From assembly GCF_020622355.1 (NCBI RefSeq), contig NZ_WHVL01000001.1, positions 1,054,001-1,118,000 of the forward strand: DNA of 64,000 nucleotides, given 5' to 3'. Numbering within the stretch: the stretch's first letter is position 1; each line of letters starts with the position of its first letter. Of this stretch, positions 1-64,000 are shown piece by piece. The translations under genes and the position numbers were made by a program. The stretch comes from Vreelandella malpeensis. GTDB taxonomy: Bacteria; Pseudomonadota; Gammaproteobacteria; Pseudomonadales; Halomonadaceae. Under the pieces are notes generated by a model. The model worked only from the letters and a program-made list of their open reading frames with translations, did no database searches and was not told the origin of the DNA.

Positions 1-5
1 GTGGC

Positions 6-1223
6 TTACAGGTCGAGCTGTCCTTTAGTGACGAAGCGGCCCTCTTCTACTGCCATTTCGACCACCACGCCGGGCACGTCGCCGTTCTCGTCGAACTCGT
101 GAGAGCCGGAGGCGCCTTCGTAGTTGATCTCGGTGCCCGCGGCGATCAGCTCCACGGCCTTCTCCCACTCGCCGGGCAGGATCACCTCGCCCGGGGCGCT
201 GGCGACGCTTCGAAGCGCCTCAGACAGCCCTTCACGCTCGGCGCTGCCGTTTTGCTGGATGGCCAGCGCCAGCAGGAAGGCGGCATCATAGGCTTGAGCG
301 GCAAACACCGCGCTTGGGTCGAAGCCGGCATCATTAGCGGCACTCTCGAAGATCTCGGTACCGGGCAGCTCGGGGCTGCCCGGGCGGGTGGCGATCATGC
401 CGTCGAGCACGTCGGCGCCGATCGCCTCGACCAGGCTATCGCCGACCATGCCGTCGGCGCCCACGTACTGGGTGAACATGCCACTCTCATAGGCCTGGCG
501 CAGCACGGTCTGGCCGGAGGTGTCGGCGTAGGCGAGCACCACCAGGGTGTCGGCGCCGCCGGCGGAGAGCGAACCAAGCTCCGAGCGGTAGTCGGCGCGG
601 TTGTCTTCGTGGGCGAGATTCGCCACCACCTCGCCGCCGCCGGTTTCAAACGCAGTGGCGAAGGCGTCCGACAGCCCCTGACCGTAGTCGTTGTTGACGT
701 AGGTGACCGCCACGACGTCGATGCCCTTGTCGAGCAGGAGCTTGGCGAGCATATCGCCCTGGAAGGCGTCCGACGGCACGGTACGAAACACCAGGTCGTT
801 GTCATCGAGCTCGGTCACCGCGGGTGCGGTGGAGGCCGGCGAGACCATCACCACGCCCCCGGGCACGGCAGCGTTGTTGGCCGCGGCGATGGTCGCGCCG
901 GTGCAAAGCGCGCCGACGATCGCGGTGACGTTTTCGGAGTTGACCATGCGGTCGGCGGCATTCGAGGCCGCCGAGGCGTCGGAGCAGGTGGTGTCGCCGG
1001 AGGGCATCGACAGCGTCTGGCCATCGAGGATGCCGCCCTGCTCGTTGACCTGGGCCACGGCGAGCTTGGCACCTTCGAAGATCGGCGGCGTCAGGCTCTC
1101 GATGCCGCCGGTGAAGCCCCCCAGAAAACCGATCTTGACCTCGGCCTGGGCGCTTGCCGCCAGGGCCAGGGAAGACGCCGCCACGGCGGTCACTAATGCG
1201 CGTTTATTTATCATGTTGTTCAT
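6..1223 (-). CDS. Branched-chain amino-acid-type ABC transporter substrate-binding protein (LivK family)
   Basis: A periplasmic binding protein of about 405 residues that would capture a solute, probably an amino acid or amide, for an ABC importer. A Sec signal peptide is visible (basic MNKR-like start, Ala-rich core, cleavage near AQA-EVKIGFLGG). The mature N-terminus EVKIGFLGGFTGG and the downstream VVAVTYVNNDYGQGL stretch are typical of type I periplasmic binding folds. I chose the ATG at 1223 because GGGAG lies just upstream and the signal peptide begins there; the open frame extends further upstream with non-signal-like sequence. No permease or ATPase genes are visible on this side, so any partners lie beyond the left edge or elsewhere. 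The ligand cannot be assigned. Confidence 0.88.
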   Translation of the reverse strand: MNNMINKRALVTAVAASSLALAASAQAEVKIGFLGGFTGGIESLTPPIFEGAKLAVAQVNEQGGILDGQTLSMPSGDTTCSDASAASNAADRMVNSENVTAIVGALCTGATIAAANNAAVPGGVVMVSPASTAPAVTELDDNDLVFRTVPSDAFQGDMLAKLLLDKGIDVVAVTYVNNDYGQGLSDAFATAFETGGGEVVANLAHEDNRADYRSELGSLSAGGADTLVVLAYADTSGQTVLRQAYESGMFTQYVGADGMVGDSLVEAIGADVLDGMIATRPGSPELPGTEIFESAANDAGFDPSAVFAAQAYDAAFLLALAIQQNGSAEREGLSEALRSVASAPGEVILPGEWEKAVELIAAGTEINYEGASGSHEFDENGDVPGVVVEMAVEEGRFVTKGQLDL

Positions 1224-1288
1224 CGCTCCCAATGTGAGGTGCGCGCGGGCCTTCGCCGACGCTGCCTCTAATCTGGAACCGCCGCGTG

Positions 1289-1318
1289 AAAAACACAAGC
1301 GCGGGCTGTTAACGCTTG
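1289..1318 (-). terminator. Weak intrinsic terminator after the phospholipase D-like gene
   Basis: On the minus strand CAAGCG pairs with CGCTTG across an 11-base loop and is followed by TGTTTTT. It begins just after the stop codon of the phospholipase D-like gene and upstream of the binding-protein gene. Confidence 0.45.
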
Positions 1319-1320
1319 CG

Positions 1321-2874
1321 CTAGAGCCAGCGCTCCAAGCGGAAGGTGTGGCTCGCCCACGCATTCAGGTGGCGCCAAGCGTTACCGGGCTCCTTCTCGG
1401 CGGCCAGCGGCTCGCCACGATGCTCGTAGTGCCAGACGAGCTCCTCGTCGTCATCGAGCAGCACCTGGTAGCTGATGGTCGGCTCCTGGCCCACCTCCAC
1501 CAGCTCGTCGAAGGCTGTCTGGAGCCCTTCGCTGCGTACCAGCACGCCGATCTCGCTGTTCCACAGAATCGAGCGTGGATCAACGTTGAAGGAGCCGATG
1601 AACACCTGGTCGTCCATGCGCAGCGCCTTGATGTGCAGCGCCGAGGCGGAGGCGCCGGGCACGCGCATCTCCTCCTCGCCATTGCCGTCGCCGGGCTCCT
1701 GCTCCGGGCGCAGCTCGAACAGGCGGATGCCGTGCGCGAGCAGCGTCTTGCGCCAGGGCGCGTAGGCGCCATGCACCACGGCGGCGTCGGTGGACTCCAG
1801 CGAGTTGGTGATGACGTCAACCTCGACGCCGTCGCCGGCCAGCGCCACCAGCCGCTCGACCCCGGCCTCGGTGGGCACGAAGTAGGCCGAGACCAGCACC
1901 AGCCGCTCGCGGGTGGTAGTGCGCGCCATCAAATCTCCCAGCAGCGTCTCCTGCCAGGGGGGGGCGGTGGCGTGGGTGAGCTTGTCCGGCGAATCGTAAA
2001 GGGCAACGCCCTCGCCCCAGTAGAGCGTCTGCCAGGGGGGCGTGTCGCTCGGCGTCTCGCGCAGCTCGCGAATGTAGGCGTCGTCGGCGTTGTCGTCGAG
2101 CCAGGCGGACAGATCATGGGCCAGCGGCTGCCAGGCGTCGTCGCTTGCCGCGTGGTAGCGGGCGATCGGCTGGGCAAGCGCATGGTTCCAGTAGTCGTCG
2201 AAGCTCTGGGAGAGCGCGGGCACTACCTCGCCCAGGTTGACCAGATCCAGGTCGGCGAAGTTGACCGCGTCGTTGGCGTCGAAATACTCGTCGCCGAGGT
2301 TGCGTCCGCCGGCGATCGCCACGCTGTTGTCGGCGATCCACAGCTTGTTGTGCATGCGACGGTGCTGACGGGCAGGGTCGGTGAGCGAGGCCAGCACTCG
2401 GGTGACCAGATAGCCGCGCCCGAAAGCGACCGGGTTGAACACCCGCACCTCGACGTTGGGGTGGCTGGCGAGTGCGGCCAGCCGATCGCCCTGGCCGATG
2501 GCGCCCATGTCGTCGAGCAGCAGGCGCACCCGCACGCCGCGTTCGGCGGCGCTGAGCAGCTCCTCCATGACCAGCCGCGTGGTCTGGCCGTCGCCGAACA
2601 GGTAGGTCTGGATGTCGAGGGTGCGCTCGGCCTGGTGGATCAGCTCGACGCGTACCGCGAAGGCCTCCTGGCCGTTGGCCAGCAGCGCAAAGCCGTCCGG
2701 CGCGCTTTGCCCCTCGAAGGCCTGGGCGACCTGCTCCCCGAGCCAGGTATCGCGGGCAAGCGAGCGCTCCAGGGCGGCGCTCGGCTCGCGAGGGGCGTCC
2801 TCGTCGACGCAGCCGACGAGCGCCAACAGCGTGATCGCGAGCAGCGCGCCGAGCGCGCGCCGCCGGCTAGCCAT
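1321..2874 (-). CDS. Phospholipase D / cardiolipin synthase-like lipoprotein
   Basis: A 517-residue member of the phospholipase D superfamily. The two catalytic HxKxxxxD motifs are visible: HNKLWIADN near residue 175 and HIKALRMDD near residue 414, each followed by the usual Gly/Ser-Asn stretch (GGRNLGDEY and GSFNVDPRS). The N-terminus MASRRR followed by a hydrophobic segment ending LALVGC is a lipobox, so the protein is predicted to be a lipoprotein facing the periplasm. This arrangement fits ClsC/YmdC-like or periplasmic PLD proteins. I chose the ATG at 2874, where the ATG overlaps the end of the small upstream gene (ATGGCTAG), implying translational coupling. The substrate is not evident from sequence. 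Confidence 0.85.
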   Translation of the reverse strand: MASRRRALGALLAITLLALVGCVDEDAPREPSAALERSLARDTWLGEQVAQAFEGQSAPDGFALLANGQEAFAVRVELIHQAERTLDIQTYLFGDGQTTRLVMEELLSAAERGVRVRLLLDDMGAIGQGDRLAALASHPNVEVRVFNPVAFGRGYLVTRVLASLTDPARQHRRMHNKLWIADNSVAIAGGRNLGDEYFDANDAVNFADLDLVNLGEVVPALSQSFDDYWNHALAQPIARYHAASDDAWQPLAHDLSAWLDDNADDAYIRELRETPSDTPPWQTLYWGEGVALYDSPDKLTHATAPPWQETLLGDLMARTTTRERLVLVSAYFVPTEAGVERLVALAGDGVEVDVITNSLESTDAAVVHGAYAPWRKTLLAHGIRLFELRPEQEPGDGNGEEEMRVPGASASALHIKALRMDDQVFIGSFNVDPRSILWNSEIGVLVRSEGLQTAFDELVEVGQEPTISYQVLLDDDEELVWHYEHRGEPLAAEKEPGNAWRHLNAWASHTFRLERWL

Positions 2875-3115
2875 CCAGCCGCCCCGCCTCGCCTTGGCGA
2901 GCATCGGCGGCCTTGCGCTGGCGGTTGCGCCGGTAGAGACGCACCAGCGCGATGGCGAGCGCGAAGGCCACCATGGCACCGAGCACCACGCCCTGCCAGG
3001 GCCGGGCGGCGTTGCCCATCACGGTTTCCAGGGTGATGATCAGTGCAAGGCCCAGTGCCTGCGATCCAATGGCCAGTGCGCGCAGTACATCAACGCCGGG
3101 CGAGTGCATAGACAA
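2867..3115 (-). CDS. Small two-helix inner-membrane protein of unknown function
   Basis: An 82-residue protein with two hydrophobic segments (around residues 10-33 and 42-60) and a basic C-terminal tail rich in Arg and Lys. I do not recognise the family. Its stop codon overlaps the start of the phospholipase D-like lipoprotein by 8 bases, so the two are probably one transcription unit and may act together at the envelope. The promoter must lie in the 60-base gap shared with the divergent TlpA-type gene. Confidence 0.65.
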   Translation of the reverse strand: MSMHSPGVDVLRALAIGSQALGLALIITLETVMGNAARPWQGVVLGAMVAFALAIALVRLYRRNRQRKAADARQGEAGRLDG

Positions 3116-3175
3116 CTCCGTAATCGGTCACGTGCATGATATGGTGATCCAGTGTAACCGCTTAACGGGAAAACC

Positions 3176-3979
3176 ATGAACGCGATCGCTCTCGGGCCGC
3201 TATTAATTTCACTGCCCAGGCTCTACGCCGTGGGCTGCGCGCTCGCCCTGCTGCTGGCCTGCCATTTTTTGCTGTCACTGCCCGGTCATCGCCAGCGCCA
3301 CTGGTTCAACGGCCTGCTGCTGACGTGGCTTCTGGGCGCGCGGCTCACCTACGTGGCGCTCAACCTCGAGAGCTTCGCCCCGGCGCCGCTCGAGGCGCTC
3401 AAGTTCTGGCAGCCGGGCTATCATCCGCTCGGCGGTTTCCTCGCCGGGCTCGCCTGGAGCGCTTGGTACCTGCGCCACACCCTGAAACCGATGGCGGTGG
3501 CCATGGCGCTGTTCACCGCCGCCTCGGCGCTGTGGCTGCTCGCCATCACGCTCACCGTGTCGAGCGAGCGCTTCGCCCTGGCCGAGCTTCCGGACGTTAC
3601 CCTCGAGGATCTCGACGGCAATGCCGTCCATCTGCCGGATCTTGCCGACAGCGGCGACGTGATCCTGCTCAACCTGTGGGCCACCTGGTGCCCGCCGTGC
3701 CTGCGCGAGATGCCGCTGCTGGCCGAGGCCGACGCCCGCGACGGCGTAAGCGTGGTGATCGTCAACCAGGGCGAGGAGCTCCTACCGGTGGTGCGCTATC
3801 TCGACGAGCAGTCGCTCGACTTTCGCCACGCTCTGCTCGACCCGAGCCAGACACTGATGGCGCGCTCGAACGCTCCGGGGCTACCTACCACGCTGCTGTT
3901 CGACATTCACGGGCGCACCCGCGACATCCATGTCGGTGAGCTGACCCGCTCACACCTCGAGCGCTGGCTCGGCGAATAG
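3176..3979 (+). CDS. Membrane-anchored TlpA-type thiol:disulfide oxidoreductase with Lgt-like N-terminal region
   Basis: A 267-residue protein. The C-terminal half is a periplasmic thioredoxin-like domain with the active-site motif WCPPC (in LWATWCPPCLREMP, near residue 172) and the cis-Pro region GLPTTLLFD. The N-terminal ~125 residues form about four membrane segments. They contain GARLTYVALNLESF and YHPLGGFLAG, which resemble the start of prolipoprotein diacylglyceryl transferase (Lgt), but the protein is too short to carry a full Lgt fold. Such fusions are often annotated as TlpA-family reductases. It probably reduces periplasmic disulfides; the target is unknown. It is transcribed divergently from the small membrane protein gene. 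Confidence 0.85.
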   Translation: MNAIALGPLLISLPRLYAVGCALALLLACHFLLSLPGHRQRHWFNGLLLTWLLGARLTYVALNLESFAPAPLEALKFWQPGYHPLGGFLAGLAWSAWYLRHTLKPMAVAMALFTAASALWLLAITLTVSSERFALAELPDVTLEDLDGNAVHLPDLADSGDVILLNLWATWCPPCLREMPLLAEADARDGVSVVIVNQGEELLPVVRYLDEQSLDFRHALLDPSQTLMARSNAPGLPTTLLFDIHGRTRDIHVGELTRSHLERWLGE

Positions 3980-3991
3980 CGCAGTCACCGC

Positions 3992-4020
3992 TTAATCCCC
4001 GCCAGGCTTTGCGTTAGAAT
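3992..4020 (+). promoter_or_regulatory. Candidate sigma-70 promoter for rapA
   Basis: TTAATC (3992-3997) and TAGAAT (4015-4020) are separated by 17 bases, about 65 bases upstream of the rapA start. Confidence 0.4.
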
Positions 4021-4033
4021 CCCCCGCCCCGTA

Positions 4034-4052
4034 GCCGCCTGCTCCAGGCGGC
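4034..4052 (+). repeat. Hairpin in the rapA leader
   Basis: A perfect 8-bp stem (GCCGCCTG / CAGGCGGC) with a 3-base loop lies between the candidate promoter and the rapA start codon. GTTTTG follows about eight bases later, so it could act as an attenuator or as a poor terminator for the upstream gene. Confidence 0.45.
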
Positions 4053-4084
4053 CGCCCCCGTTTTGTGAACTTCCTCGAGGCATC

Positions 4085-7024
4085 ATGAGCGATTTTACCC
4101 CCGGCCAGCGCTTCATCAGCGACGGTGAAGCCGAGCTTGGACTGGGCACCGTCCTGAACTGCGACGCCCGTAGCGTGACCATCTTGTTCAGTGCCAGCCA
4201 GGAAACCCGCACCTACAACACCCGCCAGGCGCCGTTGACCCGGGTCGCCTTTGGCGCCGGCGACAGCGTGCTCGCCGCCGACGGCTGGCAGATGACCGTC
4301 AGCGAAAGCCAGGAGCACCGCGGCCTGATCACCTACTACGGCGAGGATGCCGAGGGCACCGCTTGTGAACTGCCTGAAACCAAGCTGGCCGACACCATGC
4401 AGTTCAACCAGGCCCGCGATCGCCTGCTCACCGGGCAGGTGGATCGCAACGACTGGTTCGACCTGCGCTTTCGCACGCTGCACCACTACCAGCGCATCGA
4501 GCAGCACGCCGCACTCGGCTTTGGCGGGCCGCGCATCGATTTGATTCCTCACCAGCTTTTTATTGCCGACGAAGTGGCGCGCCGCCACGCCCCGCGCGTG
4601 CTGCTCGCCGACGAGGTAGGCCTGGGCAAGACCATCGAAGCCGGGCTGATCCTGCATCGCCTGTTGATGACCGGGCGCGCCTCGCGGGCGCTGATTCTGG
4701 TGCCGGACAGCCTCACCCACCAGTGGCTGGTCGAGCTTCTGCGCCGCTTCTCGCTGGAGGTGACGCTGCTCGACGAGACTCAGAGCCAGGCCCACGGCGA
4801 GCACAACCCCTTCGAGAGCGCCCAGCTGATCCTGGCAAGCCAGGGGTGGTTGTTCGCCAATGCCGCCCGCCAGGCCCAGGCGCTGGAGAGCCGTTTCGAT
4901 CTGTTGATCGTCGATGAGGTCCACCACCTCGACTGGAGCGTCGAGGAGGGCGGCGGCGCCGGCTATCGCTGCGTCGAGCAGCTCGCCGGCCAGATCGCGG
5001 GGCTTCTGCTGCTGACCGCGACCCCGGAGCAGATGGGGCTCGAAAGCCACTTCGCCCGCCTGCGCCTGCTCGACGCCGAGCGCTACCACGACATCGCCCG
5101 CTTCAAGCAGGAAGAGAGCCATTACGCTGAGGTGGCCTCCGCCATCGAGGCGTTGGAGACGCTGCCCGCCACGCGCGACGCTGTGGCGGCGGTGGCCGAC
5201 GACCCGGACAGCCAGATGCTGCTGGCCACGCTGTGCGACGCCGCCGCGAGCGACGAGCAGAAGGCCCAGGCTCGCGAGCAGCTGCAGAACGCGCTGCTCG
5301 ATCGCCACGGTACCGGGCGGGTGATGTTTCGCAACAGCCGCCGCCACGTTGGCGGCTTCCCGGAGCGGCGCCTGCACCAGAGCGAGCTTGAGCTGCCATC
5401 GGCCTACCGCCGCGTGCAGCGCCGGGTCGAGCGCGACGAGGACTACCTCGACGAGCTTCTGATCGAGACCGGCATGGATCACCCGGACGTGCTGATCTAC
5501 CCGGACGCCACCTACCGGGCGCTCTCGGAGGATCCGCTCAACGGTGAGCCCTGGTGGCAGATCGACCCGCGCGTGAACTGGCTGCTCGAGAAGCTCGCCG
5601 ACACGGGCGAAGATGGCCTGGCCGGCGACAAGGTGCTGGTGATCGCGCACCACCGCGAGACCGCCGAGGGCCTGTCCGAGGCGCTGCGCGTGCTCGGCGG
5701 CTACCATGCGCCGGTGTTCCACGAGGGGCTGTCGCTGATCGAGCGCGACCGCGCCGCCGCCGCCTTCGCCGACGAGGAGGATGGCAGCCAGGTGCTGGTG
5801 TGTTCGGAGATCGGCTCCGAGGGGCGCAACTTCCAGTTCTGCCGCCACCTGGTGATGTTCGACCTGCCCCAGCATCCGGATCAGCTCGAACAGCGCATCG
5901 GCCGCCTCGACCGGATCGGCCAGCGCCACGCCATCGAGCTGCACGTGCCGATGTTCGCGGCCAGCCCCGGCGCGCGCCTCGCGCGCTGGTATCACGAGGG
6001 CATGCGCGCCTTCGGCGCCCCCACGGGCGTGGGCAGCGAGCTGTTCGATGCCTTCGGCGACGACCTGGCGGACGCGCTGCTGGACGACGAGGCGCTCGAC
6101 GAGATCATTACCGACACCCGGGCACTGTTCGAGACCAAGCTCGCCGAGCGCGAAGCCGGGCGCAACCGCCTTTTAGAGCTCAACGCCTGCCGCCCGCACC
6201 GCGCAAGCGCGGTGATCGAGGCGGTGCGCGAGCTCGACGACGACACCGCCCTGCCGCGCTACGTGGAGCGGGCGCTGGACGTGTTCGGCGTCGACAGCCA
6301 GGAGATCGGTGCGGGTCTCGTGCATCTCAAGCCCGGTTCGCACATGCTCGACGGGCTGCCGGGGCTGGTCAAGGGCGAGGAGGGTTTCTCGGCGACCTAC
6401 CGCCGCGAGACGGCACTGGCCCGGGACGACGTTCATCGGCTCTCCTGGGAGCATCCGCTGGTGCGCGAGATGATGGGCCGGGTGCTCGACGGTACCATGG
6501 GCAACACGGCGCTGGCGCTTCTGCGTCACCCGGCGATTCCCAGCGGCCGGTTGATGGCGGAACTGGTGTTTCGCACCCACTGCCCGGCGCCCCGGGCGCT
6601 GCACCTCAATCGCTTCCTGCCGCCGACCGCCGTGCGCGTGCTGCTCGACGAGTCCGGCGCCAACCTGACCGCGAGCATCTCCTTTACCGGGCTCTCCAAG
6701 AACCTTCAGAAGGTCAACAAGTCACTGGCGCGGGATCTGATCAAGAGCCGTCTCGAACCGCTGCGCGGGCTTCTTGCCCAGGGCGAGCAGGAGGCGGAGA
6801 CATCGCTGCCCGGGCTCGTCGATGCCGCCCGCGCCCGCATGCGCGAGCAGCTCGACGGCGAGCTCGACCGTCTGCGGGCGCTGGCCCGCCACAACCCGGC
6901 GGTGCGCAGCGAAGAGATCGAGGCGCTGGAGCGCGAGCGTCAGGCGCTGGAGGAGGCCCTGGCCGCGACAAGGCTGCGCCTGGACGCGGTGCGCGTGGTG
7001 ATCACCGTCGACCCCAACGCCTAG
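4085..7024 (+). CDS. rapA: RNA polymerase-associated protein RapA (SWI2/SNF2 ATPase)
   Basis: A 979-residue SWI2/SNF2-type ATPase that helps recycle RNA polymerase after transcription. It has the N-terminal FTPGQRFISDGEAELGLGTV Tudor-like start, the ATPase motif I DEVGLGKTIEAG (near residue 178), a DEVHH motif II, and C-terminal helicase motifs ending QRIGRLDRIGQRH. The length is close to the 968 residues of the E. coli protein. The start ATG at 4085 lies just after a CTCGAGG-type ribosome-binding region and gives the expected N-terminus. The stop codon is shared with the convergent epimerase gene: a single CTAG provides TAG on both strands. Confidence 0.97.
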   Translation: MSDFTPGQRFISDGEAELGLGTVLNCDARSVTILFSASQETRTYNTRQAPLTRVAFGAGDSVLAADGWQMTVSESQEHRGLITYYGEDAEGTACELPETKLADTMQFNQARDRLLTGQVDRNDWFDLRFRTLHHYQRIEQHAALGFGGPRIDLIPHQLFIADEVARRHAPRVLLADEVGLGKTIEAGLILHRLLMTGRASRALILVPDSLTHQWLVELLRRFSLEVTLLDETQSQAHGEHNPFESAQLILASQGWLFANAARQAQALESRFDLLIVDEVHHLDWSVEEGGGAGYRCVEQLAGQIAGLLLLTATPEQMGLESHFARLRLLDAERYHDIARFKQEESHYAEVASAIEALETLPATRDAVAAVADDPDSQMLLATLCDAAASDEQKAQAREQLQNALLDRHGTGRVMFRNSRRHVGGFPERRLHQSELELPSAYRRVQRRVERDEDYLDELLIETGMDHPDVLIYPDATYRALSEDPLNGEPWWQIDPRVNWLLEKLADTGEDGLAGDKVLVIAHHRETAEGLSEALRVLGGYHAPVFHEGLSLIERDRAAAAFADEEDGSQVLVCSEIGSEGRNFQFCRHLVMFDLPQHPDQLEQRIGRLDRIGQRHAIELHVPMFAASPGARLARWYHEGMRAFGAPTGVGSELFDAFGDDLADALLDDEALDEIITDTRALFETKLAEREAGRNRLLELNACRPHRASAVIEAVRELDDDTALPRYVERALDVFGVDSQEIGAGLVHLKPGSHMLDGLPGLVKGEEGFSATYRRETALARDDVHRLSWEHPLVREMMGRVLDGTMGNTALALLRHPAIPSGRLMAELVFRTHCPAPRALHLNRFLPPTAVRVLLDESGANLTASISFTGLSKNLQKVNKSLARDLIKSRLEPLRGLLAQGEQEAETSLPGLVDAARARMREQLDGELDRLRALARHNPAVRSEEIEALERERQALEEALAATRLRLDAVRVVITVDPNA

Positions 7025-7932
7025 GCGTCGGCGAGGATCTCTTTTAGCGCGTCTTCGAGCGTTGGATAGCGGAAGTCGAAGCCGGCCCCCTGCAGGCGCG
7101 CCGGGCGCATGTCCGCTCCGGTGAGCAATAGCCGCGACATCTCGCCAAGGCCTGCCTTCAGTGCGAAGGCGGGCACCGGGAAGAGCGCCGGGCGGTGAAG
7201 CTGGCGCGCCAGGGTGCGGGTGAACTCGGCGTTGGTCACTGGGTGTGGGGCCGAGCCGTTGAAGGGCCCCTCCAGCGACGGTTGGTCGATCAGATAGAGG
7301 ATCGCCTCGACCAGGTCGTCGCGATGCACCCAAGGCATGAACTGGCGGCCATCGCCGAAACGCCCGCCCAGGCCGAACTTGAACGGCGGCAGCATCTTGG
7401 CAAGCGTGCCGCCGTCTGCGTCCAGCACCAGCCCGGTGCGCAGCAGCGCCAGACGTACCCCGAGCGCCGTGACCGGCTCGGCGGCGGCTTCCCACTGGGC
7501 GCAGAGCCGATGGGCGAACTCCGCGTGCGGCGGGGTCTGCTCGTCGACCACGCGGCTGCCCTGATCTCCGTAGTAGCCCATCGCCGAGCCGCTGACCATG
7601 ACCGTGGGCAGCGGCTTGCCCGTCTTCTCGATCGCCCGGCAGAACTCGACCAGCGTCGTGGTCGCCTCCACCCGCGAGGCGAGCAGGCGCTTTTTCTGCG
7701 TCTCGCTCCAGCGCTTGCCGGCGATCGACTCGCCGGCCAGGTTGACGATCGCCTCCGGCGGCGTCTCGATGGAGCCCATGGCGCTGTCGCGCACCTGGCA
7801 CTCGCCAGGCAGCGTCCGAGCCGCCTTCGAGGGCGAGCGGGAGACCACGTCGACCCGGTCGCCACGCGCCAGCAGCCGTTCGCAGAGACGCCGGCCGACG
7901 AAGCCGGAGCCGCCGGTGATGAGAACGCGCAT
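7021..7932 (-). CDS. TIGR01777-type NAD-dependent epimerase (YfcH-like)
   Basis: A 303-residue short-chain dehydrogenase/epimerase. The N-terminus MRVLITGGSGFVG carries the Gly-rich NAD(P)-binding loop. VSGSAMGYYGDQG and WVHRDDLVEAI match the YfcH/TIGR01777 family, whose substrate is generally unknown. The start at 7932 is preceded by AAGGAGAT. The upstream control region (7933-8085) is shared with the divergent DUF6314-like gene and contains two TTGTACAA-like sites. Proximity to the MerR regulator and phrB suggests co-regulation with the photolyase locus; that is inference. Confidence 0.88.
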   Translation of the reverse strand: MRVLITGGSGFVGRRLCERLLARGDRVDVVSRSPSKAARTLPGECQVRDSAMGSIETPPEAIVNLAGESIAGKRWSETQKKRLLASRVEATTTLVEFCRAIEKTGKPLPTVMVSGSAMGYYGDQGSRVVDEQTPPHAEFAHRLCAQWEAAAEPVTALGVRLALLRTGLVLDADGGTLAKMLPPFKFGLGGRFGDGRQFMPWVHRDDLVEAILYLIDQPSLEGPFNGSAPHPVTNAEFTRTLARQLHRPALFPVPAFALKAGLGEMSRLLLTGADMRPARLQGAGFDFRYPTLEDALKEILADA

Positions 7933-7961
7933 CGTGAATCTCCTTCCTCGCAGGGGTAAGT

Positions 7962-7970
7962 TTGTACAAG
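7962..7970. promoter_or_regulatory. TTGTACAA-type site A in the epimerase/DUF6314 divergent region
   Basis: TTGTACAAG lies 30 bases upstream of the epimerase start. The same octamer occurs upstream of the MerR-type gene. On the minus strand the TACAAA part could serve as a -10 hexamer. Likely operator of the neighbouring MerR-type regulator, by inference. Confidence 0.5.
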
Positions 7971-7994
7971 CAACGCACCGAACCGTTACATCCA

Positions 7995-8003
7995 GTGTAC
8001 AAG
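7995..8003. promoter_or_regulatory. TTGTACAA-type site B in the epimerase/DUF6314 divergent region
   Basis: GTGTACAAG differs from site A at one position and lies 33 bases from it. It sits about 85 bases upstream of the DUF6314-like start. A further GTTACA lies at 7985-7990. Confidence 0.45.
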
Positions 8004-8085
8004 TAGAGTTCGCCGGTCGCGAGGTACTGCACTTGCGCCGGCGAGCGGGTAAGCTAGCCCCCTTTATTCAGTCGAGGACGCAGCG

Positions 8086-8538
8086 TTGACACTCATCGAA
8101 CGTTTGCAGGAGCGCTTGAATCGGGTGCGCTCGATGCACTTCGTCTCGCGCCCCGGCCCGCGCTCCGTGACCGGCTGGCAGGGCGAGGGCCAGGGGCAGG
8201 TCGCCGTCGAGCTCCTCGACGATGGCGTGCGTTTCGTCGAGACCGGCACCTTCGCGCTCGCCGGTCAGGCCTCGCCCGTGGCAATCACCAACGCGTTTCG
8301 CTGGCACATCCACGCTACCCACGTGGCGCTCTCCCACGAGCGCCGCGGTGCCGATGCAGCGGTGCACCTGTTCGACCTGCACCCGCTCGACGACGACCGC
8401 CTGGCAAGCCTCGAGGGCCATCAGTGCGCTGCCGACCTGTATACCGCGCACCTGACGCTGAGCGCGGCGGGCATTGATCTCGAGTGGCGCATCGAGGGCC
8501 CGAAGAAGGACGAATGGTTGCACTACCGCTACGCGTAG
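8086..8538 (+). CDS. DUF6314-like protein of unknown function
   Basis: A 150-residue soluble protein. The C-terminal pattern CAADLYTAHLTL then WRIEGPKKDEWLHYRY matches my memory of DUF6314 (C-x-x-DLY and W-x-x-x-GPrKd-x-x-x-x-x-Y). The family has a lipocalin-like appearance and no known function. The start is TTG at 8086, supported by GAGGA seven bases upstream; no better ATG exists near the conserved N-terminus. It is divergent from the epimerase gene and shares the TTGTACAA-bearing region. Confidence 0.68.
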   Translation: MTLIERLQERLNRVRSMHFVSRPGPRSVTGWQGEGQGQVAVELLDDGVRFVETGTFALAGQASPVAITNAFRWHIHATHVALSHERRGADAAVHLFDLHPLDDDRLASLEGHQCAADLYTAHLTLSAAGIDLEWRIEGPKKDEWLHYRYA

Positions 8539-8582
8539 CGCACACCGCCCCCGCCCGGTCGGCGCCGCCCTGCCGAACATGG

Positions 8583-8615
8583 TTTTGATTCCGGTATGAT
8601 TTTGATCTTGGTATG
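8583..8615 (+). repeat. Tandem 16-bp imperfect direct repeat
   Basis: TTTTGATTCCGGTATG (8583-8598) and TTTTGATCTTGGTATG (8600-8615) match at 13 of 16 positions and are offset by 17 bases. TATGAT at 8595-8600 could be a -10 element. Possible operator or remnant promoter duplication. Confidence 0.55.
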
Positions 8616-8692
8616 GTGCTACAGCGGCGCTACGCCTGCGACCCCGGACGGTGATAAACAAAGAAAGAATAGGGCGAACAAGCTAACCAAGG

Positions 8693-8721
8693 TTGTACCC
8701 GACGTCTAAAAGTTGTACAAA
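8693..8721 (+). promoter_or_regulatory. Candidate autoregulated promoter of the MerR-type gene
   Basis: TTGTAC (8693-8698) as a -35 element and TACAAA (8716-8721) as a -10 element are 17 bases apart. A second TTGTAC begins 20 bases after the first, so the full palindrome TTGTACAA (8713-8720) overlaps the -10. MerR-family proteins commonly bind across the promoter spacer, which fits this layout. Confidence 0.45.
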
Positions 8722-8849
8722 GTAGCTCAGCGAAAAAAGGTTTTTCCCGATTCGATTGGGCAACAAGCAGCGATCGCTGCCTTTGTTGCCGCCACTTACG
8801 ACCGACCCCTGAGGCATCTGCAGCAGGCAACCAAGAGGCACTGGCGCCC

Positions 8850-9770
8850 ATGAGTACCAAGGCGACCCACCCACCCGACACGCCCCTCTATCCCATTCGG
8901 GAGGTTTCCCGATTGACCGGCGTGAACTCGGTGACCCTGCGCGCCTGGGAGCGCCGTTACGGTCTGATCTGCCCCCAGCGTACCCCCAAGGGGCACCGGC
9001 TCTACGCTCAGGACGACATCATCCGCATCGAGCGGATCTTGCAGTGGCTCAATCGCGGCGTACCGGTGAGCCAGGTGGCCGACCTGCTCGATCAGCCGGA
9101 AACCGTGGAAGCGCCCGTGCCGGACGCCGGCGACTGGGCGAGCCAGCGCCAGCAGTTGCTCGCCACCATCGAGACCATCGACCTGCCGAGGCTCGAGGCG
9201 CTCTACCAGCAGAGCTTGGCGCTCTATCCCTTGAGCATGGTGATCAACGAGCTCTGGCAGCCGGTGGTCAAGACGCTCGAGGCCAAGTGGGCCATCGAGC
9301 CGGACGAGCTGGTGCGCCGGGCGCTGGAGGCGTTTCTGCGCAGCCAGGTGGGTATTCGCCTGCACTACGCCAACCAGGCCACTCGCGGCCCCTTGATCCT
9401 GCTCAACGCCATGCCCGACGACCCGGGGCCGCTGTGGATGTTGATGGCCGCATTGATGGCCAGCGAACAGGGCTACCGCGTACAGCTTCTCGATCACACC
9501 CTGCCGCTTGCCGAGCTGCCTCAGGCGGTGAAGCGCCTGCACTGCTCCATGGTGCTGCTCACCAGCGGCCAGCGCGAAGCGGACGACTACGTTCGCCGTG
9601 CCCTGCCGGACACTGCCAAGACCCTGAACGTACCGCTCGGCGTCTGCGGCGAAGTGGCGCGCCTGCGCGACGCCGAGCTTCGCGACAGCGACGTGCACAT
9701 GCTCGGCGACGACCTGCCCCAGGCGATCGCCCGGCTGCGTCCGCTGCTGCGTGAGTCCGGCATCCTGTAG
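8850..9770 (+). CDS. MerR-type regulator beside photolyase (MlrA/LitR-like, cobalamin site degenerate)
   Basis: A 306-residue regulator. Residues 13-85 form a MerR winged helix (IREVSRLTGVNSVTLRAWERRYGL, shown in pieces: VNSVTLRAWERRYG), followed by a four-helix segment and a Rossmann-like C-terminal domain (from about residue 180). This is the architecture of CarH/LitR light sensors and of MlrA. Trp147 is retained, but the following region reads RRALEAF where cobalamin-binding members have Glu-His, and PDDPGPLW (189-196) replaces the segment that supplies the lower axial His. Vitamin B12 binding is therefore not expected. phrB starts 36 bases downstream, so the two form one operon. LitR-type regulators next to phrB control light-inducible genes in other bacteria. 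Confidence 0.85.
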   Translation: MSTKATHPPDTPLYPIREVSRLTGVNSVTLRAWERRYGLICPQRTPKGHRLYAQDDIIRIERILQWLNRGVPVSQVADLLDQPETVEAPVPDAGDWASQRQQLLATIETIDLPRLEALYQQSLALYPLSMVINELWQPVVKTLEAKWAIEPDELVRRALEAFLRSQVGIRLHYANQATRGPLILLNAMPDDPGPLWMLMAALMASEQGYRVQLLDHTLPLAELPQAVKRLHCSMVLLTSGQREADDYVRRALPDTAKTLNVPLGVCGEVARLRDAELRDSDVHMLGDDLPQAIARLRPLLRESGIL

Positions 9771-9806
9771 ATTCGCGTCCACGATCTAGTCTCCAAGGAG
9801 GGAGCC

Positions 9807-11213
9807 ATGGGATTACAGCTGGTCTGGTTTCGTACTGATCTTCGCGTTCACGACAACACCGCCCTTGCCGCCGCCGCGGCCCAGGGGCCGGTGGTGGCCG
9901 TGTTTCTGAGAAGCGTCGAGCAGTGGCAGCGCCATGGCCACGGCGCCAACAAGATCGATTTCTGGCACCGCAACGTCCGCGCGCTCAAGGAGAGTCTGAA
10001 CGCGCTGAACATTCCGCTGCTGTTTCGTGACATCGGCACCTACGACGGCGCCACCAAGGCGATCACCGAGATCGTGGCCGAGCACGACATCGAGCGCGTT
10101 CACTTCAATCATCAGTACCCGCTCAACGAGCGTCGGCGCGATCTGGCGGTGCTCGAGGCGCTCAAGGCCAAGGGCGTCTCCGCTCACGGCCACCACGATG
10201 CCATTGCCTTCGCTCCGGGCACGCTCTCGACCGGCAAGGGCGAGTACTACAGCGTCTTCACGCCGTTCGCCAAGGCCTGGCACAAGAACGTCACCGAGGC
10301 ACAGCTCTCGCTGCGCGATACCCCAGCCAAGCAAAAGCCGCTCTCCATCGGCAACAATGCCATCGCCGCGCTGCCGGATCTCGGTGGTACGCCGGTGGAC
10401 AAGAACGCGTGGCCGGCCGGCGAGGAGGCCGCCGCCGACCGCCTCGAGCGCTTCTTGCAACAGCGTGCCCAGCGCTATGGCGAACAGCGCGACTTTCCCG
10501 CCGTAGCGGGTACCAGCGAGCTCTCCGCGTACCTGGCGCTCGGCATCATCTCCTACCGCCAGTGCCTGCAGGCAGTGATGAGCCGCAACGGCGGGCACCT
10601 TGCCGACGGCGCAAAGGGCCTGACCACCTGGGTCAATGAGCTGGTCTGGCGCGAGTTCTACCAGCACGTGGCCTTCGGCTTTCCTCGCGTGGTGCGCCAC
10701 GAACCCTTCCAGGAGCACACGCGGGCGCTCAAGTGGCGCGACGACGACGAGGGCTTCAAGGCGTGGTGCGAAGGGCGCACCGGCTACCCGCTGGTGGATG
10801 CCGCCATGCGCCAACTGGTCGATACCGGCTGGATGCACAACCGCCTGCGCATGGTCACGGCAATGTTTCTGAGCAAGCACCTGCTGATCGACTGGCGCCG
10901 CGGCGAGCGCTTCTTTCTCGAGCACCTGATCGACGGCGACTTCTGCTCCAACAACGGCGGCTGGCAGTGGGCCGCGTCCACCGGCACCGATGCCGCCCCC
11001 TACTTTCGTATCTTCAACCCCACTACCCAGTCGACGCGCTTCGACCCAGACGGCGAGTTCATCGCCCACTGGCTGCCCGAGCTTGAAGAGCTTCCCACCA
11101 AGGCGCGCCACGCCCCCCCACGCGACATGCTGACCAAGCTCGACTACCCCGAGCCCATCGTCGATCACAAGGCGGCCCGCGCCCGGGCGCTCGAGGCCTT
11201 CAAGGCGCTCTAG
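9807..11213 (+). CDS. phrB: Deoxyribodipyrimidine photolyase
   Basis: A 468-residue class I CPD photolyase that repairs UV-induced pyrimidine dimers using FAD and light. The N-terminal antenna domain begins LVWFRTDLRVHDNTAL. The FAD domain contains WVNELVWREFYQHV, PLVDAAMRQL, TGWMHNRLRMVTAMFLSKH (near residues 330-350) and the Trp-rich WQWAASTGTDAAPYFRIFNP. The length matches the 472-residue E. coli enzyme. The start is preceded by AAGGAGG. It is the second gene of the MerR-phrB operon. Confidence 0.97.
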   Translation: MGLQLVWFRTDLRVHDNTALAAAAAQGPVVAVFLRSVEQWQRHGHGANKIDFWHRNVRALKESLNALNIPLLFRDIGTYDGATKAITEIVAEHDIERVHFNHQYPLNERRRDLAVLEALKAKGVSAHGHHDAIAFAPGTLSTGKGEYYSVFTPFAKAWHKNVTEAQLSLRDTPAKQKPLSIGNNAIAALPDLGGTPVDKNAWPAGEEAAADRLERFLQQRAQRYGEQRDFPAVAGTSELSAYLALGIISYRQCLQAVMSRNGGHLADGAKGLTTWVNELVWREFYQHVAFGFPRVVRHEPFQEHTRALKWRDDDEGFKAWCEGRTGYPLVDAAMRQLVDTGWMHNRLRMVTAMFLSKHLLIDWRRGERFFLEHLIDGDFCSNNGGWQWAASTGTDAAPYFRIFNPTTQSTRFDPDGEFIAHWLPELEELPTKARHAPPRDMLTKLDYPEPIVDHKAARARALEAFKAL

Positions 11214-11304
11214 CGCCGCTGGCGCGACGTTAAGTCGACGATGGCGTGCATTCGGCGGTTTCCGGAAGTAGACTAGGCGTGGCCTTGCCAGCCGCTTGCG
11301 ACGT

Positions 11305-11332
11305 TTGACCTGAGCGCCATCCTTCAGGTCAA
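11305..11332. promoter_or_regulatory. Perfect inverted repeat upstream of fabA
   Basis: TTGACCTGA (11305-11313) and TCAGGTCAA (11324-11332) are perfect inverted arms with a 10-base spacer, 45 bases before the fabA start. There is no T-tract, so it is more like an operator than a terminator. Its regulator is unknown. Confidence 0.45.
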
Positions 11333-11377
11333 GCGCCTTAGGCGGCCAACGACCACCCTGATACTCGGAACGATTCA

Positions 11378-11893
11378 GTGACCAAGCAACACTCCTTTGA
11401 TCGCGAAGAACTGCTGGCCTGCTCCCGCGGCGAGCTGTTCGGCCCCGGCAACGCACAGCTTCCGGCTCCCAACATGCTGATGCTTGACCGCATCACGCGC
11501 ATTCACGAAGAAGGCGGCGAGCACGGCAAGGGCGAACTGATCGCCGAGCTCGATATCACCCCGGATCTGTGGTTCTTCGACTGCCACTTCCCGGGCGACC
11601 CGGTCATGCCGGGCTGCCTCGGTCTGGACGCCATGTGGCAGCTGGTCGGCTTTCACCTGGGCTGGCTGGGCCACCCCGGTCGCGGGCGGGCGCTGGGCTG
11701 TGGCGAAGTGAAATTCAGCGGCCAGATCATGCCCGATGCCAAGACGGTGACCTACCGCATCAACATCAAGCGGGTGATCACGCGGCGTCTGATTCTCGGT
11801 ATCGCCGACGGCACGGTCTCCGTGGATGGCCGCGATATCTACCAGGCCAATGACCTGCGCGTTGGCCTATTCACCTCCACCGCGAATTTCTGA
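11378..11893 (+). CDS. fabA: 3-hydroxydecanoyl-ACP dehydratase/isomerase
   Basis: A 171-residue bifunctional enzyme that dehydrates 3-hydroxydecanoyl-ACP and isomerises the product to cis-3-decenoyl-ACP, the entry to unsaturated fatty acids. Catalytic His70 (in [13 protein letters not shown]) and Asp84 (in LGLDAMWQL) are at the canonical positions. The start is GTG at 11378, giving the expected MTKQHSF N-terminus; the ribosome-binding site is weak. fabB follows 12 bases after the stop, forming the standard fabAB operon. Confidence 0.98.
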
Positions 11894-11905
11894 CAGGAGG
11901 CTTCC

Positions 11906-13123
11906 ATGCGACGAGTGGTAGTCACCGGCCTGGGCATCGTTTCCTGCCTGGGCAACGACCAGCACCAAGTCTTGGACGCGCTGAAAAGCGGACGCAGCGG
12001 CATTCGCTTCAAAGAGGAGTACGCCGAGCGCGGCTTTCGAAGCCAGGTCGCCGGCAGCGTCGACATCGACCTCGAGTCACTGATCGACCGCAAGTTGTTG
12101 CGCTTCATGGGTGATGCGGCAGCCTACGCCTACGTCTCCATGGCCCAGGCGATCGAGGATTCCGGCCTGGCGCCGGAACAGGTCTCCAACGAGCGTACCG
12201 GCCTGATCGCTGGCTCCGGCGGCGCTTCCAGCGCCAATCAGGTGGAAGCCGCCGACGTGATGCGCGAGAAGGGCCTGCGCCGCGTGGGGCCCTACCGGGT
12301 CACCCGCACCATGGGCAGCACCGTCTCGGCGTGTCTGGCCACGCCCTTCAAGATCAAGGGCGTGAACTACTCGATCTCCTCTGCCTGCGCCACTTCGGCG
12401 CACTGTATCGGCAGCGCCATGGAGCAGATTCAGCTGGGCAAGCAGGACGTGGTGTTCGCCGGCGGCGGCGAGGAAGAGCACTGGACGCTGTCGTGCCTGT
12501 TCGACGCCATGGGCGCGCTCTCGACCCACTACAACGATACCCCGGACAAGGCCTCGCGGCCTTATGATCAGTCGCGTGACGGCTTCGTCATCGCCGGCGG
12601 CGGCGGCATGGTGGTGCTCGAGGAGCTCGAGCACGCCAAGGCGCGCGGCGCCAAGATCTACGGTGAGGTCGTAGGCTACGGGGCCACCTCCGACGGCGTC
12701 GACATGGTCGCCCCCTCCGGCGAGGGCGCGATGCGCTGCATGCGCCAGGCGCTGGCCACCGTCGATGGCGACATCGACTACATCAACACCCACGGCACTT
12801 CGACGCCGGTGGGCGATGTGGCGGAGCTCAAGGCGATCCGCGCGGTGTTCGGCGACTCCACCCCGGCGATGAGCTCGACCAAGTCGCTGACCGGCCACTC
12901 GCTGGGTGCTACCGGCGTGCAGGAGGCGATCTACTCGCTTCTGATGATGCAGCACGGCTTCGTCGCCGCCTCGGCCAACGTCACCACCCTCGACGAGCAG
13001 GCGGACGGTTTCGACATCGTCACCCAGCGCCGCGATAACGTTGCCATCGAGCGTGCGCTCTCCAACAGCTTCGGCTTTGGCGGCACCAACGCGAGCCTGG
13101 TGCTCCAGCGCTACGTCGACTGA
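11906..13123 (+). CDS. fabB: 3-oxoacyl-ACP synthase I
   Basis: A 405-residue beta-ketoacyl-ACP synthase that elongates unsaturated acyl-ACPs made by FabA. The nucleophile motif [10 protein letters not shown] is near residue 163, and the two catalytic His motifs are [11 protein letters not shown] (near 298) and [12 protein letters not shown] (near 333). The C-terminal [13 protein letters not shown] is typical. The start is preceded by AGGAGG. A strong hairpin follows the gene. Confidence 0.98.
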
Positions 13124-13146
13124 CGATTCCGATCGACCCGCGATAA

Positions 13147-13177
13147 CGAGAACGGCGCCCTTGGGGCGCCGTTCTCG
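13147..13177. terminator. Bidirectional terminator between fabB and the plsC-like gene
   Basis: A perfect 14-bp stem (CGAGAACGGCGCCC / GGGCGCCGTTCTCG) with loop TTG is followed by TTT on the plus strand. It separates the convergent fabB and acyltransferase genes. Confidence 0.85.
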
Positions 13178-13199
13178 TTTCTACCTCTACCCTCGCTTG

Positions 13200-13964
13200 C
13201 TACTTCGCCGTGGGTGCGGCTTCCAGCGCCGTTGGCGTTTCGCCGCGCGGCACATCGGAGATCTCTTCCAGAGTCATCTCGATCCAGCGCTCGACCTCCG
13301 CCAGCACCTCGTCCGGGGTGCGGCCTTCAGTCGGGATCGGCGCGCCGATGCGCACTCGCAGCACGCCAGGACGCTTGATCCAGTAGCGCCCGGGCCAGCG
13401 CTCGCCGGCGTTGTGCGCTACCGGCAGCACCGGTACGCCGGCGCGGCATGCGATCACCGTACCGCTCTTGTTGTAGCGCTTGCGCTGCCCAGGATCCACC
13501 CGAGTCCCCTCGGGAAAGATCAGCACCGATAGCCCGCTCTGCAGCCGCGCCACGCCCTGGGTCAACACCTGCTTCATCGCCCGGGCGGGCTTGGAGCGGT
13601 CGAGGCCGATCGGACGCAGAAGGCGCAGCCCCCAACCGAAGATGGGGATGCGCAACAGCTCCTGCTTGAGCACCGTGCAGACCGGCGGCTTCATCACCTG
13701 CAAAAACACCGTCTCCCACTCGCACTGGTGATTGGCCTGGATGACGCAAGGCCCGGCCGGAATGTGCTCGCGACCCTGGATGTCGTAGCGCACGTTGCAC
13801 GCCACACGGAACCAGAAGATCAGGAAGTAGTTGTACAGGTTCAGCAGCCGGTAGCGACCGGCCAGCGGCAGAAACGGCGCCAGCGGCAAAAACAGCACGC
13901 CGCACAGCAGCATCGCCGAAAAGTAGCCCAGATAGAACACCAGGCTGCGAAAAGCGTTGGTCAA
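13200..13964 (-). CDS. plsC: 1-acylglycerol-3-phosphate O-acyltransferase (PlsC-like)
   Basis: A 254-residue membrane-associated acyltransferase that would make phosphatidic acid from lysophosphatidic acid. An N-terminal hydrophobic segment (residues ~5-30) precedes the acceptor motif NHQCEWE, a variant of NHxxxxD in which Glu replaces Asp, and the FPEGTR motif. I chose TTG at 13964: AAGGAG lies seven bases upstream, and the TTGA overlaps the stop of the upstream gene. The longer frame upstream runs inside the neighbouring gene and is not credible. The Glu for Asp change in the HX4D motif is worth noting but the rest of the fold is intact. Confidence 0.85.
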   Translation of the reverse strand: MTNAFRSLVFYLGYFSAMLLCGVLFLPLAPFLPLAGRYRLLNLYNYFLIFWFRVACNVRYDIQGREHIPAGPCVIQANHQCEWETVFLQVMKPPVCTVLKQELLRIPIFGWGLRLLRPIGLDRSKPARAMKQVLTQGVARLQSGLSVLIFPEGTRVDPGQRKRYNKSGTVIACRAGVPVLPVAHNAGERWPGRYWIKRPGVLRVRIGAPIPTEGRTPDEVLAEVERWIEMTLEEISDVPRGETPTALEAAPTAK

Positions 13965-14848
13965 GCCGTCTCTCCTTGTGGCGGGCGCGCTTCGTCGCGG
14001 GTCAGGCACCACGCATCCAGCATGCGCCCCACTTCCAGGCGCCACGGCTTCTGGTGCACGCCGAAGACGTCCAGCACCCGGCGGCAGTTGAGCACACGCC
14101 GCAGCTTGGCATCGTGGTGATGATTGAGCGCCTGGACCGCCCCCAGCGCCACCGTCTCGCCGCGTCCTTCGAGATGCGTGGCGAGCTGAGTGCGCACCAC
14201 CGAGGAGAAGGTGAACGCGCTGACCGGCTCGATGCCCGCCAGATGGTAGGCGCCCCAGGCATCGGCACCACACCCCTGCTGGGCAAGCATGCCGATCAGC
14301 GCCATGGCGACCGCGTCGACCGAGGTGGGGCAACAGATCACGTCCTCGGCGGCGCGCACGCTCTGCCCCAACATCAGACTATCGATGATCTCGCTGAGCC
14401 AGGCGTGGCTGCCTTCGAGGGCGAACAGCGGCCCCAGACGCACGATCAGGTGGCGGTGGTACTCGGCGCGAATGCGATCGCCGGTGGTCACCAGCCGGCG
14501 CAGCGACTCATCCCGCGGAGCGGGCACCACGTGCTCGTCGATGGGAATCTCGAAGCCTTCCTCGTAGAGCTCGTCGGCCACGCACCACACCAGCGCCACG
14601 CCATTGGCCTTGCACGCCTCCATGCACGCCTCTACCGCATCGGCGTGGGCCTGCACCTCGGCAGGTGGACGTCGACCCGGGTGCGTCATGGGCGGCACGA
14701 TCACCGCATCCGGGTCGATCGCTGCAAGTTCGGTCGCGCCCACGCCGAACCCCTGCTCGATGACCAGTTCGGTATCGGCGCGCCGGCTGGCTTCCCGGGC
14801 GAGCGCCAGACTCAGACAGTGCCCGGCATCCAGTATCAAAAGCTTCAA
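13961..14848 (-). CDS. Sugar-nucleotide-binding protein, RmlD-like
   Basis: A 295-residue protein with an SDR-like start (MKLLILDAG) and the family pattern around VTTGDRIRAEYHRHLIVRLG seen in dTDP-4-dehydrorhamnose reductase-like proteins. The classical GxxGxxG loop and the YxxxK motif are not clear, so reductase activity is uncertain. Its stop overlaps the start of the PlsC-like gene, so both are co-translated. Function in the cell is unknown. Confidence 0.65.
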   Translation of the reverse strand: MKLLILDAGHCLSLALAREASRRADTELVIEQGFGVGATELAAIDPDAVIVPPMTHPGRRPPAEVQAHADAVEACMEACKANGVALVWCVADELYEEGFEIPIDEHVVPAPRDESLRRLVTTGDRIRAEYHRHLIVRLGPLFALEGSHAWLSEIIDSLMLGQSVRAAEDVICCPTSVDAVAMALIGMLAQQGCGADAWGAYHLAGIEPVSAFTFSSVVRTQLATHLEGRGETVALGAVQALNHHHDAKLRRVLNCRRVLDVFGVHQKPWRLEVGRMLDAWCLTRDEARPPQGETA

Positions 14849-14892
14849 GGCGGAAGGCCTCCTGTTACCCGGCCGACCGGGTCATGGCGTCG

Positions 14893-15528
14893 TCAGAACG
14901 GGATTTCGTCGTCGAAGTCGTCGAAGTTGCCCGGATCCGGCGCGCCGAAGCGGTTGTTGTCGCCTTGCGGCTGGCCACCCCGGCTGGGTGCGCCCTGACC
15001 ACCCTGCTGGGGGTTCTGGCCGTACTGGCCGGGCGGCGTGCCCTGGGCTGCGCCACCAGCGTACTGGTTGCTCTGCGCCGGCGCGTTCTGATAGCCCTGG
15101 TTCTGGGGCGGCGCACTCTGGGGAGCACCGTTCTGGTAGCCGCCGCCTTGATAGTTCTGCTGCGGGGCGCCGCCGCCCTGGAAATCGCCGCTGCGACCGT
15201 CGAGCATCTGCATGTCGTTGGCGACGATCTCGGTGCTGAAGCGGTCCTGGCCGTTCTGGTCCTGCCACTTGCGCGTCTGCAGGCGGCCTTCGATGTACAC
15301 CTTGGAGCCCTTCTTCAGGTACTGCTGGGCGATCTCGGCGGTCTTGTTGAACAGCACGATACGGTGCCACTCGGTGCGCTCCTGGCGCTGGCCACTCTGG
15401 CGGTCGGTCCAGGTGTCCGAGGTCGCCAGGTTCAGGTTCGCCACCGCCGTGCCGGACGGCGTGAAGCGTACTTCCGGGTCCTGGCCCAGGTTGCCGATCA
15501 GGATGACTTTGTTGATACCGCGCGCCAT
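14893..15528 (-). CDS. ssb: Single-stranded DNA-binding protein
   Basis: A 211-residue SSB that coats single-stranded DNA in replication and repair. The OB fold covers residues 1-110 ([20 protein letters not shown] at the start; [22 protein letters not shown] in the middle, here in part: [12 protein letters not shown]). A long Gly/Gln/Asn-rich linker follows (about 115-195), and the acidic tip ends DFDDEIPF, the protein-interaction tail. The neighbourhood ssb, MFS transporter and uvrA is common in gammaproteobacteria. Confidence 0.97.
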
Positions 15529-15651
15529 GGCTCGCTCCTCGTTGATTGGATCGTTCGATGTCGTGGGCGGCGAAGCTGCGCCGCGCCGTCGTTGCTCGTT
15601 AGGGTATCACCGATTGACTCGGCACGGATTCACCCTGTGTAAACTCGCCGG

Positions 15652-17031
15652 TCACGGCTTGGAGGGGGGAATCAGCTCGTCCAGCGCCGCCCGATCGAGC
15701 GCCTGGCGATTCACCTTAAGATACATCAGCCGCTCTTCGGGCACGACCATCACGTCCTCGACGCCGACCACGTCGGCCAGACGCTGCATCAGCATGTCCA
15801 AGGTGTCCGGATGGGTATCCTCCAGCGCCACTACCTCGCTCGAAAGCGGCGGCGGCGACGGCAGGTGCCACATGCCAAGCCACCACACCGCGCCCAGCAG
15901 CGCGCAGCCGATGAACACCGCGTCGAGCCCGAAGGCGCTGGAGAGCGCCCCGCCCAGGGTGCCGCCGAGAAAAGCGCCGAGAAACTGGCTGGTGGAGTAC
16001 ATGCCCATGGCGGTGCCTTTGGCACCGGCCGGGGCGAGCTTGCTGAGCATCGAGGGCAGCGTGGCCTCCAGCAGGTTGAAACCGGTGAAGAACACGAACA
16101 GTCCGACGAACAGCGCCTTGCCGTGAAACGCTGGCAAGGCGAGCGCGGCCAGGCTCACGGCGATGGCGCCGATCGCCAGCAGGCAGACCGCCTTCATGCG
16201 CTGGCGCTTCTCGCCGACGATGATCAGCGGCACCATGGCAACGAACGACAGCGCCATGATCGAAAGATAGACCAGGCCGTGGTACTCCATCGCAACGCCG
16301 GCGTCGACCAGCCGGAAGGGAATCGCCACGAAGATCGCCATCAATACCAGATGCAGCGAGAAGATCGAACCGTTGAGCCGCCACAGATCCTTTCGCGCGG
16401 CCACGCTCTTGAACTGGGCGCGATCCATCCCCACATCCTTGTGTCGGACCCGGCGTGGCGCCGGCGGCACCCAGCGCCACAGCACCAGAAGCCCGATCAC
16501 CGTGAGCAGCGCCGTGGCCCAGAAGATGCCGGACAGGCCCGCCCAACCGGCGAGCCAGGGCCCGAGCACCATGGCGATGGCGAAGGACACGCCGATGGAG
16601 AGCCCGATGGTCGCCATGGCGGCGGTGCGCACCTGCTCGCGGGTCTGGTCGGCCAGAAGCGCCATGATGGCAGCAGCGACGGCGCCAGCGCCCTGAAGGG
16701 CGCGGCCGACGATGATGCCGCCGATGGAGTCCGCCGAGGCCGCCACGACGCTGCCCAGCGCGAAGACGACGAGTCCCAGCGCAATGATGCGCTTGCGCCC
16801 GAAGCGGTCCGAAAGCAGCCCGAAAGGAATCTGCAGCGCCGCCTGGGTGAGCCCGTAGACCCCCAGGGCCACGCCGATCAGCAAGGGCGTGGCGCCGTGC
16901 AGCGCGTCGGCGTAGAGGGCGAGCACGGGCAGCACCATGAACAGCCCCAGCATGCGGGATGCGTAGAGCCCCGCCAGCCCGCTGATTGCACGGCGTTCAG
17001 AGCCCAGCAGCAGGGTGGAAACGTTGCGCAT
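15652..17031 (-). CDS. MFS transporter, YajR-like
   Basis: A 459-residue major facilitator with about twelve membrane segments. The MFS signature between helices 2 and 3 reads GLLSDRFGRKRIIALG. The C-terminal ~70 cytoplasmic residues (MLMQRLADVVGVEDVMVVP, then YLKVNRQALDRAALDEL) resemble the YAM domain of E. coli YajR. The substrate is unknown. I chose the ATG at 17031: AAGGG is correctly spaced and the preceding 15 codons are not conserved-looking. It is divergent from uvrA. Confidence 0.85.
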   Translation of the reverse strand: MRNVSTLLLGSERRAISGLAGLYASRMLGLFMVLPVLALYADALHGATPLLIGVALGVYGLTQAALQIPFGLLSDRFGRKRIIALGLVVFALGSVVAASADSIGGIIVGRALQGAGAVAAAIMALLADQTREQVRTAAMATIGLSIGVSFAIAMVLGPWLAGWAGLSGIFWATALLTVIGLLVLWRWVPPAPRRVRHKDVGMDRAQFKSVAARKDLWRLNGSIFSLHLVLMAIFVAIPFRLVDAGVAMEYHGLVYLSIMALSFVAMVPLIIVGEKRQRMKAVCLLAIGAIAVSLAALALPAFHGKALFVGLFVFFTGFNLLEATLPSMLSKLAPAGAKGTAMGMYSTSQFLGAFLGGTLGGALSSAFGLDAVFIGCALLGAVWWLGMWHLPSPPPLSSEVVALEDTHPDTLDMLMQRLADVVGVEDVMVVPEERLMYLKVNRQALDRAALDELIPPSKP

Positions 17032-17155
17032 AATGCCCTTTTGACAAAGTGCCCGGTTGAAACGGTAGAGGACCAAGGCCCGGGAAAGCCCTCCATTCTA
17101 GCGCTTTGCACTGACGCTGGAAACGCCGCCCTTGCGACAAAGCGTCCCTGCCGCT

Positions 17156-17185
17156 TTGCCGTATCCGGGACGTCAAACATATACT
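17156..17185 (+). promoter_or_regulatory. Candidate uvrA promoter
   Basis: TTGCCG (17156-17161) and TATACT (17180-17185) have an 18-base spacer and lie 31 bases upstream of the uvrA start. I saw no CTGT-N8-ACAG LexA box in this gap. Confidence 0.4.
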
Positions 17186-17215
17186 TACGCTTTTGCCACG
17201 CGATTCGAGGTGTTG

Positions 17216-20044
<2,829 letters not shown>

Positions 20045-20120
20045 TCTGCACGCGACGCCAGGGATGGCGGCGCTGAAACATGTCATCGTTTTCGGACGAC
20101 CCGCTTGAAGGAGCAGTAAC

Positions 20121-20864
20121 ATGGGAAAGGAAAGAAGCTGCCTGGCACGTCACTTCGATCACTACTATTCGATCTCGAAGGAAGACGAGGAACTGCTGGA
20201 TTCGCTGGAGGATAGCCCCGCCGAGTACAAGGCGGGGTCGCTGCTGTGGGAAATGAAGGATCATGCCCACGAGTTCTGCACCATCAAGAGCGGCTGGGCC
20301 TACTCCTACCGCCATCTCGAGAACGGCGATCGTCACATTCTCGAGATCTTTCTGCCCGGCGACATCATCGGGCTGCGTGAATTCGCCTTCTCCCAGCACC
20401 TGGAGAACGTGCGCTTCATCACCGACGGGGTGGCGTGTCGCTTTCCCCACAAGCGGATGATCGACCTGTTTCGCCAGTCGCTTCCGCTCACCTCGGTGAT
20501 GTTCGCCATCAGCAGCCGCCAGCAGGCGATGATGACCGAGCGGCTGGTAAATCTCGCACGGCGCAGCGCGCGCCAGAAGATGGCGCACTTTCTCAACGAG
20601 ATGCACGCTCGCCTGAGCCAGACCAACCCGGGGCTGGGCGGCCAGTTTCGCCTGCCGCTCTCCCAGGAGCAGCTCGCCGACGTGCTCGGTCTGAGCCCGG
20701 TGCACGTCAGCCGCACCTTCACCGCACTCAGCGAGGATGGACTGGTCTACCGCGACCGCCACCACGTCAACATTCCCGACCTCGCGGCGCTGGCCGCCGA
20801 AGGCGAGTTCGACGATTGCTACTTGAGCGACAACGTACGCCCGCTGCTGGATTCGCCCGAATGA
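20121..20864 (+). CDS. Crp/Fnr-family transcriptional regulator
   Basis: A 247-residue regulator with an N-terminal cyclic-nucleotide-binding-like barrel (residues ~25-140, including the PGDIIGLREF turn) and a C-terminal Crp-type helix-turn-helix (LSQEQLADVLGLSPVHVSRT, near residues 180-200). There are no Fnr-type N-terminal cysteine clusters, so it is not an iron-sulfur oxygen sensor. The start ATG at 20121 has AAGGAG upstream. Its stop overlaps the next gene (ATGA), so the two are coupled. Confidence 0.88.
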   Translation: MGKERSCLARHFDHYYSISKEDEELLDSLEDSPAEYKAGSLLWEMKDHAHEFCTIKSGWAYSYRHLENGDRHILEIFLPGDIIGLREFAFSQHLENVRFITDGVACRFPHKRMIDLFRQSLPLTSVMFAISSRQQAMMTERLVNLARRSARQKMAHFLNEMHARLSQTNPGLGGQFRLPLSQEQLADVLGLSPVHVSRTFTALSEDGLVYRDRHHVNIPDLAALAAEGEFDDCYLSDNVRPLLDSPE

Positions 20865-21415
20865 CCCTACCGCTGTACCGCTCCCTCGCCCCTTTCGCCT
20901 TCGGCGCGGCGGGGCTCGTGTTCGCCGCCGGGGCCTTTGCTGCGCCGCTGACGATCAGCGAGCCGCACGACCATGGCGCCTGGCAGGCGCTGACCCTCGA
21001 CGACGGCGACAAGCGCCACTTTCGCGCCGTCGAGGCCACAAGCTACTCGGATGCCACGCTCAGCGTCAACGCGACTCAGGGCGTATGCCACCTGCCCTGG
21101 CTCGAGATGCGCGTCACCCTGGAAGAAACCCAGACCGACGACCGGGCAGTGAACCTGGTGCCGGCGCGGCTGCGCGTCGATCGCGAGCCCTTGGTGGACA
21201 CCATGGCGGAGTTCATCGTCGAGCGGGGCGACGACGGCTTCTACAGCCACTTCTATCTCGGCGAGCTCGATACCCTGCTTTCCCAGATGAGCGGCGGCGA
21301 GAAACTCTTCATCGGCTTCGATCAGGGCGAAGCCGAGCCCTGGACCATGACCTTCGACCTCGACGGCGCCGGAGAGGCGCTCGCCGAGATGCGCCAGCGC
21401 TGTGCGGATGCCTAA
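20861..21415 (+). CDS. Exported protein of unknown function
   Basis: A 184-residue protein with a Sec signal peptide (MTLPLYRSLAPFAFGAAGLV, cleavage near AFA-APLTISEP). The mature part is acidic, with one Cys near residue 83 (QGVCHLPW) and one near the C-terminus (QRCADA). I do not recognise the family. The ATG at 20861 overlaps the stop of the Crp/Fnr gene, so the regulator may control it. Its stop overlaps that of the convergent motB-like gene by three bases. Confidence 0.75.
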   Translation: MTLPLYRSLAPFAFGAAGLVFAAGAFAAPLTISEPHDHGAWQALTLDDGDKRHFRAVEATSYSDATLSVNATQGVCHLPWLEMRVTLEETQTDDRAVNLVPARLRVDREPLVDTMAEFIVERGDDGFYSHFYLGELDTLLSQMSGGEKLFIGFDQGEAEPWTMTFDLDGAGEALAEMRQRCADA

Positions 21416-22077
21416 CGCGTGACGTCGTCGGCGAGCGGCTGGCGCAGCAGCAGCTCGACGCGCCGATTGGCGGCGCGCCCGTCTGCGGTGGCGTTGCTTT
21501 GAAGCGGCCGGGTATCGGCGTAGCCCACCGCGCGCAGATGTGACGGCGCCACCCCCTCGCTTTCCAGGTAGCGCACCACAGCGATCGCCCGCCCGGTCGA
21601 GAGCTCCCAGTTGGAGGCGAACGCCGCAGTGGCGATCGGCACGTCGTCGGTGTGCCCCTCCACGGAGACCTCGCCGTCGAAGCTTCCGATCGCCTCGCGA
21701 AGCCCCTCCAGCACCGCTTCGCCTTGGGCCGTCAGCTCGGCGGCGCCGCTTCCAAACAGCAGGCTGTCGTCGATGCGCAGGGTCACGCCCTCACGCCCTT
21801 GGGAGACGCTCACCCCCTGGATATCGAGGCTCGCCATCGCCGGGCTGATCCGACTCTCTTGCGGGGCAAGGCCGGAGGCGAGCGGCATCAAGCCACTGCC
21901 CGCTTCGGCGACCTCGCGAGCACGCTCGCCGGTGCCCGCCGGCGTCAGGGCCAGCAGCAGCACGAACAGCGTGATCAGAAGCGTCAGCACGTCCAGATAG
22001 CTGGTCAGCCACCCTTCGTCGCCTTCGCTTGCCGTGAAGGGCGATTCCAGCGCGTGGCGGGCGTCGTGGTCGAGCAT
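21412..22077 (-). CDS. Second flagellar stator protein, MotB/MotD-like
   Basis: A 221-residue stator B subunit. One membrane helix near the N-terminus carries the ion-binding Asp (YLDVLTLLITLFVLLLAL). The C-terminal OmpA-like peptidoglycan-binding domain contains VEGHTDDVP, NWELSTGRA and NRRVELLL. It is short compared with the other MotB in this window. I chose the ATG at 22077, four bases after the stop of the paired motA-like gene, with AAGGGG upstream. Whether this pair uses protons or sodium is not decided by the sequence. Confidence 0.88.
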   Translation of the reverse strand: MLDHDARHALESPFTASEGDEGWLTSYLDVLTLLITLFVLLLALTPAGTGERAREVAEAGSGLMPLASGLAPQESRISPAMASLDIQGVSVSQGREGVTLRIDDSLLFGSGAAELTAQGEAVLEGLREAIGSFDGEVSVEGHTDDVPIATAAFASNWELSTGRAIAVVRYLESEGVAPSHLRAVGYADTRPLQSNATADGRAANRRVELLLRQPLADDVTR

Positions 22078-22081
22078 GGCG

Positions 22082-22900
22082 CTACCCCTTTGCCGTCGCG
22101 CCGTCGTTCGGGCGTGGCTTGACATGGGGATCGCGAATCTCGTCGTGGTAGTTGGCGACGAACGAATTGAGCGTCTCCTCGATGAACGACGGCAGCCGGC
22201 GCTTGGTAATCAGCGAGATGCCCTCGAGCACCATGTTCATGGTGATCAGCCGCTCCTCGGTGCGCCGCTCGAGCTTCACCGCGATCGGCTTGAACACCAG
22301 GTTGGCAAGCAAAATGCCGTAGAAGGTGGTCAGCAGCGCCACCGCCATGCGCGGGCCGATTACCGCAAGGTCGCCGGCGTCCATCACTTCCAGCATGTTG
22401 ACCAGGCCCACCAGGGTGCCGATCATGCCGAAGGCCGGGGCATAGGTCGCCATGGTGCGAAAGATCTGCGCCTCGGCGTGCTCGCGCGCCTTGAGCCTTG
22501 CGATGCGCCAGCGCAGCATGTCGAAGATCTCGTCTTCCTTGGTGTTGGCGATCACGAGCTGGATACCGGTGCGCAGAAACGGATTGCGGGTGTGCTCGAG
22601 CTCACGCTCGACCGCGCGCACGTCGCCCTTGAACCACAGCCGGGCCATGGCCACCAGCTCGTCGATGTCGTCACGCACGAAGGTGTTCTCGCGGCGAAAC
22701 ACCAGCCCGACCAGGCGCACCACGCGCACCACTTCCTTGAGCGGATAGCTGATGAACGTCGCCGCCAGCGTGCCGGTGATGACGATGGCAAGCCCCGGCA
22801 GGTTGATGAAGCTTGCCGGAGACTCCGCAGTAAAGAACAGCACGCTCACCAGCAAGAGGATGCTGGCGCCTATTCCGATCAGGGTAGAGGGGTTCATCAA
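22082..22900 (-). CDS. Second flagellar stator protein, MotA/PomA/MotC-like
   Basis: A 272-residue stator A subunit with four membrane helices (about residues 8-25, 33-50, 155-175 and 185-205). The conserved cytoplasmic loop and the PAFGMIGTLVGLVNML and MAVALLTTFYGILLANLVF segments are typical of the PomA/MotC type, distinct from the enterobacterial-type MotA at 42184. It is paired with the motB-like gene and lies directly downstream of fliA, as motCD-type genes do in some polar-flagellate bacteria. Confidence 0.92.
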   Translation of the reverse strand: MMNPSTLIGIGASILLLVSVLFFTAESPASFINLPGLAIVITGTLAATFISYPLKEVVRVVRLVGLVFRRENTFVRDDIDELVAMARLWFKGDVRAVERELEHTRNPFLRTGIQLVIANTKEDEIFDMLRWRIARLKAREHAEAQIFRTMATYAPAFGMIGTLVGLVNMLEVMDAGDLAVIGPRMAVALLTTFYGILLANLVFKPIAVKLERRTEERLITMNMVLEGISLITKRRLPSFIEETLNSFVANYHDEIRDPHVKPRPNDGATAKG

Positions 22901-22940
22901 CGGCTCCTCGCCGGTCGTATGGTTGAAAAAGTGAAGCGGC

Positions 22941-23639
22941 TCACTCGGCCTCGTGCAGGCGCGCGCGCAGACGGCTGATCGCCTGGCTATGCAGTTGGGA
23001 GACGCGCGATTCGGTCACGCCCAGCACCGCCCCCACCTCCTTGAGGTTGAGCTCTTCCTGGTAGTAGAGCGCCATCAAGAGCTTCTCGCGCTCGGGCAGC
23101 GCCTCGATCGCCGCGATCAGCGTGGCGCGCTGCTGGCCGTCGAGCAGCTCCTCGAAGGGCGCGTTCTGGGCTTCCTGGGCGGGCTCGCTGCCCTCCTCGA
23201 GCAGCTCCTCGAAGGGCAGCAGGTGGCCGCTGTTGGTATCGTTGAGAAGTTGCTGGTACTCGGCCAGCGGCATCTCCAGATGGCGGGCGATCTCGCCCTC
23301 CTCCGGGGCACGGCCAAGGCTCTGCTCCAGATGGCGGATCGCCTCGTCCATGGCCCGGGCGGAGCGGCGCACGCTGCGCGGCAACCAGTCCCGGGTGCGC
23401 AGTTCATCGACCATCGCACCGCGAATGCGCTGGCTGGCGAAGGTGGCGAAGCTCGCGCCCTGGGCAGCATCGAAGCGCCCCAGCGCCTCCAGAAGCCCGA
23501 CCATGCCCGCCTGGATCAGGTCGTCGAGTTCGATGCTCGCCGGCAAGCGCACCTGAAGGGCCAGCGCCTGGCGCCTGACCAACGGCATGTACTGGCTGAC
23601 CAGCTCGCTGTGTTGAATCCTGCCTTGTGCTGTATACAT
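22941..23639 (-). CDS. fliA: Sigma-28 flagellar sigma factor FliA
   Basis: A 232-residue sigma factor that transcribes late flagellar and chemotaxis genes. Region 2 is seen in DLIQAGMVGLLEALGRFD and FATFASQRIRGAMVDELR, and region 4 in LNLKEVGAVLGVTESRVSQL. The start ATG at 23639 follows ACGAGG. Candidate FliA promoters found here precede fliS and flaG. flhE ends 26 bases upstream. Confidence 0.96.
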   Translation of the reverse strand: MYTAQGRIQHSELVSQYMPLVRRQALALQVRLPASIELDDLIQAGMVGLLEALGRFDAAQGASFATFASQRIRGAMVDELRTRDWLPRSVRRSARAMDEAIRHLEQSLGRAPEEGEIARHLEMPLAEYQQLLNDTNSGHLLPFEELLEEGSEPAQEAQNAPFEELLDGQQRATLIAAIEALPEREKLLMALYYQEELNLKEVGAVLGVTESRVSQLHSQAISRLRARLHEAE

Positions 23640-23665
23640 CCTCGTGCCTCGTGGCTATACACTGG

Positions 23666-24082
23666 TCACTGGTAGTTCACGATTACCTGCAGGCCCTGCA
23701 CCCGGGTCGGGCGCTGCCCCGGCGCCAGCGCGAAGCGAAACTCGAGCGGCGCGTCGGCGCCAAGTCCGGCAAGCCCCGTGAGGCTTCCGCGCTGCCCACT
23801 AAGCGCCACGCAGCGCTCGGGGTGGCAGAGCCAGGCGCGCAGCGCCGCCCCCGGAGGCGCCTCGAAGCGCCAATGGACGCGCTCGATGCGCCCCCCGGCC
23901 AGCGGCGCGGCCGGTGGCGCAAGCGCCTGACTTCTGGTCGCGCGATCGCTCATGGCGACCATCATGCCGGTCGTCTCGCGGCTCCAGCTGCCGGCGGCGC
24001 CGAGCGCGGGCAGCACCACGCCCATCCAGACTACGCAAGCCAAGGCGAGGGCGCCAAGGCGCTTCAAGGTCGTACCGATCAT
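23666..24082 (-). CDS. flhE: Periplasmic flagellar protein FlhE
   Basis: A 138-residue exported protein. After a signal peptide (MIGTTLKRLGALALACVVWM, cleavage near ALG-AAGSWS) the mature part matches FlhE: GRIERVHWRF, then an AWLCHPERCVALSGQRGS segment with the conserved Cys pair, ending LQVIVNYQ; E. coli FlhE ends VIVNYR. FlhE is a periplasmic protein linked to the flagellar export gate and proton leakage control in enterobacteria. In E. coli it follows flhA; here flhF and an unknown gene are inserted between them. Confidence 0.85.
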   Translation of the reverse strand: MIGTTLKRLGALALACVVWMGVVLPALGAAGSWSRETTGMMVAMSDRATRSQALAPPAAPLAGGRIERVHWRFEAPPGAALRAWLCHPERCVALSGQRGSLTGLAGLGADAPLEFRFALAPGQRPTRVQGLQVIVNYQ

Positions 24083-24105
24083 CGAGAGCCTCTCGTCATG
24101 GGCGC

Positions 24106-24624
24106 TCAGCGCGCCAGCAGCAGCAGGTCGATATCAAGATAGCTTGCCGCCGCGCGCTGCAGGTTGTCGAGCAGCCCCTGGCGCGGCAGGCGCGGTTCGT
24201 GCAGCGCCAGCAGCCGGCGCGGGCCGCCGTGCTCCTTGAGCTGGCGCAGCGTGCGGTACATGGCGGCGAAGGCATCGGCATCGCTTTGCACCCACAGCGC
24301 CCAGCGCGCGTAGCGCTGGCGCCACGCGTCAAGATCTGTATCGGCGCGCACCGGCAGAATCTCCCAGCTTTCCGGGGTAGCCGCCCAGCGGCGCTCGAGC
24401 GCCGCCCACTCGCCCAGCCGCGTGCGCACCGGCGCGACGCTGTGCGAGGGCAGCCCGACCACCACCAGCGGGGTTCGAGGTGCAGGCACCACAGGCGCGC
24501 TCACGGGGACGGCATCGATGGAAGCGCTCGACGCGACGCTTTCGTCGGCACGCTCCTCGACAGGGCTCGTCTCGCGTCGGCGGGCCCACTGGCGCAGGCC
24601 CGCCGCCTGGTCTCCCCCGCTCAT
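24106..24624 (-). CDS. Unknown protein at the flhG position, possible degenerate FlhG-like C-terminus
   Basis: A 172-residue protein translationally coupled to flhF (ATGA overlap at 24621-24624). I do not recognise it with certainty. It has no Walker A loop. The last ~65 residues (WALWVQSDADAFAAMYRTLR, then RRLLALHEPRLPRQG, then AAASYLDIDLLLLAR) resemble in layout the part of FlhG/MinD ATPases after the second Asp motif, where a beta strand, a DAYA-type helix and a final helix occur. FlhG usually follows flhF, so this could be an FlhG relative that has lost its ATPase half. Confidence 0.6.
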   Translation of the reverse strand: MSGGDQAAGLRQWARRRETSPVEERADESVASSASIDAVPVSAPVVPAPRTPLVVVGLPSHSVAPVRTRLGEWAALERRWAATPESWEILPVRADTDLDAWRQRYARWALWVQSDADAFAAMYRTLRQLKEHGGPRRLLALHEPRLPRQGLLDNLQRAAASYLDIDLLLLAR

Positions 24625-26762
24625 GCAAAGGCCTCGCGGCTGACGCTACCCAGCTGGCGAATGGCGTCACGGGTCATCAACAGGTGCATCACGGCATCGA
24701 GCAGCGCCGTATCGCGCCGCGTTCGGGCGCGCCCCAGACGCATCACGTCTTCACGCAGCGCGCGCGCCGTGTCGTCCTCGGCGCCGTCCAGATGGGTGGC
24801 AACGGCAGCGGCGCCGGCGGCCATGGCCAGGCGTACTTGGGGGCTCGTCTCGCCACCATCGGCCTCCTTGAGCACCTGCCAGGCGCGCTTGGCCAGCGCC
24901 ACGCTCGCCTCGCCCTGAAGCTGAGTGGTCAGCAGCGACTCGACTTCGATCCCCAGTCGCGCCGGCGTCAGCCAGTAGCGCTTCGCTACCCGCTTGGCGC
25001 TTTCCGGGTCACGAATCTCGCCATACCAGGCGAGATGGCGCCGTCCGTCGCCATCGGCGACTTCGGCATGCACGCTCCAGAGTTGCAGTGCCTGGCCCCT
25101 GAAGCGCACGCCGACGTGGTGGCTTGGTCGGCTCTCGGCGAACAGGGCGGCGAGGGCGTAGCGCTCTCCTTGCCAGTATACCCGCTGGCTGCCGCTCACC
25201 TGGCTGACCCAGGTCAAGCGCTCGGCCTCGAGCCAGTCCTGCGTCGGCCCGTCCACAAGGGTGGGCAGCAGATGGACGGCGGCCCGCGCCTGAGCCGCGA
25301 TGCGCGGCTGCCAGCCGGCGCTCTGGCGATGCTGCAACAGTGTCAGCGCGCAGGGGTTGCCGTCGGCGTCGAGGGCGAGATCCGGCATCGACCACTCCAC
25401 GCCCCGGGCGTTGCGCCGCGGCGCCCAGTGAATGCCGAGCACCTCCTGGTCGTCGGCGCGCGCAACGATCTCGTCGAGGCGCTGATCGTGCAGCACCGCG
25501 GGCAGCGCCGCGATGTCCCACGCCGTCTCAAGCAGCGCAAAGCCTTCGACCCGTTCGCGCAGCCGACCCAGCAGCAGGCTCAGCCGCCGCCCCTGGCCGA
25601 GCATCTCCCGGGACCAGCGCGGCGCCAGCGTCGTGCCGGGCCAGGTGCGCGCATCGTCGGCCTGGGTGCGCAGCGCCTGCTCGACGAGCGCCCGACGATC
25701 GGCCGGCGCCATGTCTTCGGGCACCTGCTGGCCGTGAGAGCCGAACAGCACACGCAGGCCATGGCGCATGACGATATCCAAAAGCGGCGCCAGCCGCCCG
25801 GCTTCGTCCTGCTTGGTGATGATGCAGTCGTCCAGCGTTGCGCCCGCCGCGCGCGCGGCCTGACGATAGCGCAGCACCACTTCCTCGAGGGTCTCGGGCT
25901 GGCTCGCGGCGTTGAGCACCAGTACCAGACGCACGTTGGAATCACCGCCCTGAAGCTGGTCGATCTGGGTGATCACGCGCTGGTCGCGCTGGCTCATGCC
26001 GACGGTGTCGACGATCACCCAGCGCTTGTCGTGCAGACGGTCGAGCAGCTCATTGACGGGCTGCTCGGCGTCGAGGGCGTACATCGGCGCATCGAGCAGG
26101 CGGGCGTAGATGCGCAGCTGCTCGTGAGCGCCGATCCTGAAGCTGTCGGTAGTCACCAGCGCCACCGGCTCGGTGCCGTGACGCATGACGAAGCGCGCGG
26201 CGAGCTTGGCGGTGGTGGTGGTCTTGCCGACCCCCGTGGGCCCGACCAAGGCGACGATGCCGGGCCGATCAAAAAAGGCGTCCTCGCCGTCGAGCACGCT
26301 CAGGCGCGCCTCGAGCTGGCGATGCAACCACGTCAGCACCTGGTCATCACGCGGGTGGAGTGCGGCGAGCGTGGCGGGAAGCGCGCAGCCGATCTCCTCG
26401 CAGAGCTCGGCGCCAAAACCGGCGCGCGCCAGCAGCGTCTTCACGGTGAAGTCCGGCGTCACTGAAGCATCGCCCTGGGATGGGCGGGCCAGCAGCGCGC
26501 GCATGTCCTGCATCTCGCGCAGCAGCTGGGCGCTGAGCTCCTCGAAGGCGGGCGGCGCACTCGGCGCAGCGGGTGCTGGCGCGGGTGCCTGGGCGGGCAC
26601 GGCGGGCGCCGTGTCGAGGGCAGCGTCGTCGGCCATGGCGAGGATCTCCACGCCGGTCTCGGTGCGCCGGTTGGCGACGATCAGGGCATCATCACCCAGG
26701 GCTTCACGCACCTGGCGCATGACATCGCGACTGTTCGCGCCGACAAAGCGTCTCACGCTCAT
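24621..26762 (-). CDS. flhF: FlhF-type SRP GTPase with long C-terminal extension
   Basis: A 713-residue protein. The short N-terminal basic domain (VRRFVGANSRDVMRQVREAL) and Pro/Ala-rich linker (51-72) precede the NG domain. G motifs are GPTGVGKTTTTAKLAARF (174-191), DTVGMSQRDQ (252-261, in place of DTAG) and TKQDEAG (316-322). FlhF normally ends soon after the GTPase domain at about 400-500 residues; here about 340 further residues (370-713) follow with no family I recognise. FlhF usually sets number and placement of flagella at the pole. Confidence 0.92.
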   Translation of the reverse strand: MSVRRFVGANSRDVMRQVREALGDDALIVANRRTETGVEILAMADDAALDTAPAVPAQAPAPAPAAPSAPPAFEELSAQLLREMQDMRALLARPSQGDASVTPDFTVKTLLARAGFGAELCEEIGCALPATLAALHPRDDQVLTWLHRQLEARLSVLDGEDAFFDRPGIVALVGPTGVGKTTTTAKLAARFVMRHGTEPVALVTTDSFRIGAHEQLRIYARLLDAPMYALDAEQPVNELLDRLHDKRWVIVDTVGMSQRDQRVITQIDQLQGGDSNVRLVLVLNAASQPETLEEVVLRYRQAARAAGATLDDCIITKQDEAGRLAPLLDIVMRHGLRVLFGSHGQQVPEDMAPADRRALVEQALRTQADDARTWPGTTLAPRWSREMLGQGRRLSLLLGRLRERVEGFALLETAWDIAALPAVLHDQRLDEIVARADDQEVLGIHWAPRRNARGVEWSMPDLALDADGNPCALTLLQHRQSAGWQPRIAAQARAAVHLLPTLVDGPTQDWLEAERLTWVSQVSGSQRVYWQGERYALAALFAESRPSHHVGVRFRGQALQLWSVHAEVADGDGRRHLAWYGEIRDPESAKRVAKRYWLTPARLGIEVESLLTTQLQGEASVALAKRAWQVLKEADGGETSPQVRLAMAAGAAAVATHLDGAEDDTARALREDVMRLGRARTRRDTALLDAVMHLLMTRDAIRQLGSVSREAFA

Positions 26763-26799
26763 GGGTTGGCTTTCCTCCTCTCAGCGGCCGGGGTTTTGC

Positions 26800-28884
26800 T
26801 CATCGCGCCCCACCCACCAGCGTCGTGATCTTGAGCGTACGGTCGTCGGGAATCTCTGCCTGGGACATCACCACCAGGTGGCGCATGCGCCGACGCAGAA
26901 AGCGCGAGACGACCGCGCGCAGTGAGTGCTGGACCACCAGCACCGGCGGCTCGCCGGCAGCTTCCTGGCGCTCGAGCGCCTGCTGGGCCTGGGTCATCAG
27001 GGTCTCGGCGAGCCCCGGCTCCATGGCGCCGTTGCCGTTCATGGCCTGCACCAGCACCTGTTCGAGCTGGGCATCGAGGCCGATGACGTTGAGTGTTTCC
27101 TGGCCCGCGAACCACTGCTGGGTGATCGCCCGGCCAAGGCCCACGCGCACCAGCGCGGTGAGTTCGCCCGGGTCCTTCTGGGTCGCCGCGACCTCGGCCA
27201 GGGTATCGAGGATGGTGCGCATGTCGCGAATCGAGACGTCCTCGTCGAGCAGGTGCTGCAGGATGCGCTGCAGCACGGTGAGCGAGATCGCCTTGGGCAC
27301 CACCTCTTCGACCAGGGATTTCTGCTCGTCGCCGAGCTTGTCGAGCAGCTTCTGCACCTCCTGGCGGCCGAGCATTTCCGGCGAGTGGCGATGCAGAAGG
27401 TGATTCAGGTGGGTGGCGATGACGGTGCTGGCATCGACCACGGTGTAACCGAACACCTGGGCGTGTTCGCGCTGAGCGGCATCGATCCAGACCGCCGGAA
27501 GTCCGAAAGCCGGGTCCTGGGTCGGCGTGCCTTGAAGCTGCCCGGAGACCTGGCCCGGGTCGATCGCCAGCCACTTGCCCGGCTGCGCCTCGGCGCGGCC
27601 GATCTCGGCGCCCTTGAGCGACAGCACGTAGGCGTTGGGCGAAAGCTCGAGGTTGTCGCGAATATGCACCACCGGCGGCAAAAAGCCCACTTCCTGGGCG
27701 AACTTCTTGCGCACGCTCTTGATGCGCGCCAGAAGCTCGCCCTTCTGGCGCGAGTCGACCAGTGGAATCAAGCGGTGGCCGACTTCGAGCCCCAGGGTAT
27801 CGACCAGTTGCACGTCCTCCCAGCTCGCCTCCGGGGTCTCCTGCAGCGGCATGGGCGCATCGGCCATCTCCTCGGTGACCAGCACCTTCTCCTGATGACG
27901 CTTCAGGTACCAGGCGAGTCCGCCGAGCAGGGCGGTGAAGATCAGAAACACCAGGTTGGGCATGCCCGGCACCATGCCGAGAAGTCCCATCACCGCGGCG
28001 GCGAGGATCATCACCTGAGGGTTGACGAACAGCTGACTGAGCATCTGCTGACCGACGTCCTGCTCGGTGTTGACGCGGGACACAGTGACGCCGGCGGCGG
28101 TGGAGATCACCAGCGCCGGAATCTGCGCCACCAGGCCGTCGCCGATGGTCAGGAGGGTGTAGGTGCGCCCGGCGTCGGCGAAGCTCATGTCGTGCTGCAT
28201 CATGCCGATGATCAGCCCGCCGATGATGTTGACCACCATGATGACGAGCCCCGCCATGGCGTCGCCGCGCACGAACTTGCTGGCACCGTCCATCGAGCCG
28301 TAGAAGTCTGCCTCCTGGGCGACCTCGGCGCGGCGCTTCTTGGCGTCCTCCTCACCGATCAGCCCGGCGTTGAGATCGGCGTCGATCGCCATCTGCTTGC
28401 CGGGCATGGCATCCAAGGTGAAGCGCGCGCCGACCTCGGCGATACGCCCGGCACCTTTCGTGATGACCATGAAGTTGATGATCACCAGAATCAGGAACAC
28501 CACCAGGCCCACGGCGAAGTTGCCGCCGACCAGAAACGTACCGAAGGCCTCGATCACCTTGCCTGCCGAGGCGCCGCCCTGGTGGCCCTCCATCAGTACC
28601 ACCCGGGTGGAGGCGACGTTGAGCGATAGCCGCAAAAGCGTGGTGAACAGGAGCACCGCCGGGAAGGCGGCGAAATCGAGCGGCTTCTCGGCGAACATGC
28701 TCACCAGCAGCACCATGATGGCCAGCGCAATGTTGAAGGTGAACAGCAGGTCGAGCGCAAAGGGCGGCAGCGGCACGATCATCATGCCGAGGATCATGAG
28801 GATCAGAAGCGGCCCCGCCAGCAGCTTCACGGGGACGTCGCTCAGCGCACCTCGCTGACCGATGAGTTGGCTAAGGGCCTTCAT
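26800..28884 (-). CDS. flhA: Flagellar export gate protein FlhA
   Basis: A 694-residue inner-membrane protein of the type III export gate. About eight membrane helices occupy residues 20-320; the cytoplasmic FHIPEP-type loop contains GARFTLDAMPGKQMAIDADL and the C-terminal domain binds chaperone-substrate complexes. Its start overlaps the stop of flhB (ATGA). flhF follows after a 37-base gap. Confidence 0.98.
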   Translation of the reverse strand: MKALSQLIGQRGALSDVPVKLLAGPLLILMILGMMIVPLPPFALDLLFTFNIALAIMVLLVSMFAEKPLDFAAFPAVLLFTTLLRLSLNVASTRVVLMEGHQGGASAGKVIEAFGTFLVGGNFAVGLVVFLILVIINFMVITKGAGRIAEVGARFTLDAMPGKQMAIDADLNAGLIGEEDAKKRRAEVAQEADFYGSMDGASKFVRGDAMAGLVIMVVNIIGGLIIGMMQHDMSFADAGRTYTLLTIGDGLVAQIPALVISTAAGVTVSRVNTEQDVGQQMLSQLFVNPQVMILAAAVMGLLGMVPGMPNLVFLIFTALLGGLAWYLKRHQEKVLVTEEMADAPMPLQETPEASWEDVQLVDTLGLEVGHRLIPLVDSRQKGELLARIKSVRKKFAQEVGFLPPVVHIRDNLELSPNAYVLSLKGAEIGRAEAQPGKWLAIDPGQVSGQLQGTPTQDPAFGLPAVWIDAAQREHAQVFGYTVVDASTVIATHLNHLLHRHSPEMLGRQEVQKLLDKLGDEQKSLVEEVVPKAISLTVLQRILQHLLDEDVSIRDMRTILDTLAEVAATQKDPGELTALVRVGLGRAITQQWFAGQETLNVIGLDAQLEQVLVQAMNGNGAMEPGLAETLMTQAQQALERQEAAGEPPVLVVQHSLRAVVSRFLRRRMRHLVVMSQAEIPDDRTLKITTLVGGAR

Positions 28885-30050
28885 GATGGGCGTGCCTCGT
28901 TAGCGCCGGGGCCGCGCGGGGGATACGTCATATCGTCGGGAACCGGCAGGTTATCGGGGGTCGGGGGTGTCTCGCCCCCCTCGTGCGCCACGCTCTTCAA
29001 GCGGTACGCCCAGGCCATGACCTCGGCCACGGCGGTGTAGAGCTCGGCCGGCACTTCGCCGTCGAGGTCCACGTGATGATACAGCGCCCGCGCCAGCGGC
29101 GCGGCCTCGAGGCGCGGCACGCCGGCCTCGAGGGCGATGTCTCGAATCCGCCCGGCCACCGCGTCGGCGCCCTTGGCCACCACCCGGGGCGCTCCCATCT
29201 GACCTTCCTGGTAGGAGAGCGCCACCGCGTAGTGGGTCGGGTTGGTGATGATCACGTCCGCCTCGGGCACCTTGCTCATCATGCGCCCGCGCGCCATGGC
29301 CTGCTGCTGCTGGCGAATGCGCCCCTTGAGGTGGGGGTCGCCCTCGGACTCCTTGTGCTCGCGCTTCACTTCTTCTTGACTCATACGCAGCTTCTTGGCG
29401 TTGCTCCAGAGCTGATAGGGCACGTCGATCAGGATCACCACGATCAGCGAAAAGATCGCCAGCGCCGCAGCGAGCGCGGCCATGTTCAAGGCACTGGCTA
29501 GCGCCTGCTGGATGGGCAGGTCCGGCAGGCCCAGCAGGCGATCGATATTGAAGTAGATGAACGCCCCGGAGACCCCGCCCACCAGCACCGACTTGGCGAT
29601 CGCCTTGGCAAGCTCGATCAGCGCCTGGGTGGAGAAGATGCGCTTGATGCCCGAGACCGGGTTGAGCTTGGAAAACTTCGGCTGCATGGACTTGGCCGAC
29701 ACCAGCCAACCGCCGAGCAGCGCCGGGGCGACCAGCGCGACCACGCCCAAGAGGATGAACAGCGGCACCATGGCGATCAGCGTGCGCTGACCAAGATCCA
29801 GCGCGTTCACCAGCATCGGCGTGGGATCGAACGCCTGGCGACGATCGAACAAGAACGCCTGCTCCATCACCACGCCGAGCTGGTCGTAGAGTATCTGTCC
29901 CATGCCCCAGAGTCCGACTACGCCGGCCATCAACAGAAGCACCGTGGTCAACTCGCGCGAACGGGGAACCTGCCCCTCCTCGCGGGCCTTCTCCTTACGC
30001 CTGGGCGTGGCCTCTTCGGTCTTTTCCTGATCGCTATCGTTGTCTGCCAT
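28881..30050 (-). CDS. flhB: Flagellar export switch protein FlhB
   Basis: A 389-residue export-gate protein with four membrane helices and the autocleavage motif NPTH (in IITNPTHYAVALSY, near residue 270). Cleavage between Asn and Pro switches export from hook to filament substrates. The N-terminal EKTEEATPRRKEKAREEGQV is canonical. The C-terminal extension after the cleaved domain is Pro-rich. flhA follows with a 4-base overlap. Confidence 0.98.
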   Translation of the reverse strand: MADNDSDQEKTEEATPRRKEKAREEGQVPRSRELTTVLLLMAGVVGLWGMGQILYDQLGVVMEQAFLFDRRQAFDPTPMLVNALDLGQRTLIAMVPLFILLGVVALVAPALLGGWLVSAKSMQPKFSKLNPVSGIKRIFSTQALIELAKAIAKSVLVGGVSGAFIYFNIDRLLGLPDLPIQQALASALNMAALAAALAIFSLIVVILIDVPYQLWSNAKKLRMSQEEVKREHKESEGDPHLKGRIRQQQQAMARGRMMSKVPEADVIITNPTHYAVALSYQEGQMGAPRVVAKGADAVAGRIRDIALEAGVPRLEAAPLARALYHHVDLDGEVPAELYTAVAEVMAWAYRLKSVAHEGGETPPTPDNLPVPDDMTYPPRGPGANEARPS

Positions 30051-30085
30051 GGATCGTTCGGCTCATCCTGGGCTGCCTATAAGCG

Positions 30086-30109
30086 TCAGCCGCCCCGAAG
30101 GGCGGCTGA
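30086..30109 (-). terminator. Hairpin between cheZ and flhB
   Basis: A perfect 10-bp stem (TCAGCCGCCC / GGGCGGCTGA) with a TTCG loop on the minus strand, not followed by a strong T-tract. It could attenuate transcription from cheZ into flhB or stabilise a processed end. Confidence 0.5.
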
Positions 30110-30165
30110 AGCAAGGTGCCTAGTGTGCCAGACGAGCCGGCGGACAATGTCCTAATAACCGGACA

Positions 30166-30861
30166 TTAAAAGCCCAATTCGTCCAATAAGTCGTCCACCT
30201 GATCCTGACCGGTGACGATGTCCGGCGCATTGTCCCTGATCTGCGGTCCGTTAAGAAGCTCCTCCTTGCGCCGCGCGCTGTCGTTCTCCCACTGATCCTG
30301 CGCCTTGCGCTGCATGTTCTCGCGCGCTTCGGCGCCGGGCACATTGTCGATCAACACCTGGACCAGCTGGTGCTCGATCTCGCGGATCACGTCCATCATC
30401 TTCTTGATGACCTGGCCGGTGAGATCCTGGAAATCCTGCGCCATCATGATGTCCAGCAGCTCCTTGTTGGTGGCCGCTGTCATCTCAGGGACGTCGTGAA
30501 GGTAGGCACGAGTCTCCTTGACCAGGCTCTTCGCCTCGTCGAGCTCCTGGGGGGCGGCGAACCACTCGTCCCAGCGCTTGTCGAGCGCCTCGGCACGCTC
30601 GGAGAGCTGATCCTGCAGCGGCTGGGCGCGGTCGATGGCGTTGAGCGCCCGGTCCGCGGCCTGCTCGGTCATGGTGGCCACGTAATGCAGCCGGTCGCGG
30701 GCGTCGGGAATGGCTTCCGCCGCTTTCTCGATCTCCTTGTCCAGGCCAAGCTCGCGCATGTTGTCGCGCAGCATGCGGGTCAGCTTGCCGATACGGTGGA
30801 TCAGCTCTTCAGCGGCTTCCTCGGGCAGTTGGGTCGCGCCTGCCTGCTCATTCTGACTCAT
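30166..30861 (-). CDS. cheZ: CheY-P phosphatase CheZ
   Basis: A 231-residue phosphatase that terminates the chemotaxis signal. The catalytic helix region contains [20 protein letters not shown] with the conserved Asp and Gln, and the C-terminal CheY-binding helix ends [11 protein letters not shown]. cheY lies directly upstream. Confidence 0.97.
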
Positions 30862-30903
30862 GGTACTCTCCTTGCAGGCCAGGCGCTGAGCCCGGCCGCT
30901 TTA

Positions 30904-31293
30904 TTATTTGCCCATCTTTTCGAAGATTTTATTCAGCTTTTCCTCGAGGGTCGCCGCCGTGAACGGCTTCACCACGTAGCCGTTGGCGCCGGCCTGGGCG
31001 GCGGCGATGATGTTCTCCTTCTTCGCCTCGGCGGTGACCATCAATACCGGCAGCGCCTTGAGCGCGTCGTCCTGGCGAATCTCCTTGAGCATCTCGAGCC
31101 CGTCCAGATTGGGCATATTCCAGTCGGAGACCACGAACTCGAAATTGCCGGCGCGCAGCTTGTTGAGCGCGTCCTGGCCATCCTCGGCCTCCTCGACGTT
31201 GGTGAACCCCAGCTCCTTGAGCAGGCTGCGCACGATGCGGCGCATGGTCGGGAAGTCGTCCACTACCAGAAAGCTCATGTTCTTATCGGCCAT
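30904..31293 (-). CDS. cheY: Chemotaxis response regulator CheY
   Basis: A 129-residue single-domain receiver. Asp12-Asp13, the phosphorylation site Asp57 (in [12 protein letters not shown]), Thr87 and Lys109 (in YVVKPF) are all at the E. coli positions. CheY-P binds FliM in the motor switch. It is followed by cheZ. Confidence 0.98.
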
Positions 31294-31350
31294 CGTTCAT
31301 CTTCTCCACGTGTAGGGCGTTGGGTGCCCCGGCCGTTGCCGGGGCGTCGA

Positions 31351-33039
31351 TCAAAAGGATTCCCACTCTTCGACGGTGCTCGTCCGGGCCGGCGCCATCG
31401 GCGCACGGGGGGCTTGGGCGCTCGAACGGGGGGCTTGGGTCACGGTGCGGGCGGCCGGCAGCGATGCGACGCCGCGCGAGCCCTCCAGCACCTTGAATAC
31501 CGCGACCGCCTCTTCGAGCCGATTGGCCTGCTCCTCGAGCGAGGCCGCCGCGGCCGCCGCTTCCTGGACCAGCGCGGCGTTTTGCTGGGTCACGTCGTCC
31601 ATCTGGCCGACCGCGTGGCTGACCTGCTCGATACCGTCGCTCTGCTCCTGGGAGGCCGCCGATATCTCGTCCATGATGTCCGCCACCCGGCGTACGGCGG
31701 TGACCACGTCGGTCATGGTGCTGCCGGCCTGCTCGACCAGGGTCGAGCCATCACTGATCTGCTTCACCGAGGTGTCGATCAGCGCCTTGATCTCCTTGGC
31801 GGCGTCGGCGCTGCGGCTGGCGAGGTTGCGCACTTCACCGGCCACCACGGCAAAGCCGCGGCCCTGCTCACCGGCGCGCGCCGCTTCCACCGAGGCGTTC
31901 AGCGCCAGGATGTTGGTCTGGAAGGCGATCGAGTCGATCACGCTGGTGATGTCCGCCACCTTCTGGGAGCTTTGCGAGATGCCGTGCATGGTCTGCACCA
32001 CGCGCTCGACCACCTGGCCACCCTGCTCTGCGGTGGTGGAGGCTTCGCCGGCCAGCGTGCTCGCCTGGCGGGCGTTGTCGGCGTTCTGCTTCACCGTAGC
32101 GGTCATCTCTTCCATGCTGGCCGCGGTCTGCTCGATGGACGCCGCCTGCTGCTCGGTGCGCGAGGAGAGCTCGGTATTGCCCTGACTGATCTCGCGGGTG
32201 CCGTGGTGGATCGCGCCGCTGCCTTCGCGCACGCGGGCGACCAGGCCGGTGAGGTTCTCCTGCATGCTGCCCATGGCGGCGAACAGCCGGCCCACTTCGC
32301 TCTTGCCCGCCGGCGGCATCGGCTCGGTCAGATCCGCCTCGGCGATCTTGTTGAGCCGGCGCACGGCGTCGTTGAGCGGCGCGATCACGGTGCGGCGCAA
32401 CCCGATGTAGATGCACACGACCGCCAGCAGCAGAATCAGGATCGCCACGCCGTAGAGCACGTTGAACAGCGAGCGCTGATCCTGAATCTGCGCGTGAATG
32501 GCGTCCACCCGGGAAAAGCCGAAGCGGGTAAAGTCGGTGATATTGTCGGTCAGGCCCAGCATCGGCTCGCGCAGCTCGATGCGCAGCTCGCCAAAGCGCA
32601 CCGTGTCGGTTCGCTGCAGACTCTCGAGCTGCTCTTTGACGAGCGGCATCAGCCGCTGATAGTTCGCGATCAAGGGTTCGGCGAGCGCCTCACCTTCCGG
32701 AGTGCGCGGCGCGGCGATGAAGTTGTCGAAACGCTGCTCCGAGCGCTCGAGGCGATTCGCTGCGGCCTCAAGGGCGGTGTTCGTGCGATCATACTGGTTG
32801 ACCATGATGTAGCCTGACGCTTGCTCCAGCGCCAGCATCGTCTGATTGAGCAAGGAGTCCCCGCGGTTGAGCTCGTTGAGCTGCTCGCGGCTGATGGTGG
32901 TCAGGGTGGTGACGTTCTTCTCGGTGGAGCGGTCGGTCATGACGTTGAGCGCGATCAGCGCCATGATCAGGACGCTGAAGCAGCCCAGTGCCGCGACCAC
33001 CGCCGTGTGAATACTCAGGTTTCTTGCAAACCGCGCCAT
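31351..33039 (-). CDS. Methyl-accepting chemotaxis protein with periplasmic four-helix domain
   Basis: A 562-residue receptor. An N-terminal helix (~10-32), a periplasmic region of about 160 residues of helical character (TarH-like four-helix bundle), a second helix near residue 190-212, a HAMP segment and a methyl-accepting signalling domain with the hairpin tip [20 protein letters not shown]. The C-terminus ends VEEWESF, a W-x-x-F tether of the type that binds CheR and CheB. The ligand is unknown. It lies between cheB and cheY, a place with no receptor gene in E. coli. Confidence 0.93.
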
Positions 33040-33084
33040 GTAAGTAGTCCTTCTTGATGTCGTTTTATGATGCCGTTTTTTTGG

Positions 33085-34143
33085 TCATACCCGCTGCGCG
33101 CGCCCGGAAGCGGCGACCAGCGCCAGCACGCGCGCGGGGATCTCGTCCAGCGCCAGGGTCTCGCCGGCCCCGCCCACGGCGATCGCCTCGCGCGGCATGC
33201 CGAACACCACGCAGCTTTGCTCGTTCTGGGCGATGGTCGGCGCGCCGGCCCGGCGCATTTCCAGAAGTCCCACCGCGCCATCCTTGCCCATGCCGGTCAG
33301 GATCACGCCGATGGCGTTCTTGCCTGCGTGCCTGGCCGCGGAGTGGAACAGCACATCCACCGATGGTCGGTGGCGATTGACGGGCTCGCCGTCGTGCAGG
33401 CGCACAACGTAGTTGGCGCCGCTTCGGGCAAGCTCCAGGTGATGGCCACCCGGCGCGATATAGGCGTGCCCGGGCAGCACCCGCTCGCCCTCGGAGGCTT
33501 CCTTGACGGTGATCCGGCATAGCCGATCGAGGCGCTCGGCGAAGGAGCGGGTAAAGCCGCCGGGCATGTGCTGGGTGATCAGAATCGCCGGCGAGTTGGC
33601 GGGTAGCGGCTCGAGCACGGCGCGGATCGCCTCGGTGCCGCCGGTGGAGGCGCCGATGATGATCAGCTTCTCGCTCGAGATCAAAGGCGCTTTCAGCGCC
33701 GCCGGGGCGGCGGCGGCCTTGCGCGCCTGGCGCGGACGCGAGCGCGCGGCCGCGCGAATCTTGTCGGCGATTTCGCTGGCGTATTCCAGCATGCCGCTTC
33801 TCACTCCGAGGCTAGGCTTGGCGACGAAATCCAGCGCCCCGAGCTCGAGGGCGCGCAGTGTAATCTCCGAGCCGCTCTGGGTCAGCGACGATACCATCAG
33901 CACCGGCATCGGGCGCAGGCGCATCAGCCGATCGAGGAAATCGAGCCCGTCCATGCGCGGCATCTCGACGTCCAGCGTCAACACGTCCGGGTTGTGCTGC
34001 TTGATCAGATCCCGCGCCACCAGGGGGTCCGGGGCGGTGGCAACGACCTCCATGTCCGGCTGTTCGTTGATGATCGTGGTCAGCAAATCGCGAATCAGCG
34101 CCGAGTCGTCGACGCACAGCACCTTGATCTTGGCAGTACTCAA
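33085..34143 (-). CDS. cheB: Chemoreceptor methylesterase CheB
   Basis: A 352-residue response regulator and methylesterase. The N-terminal receiver has CVDDSAL and [12 protein letters not shown] with the phospho-Asp; the C-terminal catalytic domain has the Ser in [12 protein letters not shown], the His in [10 protein letters not shown] and the Asp in LTGMGKDGA. The start is TTG at 34143, with a strong AGGAGG six bases upstream and no nearer ATG at the conserved N-terminus. cheR lies upstream. Confidence 0.97.
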
Positions 34144-34206
34144 AGCCCGCCTCCTGTTTCAAAACTCACCGATGACCGCCTCTGCAATGGTTGTCGCATG
34201 TGCCTT

Positions 34207-35085
34207 CTACCGGCCGCTGTCGGCGAGGGTGTAGACCGTCTGGCCGCGCAGCTTGAAGGCGTTGCTGATATAGGAGAAGTTCTCCGAATGGCCGGCGAAG
34301 AGCAGCCCGTCGCGCTTCATCAGTGGCGCGAACCGTTTCAATATCGCGGTCTGTGTCTGCTTGTCGAAATAGATCATTATGTTGCGACAGAAGATGGCAT
34401 CGAAGGGCCCCTTCACCGGCCAGCTCGGCGCCAGCAGGTTCAATGGCAGAAACTCGACCATCGCCATCACTTCCGGGCGCACGCGGGCGAGTCCCGCGTG
34501 GCTGCCGGTACCCTTCTGGAAAAACCGTTTCACCCGCGCCTCGTCGAGCTTGCGCACCTGCTCCTGGGGGTAGATCCCGGCCTGGGCCTTGGCCAGCGCA
34601 TCGGTATCGATGTCGGTGGCGATGATGCGCGCGTTCGCGGCCCGACCACCGAGGGTTTCCAGCAGCGTCATCGCGATCGAGTAGGGCTCCTCGCCGGTGG
34701 AGGCCGCCGAGCACCAGATGTTGACCGGGCCTGCGGCGTGGCGCACGTGCTCGGCGAGCAGCGGGAAGTGATGTGTCTCGCGAAAGAAGGCAGTCAGGTT
34801 GGTGGTCAGCGCGTTGGTGAACGCTTCCCACTCCCGGGCATCGGGCTGGCGCTCGAGCCGCGTGAGATAGTCGGTGAAGCGCGTCAGGCCATGATGGCGC
34901 AGCCGCCGAGCCAGCCGGCTGTAGACCATCTCGCGCTTGTGTTCGGCCAGCACGATGCCGGCGCGCTGATAGATCAGCTCGCGAATGCGCAGGAAGTCGG
35001 CATCGGTGAGAATCAGATCGCGTTCGATCTGATTGCCCGTCGCCCACGCTCCGCCCTCGCCCGATCCATCGCGTGGTTCGCTCAA
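34207..35085 (-). CDS. cheR: Chemoreceptor methyltransferase CheR
   Basis: A 292-residue S-adenosylmethionine-dependent methyltransferase that methylates receptor glutamates. FTNALTTNLTAFFRETHHF, the SAM-binding IWCSAASTGEEPYSIAM and the IFCRNIMIYFD motif are visible. The start is ambiguous: a TTG at 35085 overlaps the stop of the upstream receptor (TTGA) with GGGAAG nearby, whereas a GTG at 35097 has its purine stretch too close. I chose the TTG. Confidence 0.93.
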   Translation of the reverse strand: MSEPRDGSGEGGAWATGNQIERDLILTDADFLRIRELIYQRAGIVLAEHKREMVYSRLARRLRHHGLTRFTDYLTRLERQPDAREWEAFTNALTTNLTAFFRETHHFPLLAEHVRHAAGPVNIWCSAASTGEEPYSIAMTLLETLGGRAANARIIATDIDTDALAKAQAGIYPQEQVRKLDEARVKRFFQKGTGSHAGLARVRPEVMAMVEFLPLNLLAPSWPVKGPFDAIFCRNIMIYFDKQTQTAILKRFAPLMKRDGLLFAGHSENFSYISNAFKLRGQTVYTLADSGR

Positions 35086-37247
35086 AATTCTTCCCACTCC
35101 TCTACGGCAACGGTCTGGCGCTTGGCCGGCGGTGACGGCAGCGGCGCATTCGAGGCGGCCGGCGGCGCGGCGAGCGCCACCGACTCACGCGGCGGCGCCT
35201 GGCGTGGCGTGCCCGGAGTCGCCTGCGCGCTCAATCGAAACGCTTCGACGGACAGCGACAGCAGGCTCGCCTGGCGCTCGAGCGCGGCGGCGGCCTGGGC
35301 AGTTTCCTGGACCCGCACGGCGTTTTGCTGGGTGGCCTGATCCATCTCGGCGACGGACTGGTTGACCTCGGCGATGCCGGTGCTCTGCTCCTCTGAGGCC
35401 GAGGAGATCTCGTGCATGATGTGGGTGACGCTGCGCGCCGCCTCGGCCACGTCGCTGATCGCCGCTTCGGCTTTCTCGACCAGGCCGGCGCCGGTGGTGA
35501 CGTCCTGGCTGGAGCCGTCGATCAACCCGCGAATCTCCTGGGCGGCGGCGGCCGAGCGCCCGGCCAGATTGCGCACTTCCTCGGCCACCACGGCGAAGCC
35601 GCGACCGTGCTCGCCGGCCCGTGCCGCCTCCACCGAGGCGTTGAGCGCCAGGATGTTGGTCTGGAAAGCGATGGAGTCGATCACGTCGATGATGTCGGTC
35701 ATCTTCTGCGAACTCTGGGTAATGCGCTGCATGTTGTTCACCAGCTGGCTCATCAGATCGCCGGTCTGGGTGACCCGCTCGGCGTTCTCGTCCGCCAGGC
35801 GGCGTGCCTGCTGGGCGTTGTCGCTGTTCTGGCGCACCGTGGTGGTCATCTCCTCCATGCTGGAGGCGGTCTGCTGCAGCGAAGCGGCCTGCTGTTCGGT
35901 GCGCGCGGAGAGCTCCTCGTTGCCGCTGGCGATGTTCTGGGCCGCCGGTGTGACCACATCGATGCCGCCCTTGACGTCGCCGATAATGCTGCTGAGGCTC
36001 TTGCGCATGGTGTTGAGCGAGCCCAGCAGGTGGCCGATCTCGTCGCGACGACTCGGCGGCACCCGGGCCGCCAGGTTGCCGCCGGCGATCTGCAGGGTGA
36101 AGCGCGAGGCCGCCTTCAAGGGCTTCAGGATCGAGCGCAGGATCGCCACGCCCAACAGGATCAGCGCCAGAAGCCCCAAGGCGAGCACGCCGGCCTGGAG
36201 GGCAAGCATGTTCTCCTGGGCAGCATCCGCGTTGGCCGCCATCGTCTCGGCAGCGCGCTGCTTCTCACCGATCAGGTCGTTGACCATTCGCGAGAGATCG
36301 CGCCCTTCGCTGTTCATCATGGCGTTGACGCCTTCGATACCGGTGAAGGCCTGGTAGGTCTCCTCGGCCCTCAGCACGTCGACGGCACGGCCCATGCCGT
36401 CACTCAGAAACGCCTGCAGGCGGTCGTCGAAATCGCTGGCAAGCGCCGTATCGTTCACCGCGCGACCGTAGTAGTCCTGCCAGGTCGCCTCGACCTCGCT
36501 GGCGCTCTCCTCGACCGTGTCGGCGATCTCGAAGCGGCTGTTGATCAACTCCATGCGCGTGGGCTCGACCAGCGACTGGCGGGTCTCGGCGATGGTCTGA
36601 TCGATCTGCTGCAGACGAATGACGTCGCGCAGGCCATCCTGGTCGAGCCGCTTTAGCCGCTCGCCGGAGGCGTTGATGCCGTAGAGGCCGAGGCCGCCGC
36701 TGGCGAGCAGAAGCGCGCCGCCGATCACGATCATGGCGGTGAGCTTGGCGCGGATGGTGTCCGGGCGCAGACGCTTGAGGCGTGCGGCCAAGCCCCCCCG
36801 ACGAATCTGCCCCTTGTCGAGGTAGACGCCCCGGGCGCGGCCTTCGCGCAACTCGGTGTAGACGCTCTCGGCGCGCTGGATGGCCTCGCGGCTCGCCTGC
36901 ACACGCACCGAGGTATAGCCCACCACCTGGTCGTTTTCGATGATCGGAGTGACGCTCGCCTCGACCCAGTAGTGGTCGCCGTTCTTGCAGCGGTTCTTGA
37001 CCAGTCCTCGCCAGGTTTCCGAGGCCTTCACGGTCTGCCACAGGTTCTCGAAGGCAACCGCAGGCATGTCCGGGTGGCGGATGAGGTTGTGCGGCGCATT
37101 GATCAGTTCGTCGTGGCGGTAGCCGCTGATCTGGATGAAGGCCGGGTTGGCGTAGGTGATACGCCCTTTCAGATCCGTGCGCGAAACAAGAAAGTCCTCT
37201 CCCTTTAACTCGATTTCTCGCTGCGTGACTGGCTGGTTGTTGCGCAT
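35082..37247 (-). CDS. Aer-like PAS chemoreceptor with added periplasmic domain
   Basis: A 721-residue receptor. Residues ~15-115 form a PAS domain very like that of Aer, including GYRHDELINAPHNLIRHPDM and NRCKNGDHYWVEA, the features tied to FAD binding and redox (energy) taxis. Unlike Aer, two membrane helices (about 168-190 and 348-370) enclose a periplasmic region of about 155 residues, predicted helical. HAMP and signalling domains follow, with the tip [20 protein letters not shown], and the C-terminus ends VEEWEEF. I chose ATG 37247 over 37277, which has no ribosome-binding site. It occupies a slot of the receptor genes between cheW and cheR. Confidence 0.92.
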   Translation of the reverse strand: MRNNQPVTQREIELKGEDFLVSRTDLKGRITYANPAFIQISGYRHDELINAPHNLIRHPDMPAVAFENLWQTVKASETWRGLVKNRCKNGDHYWVEASVTPIIENDQVVGYTSVRVQASREAIQRAESVYTELREGRARGVYLDKGQIRRGGLAARLKRLRPDTIRAKLTAMIVIGGALLLASGGLGLYGINASGERLKRLDQDGLRDVIRLQQIDQTIAETRQSLVEPTRMELINSRFEIADTVEESASEVEATWQDYYGRAVNDTALASDFDDRLQAFLSDGMGRAVDVLRAEETYQAFTGIEGVNAMMNSEGRDLSRMVNDLIGEKQRAAETMAANADAAQENMLALQAGVLALGLLALILLGVAILRSILKPLKAASRFTLQIAGGNLAARVPPSRRDEIGHLLGSLNTMRKSLSSIIGDVKGGIDVVTPAAQNIASGNEELSARTEQQAASLQQTASSMEEMTTTVRQNSDNAQQARRLADENAERVTQTGDLMSQLVNNMQRITQSSQKMTDIIDVIDSIAFQTNILALNASVEAARAGEHGRGFAVVAEEVRNLAGRSAAAAQEIRGLIDGSSQDVTTGAGLVEKAEAAISDVAEAARSVTHIMHEISSASEEQSTGIAEVNQSVAEMDQATQQNAVRVQETAQAAAALERQASLLSLSVEAFRLSAQATPGTPRQAPPRESVALAAPPAASNAPLPSPPAKRQTVAVEEWEEF

Positions 37248-37331
37248 TGCAAGTGCCTTAATTTTTAGTATGAACATCCATGAAGAACCGAGCGCACCTG
37301 GCGTCGATCGTCTTGCGTCGAAGCGCTCCCC

Positions 37332-38600
37332 CTAGAACGCTTCCCACTCCTCGACGGGCTGGGCACGCGGGGCAAGGGCGGGAACCCGGGCCGGCGGCGC
37401 TCGCCGAGGCAGGGCAGCCGTGGTCGGGCTGCCGGCGACCTTGAAGCGCTCCACCGCTTCGCGCAGGCGCGCCGCGTCGCTTTCGAGCTCGCTGGCGCGC
37501 TCGGCGGCCTGCTGGACCAGCCGGGCATTCTGCTGCACCACGTCGTCCATCTGGGTCACCGCCTGGTTGACCTGGCCGATGCCGTTGCTCTGCTCTTCCG
37601 AGGCGGCGGCGATCTCGTCCATGATGTCGCTGACCCGCTGCACCGCGCTGACCAGCCCCTGCATGGTCTGGCCAGCCTGATTGACCCGTGCCGTGCCGCT
37701 GTCCACCTTGGCGAGCGAGGCGTCGATCAGCGTGCGGATCTCACGGACGGCAGAGGCCGAGCGGCTGGCCAGGTTGCGCACCTCCTCGGCGACCACGGCG
37801 AAGCCGCGGCCGTGCTCGCCGGCCCGCGCCGCCTCCACCGAGGCGTTGAGCGCCAGGATGTTGGTCTGGAAGGCGATGGTGTCGATCAGGGTGACGATGT
37901 CGGCCACCTTGTGGGAGCTGGCGCTGATCTCCTCCATGGTGTCGACGATCTGTCCCACCTCGTCGCCGCTCTGGCGGGCGGTGAGCGTGGCGCTTTCGGC
38001 CAGTTGGCTCGCCTGGCGGGCGTTGTCCGCGTTATGGCTCACCGTGGAGGCAAGCTCCTCCATGCTCGAGGCGGTCTCCTCCAGCGACGACGCCTGCTGC
38101 TCGGTGCGCGAGGAGAGGTCGTTGTTGCTCTCGGCGATCGCCTGGGCGCGCTCGAAGATCAGCCCGCCGCTTTCGCGCACCACGCCCACGGTGCGTGAAA
38201 GCGAGCCCTGCATGTCCGCCATGGCGGTGTAGAGGCGTCCGATCTCGTTGTTGCCCGGCGCGCTGATCGTCTGGTTCAGATCGCCCTGGGCCATGCGCTC
38301 GAAGTAGCCGACCAGGCGGCTGAGCGGGCGCAGCACGTTGACGCTCACGCCCCAGGCCACCACCACCACGGTGAGCACGGTGAGCAGCGCGATGGCAATC
38401 AGCACCCACCGCACGCGCGCGGCGAAGGCCGCGAACAGGCTCTGCTGGGTCGCGGCATCGCCGGTCGACTGGAGGAGGGCGCCTCCCTCTGCCAGCGCGT
38501 AGAAGCCCGTGGCACAGGCCAGGGCCACGAACAGCGAAAACGCGGCCAGAACCAGTGCCCAGCTCAGCCGAACGGTCATGTTGCTCATGATCTGATGCAT
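37332..38600 (-). CDS. Methyl-accepting chemotaxis protein with minimal periplasmic loop
   Basis: A 422-residue receptor with two membrane helices (about 11-33 and 64-86) separated by only about 30 periplasmic residues, so no ordinary ligand-binding domain. HAMP (from ~88) and signalling domains follow, with the tip [20 protein letters not shown]. The C-terminus ends VEEWEAF. It may sense membrane state, pH or ions, or depend on partner receptors. The start ATG at 38600 has GGGGAAG upstream; four 8-bp tandem units precede it. Confidence 0.93.
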   Translation of the reverse strand: MHQIMSNMTVRLSWALVLAAFSLFVALACATGFYALAEGGALLQSTGDAATQQSLFAAFAARVRWVLIAIALLTVLTVVVVAWGVSVNVLRPLSRLVGYFERMAQGDLNQTISAPGNNEIGRLYTAMADMQGSLSRTVGVVRESGGLIFERAQAIAESNNDLSSRTEQQASSLEETASSMEELASTVSHNADNARQASQLAESATLTARQSGDEVGQIVDTMEEISASSHKVADIVTLIDTIAFQTNILALNASVEAARAGEHGRGFAVVAEEVRNLASRSASAVREIRTLIDASLAKVDSGTARVNQAGQTMQGLVSAVQRVSDIMDEIAAASEEQSNGIGQVNQAVTQMDDVVQQNARLVQQAAERASELESDAARLREAVERFKVAGSPTTAALPRRAPPARVPALAPRAQPVEEWEAF

Positions 38601-38642
38601 CAGCGATCTTCCCCTGTCAGCGCCTTCGTGGTTCGCGACGCT

Positions 38643-38674
38643 CTTGTCCCCTTGTCACCTTGCCCCCTTGCCCG
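38643..38674. repeat. Four tandem 8-bp units upstream of a chemoreceptor gene
   Basis: On the plus strand the units read CTTGTCCC, CTTGTCAC, CTTGCCCC and CTTGCCCG. They lie in the 91-base gap between cheW and the downstream receptor, about 43-74 bases before the receptor start. Confidence 0.65.
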
Positions 38675-38691
38675 CGCGGTCGCGCGTGGCC

Positions 38692-39192
38692 TCACTGCTG
38701 CTGAGTGTTGTCGACCAATGCCATTTCTTCGCTGGTCAGGAGCTTGTCGATGTCGACCAGCACCAGCATGCGGTCGTCGAGGCTGCCAAGCCCGCTCAGG
38801 AAATCGGAAGAGAGCGTGACGCCGAACTCCGGCGCCGGCTTGATCTGCTCCGGCGTCAGCGTCATCACGTCCGAGACGCCGTCGACCACGATACCGACCA
38901 CGCGGTTGGCGACGTTGACCACGATGACCACCGTCTGACCGCCGTACTCGACGTTGTCCAAGTGGAACTTGATGCGCAGATCGACGATCGGCACGATCAC
39001 GCCGCGCAGGTTGGTCACCCCCTTGATGAACGCCGGCGCGTTGGCGATACGGGTGACGTTCTCGTAGCCACGAATCTCCTGCACCTTCAGGATATCGATG
39101 GCGTACTCCTCGGCACCGAGCGAGAACACCAGAAATTCGCTGTTTTCCGCTTCTGCGGCGGTCCGTACCGCCTCGCTGTTGGCTTGACTCAT
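38692..39192 (-). CDS. cheW: Chemotaxis coupling protein CheW
   Basis: A 166-residue scaffold that links receptors to CheA. The CheW fold is recognised by [20 protein letters not shown] and the hydrophobic [12 protein letters not shown] and [10 protein letters not shown] segments. The ATG at 39192 overlaps the cheA stop (ATGA) and follows AAGGAGAT. Confidence 0.97.
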
Positions 39193-41225
39193 GACAGTTC
39201 GATCTCCTTGTCATACGCAGGATGGGGAGTGTGGGCGCTCTTGCCCGCTTCTTTCTTGGTCCGGCTCAGGCGATGCAGCCCGGTGATGTCGAGAATCAGC
39301 GCGACGCTGCCGTCGCCGAGAATGGTCGCGGCGGAGACGCCGGGCACCTTGCGGTAGTTGTCCTCGAGGTTCTTGACCACCACCTGCTGCTGGCCGATCA
39401 GCTCGTCGACCAGCAGTGCATAGCGCCGCCCTTCGCCCTGGACGATCACGGCGATGCTCTTGGTCGGGTCGACGATCGCGTTCTCGACGTCCAGCGCCTC
39501 GTGAATGGCGATCACCGGCAGGTACTCGTCGCGCACCTTGAGCACCACGTCGTCACCGGCCATGGCGTACATGTCGCCCTTGGCAGGTTGCAGCGACTCG
39601 AGCACCGTGGAGAGCGGCAGGATGAAGGTCTCGCAGCCCACCTTGATCGACATGCCATCGAGGATCGCCAGCGTCAGCGGCAGCACGATGCGCGTATTGG
39701 TACCTTCGCCCTTCTTCGACTGGATCTCGACACGCCCGCCCATGCCCTGGATGTTACGCTTGACCACGTCCATGCCGACCCCGCGCCCGGAGACGTCGGT
39801 GACTTCGGCGGCGGTGGAGAAGCCCGGGGCGAAGATCAGTTGGTAGACCTCTTCATCGGTCATGGTGTCGGAGACGTTCAGGCCGTTCTCCCGCGCCTTG
39901 GCGAGCAGCCGCTCGCGATCCATGCCGGCGCCGTCGTCCTTCACCTCGATGAGGATGTTGCCGCCCTGGTGGCGGGCGGCCAGTGTCAGCTTGCCCTGGC
40001 GCGGCTTGCCCAGCGCCTCGCGCACCTCGGGCATCTCGATGCCGTGGTCGAGGCTGTTGCGCACCAGGTGGGTCAAGGGGTCGGTGATCCGCTCGACCAG
40101 GCTCTTGTCGAGTTCGGTGGACTTGCCCTCGGTGATCAGCTCGATCTCCTTGCCGAGCTTGCCGGCGGTGTCGCGCACCACGCGGGGGAAGCGGCTGAAG
40201 ACGAACTCCATGGGAATCATGCGGATCGACATCACCGCTTCCTGCAGGTCACGGGCGTTGCGCTGCAGAAGGCTCATGCCGTTTTGCAGCGAGCCGTTGC
40301 CCACGGACTGGTCGCTCAGCTCGCTCACCGTCTGGTCGAGCATCGACTGGGTGATGATCAGCTCGCCCACCAGGTTGATGATCTGGTCGACCTTGTCCAC
40401 CGAGACGCGAATCGAGCTCGACTCGGCGGCCGGCTTCTTGGCCGCGGCCTTCTCCTTCTTCTCGGGAGCGGTGGGCGTCTTCTCGACCGCCTCCGCGGCA
40501 CCTTGCACCGCGGCAGGGGTGGGCATATCCGCTGGCGCCGGGGCGACCGGGGCCGACTGGCCGGCGACGGTAATGGCGATCTGCTCGGGTTCGATGATGA
40601 AGCACATCACCGCCTCGATGTCGTCGGCGCCCACGCTTGCCTCGAGCAGTACCTCGAAGCGCTTCTCGTCGCCGCCCTGCTGCTGGATCTCGCCCAGCTG
40701 GGCGAGCTCTTCGACCAGCAGCTCGCGATCCTTGTCGCTCACGTTGAGAAGCGCCACGCTCAAGAGGCCGCTGGAAGCCGGCGGCGCCGATGCCGGGGCG
40801 GGCTCGGGTGCGGCGGGCGGTGTCTCGAGGGTTTCACCGATCTCCTCCAGGGCGATCTGCTGGAGCGTGTGGCAGATGCGCTCGAAGGCGTCCTGGTCGG
40901 GCTCTTCCTCGTTGCGGTAGGCATCGAGCTGTTGATGCATGATGTCTTTGGCCTCTAAAAACGTGTCGACGAGGTCGGCGCGCAGCATCAGCTCCCCTTT
41001 GCGCGCGCTGTCCAGCAGGTTTTCCAGGATGTGCGTGGTCTTTTGCAGCACGCTGAAACCGAACGTGCCCGCGCCGCCCTTGATGGAGTGGGCCGCGCGG
41101 AAAATGGCATTGAGCTGCTCGCTATCGGGATCATCGACATCCAGCTCCAGCAAGTGCTGCTCCATGTCCGCGAGCAGCTCTTCGGCCTCTTCGAAAAAGG
41201 TGTCAAAAAAATCCGCTATGTCCAT
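39189..41225 (-). CDS. cheA: Chemotaxis histidine kinase CheA
   Basis: A 678-residue kinase. The HPt domain contains [16 protein letters not shown] with phospho-His46; a central region with Pro/Ala-rich linkers follows; the dimerisation and ATPase domains include [22 protein letters not shown] and [13 protein letters not shown]; the C-terminal CheW-like domain ends the protein. I chose the ATG at 41225 because GGAG is six bases upstream; an in-frame GTG at 41237 lacks a site. Confidence 0.97.
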
Positions 41226-41269
41226 GCACTGCTCCACTTGAGTGTCATAGTTGTTATGACCCGCCTCGC

Positions 41270-42187
41270 TTACTGCGCTATATCGGCCTGCGGCATGTTT
41301 TCTAAAGCCTCGATCGCACTATTTTCGTCCTCGACCAGATCCTGCGGGCCGAGCACGCTGGGGTTGCGAATCGCATCGGCGATTTCCGGCAGCAGCACCA
41401 CCAGTTCGATGCGTCGGTTACGCGGGTCGATCGGCGTGGCATCGGGCAGCAGCACGCGGTCGGCGAAGCCCGAGACGCGCAAGAGCTGGTCCGGGTCGAG
41501 GCCGCCGGCGACCAGCTCGCGGCGCGAGGCGTTGGCGCGGTCGTTGGAGAGTTCCCAGTTGCTGTAGCCGCGATAGCCGCCGGCGTAGGGCACGCTGTCG
41601 GTATGCCCGCTGATGCTCAGATCGTTGGGCAGCTCGTTGAGCAGCGGCGCCATGGTGCGCAGAAGGCTTCGCATGTAGGGCGCGACCTGGTCGCTGCCGA
41701 GCTCGAACATCGGCCGCTGGTCGGTATCCAGCAGCTGGATGCGAAGCCCTTCGCGCGTCAGGTCGAAGCGCATCTGGGAGCGCAGCTGGCGCAGTTCCGG
41801 ATCCTGCTCGATCGCGCTTTCGATACGCGCCTGCAGGTCGGTGAAGAAGCGCCGCTCCTGAAGGCTCGGCCGGGTGTGCTGGGAGATGTCGATCCGCGCC
41901 CGTTCGCCGTCGCTGTGGGTCGGGTCCGGGCCGCCGCCGGGAATCACCCGGGTACTGCCGGACTGATCGCCACCGGTGATCGCCGTCACCAACGGGGTGC
42001 TGAAGTACTCCGCCACGCCCCGGCGCTGCTCGTCGCTCGAGATGCTCAGAATCCACAGCACCAGAAACAGCGCCATCAGGGCCGTCATGAAGTCCGCCAG
42101 GGCGATCTTCCACGCGCCGCCGTGATGGGCATGCACCACTTTCTTGCGCCGAATGACAATCGGGCGCTTGTCAGCCCCTTTACTCAT
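41270..42187 (-). CDS. motB: Flagellar stator protein MotB
   Basis: A 305-residue stator B subunit of the enterobacterial type. A single N-terminal membrane helix carries the ion-binding Asp (ALADFMTALMALFLVLWIL), and the C-terminal OmpA-like domain has ISGHTDSVPYAG and NWELSNDRA. The ATG overlaps the motA stop. A Lys/Arg-rich N-terminal tail is present. Confidence 0.96.
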   Translation of the reverse strand: MSKGADKRPIVIRRKKVVHAHHGGAWKIALADFMTALMALFLVLWILSISSDEQRRGVAEYFSTPLVTAITGGDQSGSTRVIPGGGPDPTHSDGERARIDISQHTRPSLQERRFFTDLQARIESAIEQDPELRQLRSQMRFDLTREGLRIQLLDTDQRPMFELGSDQVAPYMRSLLRTMAPLLNELPNDLSISGHTDSVPYAGGYRGYSNWELSNDRANASRRELVAGGLDPDQLLRVSGFADRVLLPDATPIDPRNRRIELVVLLPEIADAIRNPSVLGPQDLVEDENSAIEALENMPQADIAQ

Positions 42188-43053
42188 GCACTACCGCCCT
42201 TCTTGGCCTCGCGGACGTACTCCTCGAGCTCGCTGAAGCTCGGGCGCTCGGCGCTGTGCAGCGCCTTGCGGCCGAACTCCACTGCCAATTGCGGCGCGTA
42301 GCCGTGAAGACTCGCCAACAGCGTCACGCGGATACACTGGAGCATCTTCTCGGCCTCCTTGGCCTGGCGGTCGGCGTAGCTTGCCACGGGGCTTATGAAG
42401 CCGTAGCCCATCAGAATCCCCAGGAAGGTCCCGACCAGGGCATGGGCAATCATCTCGCCGAGCTGCTCGGGGCTGGCATCGGCGTAGGTCAGTGCCTTCA
42501 CCACGCCCATCACCGCCGCGACGATACCGAAGGCGGGCATGGCGTCGCCCACCTTGTTGATCGCATCGATCGGTATGTGCGCTTCCTGTTCGAAGGCCTC
42601 GATCTCGTGGAGCATCAGCTCGTCGATCTCCATGGGCTCCATGCCGCCGCTGACCATCAGGCGCAGGTAGTCGGTGAGAAAGTTCATGATGTGCGGGTCG
42701 GCGAGCACCGTGGGGTGCTCCTGGAACAGCGGGCTTTCGGCGGGGCTGTCGATGTCACGCTCGATCCCCAGCATGCCTTCGCGACGGATCTTGGAGAGCA
42801 GTTTGAACTGCAGCGCCATCAACTCCATGTAGAGATCCTTGTTGTACTTCTTGGCCCCCTTGAGCCTGGGCAGGATCTTGAAGGTAGCCTTGATCGCCTT
42901 GACGTTGTTGGCGGCGATGAAGGCACCGACGCCGGCGCCGCCAATCATCATCAGCTCCATGGGCTGGACCAGCGGCCCGAGACTCCCCCCCGCCAACACG
43001 TAGCCGCCGAACACCGACAGCAGCACCACCACATAACCTAGTAAAATCAGCAC
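42184..43053 (-). CDS. motA: Flagellar stator protein MotA
   Basis: A 289-residue stator A subunit resembling E. coli MotA along its length: the N-terminus after GTG reads LILLGYVVVLLSVFGGYVLA, and PAFGIVAAVMGVVKAL, GTFLGILMGYGFISP and APQLAVEFGRKAL follow. I chose GTG 43053 because AAGGA is eight bases upstream and it aligns with the E. coli start; the longer frame adds an Arg-rich non-conserved head. motB is coupled downstream. Confidence 0.96.
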   Translation of the reverse strand: MLILLGYVVVLLSVFGGYVLAGGSLGPLVQPMELMMIGGAGVGAFIAANNVKAIKATFKILPRLKGAKKYNKDLYMELMALQFKLLSKIRREGMLGIERDIDSPAESPLFQEHPTVLADPHIMNFLTDYLRLMVSGGMEPMEIDELMLHEIEAFEQEAHIPIDAINKVGDAMPAFGIVAAVMGVVKALTYADASPEQLGEMIAHALVGTFLGILMGYGFISPVASYADRQAKEAEKMLQCIRVTLLASLHGYAPQLAVEFGRKALHSAERPSFSELEEYVREAKKGGSA

Positions 43054-43153
43054 ACGTACGTTCCTTGCAACGACAGTGGTTAACCAGAGGAGACGTTTCG
43101 ACCTTGCGTGACGACGAAAGCGCAACGTCCTCGCCTAAATGACGCTTAGGCCT

Positions 43154-43159
43154 ATCATA
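43154..43159 (-). promoter_or_regulatory. Candidate -10 element of the motAB-che operon
   Basis: TATGAT on the minus strand lies 100 bases upstream of motA. No good -35 is seen (ATTAAG at 17 bases), as expected for an activator-dependent promoter such as those driven by FlhDC. Confidence 0.3.
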
Positions 43160-43298
43160 CTAGGGCGCACGGCAGGCTTAATGAGAAAGTACCGCTGCCT
43201 TTTACCGCTATCTAAGGGTTAAGCGCACATCGATTCGAGGTGAGCGAGCGTGGGCTTGCGCCAGGGGCTGTCAGTCACGAAGACTTGCCGAATCGGCA

Positions 43299-43826
43299 CT
43301 ACTGGAAAGAGGGTTTGCGGGTCTTTCCGGCGCGGGAGGGGGGCTGGCAGATGCCGCACACGTAGTCGTGGGTGGGGCTGTGGGCGTGGGCGACGAAGCG
43401 CCCCTTGCAGCGCGTGCAGGCCGTGAGCTGCAGCAGGTCGCTCTCGAAGAAGCGCACCAGCGTCCAGGCGCGGGTCAGCCCCAGTACCGGGTCGACCTTC
43501 TCGAGCACGACCTGCTCTTCGTAGATGCGGTAGGCCTTGACGAAGGCATCGATCCGCTCGCAGTCGGTGTTGCCACGCAGGCTCGCGTAGATGTTGTAGA
43601 ACAGCGACGAGTGGACATTGGGCAGCCAGGTGACGAACCAGTCCGTCGAGAAAGGCAGCATGCCCTTGGGCGGCGACATGCCGCGTACTTCCTTGTAGAG
43701 CTTGATCAGCCGGGTGCGGCTCAGCTCGGTTTCCGTTTCCAGCACTTGGAGACGCGCGCCGAGCTCGATCAGCTCGATGGCCAGCTGAACCTGATGCATT
43801 TCGTCGACCAAGCTTTTCTGGCTCAC
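43299..43826 (-). CDS. flhC: Flagellar master regulator subunit FlhC
   Basis: A 175-residue protein highly similar to enterobacterial Flh[35 protein letters not shown] and [15 protein letters not shown]. The four zinc-binding Cys are in CTRC and CGIC. Start is GTG at 43826, overlapping the flhD stop (GTGA) and matching the E. coli N-terminus (SQKSLV versus SEKSIV). FlhC with FlhD activates class II flagellar promoters. Confidence 0.97.
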
Positions 43827-44155
43827 TCCGCCCCTCCCTTCGGCAGCGTATCGAAGGGCTCGCACGCCATCAAAAGCGAGGCGTGGAGTCCCGACAGTCC
43901 TTGATCGCGAGGGTTTTCCATGATCTGGCGGAGCTGCTGGGCGCTCACCTGGCTGAACCGGCAGACCAGCTGATTGGTACGCGACAGCTTGGTGAGCTGC
44001 CAGGCGTTCATGGAGACGAGCAGGTCGGCGAGCTCACCGTCCACTTTCAAGCGCAGCATCGCCGATTCGCGATCTTCGTTCAGCAGCCGCTGGGCCAGCA
44101 GCAGATACGCGAGATTGATCTCTTGGATTTCATCGAAGAAGCTTGTTTGACTCAT
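43823..44155 (-). CDS. flhD: Flagellar master regulator subunit FlhD
   Basis: A 110-residue partner of Flh[21 protein letters not shown] and SAMLRLKVD match FlhD. I chose the ATG at 44155, which gives the expected N-terminus after a GGAAC-type site; the open frame continues twelve codons further upstream. flhC follows with a 4-base overlap. Confidence 0.95.
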
Positions 44156-44258
44156 AGTGTTCCATCGAACGACGAGGCGTTGGTTGACCATTGTGCTGAC
44201 GCCACGGATGATTTTGTTCCCTTATCCTCCTCATGTTTGCATACAACGTCGGCATTGG

Positions 44259-44552
44259 CTACTTGCGCCTTGCCAGGTGTGTCGACTCGTCACTGGAGAG
44301 CTCGAACACCCACACCAGCAGCTCCGCCACCACCTGGTAGAGACTCGCCGGGATTTCGGTGTCCAGGTTCAACTGCATCAAAAGCGCCACCAGCTCCGGC
44401 GCATCATGAACGTAGATCCCCTGGCGCTGCGCCTCGGCCATGATGCGCTCGGCCAGCTCGCCATACCCCTTGGCGACAACCCGCGGCGCCGTTTCGTCCT
44501 CCTTGTAAGCCAGCGCCACCGCCTGGCGGCGACGTTCGTGGGGCGCGTCCAT
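44259..44552 (-). CDS. FlhX-like protein (isolated FlhB C-terminal domain)
   Basis: A 97-residue protein resembling the cytoplasmic domain of FlhB after its cleavage site: AVALAYKEDETAPRVVAKGY, IYVHDAPELVALLMQLNLD and IPASLYQVVAELLVWV. It has no NPTH motif and no membrane helices. Such FlhX or FhlB proteins can substitute for the cleaved FlhB fragment in other bacteria. It overlaps the stop of the FliK-like gene by one base. Confidence 0.85.
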   Translation of the reverse strand: MDAPHERRRQAVALAYKEDETAPRVVAKGYGELAERIMAEAQRQGIYVHDAPELVALLMQLNLDTEIPASLYQVVAELLVWVFELSSDESTHLARRK

Positions 44553-45844
44553 CAGTTCGGCTCCGTCGAGGTGGTCAGCACGACGCGCACACGCGCGAAG
44601 TCGAGCGCTCCCAGGCGCGCTTCAAGGTCGTCGATGGCGGGGGCAAGACGCTGGCGCGTGGCTTCGTCTGCGGCCTGAATCTCGACGCCGAGCGTCGTCT
44701 GGTAGAGTGACAGTGCGATCTGAAACGCACCGATCTCGGGCACGTCGAGCTGCATCTGCGAGCGCCACGCCTGCTCTTGCTCGCCGCCGCTCTCCTCCTC
44801 CCCGCCCTGCCGACGCCCGGGCGCGCTGATCAACAGCGCCATGAAGACGCCCGCCCAGACATCACCCTCCCAGCGCAGCACGGGCGTGGCGAGCATTTCG
44901 AGCTGCTGGCGCACCAGCCCCTGCAGGCTCTCGTGAACGACCTCGCGCTTGTGGGGCGATATCGCCTCGAACTCGCGCAGCGCAGCGGCGTCGCGAAGCG
45001 CGCTCGCCCGCGCCGATGACTCGTCGCTTGGCGATACCGCCGCACTGCTCGGCGCGACACCAGCCGCGGTACGCTCGAAAGCGGGTCGATCGACGTCAGG
45101 CATGGCGCCCGGCGCCCCCGTCGGCAAGGCCCCGGTGGCAGGGGCAGCAGCGGGCAGAGGGACCGGCGCGCCGAGAAGCGCCGCCCCTTGGGGGACGGGC
45201 ACGGCCAGCAGCGGCGTGCCGGGCAGGATACTCGTGAAAAGGGGCGCCGACGGTGACCCGGACACCGCGCTCGCGCCAGGCAGGTTCGCCGGCATCGGTG
45301 GCGAGTGGCCAGCCAGGGGCCGGGCGAGCTGCATCTGCGGCTCGCGCAGCAGCTGCTGGCGAGACACGTCGCCTTGGAACCAGCGCTTCAAGTGCGCTTC
45401 ATAGAACAGGCCGCTGTCACGGATGCTGGTATCGAGCCGCCCGGCCAGCGCTCGGGCGTCCGGCGCCTCGCCGGCGGCCATCAATGGCGCCTCGGTACGT
45501 AGCGCTGCAGGCGGGGCGGGAAAGCGTAGTAGTACATCGGCGATACTGCGTGCCGCGGGGCTGAAATGGGTCTGGGTCGAGCCGGGAGGCGCCTCGCCGG
45601 ACGGGCTTGGTGCCGGGCGCCCGCCCTGGGGTAGCGACGGCGGCAGCCGGCGCAGCTCATCGATGTTGCGCTCGGCGGGAGTGAGCCGGCCATCCAGGCT
45701 GGCATCCCGGGAGAGCGCGCGCGGCCCCTCGCCAGGGGTGACCGGCTGGACCGGCGCGTTGATCGAACGCTGCTGGGACGCCTCGCCCTGGCGCCCTAAT
45801 ACCTGATGCATCAGGGTATCGATCAACGGCGTGATGCCGCTCAC
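44552..45844 (-). CDS. FliK-like hook-length-control-related protein
   Basis: A 430-residue Pro/Ala/Gly-rich protein with a more ordered C-terminal domain (QLDVPEIGAFQIALSLYQTT through FARVRVVLTT) resembling the FliK C-terminal fold. It precedes the flhX-like gene, a pairing seen for FliK-like proteins. It is not the main fliK, which lies at 55108. Start is GTG at 45844, overlapping the fliT stop (GTGA). Confidence 0.6.
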   Translation of the reverse strand: MSGITPLIDTLMHQVLGRQGEASQQRSINAPVQPVTPGEGPRALSRDASLDGRLTPAERNIDELRRLPPSLPQGGRPAPSPSGEAPPGSTQTHFSPAARSIADVLLRFPAPPAALRTEAPLMAAGEAPDARALAGRLDTSIRDSGLFYEAHLKRWFQGDVSRQQLLREPQMQLARPLAGHSPPMPANLPGASAVSGSPSAPLFTSILPGTPLLAVPVPQGAALLGAPVPLPAAAPATGALPTGAPGAMPDVDRPAFERTAAGVAPSSAAVSPSDESSARASALRDAAALREFEAISPHKREVVHESLQGLVRQQLEMLATPVLRWEGDVWAGVFMALLISAPGRRQGGEEESGGEQEQAWRSQMQLDVPEIGAFQIALSLYQTTLGVEIQAADEATRQRLAPAIDDLEARLGALDFARVRVVLTTSTEPN

Positions 45845-46230
45845 GACGGGGTGTCGTCCTGCGGGGAATCGAGGCCTTGCTGTGGTGCGTAGGCGCGATG
45901 CAGGTCGCGCTGCTTGCGGGAGACGCCGATCAGCTTGCCGAGCTCGTCGCGCCGGGCGACCAGCCGACGCCGAATATCGACATCGTGCTCGAGGATGCGC
46001 TCGATCAGCTCTGCCTTGCGCGTTCTACCGGCCTCGTCCAGGGCGACGCTCTCGTCGAGCTCGCGAAGCTTATCGACGAGCATGACGTAGTGCGTACGCT
46101 GCTCGATAAGCTCCGCCCACTGCTCGGTGCTCGCCAGTATTTGCATCTGCGCCGAGCGTTCGAGCAGCTCATGATAGGTGTCCAGCAGGCGCTGCTGAGT
46201 CTCGATGCGCGCCATTTCAGAAGCGGACAT
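45841..46230 (-). CDS. fliT: Flagellar chaperone FliT
   Basis: A 129-residue helical protein (MSASEMARIETQQRLLDTYH start) of FliT type, the export chaperone for FliD that can also bind FlhDC. Position between fliS and the FliK-like gene supports the call; the family is weakly conserved. I chose ATG 46230 (GAGG six bases upstream) over GTG 46242, which overlaps the fliS stop. fliD itself is not in this window. Confidence 0.75.
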   Translation of the reverse strand: MSASEMARIETQQRLLDTYHELLERSAQMQILASTEQWAELIEQRTHYVMLVDKLRELDESVALDEAGRTRKAELIERILEHDVDIRRRLVARRDELGKLIGVSRKQRDLHRAYAPQQGLDSPQDDTPS

Positions 46231-46238
46231 GGGTTGCC

Positions 46239-46652
46239 TCACGCACTTTGTCGTTGACCGATTTCGCGCCAGGCCGAGGCGATGTCCTCGAGCAGGCGCT
46301 CCGCTTGATCGAGGCTCTCGGCGTCGTTGCGCAGGTTGGCGGTGAGCAGCAGCCGGGCGATATAGTCGTAGAGCGAGCCCAGGCGCTCGGCGATATCGCC
46401 GCCCTTCTCCTGGTCAAGCGCCGCGGCCAGCCCGTTGTTGACGATATCCAAGGCCTTCGAGATAAAGCGCCCCTTCTCGGCCGTGTTGCCGGCCTGCATG
46501 TGGATACGCGCCGCACGGATCGCCGCCTGAGCGCCATCGAACAGCATGACGATCAGCTGATGGGGGTCTGCCGACATGACGCCGCTTTCCACACCGACGC
46601 GGGCGTAGGCACTGGCCCCCCGGCCGTAAGCGCCGCTTCGAGAGTAGGTCAT
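46239..46652 (-). CDS. fliS: Flagellin chaperone FliS
   Basis: A 137-residue chaperone that binds the flagellin C-terminus. SADPHQLIVMLFDGAQAAI and GRFISKALDIVNNGLAAAL are typical. A close sigma-28 promoter match lies about 80 bases upstream. fliT follows. Confidence 0.95.
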   Translation of the reverse strand: MTYSRSGAYGRGASAYARVGVESGVMSADPHQLIVMLFDGAQAAIRAARIHMQAGNTAEKGRFISKALDIVNNGLAAALDQEKGGDIAERLGSLYDYIARLLLTANLRNDAESLDQAERLLEDIASAWREIGQRQSA

Positions 46653-46730
46653 TTGGATACTCCTTCGTGAGTATTGCGAATCGGCGGTCTTGCCGCCTCG
46701 TGAGCGTTGGGAGTAGCGCCGTTGTCTGTT

Positions 46731-46757
46731 CTATCGGCGCGCGAGGAACGGACTTTA
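46731..46757 (-). promoter_or_regulatory. Sigma-28 (FliA) promoter for fliS
   Basis: On the minus strand TAAAGTCC, 11 bases, then GCCGATAG, against the consensus TAAAGTTT-N11-GCCGATAA. It lies about 80 bases before the fliS start and would drive fliS, fliT, the FliK-like gene and the flhX-like gene. Confidence 0.85.
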
Positions 46758-46799
46758 ACTGAACGGACATACTTTCAAACGTTCGCTTGAGCGTTCGTT

Positions 46800-48497
46800 T
46801 CAGGTCGAGACCGCCACCTCACGCCGAGGCTTGCCGAGGCGCTCGGCGACGTCGCCAGCGACGCTGTATTTCAGCGTGCCGCGCAGCGGCGCCACGGCCT
46901 GATCGGTGACTACCACTTCCAGGGGCGCGCCGTCATCGTCGAGGCGCACGATCCAGGCGAGTTGCTCGCTGGAGAACTGTACCAGCGAGCCGATGGGCAG
47001 CGAGGTGAAGTGGTCGATGTAGCGTTTGACCCAGCGCGCGTCGAACTGGTTCGGATGGCGCAGCAGGTGGCGGTAGATCTCCTGGGTGGTTTTCGCGGGG
47101 CGGTCCGGGCGATCCCGACGCATCGCCTCGACCACGTCGATGATGGCGCAGGCCTTGGAGAGCTCGTTGATCTGCTCACCGCTGAGCCGGTCGGGGTAAC
47201 CGCTGCCGTCGAGACGCTCGTTGATACCCTTGATCACCGTCTGGGCGACGTTCTGCGAGAGCCACTGGCAGCTTTTCAGGCGCTGCAGCAAGAGCGCGGC
47301 GTGCTCGCTGAGCGCCTCGCGATGCGTCGCCTCGAACTGGGGAGCGGTATAGATGATCTGGGGAATCAGTGCCTTGCCCAGGTCATGTACCAGGGCGCTG
47401 GCGACGATCGCCTTGCGTACGTCGCCAGGCAGATCGTCACCGACCCAGTCCAGCAGGTGGATCGCCACGGCGATGCCGTGGCGCACCAGCACCGGCTCCA
47501 GCGACAGGCAGCGCGAAGCGAACAGCAGCGCCTGACGATCCTCTTCGTGCAGGGCGATGATCCGGTCGGCGTTGAGCGAGAGCTGGCGCGAATCGATGTC
47601 GCTGCCTTGGGTGAGCAGCAAGAGCTGGGCGTTGAGATAGGCCGCCACCTTCACCAGCCGCCGCGCGGCGGGGGTGGCGTAGTGCTTGAGATCGCGACGA
47701 CCCACCTGCTGCTGCTCGCTTTTCTCCGCGCCCTGCGGGTCGAACAGCGGCGATGACTGGCGCGCATCCTCGGTGGCCTCCTTGTCGTAGGAGGTCGCCT
47801 CGCGTTCGATCTCGCAGACGAAGTACCAGATCTTGCGCGACTGCTCGGCGCTGTGGTCGACGAACTCGAAACCGACGCGCAGCAGGTGGTACTCGGCGTC
47901 GGTCAACTGATGCCGGCTTTCGGCATCGACGGAGAACTCGGTGCCATCAGGAAAGGCGTAGGTCAGGGTGAGCGGCGAACAAGAGCGGGCCAGCAGGCCG
48001 CTGGCGCTCAAGGGCAGTTCCACCTGGCAGCCGCTCTGGGAAAGATCGCGCAGCTCCCCCTTGACGCTCTCGCCGTGATCGTCGGTCACGGTGACGGCAA
48101 CGACCATGCCCATGCGCAGCTGGGCACGGAACGACTCGCGTCGCTGCAGCACCCAGAGCGCCTCCGGGTACTGGCTGCAACAAAGAAAACGCCCGCCGGA
48201 GTGGCGAGCCTCGGTCAGTGTCAGCGCGGGCGTGCGGATCACCTTGCCCTGGGACTGCCCGCGAAGGTAGAAGGGTTCCGCGGCCTGCAGCCTCGAAAGC
48301 AGATGACCGATCGAGGAGAGATCCATGACCAGCGTGTCGCCGGGGTGCTGTTCCATCAGGACAATGGGCTCGGGCGTGGCCTCCGGCGTCATCAGGCAAA
48401 GCGAGACCCCGCCGCCTTCGATCATCGTATCGAGCAGCGCCCCGATGGCCGCGGCGCTCGTTACGCTCTCATACCCTTCGTGCTCCACTTCCGTCAC
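46800..48497 (-). CDS. YcgR-N / PilZ / HD-GYP fusion protein
   Basis: A 565-residue protein with three recognisable parts. Residues ~15-115 resemble the YcgR N-terminal domain; PilZ follows with the c-di-GMP motifs RRESFR (119-124) and DLSQSG (151-156); residues ~330-510 form an HD-GYP-like domain with HD (371-372 in LVHDLGKALIP), a further His399 and LDGSGYP (429-435). The usual HHE before DGxGYP reads INE here, so the metal site is incomplete and phosphodiesterase activity is doubtful. YcgR slows flagellar rotation in response to c-di-GMP. Start is GTG at 48497 with GGAGG upstream. It lies beside fliS and flaG. Confidence 0.82.
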   Translation of the reverse strand: MTEVEHEGYESVTSAAAIGALLDTMIEGGGVSLCLMTPEATPEPIVLMEQHPGDTLVMDLSSIGHLLSRLQAAEPFYLRGQSQGKVIRTPALTLTEARHSGGRFLCCSQYPEALWVLQRRESFRAQLRMGMVVAVTVTDDHGESVKGELRDLSQSGCQVELPLSASGLLARSCSPLTLTYAFPDGTEFSVDAESRHQLTDAEYHLLRVGFEFVDHSAEQSRKIWYFVCEIEREATSYDKEATEDARQSSPLFDPQGAEKSEQQQVGRRDLKHYATPAARRLVKVAAYLNAQLLLLTQGSDIDSRQLSLNADRIIALHEEDRQALLFASRCLSLEPVLVRHGIAVAIHLLDWVGDDLPGDVRKAIVASALVHDLGKALIPQIIYTAPQFEATHREALSEHAALLLQRLKSCQWLSQNVAQTVIKGINERLDGSGYPDRLSGEQINELSKACAIIDVVEAMRRDRPDRPAKTTQEIYRHLLRHPNQFDARWVKRYIDHFTSLPIGSLVQFSSEQLAWIVRLDDDGAPLEVVVTDQAVAPLRGTLKYSVAGDVAERLGKPRREVAVST

Positions 48498-48653
48498 CTG
48501 TCTCGCCTCCGCCGGCCGGCGCTAGCGATTAGCGCCGATCCACTGACAACGAGCATAGCAAAGGTCAAGAACGCTCATATCGTTATAAAACGCGGCGCAA
48601 GCGGCTATTTTCGACGTTTGATATGCGTTTTTCGATAGGTTATTCGGGCGGAG

Positions 48654-48680
48654 TAAAGTTTCAGCATCGTTAGCCGATAC
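48654..48680 (+). promoter_or_regulatory. Sigma-28 (FliA) promoter for flaG
   Basis: TAAAGTTT (48654-48661), 11 bases, GCCGATAC (48673-48680): one mismatch to the consensus. It lies about 90 bases upstream of flaG, in the divergent gap shared with the YcgR/HD-GYP gene. Confidence 0.92.
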
Positions 48681-48771
48681 TCTTGCAAGAGGCCCTGCGG
48701 CATCCGGGCATCGACCATAAGCGTCAATCACGACAGCGTGAAATCGCCTTACCAACAAAGGAACGTGCCAC

Positions 48772-49140
48772 ATGGACTCTTTACCACTGGACAGCAGCCT
48801 CGCACCGGCCACCGCCTCTACATCGCAGCTCTCGCCCCAGCAGGTTCAGACGCTGCGTCAGGAGATCGAGACGCGTGCTACCGCCGTGCCTGCAAGCACC
48901 GAGACCCGCGCCGTCGAACTTTCCCGCGAGGAGCTCGAAGAGCCCATCGAACGCATCAACAACGCGCTGCGCCCGCGCGGGCTCGAGTTCGATGTCAGCG
49001 ACGAGTCGTCGCGCATCATCGCACGGGTGATCGATCGCGAGACCGGGGACGTGATCCGCCAGATTCCCGGCGAGGAAGTGCTGGCCGTGGCCAGGCGCAT
49101 CGAGGAGATGCAGAGCGGCCTCATCTCGATCGAGGCCTGA
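48772..49140 (+). CDS. flaG: FlaG-family flagellar protein
   Basis: A 122-residue protein of the FlaG family: a variable Ser/Thr/Gln-rich N-terminus, then IERINNALRPRGLEFDVSDE and VIRQIPGEEVLAVARRIEEM. FlaG affects filament length in several bacteria. It has its own sigma-28 promoter and faces fliE convergently. Confidence 0.88.
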   Translation: MDSLPLDSSLAPATASTSQLSPQQVQTLRQEIETRATAVPASTETRAVELSREELEEPIERINNALRPRGLEFDVSDESSRIIARVIDRETGDVIRQIPGEEVLAVARRIEEMQSGLISIEA

Positions 49141-49158
49141 AGGCACGGCGCCTGCCGT

Positions 49159-49479
49159 TTACACCTGCATGTTCATAACGTCACGGTAGGCGCTGACCAG
49201 ACGGTTGCGCACCTGCAGCCCCATCTGGAAGGCGACGCTCGCTTTCTGCATGTCGACCATGACGTCGTTGAGCTCGACGTTGGGGGCACCTGACTGAAAG
49301 GCCACCGCCTTGGCACTGGCCCCTTGCTGAAGGGCGTTGATGCGCCGGATGGAAGCCTGGAGCTCGCCGCCGAACCCGCTCTGACCGACCGGGACCTGGT
49401 CGTTTTTCATCGGCGCCGCCGCCTGGGAGGCAAGCCCCTGCATCTGCGCGAGCGCGGACTGAATGGCGGGAGAACTCAT
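49159..49479 (-). CDS. fliE: Basal-body MS ring-rod junction protein FliE
   Basis: A 106-residue protein linking the MS ring to the rod. The C-terminal NVELNDVMVDMQKASVAFQM and LVSAYRDVMNMQV are characteristic. It is divergent from fliF, as in E. coli. The shared gap (49480-49751) holds no gene and probably the class II promoters. Confidence 0.96.
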   Translation of the reverse strand: MSSPAIQSALAQMQGLASQAAAPMKNDQVPVGQSGFGGELQASIRRINALQQGASAKAVAFQSGAPNVELNDVMVDMQKASVAFQMGLQVRNRLVSAYRDVMNMQV

Positions 49480-49751
49480 GTCAATACCTCATTGAAGGGA
49501 GGGGTAAAACAGTACCGCCACCCTACCACCCGGGGCACGCCCCTCATACGAACAAATACGTCCTAAAAGCCGACCTTTTCCGTCGATTATGCTTGACCCG
49601 CCTAAGGATAATGGCGCCCATCACAGTTCCGTATCTGTTCCTCTTTGAATGTCTGCGTTAAGACTTACCGCGATCGACGGATATAGCCTATGCCTTCAAT
49701 GACGATGCGCCTGGGCCGTGGCCAGTTTTGCTTATCCTCCTGGAGGACTTC

Positions 49752-51503
49752 ATGAGCGAGACCGGTGCCACGGCAGGCCGTCAGACCAGCTCGACTCCCC
49801 ATGCGTCCCAGGGCGATTCGGCTCAGAACCTGAAAAGCAGCGCCACCCTCACCCGCCTCAAGGAGCAGATGCGTACCAGCCCCTTGGTGGTCCTGCTCGT
49901 CGCGGGCGCGGCGTGTGTCGCCCTGGTGGCGGCGCTTTTCATGTGGGCGGGCAGTCCCGACTACCGCGTGCTCTACAGCAACCTCAACGAAGCGGACGGT
50001 GGGCGCATCATCGCCGAGCTCGATAGCCGCGCCGTGCCCTATCGCTTCAGCGAGGGCGGCCAGGCTCTGATGGTGCCCGCCGACCAGGTCCATATGCTGC
50101 GCCTGCAACTGGCCGAGCAAGGCCTGCCCCGGGGCGGCAACCTGGGGCTTGAACTGATGGACAACCAGGCCTTCGGCATCAGCCAGTTCGCCGAGCAGGT
50201 CAACTTCCAGCGCGGGCTCGAAGGCGAGCTCGCCCGCTCGATCGAGTCCCTGGGCCCGGTCGAGCGCGTGCGCGTGCACCTCTCCATGGCCAAACCCTCG
50301 GTGTTCATTCGCGACCGCGAGCCCGCCAAGGCCTCCGTGGTGCTCACCCTGCTGCCGGGCCGGGTGCTTGGCGAAGGCCAGGTGAGCGCCATCGTCCACA
50401 TGGTCTCGAGCAGCGTTCCCGAGCTCTCCGCCGAAGACGTCACCGTGGTGGATCAAAGCGGCCGACTGCTCTCCGCCAAGTCTGCCCAGGGCAACGATCT
50501 CGACGGCACCCAGCTTGCCTACATCACCGAAGTGGAGCGCTCCTACCAGCAGCGCATCGAGAACATCCTGGCGCCGATCCTGGGCAGTGCCAACGTGCGC
50601 GCCCAGGTCGCCGCCCAGATCGACTTCTCGCGCCGCGAGCAGACCTCCGAACGCTACGGCCCGAACCAGGCGCCCAACGAGGCGGCGGTGAGAAGCCGTC
50701 AGACGAGCCTCGCCTTCGACGGCGAGGATCCGCTCGCCACGGGCATTCCCGGGGCGCTGAGCAACACGCCTCCGGGGGCTGCGCCCTCGCCCATCGATCA
50801 GCCTGGCGAAGGTGCCGATGGCGAAGAGGCTCCCGACAACGCGCTCACCAACCTGCGCCAGGACGACGTGGTGAACTACGAGGTCGACCGCAGCATCGAG
50901 CACGTCCAGCAGCGCCTGGGCCAGGTACAGCGCCTGACGGCGGCGGTGGTGGTCAACTTCAAGAGCGTGGTCAACGCCGAAGGCGAGACCGAACAGGTCG
51001 CGCTGACGCCGGAGGAACTCGCCCAGCTCGAGCGTCTCGTCCAGCAGGCGATGGGCTTCTCGACGGTACGCGGCGACCAGATCGAAGTGGTCAACACGCC
51101 CTTCGTGCGCACGAGCGAACTCGAGGACGACACCCCCTGGTGGCAACGCCCAGGCATGCTGTCGCTGGCCTCGACCCTGGGCCGCTACCTGATGGTGGGC
51201 CTCGTCGCGCTGCTGCTGTATCTGCTGATCCTGCGTCCGCTGATCAAGCGCTACACCCAGGTGCCGCCAGCCGCCGAGCCGAATGTCGCGGGCAGCACCT
51301 TCCGAGTGAGCGTGGGTGACGACGACGAGGAGATCGAGCAGGCCTCAGGCGCCGAGGAGGACGACACCTATGCCGCGCGTCCCAAACGGCGGCGCAAGAC
51401 CTCGCTGTACGAGAACAACCTGCGCGACCTGCAGGACATGGCCCAGGACGACCCCCGCATGGTCGCGATGATTATCCGCAGCTGGATGAATGCCAATGAC
51501 TAG
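49752..51503 (+). CDS. fliF: Flagellar MS-ring protein FliF
   Basis: A 583-residue ring protein with membrane helices near residues 45-67 and 475-498 and a large periplasmic part between them (YRVLYSNLNEADGGRIIAEL near the start). The FliG-binding C-terminal tail ends MIIRSWMNAND. I chose ATG 49752 with GGAGG upstream; the frame is open eight codons further. fliG overlaps its 3' end. Confidence 0.97.
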   Translation: MSETGATAGRQTSSTPHASQGDSAQNLKSSATLTRLKEQMRTSPLVVLLVAGAACVALVAALFMWAGSPDYRVLYSNLNEADGGRIIAELDSRAVPYRFSEGGQALMVPADQVHMLRLQLAEQGLPRGGNLGLELMDNQAFGISQFAEQVNFQRGLEGELARSIESLGPVERVRVHLSMAKPSVFIRDREPAKASVVLTLLPGRVLGEGQVSAIVHMVSSSVPELSAEDVTVVDQSGRLLSAKSAQGNDLDGTQLAYITEVERSYQQRIENILAPILGSANVRAQVAAQIDFSRREQTSERYGPNQAPNEAAVRSRQTSLAFDGEDPLATGIPGALSNTPPGAAPSPIDQPGEGADGEEAPDNALTNLRQDDVVNYEVDRSIEHVQQRLGQVQRLTAAVVVNFKSVVNAEGETEQVALTPEELAQLERLVQQAMGFSTVRGDQIEVVNTPFVRTSELEDDTPWWQRPGMLSLASTLGRYLMVGLVALLLYLLILRPLIKRYTQVPPAAEPNVAGSTFRVSVGDDDEEIEQASGAEEDDTYAARPKRRRKTSLYENNLRDLQDMAQDDPRMVAMIIRSWMNAND

Positions 51504-52503
51504 CGCCATCGACCAGATGAGCGGCGCCCGCAAGAGCGCCATCCTTCTGCTGACGCTCGACGAGGACAGCGCCGCCGAGGTGTTCAAGTATCTGAACGCC
51601 AGCGAGGTGCAGGCCATCAGCATGGAGATGGCCCAGCTCAACCAGATTTCCCACGAGGACATGAAGGCGGTGCTCGAAGCCTTCCATCGCGAGACCGACG
51701 AGTTCGTGGCGCTCAACCTGAACTCGAGCGACCATATTCGTTCGGTCCTGACCAAGGCGCTGGGCAGCGAGCGCGCCTCGAGCCTGATCGAGGACATTCT
51801 CGAGAGCACCGGCAACAACTCCGGCATCGATGCGCTGAATCTGATGGAAGCGTCGATGGTGTCCGAGCTGATCCGCGACGAGCATCCGCAGATCATTGCC
51901 ACCATCCTGATCCATCTCGAGCGCAACCAGGCTGCCGACATCCTCGAACTGTTCGAGGAGAAGCTGCGCAACGACGTGGTGCTGCGCATCGCCACCTTCA
52001 GCGGCGTCCAGCCCGCCGCACTTCAGGAACTGACCGAAGTGCTCACCGGCATGCTCGACGGCCAGAACCTCAAGCGCAGCAAGATGGGCGGCGTGAGGAC
52101 CGCTGCCGAGATCCTCAATCTGATGAACTCCTCCCTGGAGGAGGTGGCGATCGAGACCGTGCGCGCCCACAACGAGGATCTCGCCCAGAAGATCATCGAT
52201 GAGATGTTCCTGTTCGAGAACCTGCTCGACCTGGACAACCGCGCCGTACAGCTGGTGCTTCAGGAGGTCGAGACCAACTCGCTGGTCATCGCCCTCAAGG
52301 GCGCCCAGGAGGCGCTGGTCGAGAAGTTTTTGCGCAACATGTCCCAGCGTGCCGCCGACCTGGTGCGCGAGGACATGGAGGCCCGTGGCCCGATCCGCGT
52401 CTCCCAGGTGGAGACCGAGCAGAAGGCCATCCTTCAGGTGGTACGCCGTCTGGCCGACTCCGGCGAGATAGTCCTGGCCGGCGGGGACGACGAGTATGTC
52501 TGA
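51490..52503 (+). CDS. fliG: Flagellar motor switch protein FliG
   Basis: A 337-residue C-ring protein that contacts the stator. EHPQIIATILIHLERNQAAD and the C-terminal torque helix with charged residues (EKFLRNMSQRAADLVREDME) are visible. The start could be ATG 51490 or 51496, both overlapping the end of fliF; neither has a clear ribosome-binding site, suggesting coupling. Confidence 0.97.
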   Translation: MPMTSAIDQMSGARKSAILLLTLDEDSAAEVFKYLNASEVQAISMEMAQLNQISHEDMKAVLEAFHRETDEFVALNLNSSDHIRSVLTKALGSERASSLIEDILESTGNNSGIDALNLMEASMVSELIRDEHPQIIATILIHLERNQAADILELFEEKLRNDVVLRIATFSGVQPAALQELTEVLTGMLDGQNLKRSKMGGVRTAAEILNLMNSSLEEVAIETVRAHNEDLAQKIIDEMFLFENLLDLDNRAVQLVLQEVETNSLVIALKGAQEALVEKFLRNMSQRAADLVREDMEARGPIRVSQVETEQKAILQVVRRLADSGEIVLAGGDDEYV

Positions 52504-53257
52504 CGCCCGCCCGAGCGAGTACGACCGCCACGGCCAGTGGCGACGCTGGCAGATGGACGAGCTCGGCGACGACGCGTTTCGCGCCGATACCCAGGCAATG
52601 AACGCGCATCAGCGCAAGGTGGTCGCCGCCGCCAAGGCCGCCGAGCAGGCGCGTCAGCGCGAGCAGCAGCAGCGCGAGGCCATCGTAGAGCGCGCTCGCC
52701 AGGAGGCCGAGCAGGCGGGCTTCGACAAGGGCCGCGAAGAGGGCCACACGCAGGGGTACGAGCAAGGTCTGAAAGAGGGTCGCAGTGAAGCATTGAGCAC
52801 CCTGGACGACCAGGTCCGCCAGGCCGTCGCGCCGGTAGAGGCGTTGGCCCGTCAGTTCGCCGAGGCGCTCGAGCGCGTCGACGACACCATCGCCGACGAT
52901 CTGGTGGAACTCGCCATGATGGTCGGGCGTCAGCTGGCGCTGGATACCCTGGCCGAGCGCCCGGAGCGTATCCTCGAGCTGGTGCGCGAGCTGCTGCATA
53001 CCGAACCGCCGCTGGTGGGCCAGCAGCGGCTCTGGCTCAACCCCGAGGATCACGCCCTGGTGCAGGAGCACCTGGGCGCGGAGCTTGGCGCGGCCAACTG
53101 GGCACTGCAGCCCGACGATCAGCTCGCCCGCGGCGGCTGCCGGGTGACCAGTGCCCAAGGCGAACTCGATGCCACTTTCGAGAGCCGCTGGCAGGCGGTG
53201 GCCGCCCAGATGCGCCGGCGCCACAAGCCGACCGACACCGGGCAGGACGAGGCATGA
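52496..53257 (+). CDS. fliH: Flagellar export ATPase regulator FliH
   Basis: A 253-residue regulator of FliI. A charged helical segment ([20 protein letters not shown]) with Gly-rich repeats ([20 protein letters not shown]) leads into the conserved C-terminal FliI-binding domain. It overlaps fliG by 8 bases and fliI by 4. Confidence 0.95.
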
Positions 53258-54639
53258 CCACCGCCACCGCCCACACCCAGCGCTGGCGCAAGGCGCTCAT
53301 GCGCACCACGCGCCGGGTAAGCCTGCTGCCCAACTACCGGCGCAGCGGGCGCGTGGTGCGCGCCACCGGCATGGTGATCGAGGTCGTGGGCCTTCAGGTC
53401 GCCGTGGGCAGCGCCTGTCGCATCGAGCTGCCCGGCGCCGATGGGCGCCTCGGCGAGAGCGCGCATCACGCCGAGGCGGAAGTGGTGGGCTTCTCCGGCG
53501 ACAAGCTGTTTCTGATGCCGCTCGAAGAGATCTCCGGTCTGATGCCTGGCGCGCGCGTCTCGCCGCTGGTGGACGGCGCCGGCCACAGCGCGCGGCGCTT
53601 TCCCGTCGGCGAGGAGCTCCTGGGTCGGGTACTCGACGGCAACGGCAACCCGTTGGACGACCGTGAAGGCATCGACGAAGTGCCGCGCGCCACGCTGCAC
53701 ACCGCGCCGCTCAATCCGCTGTCCCGCGCCCCGATCGACACCCCGATCGATGTCGGTATCCGGGCGATCAACGCGCTGTTGAGCGTCGGCAAGGGCCAGC
53801 GCATGGGCCTGTTCGCCGGCTCCGGCGTGGGCAAGTCGGTGCTTCTGGGCATGATGGCACGCTACACCCAGGCGGACGTCATCGTGGTCGGCCTGATCGG
53901 CGAGCGCGGTCGCGAGGTGCAGGACTTCATCGACAACATTCTCGGCCCGGAGGGGCGGCGGCGCTCGGTGGTGGTCGCGGCGCCAGCGGATACCTCGCCG
54001 CTGCAGCGCCTGCAGGGCGCGGCCTACGCCACGCGCCTGGCCGAAGGCTTTCGCGACAGCGGGCGCAACGTGCTGCTGATCATGGATTCGCTGACCCGCT
54101 ACGCCATGGCCCAACGCGAGATCGCACTCGCCATCGGCGAGCCGCCGGCGACCAAGGGCTACCCGCCGTCGGTGTTCGCCAAGCTCCCGGGGCTGGTCGA
54201 GCGCGCCGGTAACGCCGAGCGCGGCGGCGGCTCGATCACGGCGTTCTACACCGTGCTCACCGAAGGCGACGACCAGCAGGACCCGATCGCCGACTCCGCC
54301 CGGGCGATCCTGGATGGCCATATAGTGCTCTCGCGCAGTCTCGCGGAGGCGGGCCACTACCCGGCCATCGACATCGAAGCCTCGATCAGCCGGGCGATGA
54401 ACGCGGTGGCGACCGACGAGCAGATCAATCGGGCGCGCACCTTCAAGCAGCTCTTTTCGCGCTACCAGCGCAACCGCGACCTTATCAGCGTGGGCGCCTA
54501 CAGCCCGGGCCATGACCCGAGGCTCGACGAGGCGGTGAATCTCTTTCCGGAGCTCGAGCGATTCCTTCAACAGCGCATCGACGAGCGCGCGACGCTCGAG
54601 GCGTCACGACAGGCACTAGCGAACGTGGTGGGAGGCTAA
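53254..54639 (+). CDS. fliI: Flagellar export ATPase FliI
   Basis: A 461-residue ATPase related to F1-beta. Walker A is AGSGVGKS (188-195), Walker B is in [13 protein letters not shown]. The C-terminal [19 protein letters not shown] is typical of type III ATPases. It energises substrate unfolding at the export gate. Confidence 0.98.
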
Positions 54640-55092
54640 ATGCGTCATTCACAGCTCGATATACTGACCGACCTTGCCCGGGATGCCCGCGACCAGGCCG
54701 GAAAGCTTCTGGCCGAGGAGCGCCAGAGCCAGCAGCAGACCCAGACCCAGCTCGACTCGCTCAGCCGCTACCGCGCCGAGTATGCCGAGCGGCTGCAAAA
54801 GGCGATGCGCGAAGGGATCGACCCGGCGACCATGTTCAACTACCAGCAATTTCTGGCCTCGCTCGACGCCGCACTCAGCCGCGCGCGCCAGGCGCTGACC
54901 GCACAGCAAAAGCGCGTCCAGCAGAGCCAGCAGCACTGGCAGCAGGAGCAACGCAAGCTCTCCTCGTTCGACACGCTCACCTCGCGCCGGCTGCTCGAGG
55001 AGCATCGCCGCCAGGAGCGCGCCGATCAGAAAGCCAACGACGAGTTCGTGACCGGCCAGAGCGCTCGCCGCTCGCCGGATCGACCGCAGTAA
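54640..55092 (+). CDS. fliJ: Flagellar export chaperone FliJ
   Basis: A 150-residue coiled-coil protein starting directly after the fliI stop. The antiparallel helices (QQQTQTQLDSLSRYRAEYAE; SRRLLEEHRRQERADQKAND) match FliJ, the rotor-stalk-like part of the export ATPase. Confidence 0.92.
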   Translation: MRHSQLDILTDLARDARDQAGKLLAEERQSQQQTQTQLDSLSRYRAEYAERLQKAMREGIDPATMFNYQQFLASLDAALSRARQALTAQQKRVQQSQQHWQQEQRKLSSFDTLTSRRLLEEHRRQERADQKANDEFVTGQSARRSPDRPQ

Positions 55093-55107
55093 CAAAAGGC
55101 CATCGCC

Positions 55108-56454
55108 ATGAATGTATCGCTTCTGCTGTCCGCCTCGTCGAGCCTGTCCGGCCCGCGCGCCGCGCAGACCGACGCAGGCGCCACACCGAGCGCTCCGAAA
55201 GGCTTTCAATCCGCGCTGCGCCAGGCCTTCGACCTTCGCGGTGACGCGCCCAGCGAGTCAGCAGCCCCCGACTCGGAATCGCTCGACGCATTTCGCGATG
55301 CCCTGGCGGCGCTGGAGGTCGATGTCGAGGCTCTCGATGACGCCTCGCTCGAGGCACTCTATCACGCCACCGAAGAAGCGCTGAGCGCTGCTGCCGAAGG
55401 TAAGCCGATGGCCGAGGCCTTCGGCGATCTGCTGGCGGCGTTCGGTGGATTGGGGTCCAGCGCCCAGCCGCTCGCTTCGCGCGACCTCGTTTCCACGCTG
55501 CCGAGCACTCGGACCCAAGGCACTATCTTGGCAGAGACCATCGCGACAGATACCGACACGACCGATGCCGGCGCGCTCGGCCCACTTGGCTCATCGAAGG
55601 CTACGCCTCTCGACGAAGTCACTTCGCGCCTGGCGCTGATGGCGAGCTTCAACGCCCCCTCGAGCAGTCCCGCGTCCGGTGAGGCAGAGGCGGCACTGAA
55701 GGAGACCACGACCAGGATACTCGCTGCCCTGGCCGCACTGCGCGGCGAGCCGGCGCGGGATATGCCGACCCAGGGCCTGCCTTCGACCGGCGAGGTGCGT
55801 ACGCTCCAGACCGCCCCCGCCGCCTTCAGTCAGCCACCGCTGACGCTCTACGGTCTTGCTCAAACAGCGGTCCTTGCGACCGGTGGGGAATCGATGCCGG
55901 TCGCACCGATACCCGGCGCCAGCGAGATGGCGCCTCTCGCCCAGGGCATGGGGCAGGTACTGCCGAGCGGCGCCGAGGCGCCGATGCCGGGCAGCGCGCA
56001 GGCTACGCCTGCGGCGGCACCCGCGACCGCCATCGCCACGCCGGTCACCCACCCGGGCTTTGCCGAGAAGCTTGGCCAGCAGCTGATTCAGCTCACCCAG
56101 CGCGGCGGCGAGCAGCACGTCAAGATCGAGCTTCACCCCGCCGAGCTTGGTCCGCTGTCGATCTCCCTGAAGATGGGCGAGCACGGCACCCAGGCGCAGT
56201 TCTTCTCGGCGCATGCCCAGGTTCGCCAGGCCATCGAGCAGGCCATTCCCCAGCTGCGTGAGGCGCTCGCCGAGCAGGGCATCGCGTTGGGCGACACCTC
56301 GGTCGGCCAGCAGAACACCTCCGATCGGGAGGCGTTTGCCCAGACGGGCGGCTCGGCTCAAGGCGGGGCAAGCTCGGCCGATGATGATGTAGAAGGAGTG
56401 GCCCCGACCCCGGCAAGCGTCGTGCTTGACGGGCGGGTCGATCTGTACGCTTGA
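55108..56454 (+). CDS. fliK: Flagellar hook-length control protein FliK
   Basis: A 448-residue secreted ruler. A long Ala/Pro/Thr-rich variable region precedes the conserved C-terminal domain: EQHVKIELHPAELGPLSISL and FFSAHAQVRQAIEQAIPQLR (near residues 335-380), which contacts FlhB to switch export specificity. A hairpin directly follows the stop. Confidence 0.93.
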   Translation: MNVSLLLSASSSLSGPRAAQTDAGATPSAPKGFQSALRQAFDLRGDAPSESAAPDSESLDAFRDALAALEVDVEALDDASLEALYHATEEALSAAAEGKPMAEAFGDLLAAFGGLGSSAQPLASRDLVSTLPSTRTQGTILAETIATDTDTTDAGALGPLGSSKATPLDEVTSRLALMASFNAPSSSPASGEAEAALKETTTRILAALAALRGEPARDMPTQGLPSTGEVRTLQTAPAAFSQPPLTLYGLAQTAVLATGGESMPVAPIPGASEMAPLAQGMGQVLPSGAEAPMPGSAQATPAAAPATAIATPVTHPGFAEKLGQQLIQLTQRGGEQHVKIELHPAELGPLSISLKMGEHGTQAQFFSAHAQVRQAIEQAIPQLREALAEQGIALGDTSVGQQNTSDREAFAQTGGSAQGGASSADDDVEGVAPTPASVVLDGRVDLYA

Positions 56455-56471
56455 AGCCCGTCACGGGCTTC
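56453..56471 (+). terminator. Hairpin after fliK
   Basis: An 8-bp stem (GAAGCCCG / CGGGCTTC) with loop TCA overlaps the fliK stop and is followed by TTC. It separates fliFGHIJK from fliLMNOPQR. Confidence 0.55.
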
Positions 56472-56557
56472 TTCACACTCGCCGCCCGCCGCGGCTAAAC
56501 CGAAAGATAGGCGCTCCCAAGGAGCCTGTTCATTTCTTCAGCGGCTGGCGTATTAGG

Positions 56558-56563
56558 CATAAT
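56558..56563 (+). promoter_or_regulatory. Candidate -10 element for the fliL operon
   Basis: CATAAT lies about 40 bases before fliL. The hexamer 18 bases upstream is TTCTTC, a poor -35, as expected for an FlhDC-dependent class II promoter. Confidence 0.3.
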
Positions 56564-56603
56564 GCATGGCATTCGTCATGCGCAAGGATCATGGGATTAG
56601 TCA

Positions 56604-57077
56604 ATGGCAGAAGCAAGCAGTGGATCCAGGAAACTGCTCTGGATAATGATCGTGCTGGTCGTGCTCTCGTCGCTGGGCGCGGCCGCGGCGATCTACATGG
56701 TGCTGGGCCATGGCAACGGGGGCGAGGCCGGACAGACCCAGGTGGCCGCCAAGCCGGAGCCGCCCGTGTTCGCGCGCATCGAGCCCTTCACGGTCAACCT
56801 GTCGGATGACCGCTACGGTTCGCGCCTGCTCTACACCGGCATCACGCTGCGGGTCGGCGACGAGCAGAGCAAGAAGATCATCGAGGAGCACATGCCCCAG
56901 GTGCGCAGTCGCCTGCTGATCCTTCTATCCGGCAAGCAGGCGAGCGAGCTCACCTCCGTCGAAGGCAAGGAGGCGCTCGCCCAGGCGATCATCGGCCGGC
57001 TGAACGTGCCGCTCGTCGAGAACCAGCCGCCGCTCGATCTTCAGGAAGTGCTGTTCACCGATTTCATCGTGCAATAA
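56604..57077 (+). CDS. fliL: Flagellar stator-associated protein FliL
   Basis: A 157-residue protein with one N-terminal membrane helix (about residues 11-33) and a periplasmic domain with ARIEPFTVNLSDDRYGSRLL and the C-terminal LDLQEVLFTDFIVQ. FliL surrounds and stabilises stators. First gene of fliLMNOPQR. Confidence 0.95.
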   Translation: MAEASSGSRKLLWIMIVLVVLSSLGAAAAIYMVLGHGNGGEAGQTQVAAKPEPPVFARIEPFTVNLSDDRYGSRLLYTGITLRVGDEQSKKIIEEHMPQVRSRLLILLSGKQASELTSVEGKEALAQAIIGRLNVPLVENQPPLDLQEVLFTDFIVQ

Positions 57078-57098
57078 CCTCGGGCGCGGGAGCCGTTC

Positions 57099-58160
57099 AT
57101 GTCACAGGACGATCTACTGTCCCAGGAAGAAATCGATGCCCTGTTGAAAGGGGTGAGTGGAGACGACGAGCCCGCCGGGGGCTCGTCGCCTGCCGCGAAG
57201 GACGAGCAGCGCATTCGTCCCTACGATCCGGCCACCCAGCATCGGGTGATCCGCGAGCGCCTGCATGCGCTGGATTTCATCAACGAGCGCTTCGCGCGCT
57301 ATTTTCGCAACGGCCTGTTCAACCTGATTCGGCGCAGTGCCGACATCACGGTGGAGTCGGTGCGCTACCAGAGCTTCAGCGAGTTCTCGCGCAACACGCC
57401 GGTGCCCACCAACCTGAACATCGTATCGATGAAGCCGCTGCGCGGCTCGGCCCTGGTGGTGTTTCCGCCGAACCTGGTGTTCATGGTGGTGGACAACTTG
57501 TTCGGCGGCGACGGTCGCTTCGTCACCAAGTCCGATGGGCGCGAATTCACCAATACCGAGCAGCGCATCATCCAGCGCCTGCTCAATCTGGCGATCGATG
57601 CCTACCAGGAAGCCTGGAAGGTGGTCTATCCGCTGGAGGTGAGCTACCTGCGCTCAGAGGTGCAGTCGAAGTTTGCCAACATCACGAGTTCTCCCAACGA
57701 GATCGTGGTGAACACCAAGTTCAACATCGAGGTGGGCAATCTTTCCAGCGGTTTCCAGATCTGCATGCCCTACGCCATGATCGAGCCGCTGCGCGACCTT
57801 CTGGCCAACCCGATCAACGATAGTAACCACGACCACGACGGCACCTGGTCGCGGCGCATGGCCGGCGAGATCCGCCAGTCCGAGGTGGAGCTGATCGCCG
57901 AGTTCGCCCGGATTCCCAGCCGCATCGCCCAGGTGATGGGCCTCAAGAAGGGAGATGTCCTGCCCATGGAGATCCCCGGCACCGTGACGGCCAGCGTCGA
58001 CGGCGTGCCCGTCATGGAGTGCGAGTACGGCAGCCAGCGCCAGAACCGCGCGCTGCGCGTGCTGCGCCTGATCGATCACGGCGCCATGAACAACGCGTCC
58101 TCGAAGGACTTCATCAAGGGGTCGACGCGACGCCAAGCCAAGGAACCAACCCATGACTGA
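57099..58160 (+). CDS. fliM: Flagellar motor switch protein FliM
   Basis: A 353-residue C-ring protein. The N-terminal LLSQEEIDALLKG binds CheY-P; the middle domain has FINERFARYFRNGLFNLIRR; the C-terminal SPOA domain contains DVLPMEIPGTVTASVDGVPV. It overlaps fliN by 8 bases. Confidence 0.98.
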   Translation: MSQDDLLSQEEIDALLKGVSGDDEPAGGSSPAAKDEQRIRPYDPATQHRVIRERLHALDFINERFARYFRNGLFNLIRRSADITVESVRYQSFSEFSRNTPVPTNLNIVSMKPLRGSALVVFPPNLVFMVVDNLFGGDGRFVTKSDGREFTNTEQRIIQRLLNLAIDAYQEAWKVVYPLEVSYLRSEVQSKFANITSSPNEIVVNTKFNIEVGNLSSGFQICMPYAMIEPLRDLLANPINDSNHDHDGTWSRRMAGEIRQSEVELIAEFARIPSRIAQVMGLKKGDVLPMEIPGTVTASVDGVPVMECEYGSQRQNRALRVLRLIDHGAMNNASSKDFIKGSTRRQAKEPTHD

Positions 58161-58656
58161 TCCCAACAAACCCGATCAGCCCATTTCCGACGACGATTGG
58201 GCCAGCGCCATGTCGGAACAGGCCCCCGAGGGCGATGCCGCTGAAGAGGACCCCTGGGCGGCGGCGATGGCCGAGCAGGAAGCCGCCGAGCAAGCGGAGG
58301 ACGATCCGACCCCGGAACCCGAACCGCCCGTCGCCAAGGCAGCGAGCGAGGAGCTGTTTCGTCCGCTGAGCGGCGAAAGCGGTGCCACGGCGGCGCGCGA
58401 TCTCGAAATGATCATGGATATCCCGGTCAAGCTCACCGTCGAGCTCGGGCGTACCAAGCTGACCATCAAGCAGTTGCTGGAGCTGGCCCAGGGCTCGGTG
58501 ATCGAGCTCGAGGGTCTGGCCGGCGAGCCGATGGATATCCTGATCAACGGCTATTTGATCGCCCAGGGCGAGGTGGTCGTGGTGGAGGACAAGTACGGCA
58601 TCCGCATCACCGAGATCATCACCCCCTCCGAGCGCATCCACAAGCTCAACCGATGA
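58153..58656 (+). CDS. fliN: Flagellar motor switch protein FliN
   Basis: A 167-residue C-ring protein. An acidic Glu/Ala/Pro-rich N-terminal half is followed by the SPOA domain: [20 protein letters not shown] and [11 protein letters not shown]. fliO overlaps downstream by 4 bases. Confidence 0.97.
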
Positions 58657-59066
58657 GTGTCGCCACCACGTCGGCCGAGTCGATCGATGCGCTGGGGGGC
58701 GATGCCTTGATGGGCATGGCCGCGCTCGGCAAGACCGCGGCGGCGCTGGCCCTGGTCATCGCCATCATCTTGCTGTGCACGGCGGCCCTGAAGCGGGTCC
58801 AGCAGCAGCGCTTCGACAGCGGCGCGCGGCTCAAGGTAGTGGGCTCCACGGCGGTGGGAGGCCGCGAGCGCGTGGTCGTCGTCGAGATCGAGGACACCTG
58901 GCTGGTGGTCGGCGTGAGCGGCGGGCGCATCACCAAGCTGCACGAACGCCCGGCGCCGGCCGACCGCCCGGTTGTCTCGCGCGAGGCGAGCGCCGGTTTT
59001 TCCCAGCGCCTGGCGAAGGCGCTGGGAAAACGCCCCTCGAAGCCCGGCCCGCCTTCCACGTCATGA
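58653..59066 (+). CDS. fliO: Flagellar export assembly protein FliO
   Basis: A 137-residue protein with one membrane helix (about residues 27-45) and a small cytoplasmic domain ([20 protein letters not shown]). It assists FliP assembly. Position between fliN and fliP supports the call. Confidence 0.92.
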
Positions 59067-59836
59067 GAAACGCCATGCTCTTCCCCCGACCCCATCACGG
59101 GTGGCTCGTCCTCGTCCTGCTGACGCTCGTTTGCCTGGCGCTGCCCGCCCAGGCCCAGACCCTGCCGGGCTTCGTCTCCCAGCCGCTGGAGGATGGCGGC
59201 CAGCAGTGGTCGCTGTCGCTGCAGACGCTGCTGCTCTTGAGCTCGCTGGCCTTCTTGCCGGCGATGCTTCTGATGATGACCAGCTTCACGCGCATCATCA
59301 TCGTGCTGAGCCTTCTGCGTACCGCCATGGGCACCCAGGCCACGCCGCCCAACCAGGTACTGCTGGGCATCGCGCTGTTTCTGACGTTCTTCATCATGTC
59401 GCCGGTGCTCTCCCAGGTGTACGACACCGCCTGGCAGCCGCTCTCCACCGAGGCGATCAATTTCGAGGAGTTCCTGGTGCGCGCCCAGATTCCCTTTCGC
59501 GAGTTCATGCTGGCCCAGACCCGTGAGCCGGATCTCGCGCTGTTCGTGCGCCTGGCCGACGTCGGGCCGATGCAGGGGCCGGAAGAGCTGCCCATGCGCG
59601 TGCTACTGCCGGCCTTCGTGACCAGCGAACTGAAGACCGCCTTCCAGATCGGCTTCACCATCTTCATTCCGTTTCTGATCATCGACCTTGTCGTGGCCAG
59701 CACTCTGATGGCGCTGGGCATGATGATGGTACCGCCGGTGACCATCTCGCTGCCTTTCAAGCTGATGCTGTTCGTGCTGGTGGACGGCTGGCAGCTGATC
59801 ATCGGCTCGCTCGCCGAAAGCTTCTACATGCTCTAG
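59063..59836 (+). CDS. fliP: Flagellar export gate protein FliP
   Basis: A 257-residue gate protein. A cleavable signal-type N-terminus is followed by membrane helices containing [20 protein letters not shown], the tract [20 protein letters not shown] and [21 protein letters not shown] chose ATG 59063, which overlaps the fliO stop (ATGA); a second ATG lies at 59075. Confidence 0.97.
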
Positions 59837-59868
59837 TTCCACGCTAACGGTATCCGACGAGGAGCCCC

Positions 59869-60138
59869 ATGACCCCCGAAACCGTAATGAGCATCGCCTA
59901 CCAGGGCATGCGCCTGACCCTGTTCATGGGCGCGCCGGTGCTGCTGGCGGCCCTGTTCACCGGCCTGATCATCAGCCTGTTCCAGGCCGCTACCCAGATC
60001 AACGAGATGACGCTGACCTTCATCCCGAAGATCCTGGCGGTCTTTGCGGTCCTGGTGCTGGCCGGCCCCTGGCTGATCGGCTTAATCACCGACTTCACCT
60101 ATCGTCTGTTCGTCAACATTCCCAGCATGGTGATGTAG
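59869..60138 (+). CDS. fliQ: Flagellar export gate protein FliQ
   Basis: An 89-residue protein with two membrane helices; GLIISLFQAATQINEMTLTF is diagnostic. It is followed immediately by fliR. Confidence 0.97.
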   Translation: MTPETVMSIAYQGMRLTLFMGAPVLLAALFTGLIISLFQAATQINEMTLTFIPKILAVFAVLVLAGPWLIGLITDFTYRLFVNIPSMVM

Positions 60139-60139
60139 C

Positions 60140-60928
60140 GTGGTCGAGGTCACCTTCGCCCAGCTCCAGGCTTGGCTCGTGGCCTTTCTGTGGCCCTTCG
60201 TGCGCATCACCGCCTTCATGGCGGTCGCGCCGCTCTGGGGGCATTCGAGCATTCCCAATCAGGCCAAGGTCGGGCTGGCCGCGCTGGTGGCCGTGGCAAT
60301 CACCCCTTTGCTGCCCGCCATGCCCGGCGTGCCGCTCCTCTCCTGGGCGAGCCTGGGTATCATGATCGAGCAGTTGCTGATCGGCCTTGCGATCGGGATG
60401 GTGATGCACATCGTCTTCGCTGCAGTGCAGGCGGCCGGGGAGTTCATCGGGCTGCAGATGGGCCTGGCCTTCGCGAGCTTCTTCGACCCCTCCAGCGGCA
60501 CCAACATCATGGTGCTGTCGCGCATTCTCTACATGATCACGCTGCTGCTTTTCCTGGCACTCAACGGCCACCTGATGGTGCTGGAGACGCTGGTCATGAG
60601 CTTCCAGACGCTGCCGGTGGGCTTTGGGGGCCTGAACCCCAATGCCTTCGAGCTGCTCGCCCGCTACGCCGGTACCATCTTCGCCTCGGGCATGCTGCTG
60701 GCGCTGCCGCTGGTGGCCTCGCTGCTGATCATCAGCCTGTCGCTGGGCATCCTCAACCGCTCGGCGCCGCAGCTCACCGTGTTCAATATCGGCTTTCCCA
60801 CCTCGCTCACGGTGGGGCTGGTGCTGTTGATGGTGTTGATGTCCGACATCGGGCGCTTTCTGCAGCCGCTGTTCAGCCAGGGGCTGGCGTTCATGCAGAG
60901 CCTGATCGAGGTCATGGCGACCCCCTGA
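60140..60928 (+). CDS. fliR: Flagellar export gate protein FliR
   Basis: A 262-residue gate protein with about six membrane helices; PNQAKVGLAALVAVAITPLL and FASFFDPSSGTNIMVLSRIL are typical. Start is GTG at 60140, one base after the fliQ stop. A terminator follows. Confidence 0.96.
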   Translation: MVEVTFAQLQAWLVAFLWPFVRITAFMAVAPLWGHSSIPNQAKVGLAALVAVAITPLLPAMPGVPLLSWASLGIMIEQLLIGLAIGMVMHIVFAAVQAAGEFIGLQMGLAFASFFDPSSGTNIMVLSRILYMITLLLFLALNGHLMVLETLVMSFQTLPVGFGGLNPNAFELLARYAGTIFASGMLLALPLVASLLIISLSLGILNRSAPQLTVFNIGFPTSLTVGLVLLMVLMSDIGRFLQPLFSQGLAFMQSLIEVMATP

Positions 60929-60933
60929 CGAAA

Positions 60934-60961
60934 ACGCCGCTTCCCGAAGGGGAAGCGGCGT
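60934..60961. terminator. Terminator between convergent fliR and flgL
   Basis: A perfect 12-bp stem (ACGCCGCTTCCC / GGGAAGCGGCGT) with a four-base loop. The run AAAA at 60931-60934 gives a TTTT tail on the minus strand, so it best terminates flgL, and may work for fliR too. Confidence 0.82.
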
Positions 60962-60965
60962 CGGG

Positions 60966-60983
60966 CCTCGGCGAGAGCCGAGG
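60966..60983. terminator. Second hairpin between fliR and flgL
   Basis: CCTCGGC / GCCGAGG with loop GAGA. No T-tract follows on either strand; probably an accessory hairpin. Confidence 0.4.
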
Positions 60984-61001
60984 TGGACTACCTGGGGTGC
61001 A

Positions 61002-62225
61002 CTACATATAGTTGAACAGCGACATGCTCTTCATTTCGACGAAGGTACGCTGGGAGGCTTGCAGGCCGACCTGACGCAGGCTGTACTCCGAGATCGCCTC
61101 GGCGTAGTCCAGATCGACCAGATCCGACAGCGTCTGGGCATAGTTCATCATGCGATTGCTGCCCACCGCGTCGATGACGTCCAGCTCATTGAGCCGGGCG
61201 CCTGCGGAGGCGCGCACGGTGAGCACGTTGTCCAAGGCGTTGTCCAGCTCGCGCATCGACGTGTTCAGCGTGTTACGCAGCGCCGCCTTTTCCGTATCGG
61301 TGCCGGCGGGATTTTCCAGCACGCCGATCACGGCTTCCAGCGTCTTGAACAGATCCGCCGGCTGCTCGGCGCTTCCGGCCCGCGCCACGCTGATCGCATC
61401 CCCCTCGGCGGGGGTGCCAGTCAAGGTCAGACTCACGCCGCCAAAGGCGATCTGCTGGCCCTCGCCCGTATACTCGCCAGAAGCAAGTTCTCCTTCGGGC
61501 CCGTCCACGCGATAGACAAATCCCTCTCCTGCAGCGTTCTCCTCGAACCGGACGGTAAAGCTCGCTCCGAAGCTCGCATCCGAAGAATCCTTGACCGACA
61601 GGCCGGAGAACGTGACGTTTCCGGTATTGTCTGGATTCGCCTTGGCGATATAGCTTGCATTGCTCGCCACGCTCTGGAAGATCGCTTGACCGCTTTCGGC
61701 GACCGGCATGCGACGCGAGGCATCGACCTGCTGCTCCCGCGCCGAAGCGTCGCCCCGATACTCGACGACGCCGCTGTCATTCTTGAAAAACGGCGGGGCG
61801 TCATCCTTGTACCCACCGAACAGGTGCCGGCCGTTGCCGTCGGTGGCATTGGCCTGCCCGATCAGCGTCTCGTAGACGCCCTTGAGTTCGCTGGAGATCG
61901 ACTGACGGTCGGCGTCGCTCAAGGTATCGCTCGAGGCCTGGACCAGCAGCGTCTTGGCGCGGGTCACCGCGTCGCTGACGCTATTGAGCACGCTCTCGGT
62001 CTGGGCGAGGGAGTTGCGGGCAGAGACCCGCGAGTTCGTGTACTGCTCGTTGATCGCCATGGACTGGTCGACCCCTACCGCGCGCGCGGCGGCCTGCGGA
62101 TCGTCGGACGGGTTGACGACCTTGCGCCCGCTGGCGATCTGCTGGCCGACCCGCAGGAAATCGCTCTGCTGGCGATTCATCGAGGCGGTGCTCTGCTCGA
62201 ACATGGTGACGCTGCTAATACGCAT
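61002..62225 (-). CDS. flgL: Flagellar hook-filament junction protein FlgL
   Basis: A 407-residue junction protein. The flagellin-like N-terminus MRISSVTMFEQSTASMNRQQ and the C-terminal helix (LRQVGLQASQRTFVEMKSMS) are present, flanking a variable middle domain. It connects FlgK to the filament. flgK lies 16 bases upstream. Confidence 0.96.
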   Translation of the reverse strand: MRISSVTMFEQSTASMNRQQSDFLRVGQQIASGRKVVNPSDDPQAAARAVGVDQSMAINEQYTNSRVSARNSLAQTESVLNSVSDAVTRAKTLLVQASSDTLSDADRQSISSELKGVYETLIGQANATDGNGRHLFGGYKDDAPPFFKNDSGVVEYRGDASAREQQVDASRRMPVAESGQAIFQSVASNASYIAKANPDNTGNVTFSGLSVKDSSDASFGASFTVRFEENAAGEGFVYRVDGPEGELASGEYTGEGQQIAFGGVSLTLTGTPAEGDAISVARAGSAEQPADLFKTLEAVIGVLENPAGTDTEKAALRNTLNTSMRELDNALDNVLTVRASAGARLNELDVIDAVGSNRMMNYAQTLSDLVDLDYAEAISEYSLRQVGLQASQRTFVEMKSMSLFNYM

Positions 62226-62241
62226 ACTCGACGCTCCTCAC

Positions 62242-64000
62242 TCAGCCGCGCAGGTTCAAGATGGTGTCCATGATCGTTCCGGCGGTATCGATCACGCGGG
62301 CATTGGCCATGTAGTACTGCTGGTAGCGGATCAGGTTGGCCGCTTCCTCGTCCAGGTTCACGCCGGACTCCGACTGCTGCACGGCGCGCAGCTGATCGGT
62401 CAGCCCCTGGCGCGCATCGAGATTGACCTGGGTGATGTTGGCGCGATTGCCCACGTCGCTGACGATGGAGGCGTAGGCCGAGCTCACCGAAGAGACACCG
62501 CCGACCACGCGCTTGCCCTGCAGCTCCTGCAGCGCCAGCGCATTGCGGTTGTCGCCATTGGCGGAAATGATGTTCTGGCTGACCGTCAGCGTGGCGGTGT
62601 CGTCCTCGCCCGGCAGTGTATCGAGGGTGAAGCTCACGCCGTCGATGGTGATCTCATCGCCGGCTTCGAGCACGGCATCGTCGGCGGTCGGGTCGAAGGC
62701 ATTGCCGTTGACCCGCACGCTGGCCTGCGGGCTGACGCTCAGCTTGCCGTCGTCGCTCACCTGCAGCTCGTAGCGCTTGTTGGCGGAGAACGCCGTCGGC
62801 GAAGAGGTCAAGCCACTGACGTCGAGGTTGCCGCTGCGGGTGAGGGAGTTGAGCGGGCTGGCCCCGGTCCCGTCGAAGCCAGCGTCCGCCGCCGCGATCT
62901 TGTCGATATCGGTGATCGCCACCTGCATGCCGTTGCCGGCACGGCGCACGGGCTGAACTTCGAAACGGTCACCCGCTTCGGGCGCTGCATCGAAGGTCAT
63001 GCGTATGCCGCCGAAACGCAGCTCGCCCTCACTCCAGGCTTGTTGGTCGAAGTCGACGCTCTGGCCGCTATCGTTGCGGGTCACGATGGGCGTGACACTT
63101 CCTGCTTGCTGCGTAAAGCGCACGGTATAGTCGGCCGCGCGCAGATCATCGATGGCGTCGACATCGAAGGCGATCGTGGCGACATCGGTCTCGTTGCCCG
63201 GATAGCTGTAGACCCGGGGAGCGCCAACGCTGAAGAAATCCTCGCCTCGCTCGCCGTTGAGATCGACACCCTGCTTGTGCTGCTCGTTGAAGGCCACCGA
63301 GAGCGATACGGCCAGCTGGCCGATCTGATTCTGGGTCTTGTCGAGGGTTTCCGAACGGAAGCTCATCAGACCACCGAGCGCGCCGCCCTTGATTGCCCCT
63401 TCGTCGAGCTTCACCAGGTTGCCGCCCCCGTCGCGGTAGCCCACGATGGTACGCTGCGGATCGTGGTCCGCCTGAGTGGCTTCGAGTTTGAACGTATTGG
63501 TGCCCGTGACCAGCGGCTGTCCGTTGGGCAGGCTGATGTTGTAGGTCTTGCCATCCTGAATGTTCAGGCGAAGATCCATGCGCTCGTTGAGTTCGGACAC
63601 CAACTGATCGCGCTGGTTGAGCAGACCATTGGGGGCCTCACCGGTGCGCGCACGCGCCAGCGAGATCTCCTTGTTCAACCCGGCGATCTGATCGAGCGTG
63701 TTGTTGATCTGGGTGACTTCATCCTTGATCTGGCTATTGACGTTTTCCTGCATGTCCTGCAGATAGCCGTCGAAGGAGCGAAACTGTGCGCTCAGCGTGT
63801 TGGCGGTACCGAGTACCCCTTGGCGCGCCGCAGGATCCGACGGCGCACTGGCGATATCCTCGAGGGAGGAAAAGAACCCTTGCATCAGCGGCGACAGCCC
63901 TGCGGCACGGTCGGCCAGCAGGTTGTCGATCTGCGAGATCTGATTGTTGTAGGTCTGCAGAGCGCTTGACTGGGTCTTGGCACTGTTGAGCTGGTTGGCA
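62242..64000 (-). CDS. flgK: Flagellar hook-associated protein FlgK, partial (N-terminus outside window)
   Basis: The C-terminal ~585 codons of FlgK. The reading frame stays open to the right edge (the last visible codons upstream read ANQLNSAKTQSSALQTYNNQ), so the N-terminus lies beyond the window. The internal GLNKEISLARARTGEAPNGL and LVSELNERMDLRLNIQDG and the C-terminal NLIRYQQYYMANARVIDTAG match FlgK. The protein joins hook and filament. Confidence 0.95.
   Translation of the reverse strand, partial: ANQLNSAKTQSSALQTYNNQISQIDNLLADRAAGLSPLMQGFFSSLEDIASAPSDPAARQGVLGTANTLSAQFRSFDGYLQDMQENVNSQIKDEVTQINNTLDQIAGLNKEISLARARTGEAPNGLLNQRDQLVSELNERMDLRLNIQDGKTYNISLPNGQPLVTGTNTFKLEATQADHDPQRTIVGYRDGGGNLVKLDEGAIKGGALGGLMSFRSETLDKTQNQIGQLAVSLSVAFNEQHKQGVDLNGERGEDFFSVGAPRVYSYPGNETDVATIAFDVDAIDDLRAADYTVRFTQQAGSVTPIVTRNDSGQSVDFDQQAWSEGELRFGGIRMTFDAAPEAGDRFEVQPVRRAGNGMQVAITDIDKIAAADAGFDGTGASPLNSLTRSGNLDVSGLTSSPTAFSANKRYELQVSDDGKLSVSPQASVRVNGNAFDPTADDAVLEAGDEITIDGVSFTLDTLPGEDDTATLTVSQNIISANGDNRNALALQELQGKRVVGGVSSVSSAYASIVSDVGNRANITQVNLDARQGLTDQLRAVQQSESGVNLDEEAANLIRYQQYYMANARVIDTAGTIMDTILNLRG

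Follow-up and report, generated by a model that had tools for sequence, protein, structure and literature searches.

The 565-amino-acid protein described here joins the PilZN-PilZ pair of the YcgR and FlgZ flagellar brakes, through a linker, to a domain of the HD-GYP fold in which the metal-binding His pair has been replaced. We consider it, with a probability of roughly 0.55, to be a YcgR/FlgZ-type flagellar brake under c-di-GMP control that carries a receptor-type, non-hydrolytic HD-GYP module at its C-terminus. The gene lies in a window of 64,000 nucleotides from Vreelandella malpeensis (the whole stretch of DNA analyzed, in whose positions all coordinates are given), and its limits and strand are those originally predicted, with a GTG start codon at 48497, a GGAGG ribosome-binding site at 48510-48506 and a stop codon ending at 46800. 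The predicted fusion of a YcgR-PilZ brake to an HD-GYP-like domain was borne out by Pfam matches over the cut-off to PilZ and HD_5 (the latter at residues 363-487, E 3.2e-14) and by structure-profile matches to FlgZ/PP4397 and YcgR, while an NCBIfam search of the protein returned sub-cutoff matches only. The gene, its parts and its neighbors are as follows.

46800..48497, reverse strand: whole gene (PilZN-PilZ-linker-HD-GYP-like-C-terminal tail), 565 aa, GTG start
48506..48510, reverse strand: ribosome-binding site GGAGG, 8 nt before the GTG, read directly
48162..48455, reverse strand: PilZN (YcgR_N) half, about residues 15-112, by profile match to PP4397 and YcgR, with weak model matches
47826..48146, reverse strand: PilZ domain, residues 118-224 (Pfam PF07238, E 1.3e-11, over the cut-off)
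48126..48143, reverse strand: RRxxxR c-di-GMP motif, residues 119-124, intact
48030..48047, reverse strand: DxSxxG c-di-GMP motif, residues 151-156, intact
47742..47753, reverse strand: SPLF linker motif, residues 249-252 (S249, L251 and F252 invariant in 20 family rows)
46968..47528, reverse strand: HD-GYP-fold domain, residues about 324-510 (Pfam HD_5; model matches to DvhD, PmGH and PA4781)
47382..47387, reverse strand: HD pair H371-D372, kept in 59/59 orthologs
47217..47225, reverse strand: INE replacing HHE, residues 425-427 (motif reading and ortholog conservation)
47193..47201, reverse strand: GYP, residues 433-435 (motif reading)
47100..47111, reverse strand: R463 to R466, nucleotide-contact equivalents (aligned with PmGH R314/K317 and DvhD R650/R653)
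46239..46652, reverse strand: fliS (Pfam FliS, E 2e-36)
45841..46242, reverse strand: fliT (Pfam FliT, E 5e-17)
48772..49140, forward strand: flaG, divergent neighbor (Pfam FlaG, E 5.7e-18)
48654..48680, forward strand: sigma-28-like promoter towards flaG, from the shared intergenic region (11/12 letters of the consensus)

Domain calls in the brake half rest on sequence profiles because the structural models are poor or middling there. The full-length AlphaFold model had a mean pLDDT of 51.7 and was poor outside residues about 340-500, and the best matches of the N-terminal model (mean pLDDT 55.5) reached Z 7.9 (rmsd 15.4) and 7.0, with 2gjg at Z 7.0 and the N-terminal domain of YcgR (5y6h) at Z 6.1, all in a range (Z < 8) that may mean little. 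Compared with solved structures, a 20-row family profile aligned with FlgZ/PP4397 over positions 13-245 (E 8e-22), with E. coli YcgR over positions 58-252 and, in its C-terminal half, with PmGH, DvhD and further HD-GYP proteins of known structure. When the N-terminal half was profiled alone, PP4397 (E 2.9e-37) and YcgR (E 5.6e-8) came out nearest. PilZN received no Pfam call in the window protein itself, and the same domain (PF07317) passed the cut-off in two distant long forms of the family (L107 and L109) and fell just below it in a third (L111). The profiles and the Pfam PilZ match together give the PilZN-then-PilZ order of the YcgR/FlgZ brakes, and the RxxxR and (D/N)xSxxG motifs of those brakes are found at residues 119-124 and 151-156. 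Both YcgR and FlgZ reduce swimming in response to c-di-GMP, according to the available portions of their descriptions (PMC6093933, PMC3913639). Genome-wide searches gave 22 GGDEF and 14 EAL matches, one HD_5 match (the fusion) and two PilZ proteins, the second of which has about 110 aa, is encoded between holB-like and tatD-like genes and has neither RxxxR nor (D/N)xSxxG. The fusion is thus the genome's only PilZ protein with the RxxxR motif and the only candidate YcgR-type brake found by the PilZ search. Directly after the PilZ C-terminal helix stands the SPLF motif, or P-x-x-F in distant forms (L107-L111, L136-L139, L150); a loose SPLF-type pattern matched 86/91 long forms, and the motif was absent at the end of the sole stand-alone FlgZ inspected (L149). 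It is a possible docking peptide.

The C-terminal half has the HD-GYP fold, as judged by the HD_5 match and by the structural matches of the model, the best of which in the PDB was DvhD with c-di-GMP (9rbz; Z 21.4, rmsd 4.7, 204 residues), followed by DvhD 9rc0 (Z 18.4), PmGH (18.4) and PA4781 (18.1). DvhD was also among the nearest proteins in sequence searches and came first in the fold search. The HD and GYP motifs that were predicted to remain are present at H371-D372 and residues 433-435, and INE had been read correctly at the His-pair position, where I425-N426 precede E427 in place of HH: the protein reads INERLDGSGYP against HHExxDGxGYP, and both metal-binding His are missing. The HH pair occurred in 0/91 long forms (59 orthologs, 11 paralogs and 21 more distant proteins) and in 20/20 HD-GYP comparators (15 of the same order and 5 from viral contigs), the order comparators being drawn from the best-scoring family-profile matches, a selection that favors likeness to the fusion family; M or F replaces the HD His in four of these 15. 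All 15 loci on viral contigs read HHE, in a set biased towards that type of motif because the pattern ERLDGSGY was used in part to find it. The 59 orthologs comprise the window protein, the 29 next best matches of the genus and 29 hand-picked from the other listed family matches. H340, H371, D372, K375, H399, E427, Y434, D454 and R466 are invariant among them, N426, R463 and M459 are kept in 58, and P379, which aligns with P567 of the DvhD bridging site, in 56; position 425 varies among I, V, A and S. With the Asn state nearly fixed (N426 in 58/59) and the domain under purifying selection, an active site altered by chance or by recent decay can be dismissed.

The nearest precedent is a receptor. 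In the available part of its description (PMC13090378), DvhD (DVU1020 of Desulfovibrio vulgaris) has SQ for HD and, where the His pair would stand, Met-Asn. Its PAS/HD-GYP part binds c-di-GMP with a Kd of 99 nM; DvhD does not hydrolyze the ligand, needs no metal for binding and changes its dimer when c-di-GMP is bound. By alignment, its residues R650, R653, M646 and Y621 correspond to R463, R466, M459 and Y434 of the window protein, and the PmGH contacts Y285, R314 and K317 to Y434, R463 and R466; two further DvhD contacts, Y652 and E668, are not conserved, the aligned residues being D465 and H481. The window protein therefore has the make-up of a receptor-type HD-GYP domain, with the His pair lost and the pocket kept, though not every DvhD contact is retained. 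We take this half to be a putatively non-hydrolytic and probably c-di-GMP-binding module. The original suggestion that the domain may not be an enzyme draws support from the fixed loss of the His pair, from PmGH mutants considered below and from the DvhD precedent.

Substitution rates differed between the two halves. At about 80% identity, dN was 0.08 in the HD half and 0.16-0.17 in the brake half. Nine pairs were compared, of which saturated dS left five with dN/dS for both halves; in these the ratio of the HD half was 0.03-0.12 and lay below that of the brake half in four, the exception being the closest pair (L007, 98% identical; 0.027 against 0.019). By these values the HD half is mostly the more constrained of the two in the window lineage, and the combined protein is kept under strong selection in relatives.

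The survey of related genomes that had been proposed with the prediction found the fusion across the genus and the family. Matches at 1e-20 were present in 70/82 genomes of the genus, one of which (G045) has the paralog only and was counted as without the fusion; the remaining 69 include two low-quality assemblies with the match in pieces (G030 and G074). In the family, 217/275 genomes had matches at E 1e-10, paralogs and plain HD-GYP proteins included, and in the order 125/390 had an N-terminal match at 1e-12. Among the order matches listed, frames above 500 aa occurred only in families f1, f6, f37, f40 and f43, as found with a profile that itself contains long forms and favors them, and the YcgR-like protein stands alone elsewhere, in short-form frames of 180 to 424 aa, mostly 230-330. 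Matches throughout genus, family and order exclude a curiosity of one genome. In the class (369 genomes) four genomes passed 1e-42, and only G815 lies outside the order. G815 encodes a paralog-type protein and a lone 261-aa brake half (L150, 2720-3502) that ends just past the linker motif, which we read as a case in nature where the HD half was lost or split off. In a tree of HD domains, all 69 long forms kept form one clade among DUF3391-type HD-GYP proteins (SH-aLRT 91, unstarred); three forms with no HD core (L109, L110 and L139) were left out of this tree, close genus rows were thinned, and L112 and L138 sit on long branches. The single clade would fit one fusion event, with the His pair lost at the base of the clade, and the NE-GYP form is of long standing in the family.

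Other branches of the family have lost more of the HD site. The fusions examined in f6, f37 and f40 have neither the GYP Tyr nor the R463 Arg, and ligand binding is therefore no general property of the fusion. None of the seven f6/f37 fusions with an HD core (L107, L108, L111, L116, L136, L137 and L138) keeps the GYP Tyr, the R463 Arg or H399, and in three the D of HD is changed too; three further f6 forms (L109, L110 and L139) have lost most of the HD core; the fusion persists all the same. D372 is lost in 6/11 and D454 in 7/11 paralogs. Such cases speak for an HD-GYP half that would be a structural or dimerizing scaffold only, with no nucleotide bound and the brake acting through the PilZ half alone. 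For the window lineage we find this explanation possible but rather doubtful, because the invariant pocket and five metal ligands of the 59 orthologs, together with the mostly slower evolution of the HD half, go beyond what plain scaffolding needs. The paralogs form a clade of their own (L065-L075) at about 30% identity, with no fliS nearby and a step-wise loss of HD-site residues; a relative on a Pantoea plasmid adjoins an EAL gene (L152, 4001-5299).

The retained metal ligands bear on whether the domain might still be catalytic. PmGH binds its metals through E185, H189, H221, D222, H250, H276, H277 and D305, and the residue at the E185 position varies among HD-GYP proteins too, as stated in the accessible portion of PMC4159591. 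The equivalents in the window protein, assigned by alignment and, upstream of the aligned part, by counting from H340, are V336, H340, H371, D372, H399, I425, N426 and D454; residue by residue, five of the eight PmGH-type ligands are retained, and both members of the His pair are lost. Five ligands are more than a pure receptor needs, given that DvhD, in the text available, has SQ for HD and needs no metal to bind. An enzyme whose metal site is unusual (H, HD, H, N, D), through which the brake would locally degrade its own signal or a related molecule such as pGpG, would fit a pattern that is fixed and not decaying (H340, H371, D372, K375, H399 and D454 in 59/59, N426 in 58/59). Asn is a possible metal ligand in other phosphoesterases. 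We nonetheless judge residual catalysis improbable, since Ala at either His of the PmGH pair (H276A, H277A) essentially abolished activity (PMC4159591, in the same portion) and DvhD with its Met-Asn does not hydrolyze c-di-GMP, although HD is absent there too (PMC13090378, available part). Similarly unlikely is a brake with two reading sites, in which PilZ would read c-di-GMP and the fixed NE-GYP site, whose HD metal ligands are retained, would read a second nucleotide (pGpG or cGAMP), or slowly turn its ligand over with Asn as a metal ligand; such a protein would measure a ratio or time its own release.

Genes for FliS, FliT, FlaG, FliE, a FliK-like protein, FlhC, FlhD and MotA surround the fusion gene, the first four confirmed by Pfam. 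At 46/59 ortholog loci fliS lies inside the fetched stretch; the other 13, all of them checked, lie near serB/parC-like genes (names from sequence) and not near flagellar genes. At L043, and at L112 in a different family, the genes run fliC, fusion, fliD, fliS (fliC and fliD named from sequence). Of the 82 genomes of the genus, 69 have both the fusion and FliS, 12 have neither (four of them, G051, G052, G065 and G072, less than 90% complete), one (G012) has FliS only and none the fusion only (Fisher p 1.6e-13, a value that ignores kinship), so that the fusion is encoded or lost with the flagellar genes even with 13/59 loci elsewhere in the genome. Genus g8 has 51 genomes that match at 1e-50, every one of them with FliS, and five FliS genomes without a match (by eye); three of six g6 genomes have FliS but no match, and FliS-bearing g9 and others are likewise without one (by eye). 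The predicted fit of the fliS and flaG neighborhood to a motility role thus appears sound, on the strength of the Pfam-confirmed neighbors, the recurrence of fliS and the co-occurrence with FliS in the genus. A sigma-28 promoter for the fusion gene itself was unsupported, the best upstream site scoring 9/12, and no conserved sigma-28 site was seen before the gene at 28 genus loci, where best scores of 7-9 equaled those of shuffled controls (means about 8). A c-di-GMP receptor for a non-motor output (surface or biofilm), merely near flagellar genes, is very improbable: the 13 ortholog loci near serB/parC-like genes, where other long forms (L088 and L095-L097 among them) are found too, the lack of a conserved sigma-28 promoter, the absence of fliS from the fetched stretches of all 11 paralog loci (0/11) and the paralog retained in FliS-less G045 would agree with it, but the genus counts for fusion and FliS, an N-terminal half nearest FlgZ and YcgR among solved structures and the only RxxxR PilZ protein of the genome argue against it.

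In a c-di-GMP-controlled brake with a receptor-type HD-GYP module, the PilZ half would bind c-di-GMP and meet the motor, by the precedent of FlgZ and YcgR. The HD-GYP half, which keeps the nucleotide pocket and some of the metal site and has lost both cutting His, would be a second ligand-binding and/or dimerizing module. Binding of c-di-GMP or a related nucleotide there may alter how the protein oligomerizes or where the brake half lies, and the module could in this way set the tightness of the brake or the c-di-GMP level at which it engages. A change of this kind, with its own partner, is proposed for DvhD in the available part of its report (PMC13090378). We counted against the brake reading the unkept DvhD contacts Y652 and E668, the 13/59 non-flagellar loci, the FliS-bearing relatives without the fusion, the dN/dS exception of L007, the lack of a conserved sigma-28 promoter and the weak model outside the HD region.

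The component parts are of known kinds. The joining of PilZN-PilZ to HD-GYP, the fixed NE-GYP site of the fusion and the spread of the fusion appear new, no description of them having been found in the open-access literature searched, as far as the text of its sources was available. Early PilZ surveys reportedly noted a combination of PilZ with HD-GYP already. If the brake reading is true, a large group of halophiles would set its motor braking with a two-module receptor and not with a single-site YcgR, and the protein would be, after DvhD, a second example of an HD-GYP enzyme domain that became a receptor, in this case with no membrane domains. HHE enzymes, NE-GYP fusions, fusions with a stripped HD site and core-deleted fusions form a natural series that could test what role a dead enzyme domain plays in a signaling protein.

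Among known systems, FlgZ/PP4397 of Pseudomonas and YcgR of E. coli share with the fusion the PilZN-PilZ order, the RxxxR and D/NxSxxG motifs and the flagellar neighborhood; these proteins stand alone and end after PilZ, whereas the fusion protein continues with a linker and an HD-GYP-fold half. The YcgR-GAZ proteins of Leptospirales are likewise YcgR homologues with an extra domain, but theirs is a GAF-like insert inside PilZ, according to the available portion of PMC11800159, and not a C-terminal HD-GYP fusion. PmGH, PA4781 and other HD-GYP phosphodiesterases have the fold, HDxGK, DGxGYP and the helix 10 Asp in common with the fusion, and HHE where the window protein has INE. Two DUF3391-HD-GYP proteins of the same order (L100 and L101) share its C-terminal stretch and carry DUF3391 where the fusion has PilZN-PilZ. 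With DvhD, a membrane dCache-PAS-HD-GYP receptor of a Lap-like system that has SQ for HD (PMC13090378, available part), the window protein has in common the Asn in the HH pair, the GYP loop and the contact Arg; unlike DvhD, it keeps HD and most metal ligands, and the partner of its HD-GYP half is a YcgR-type half.
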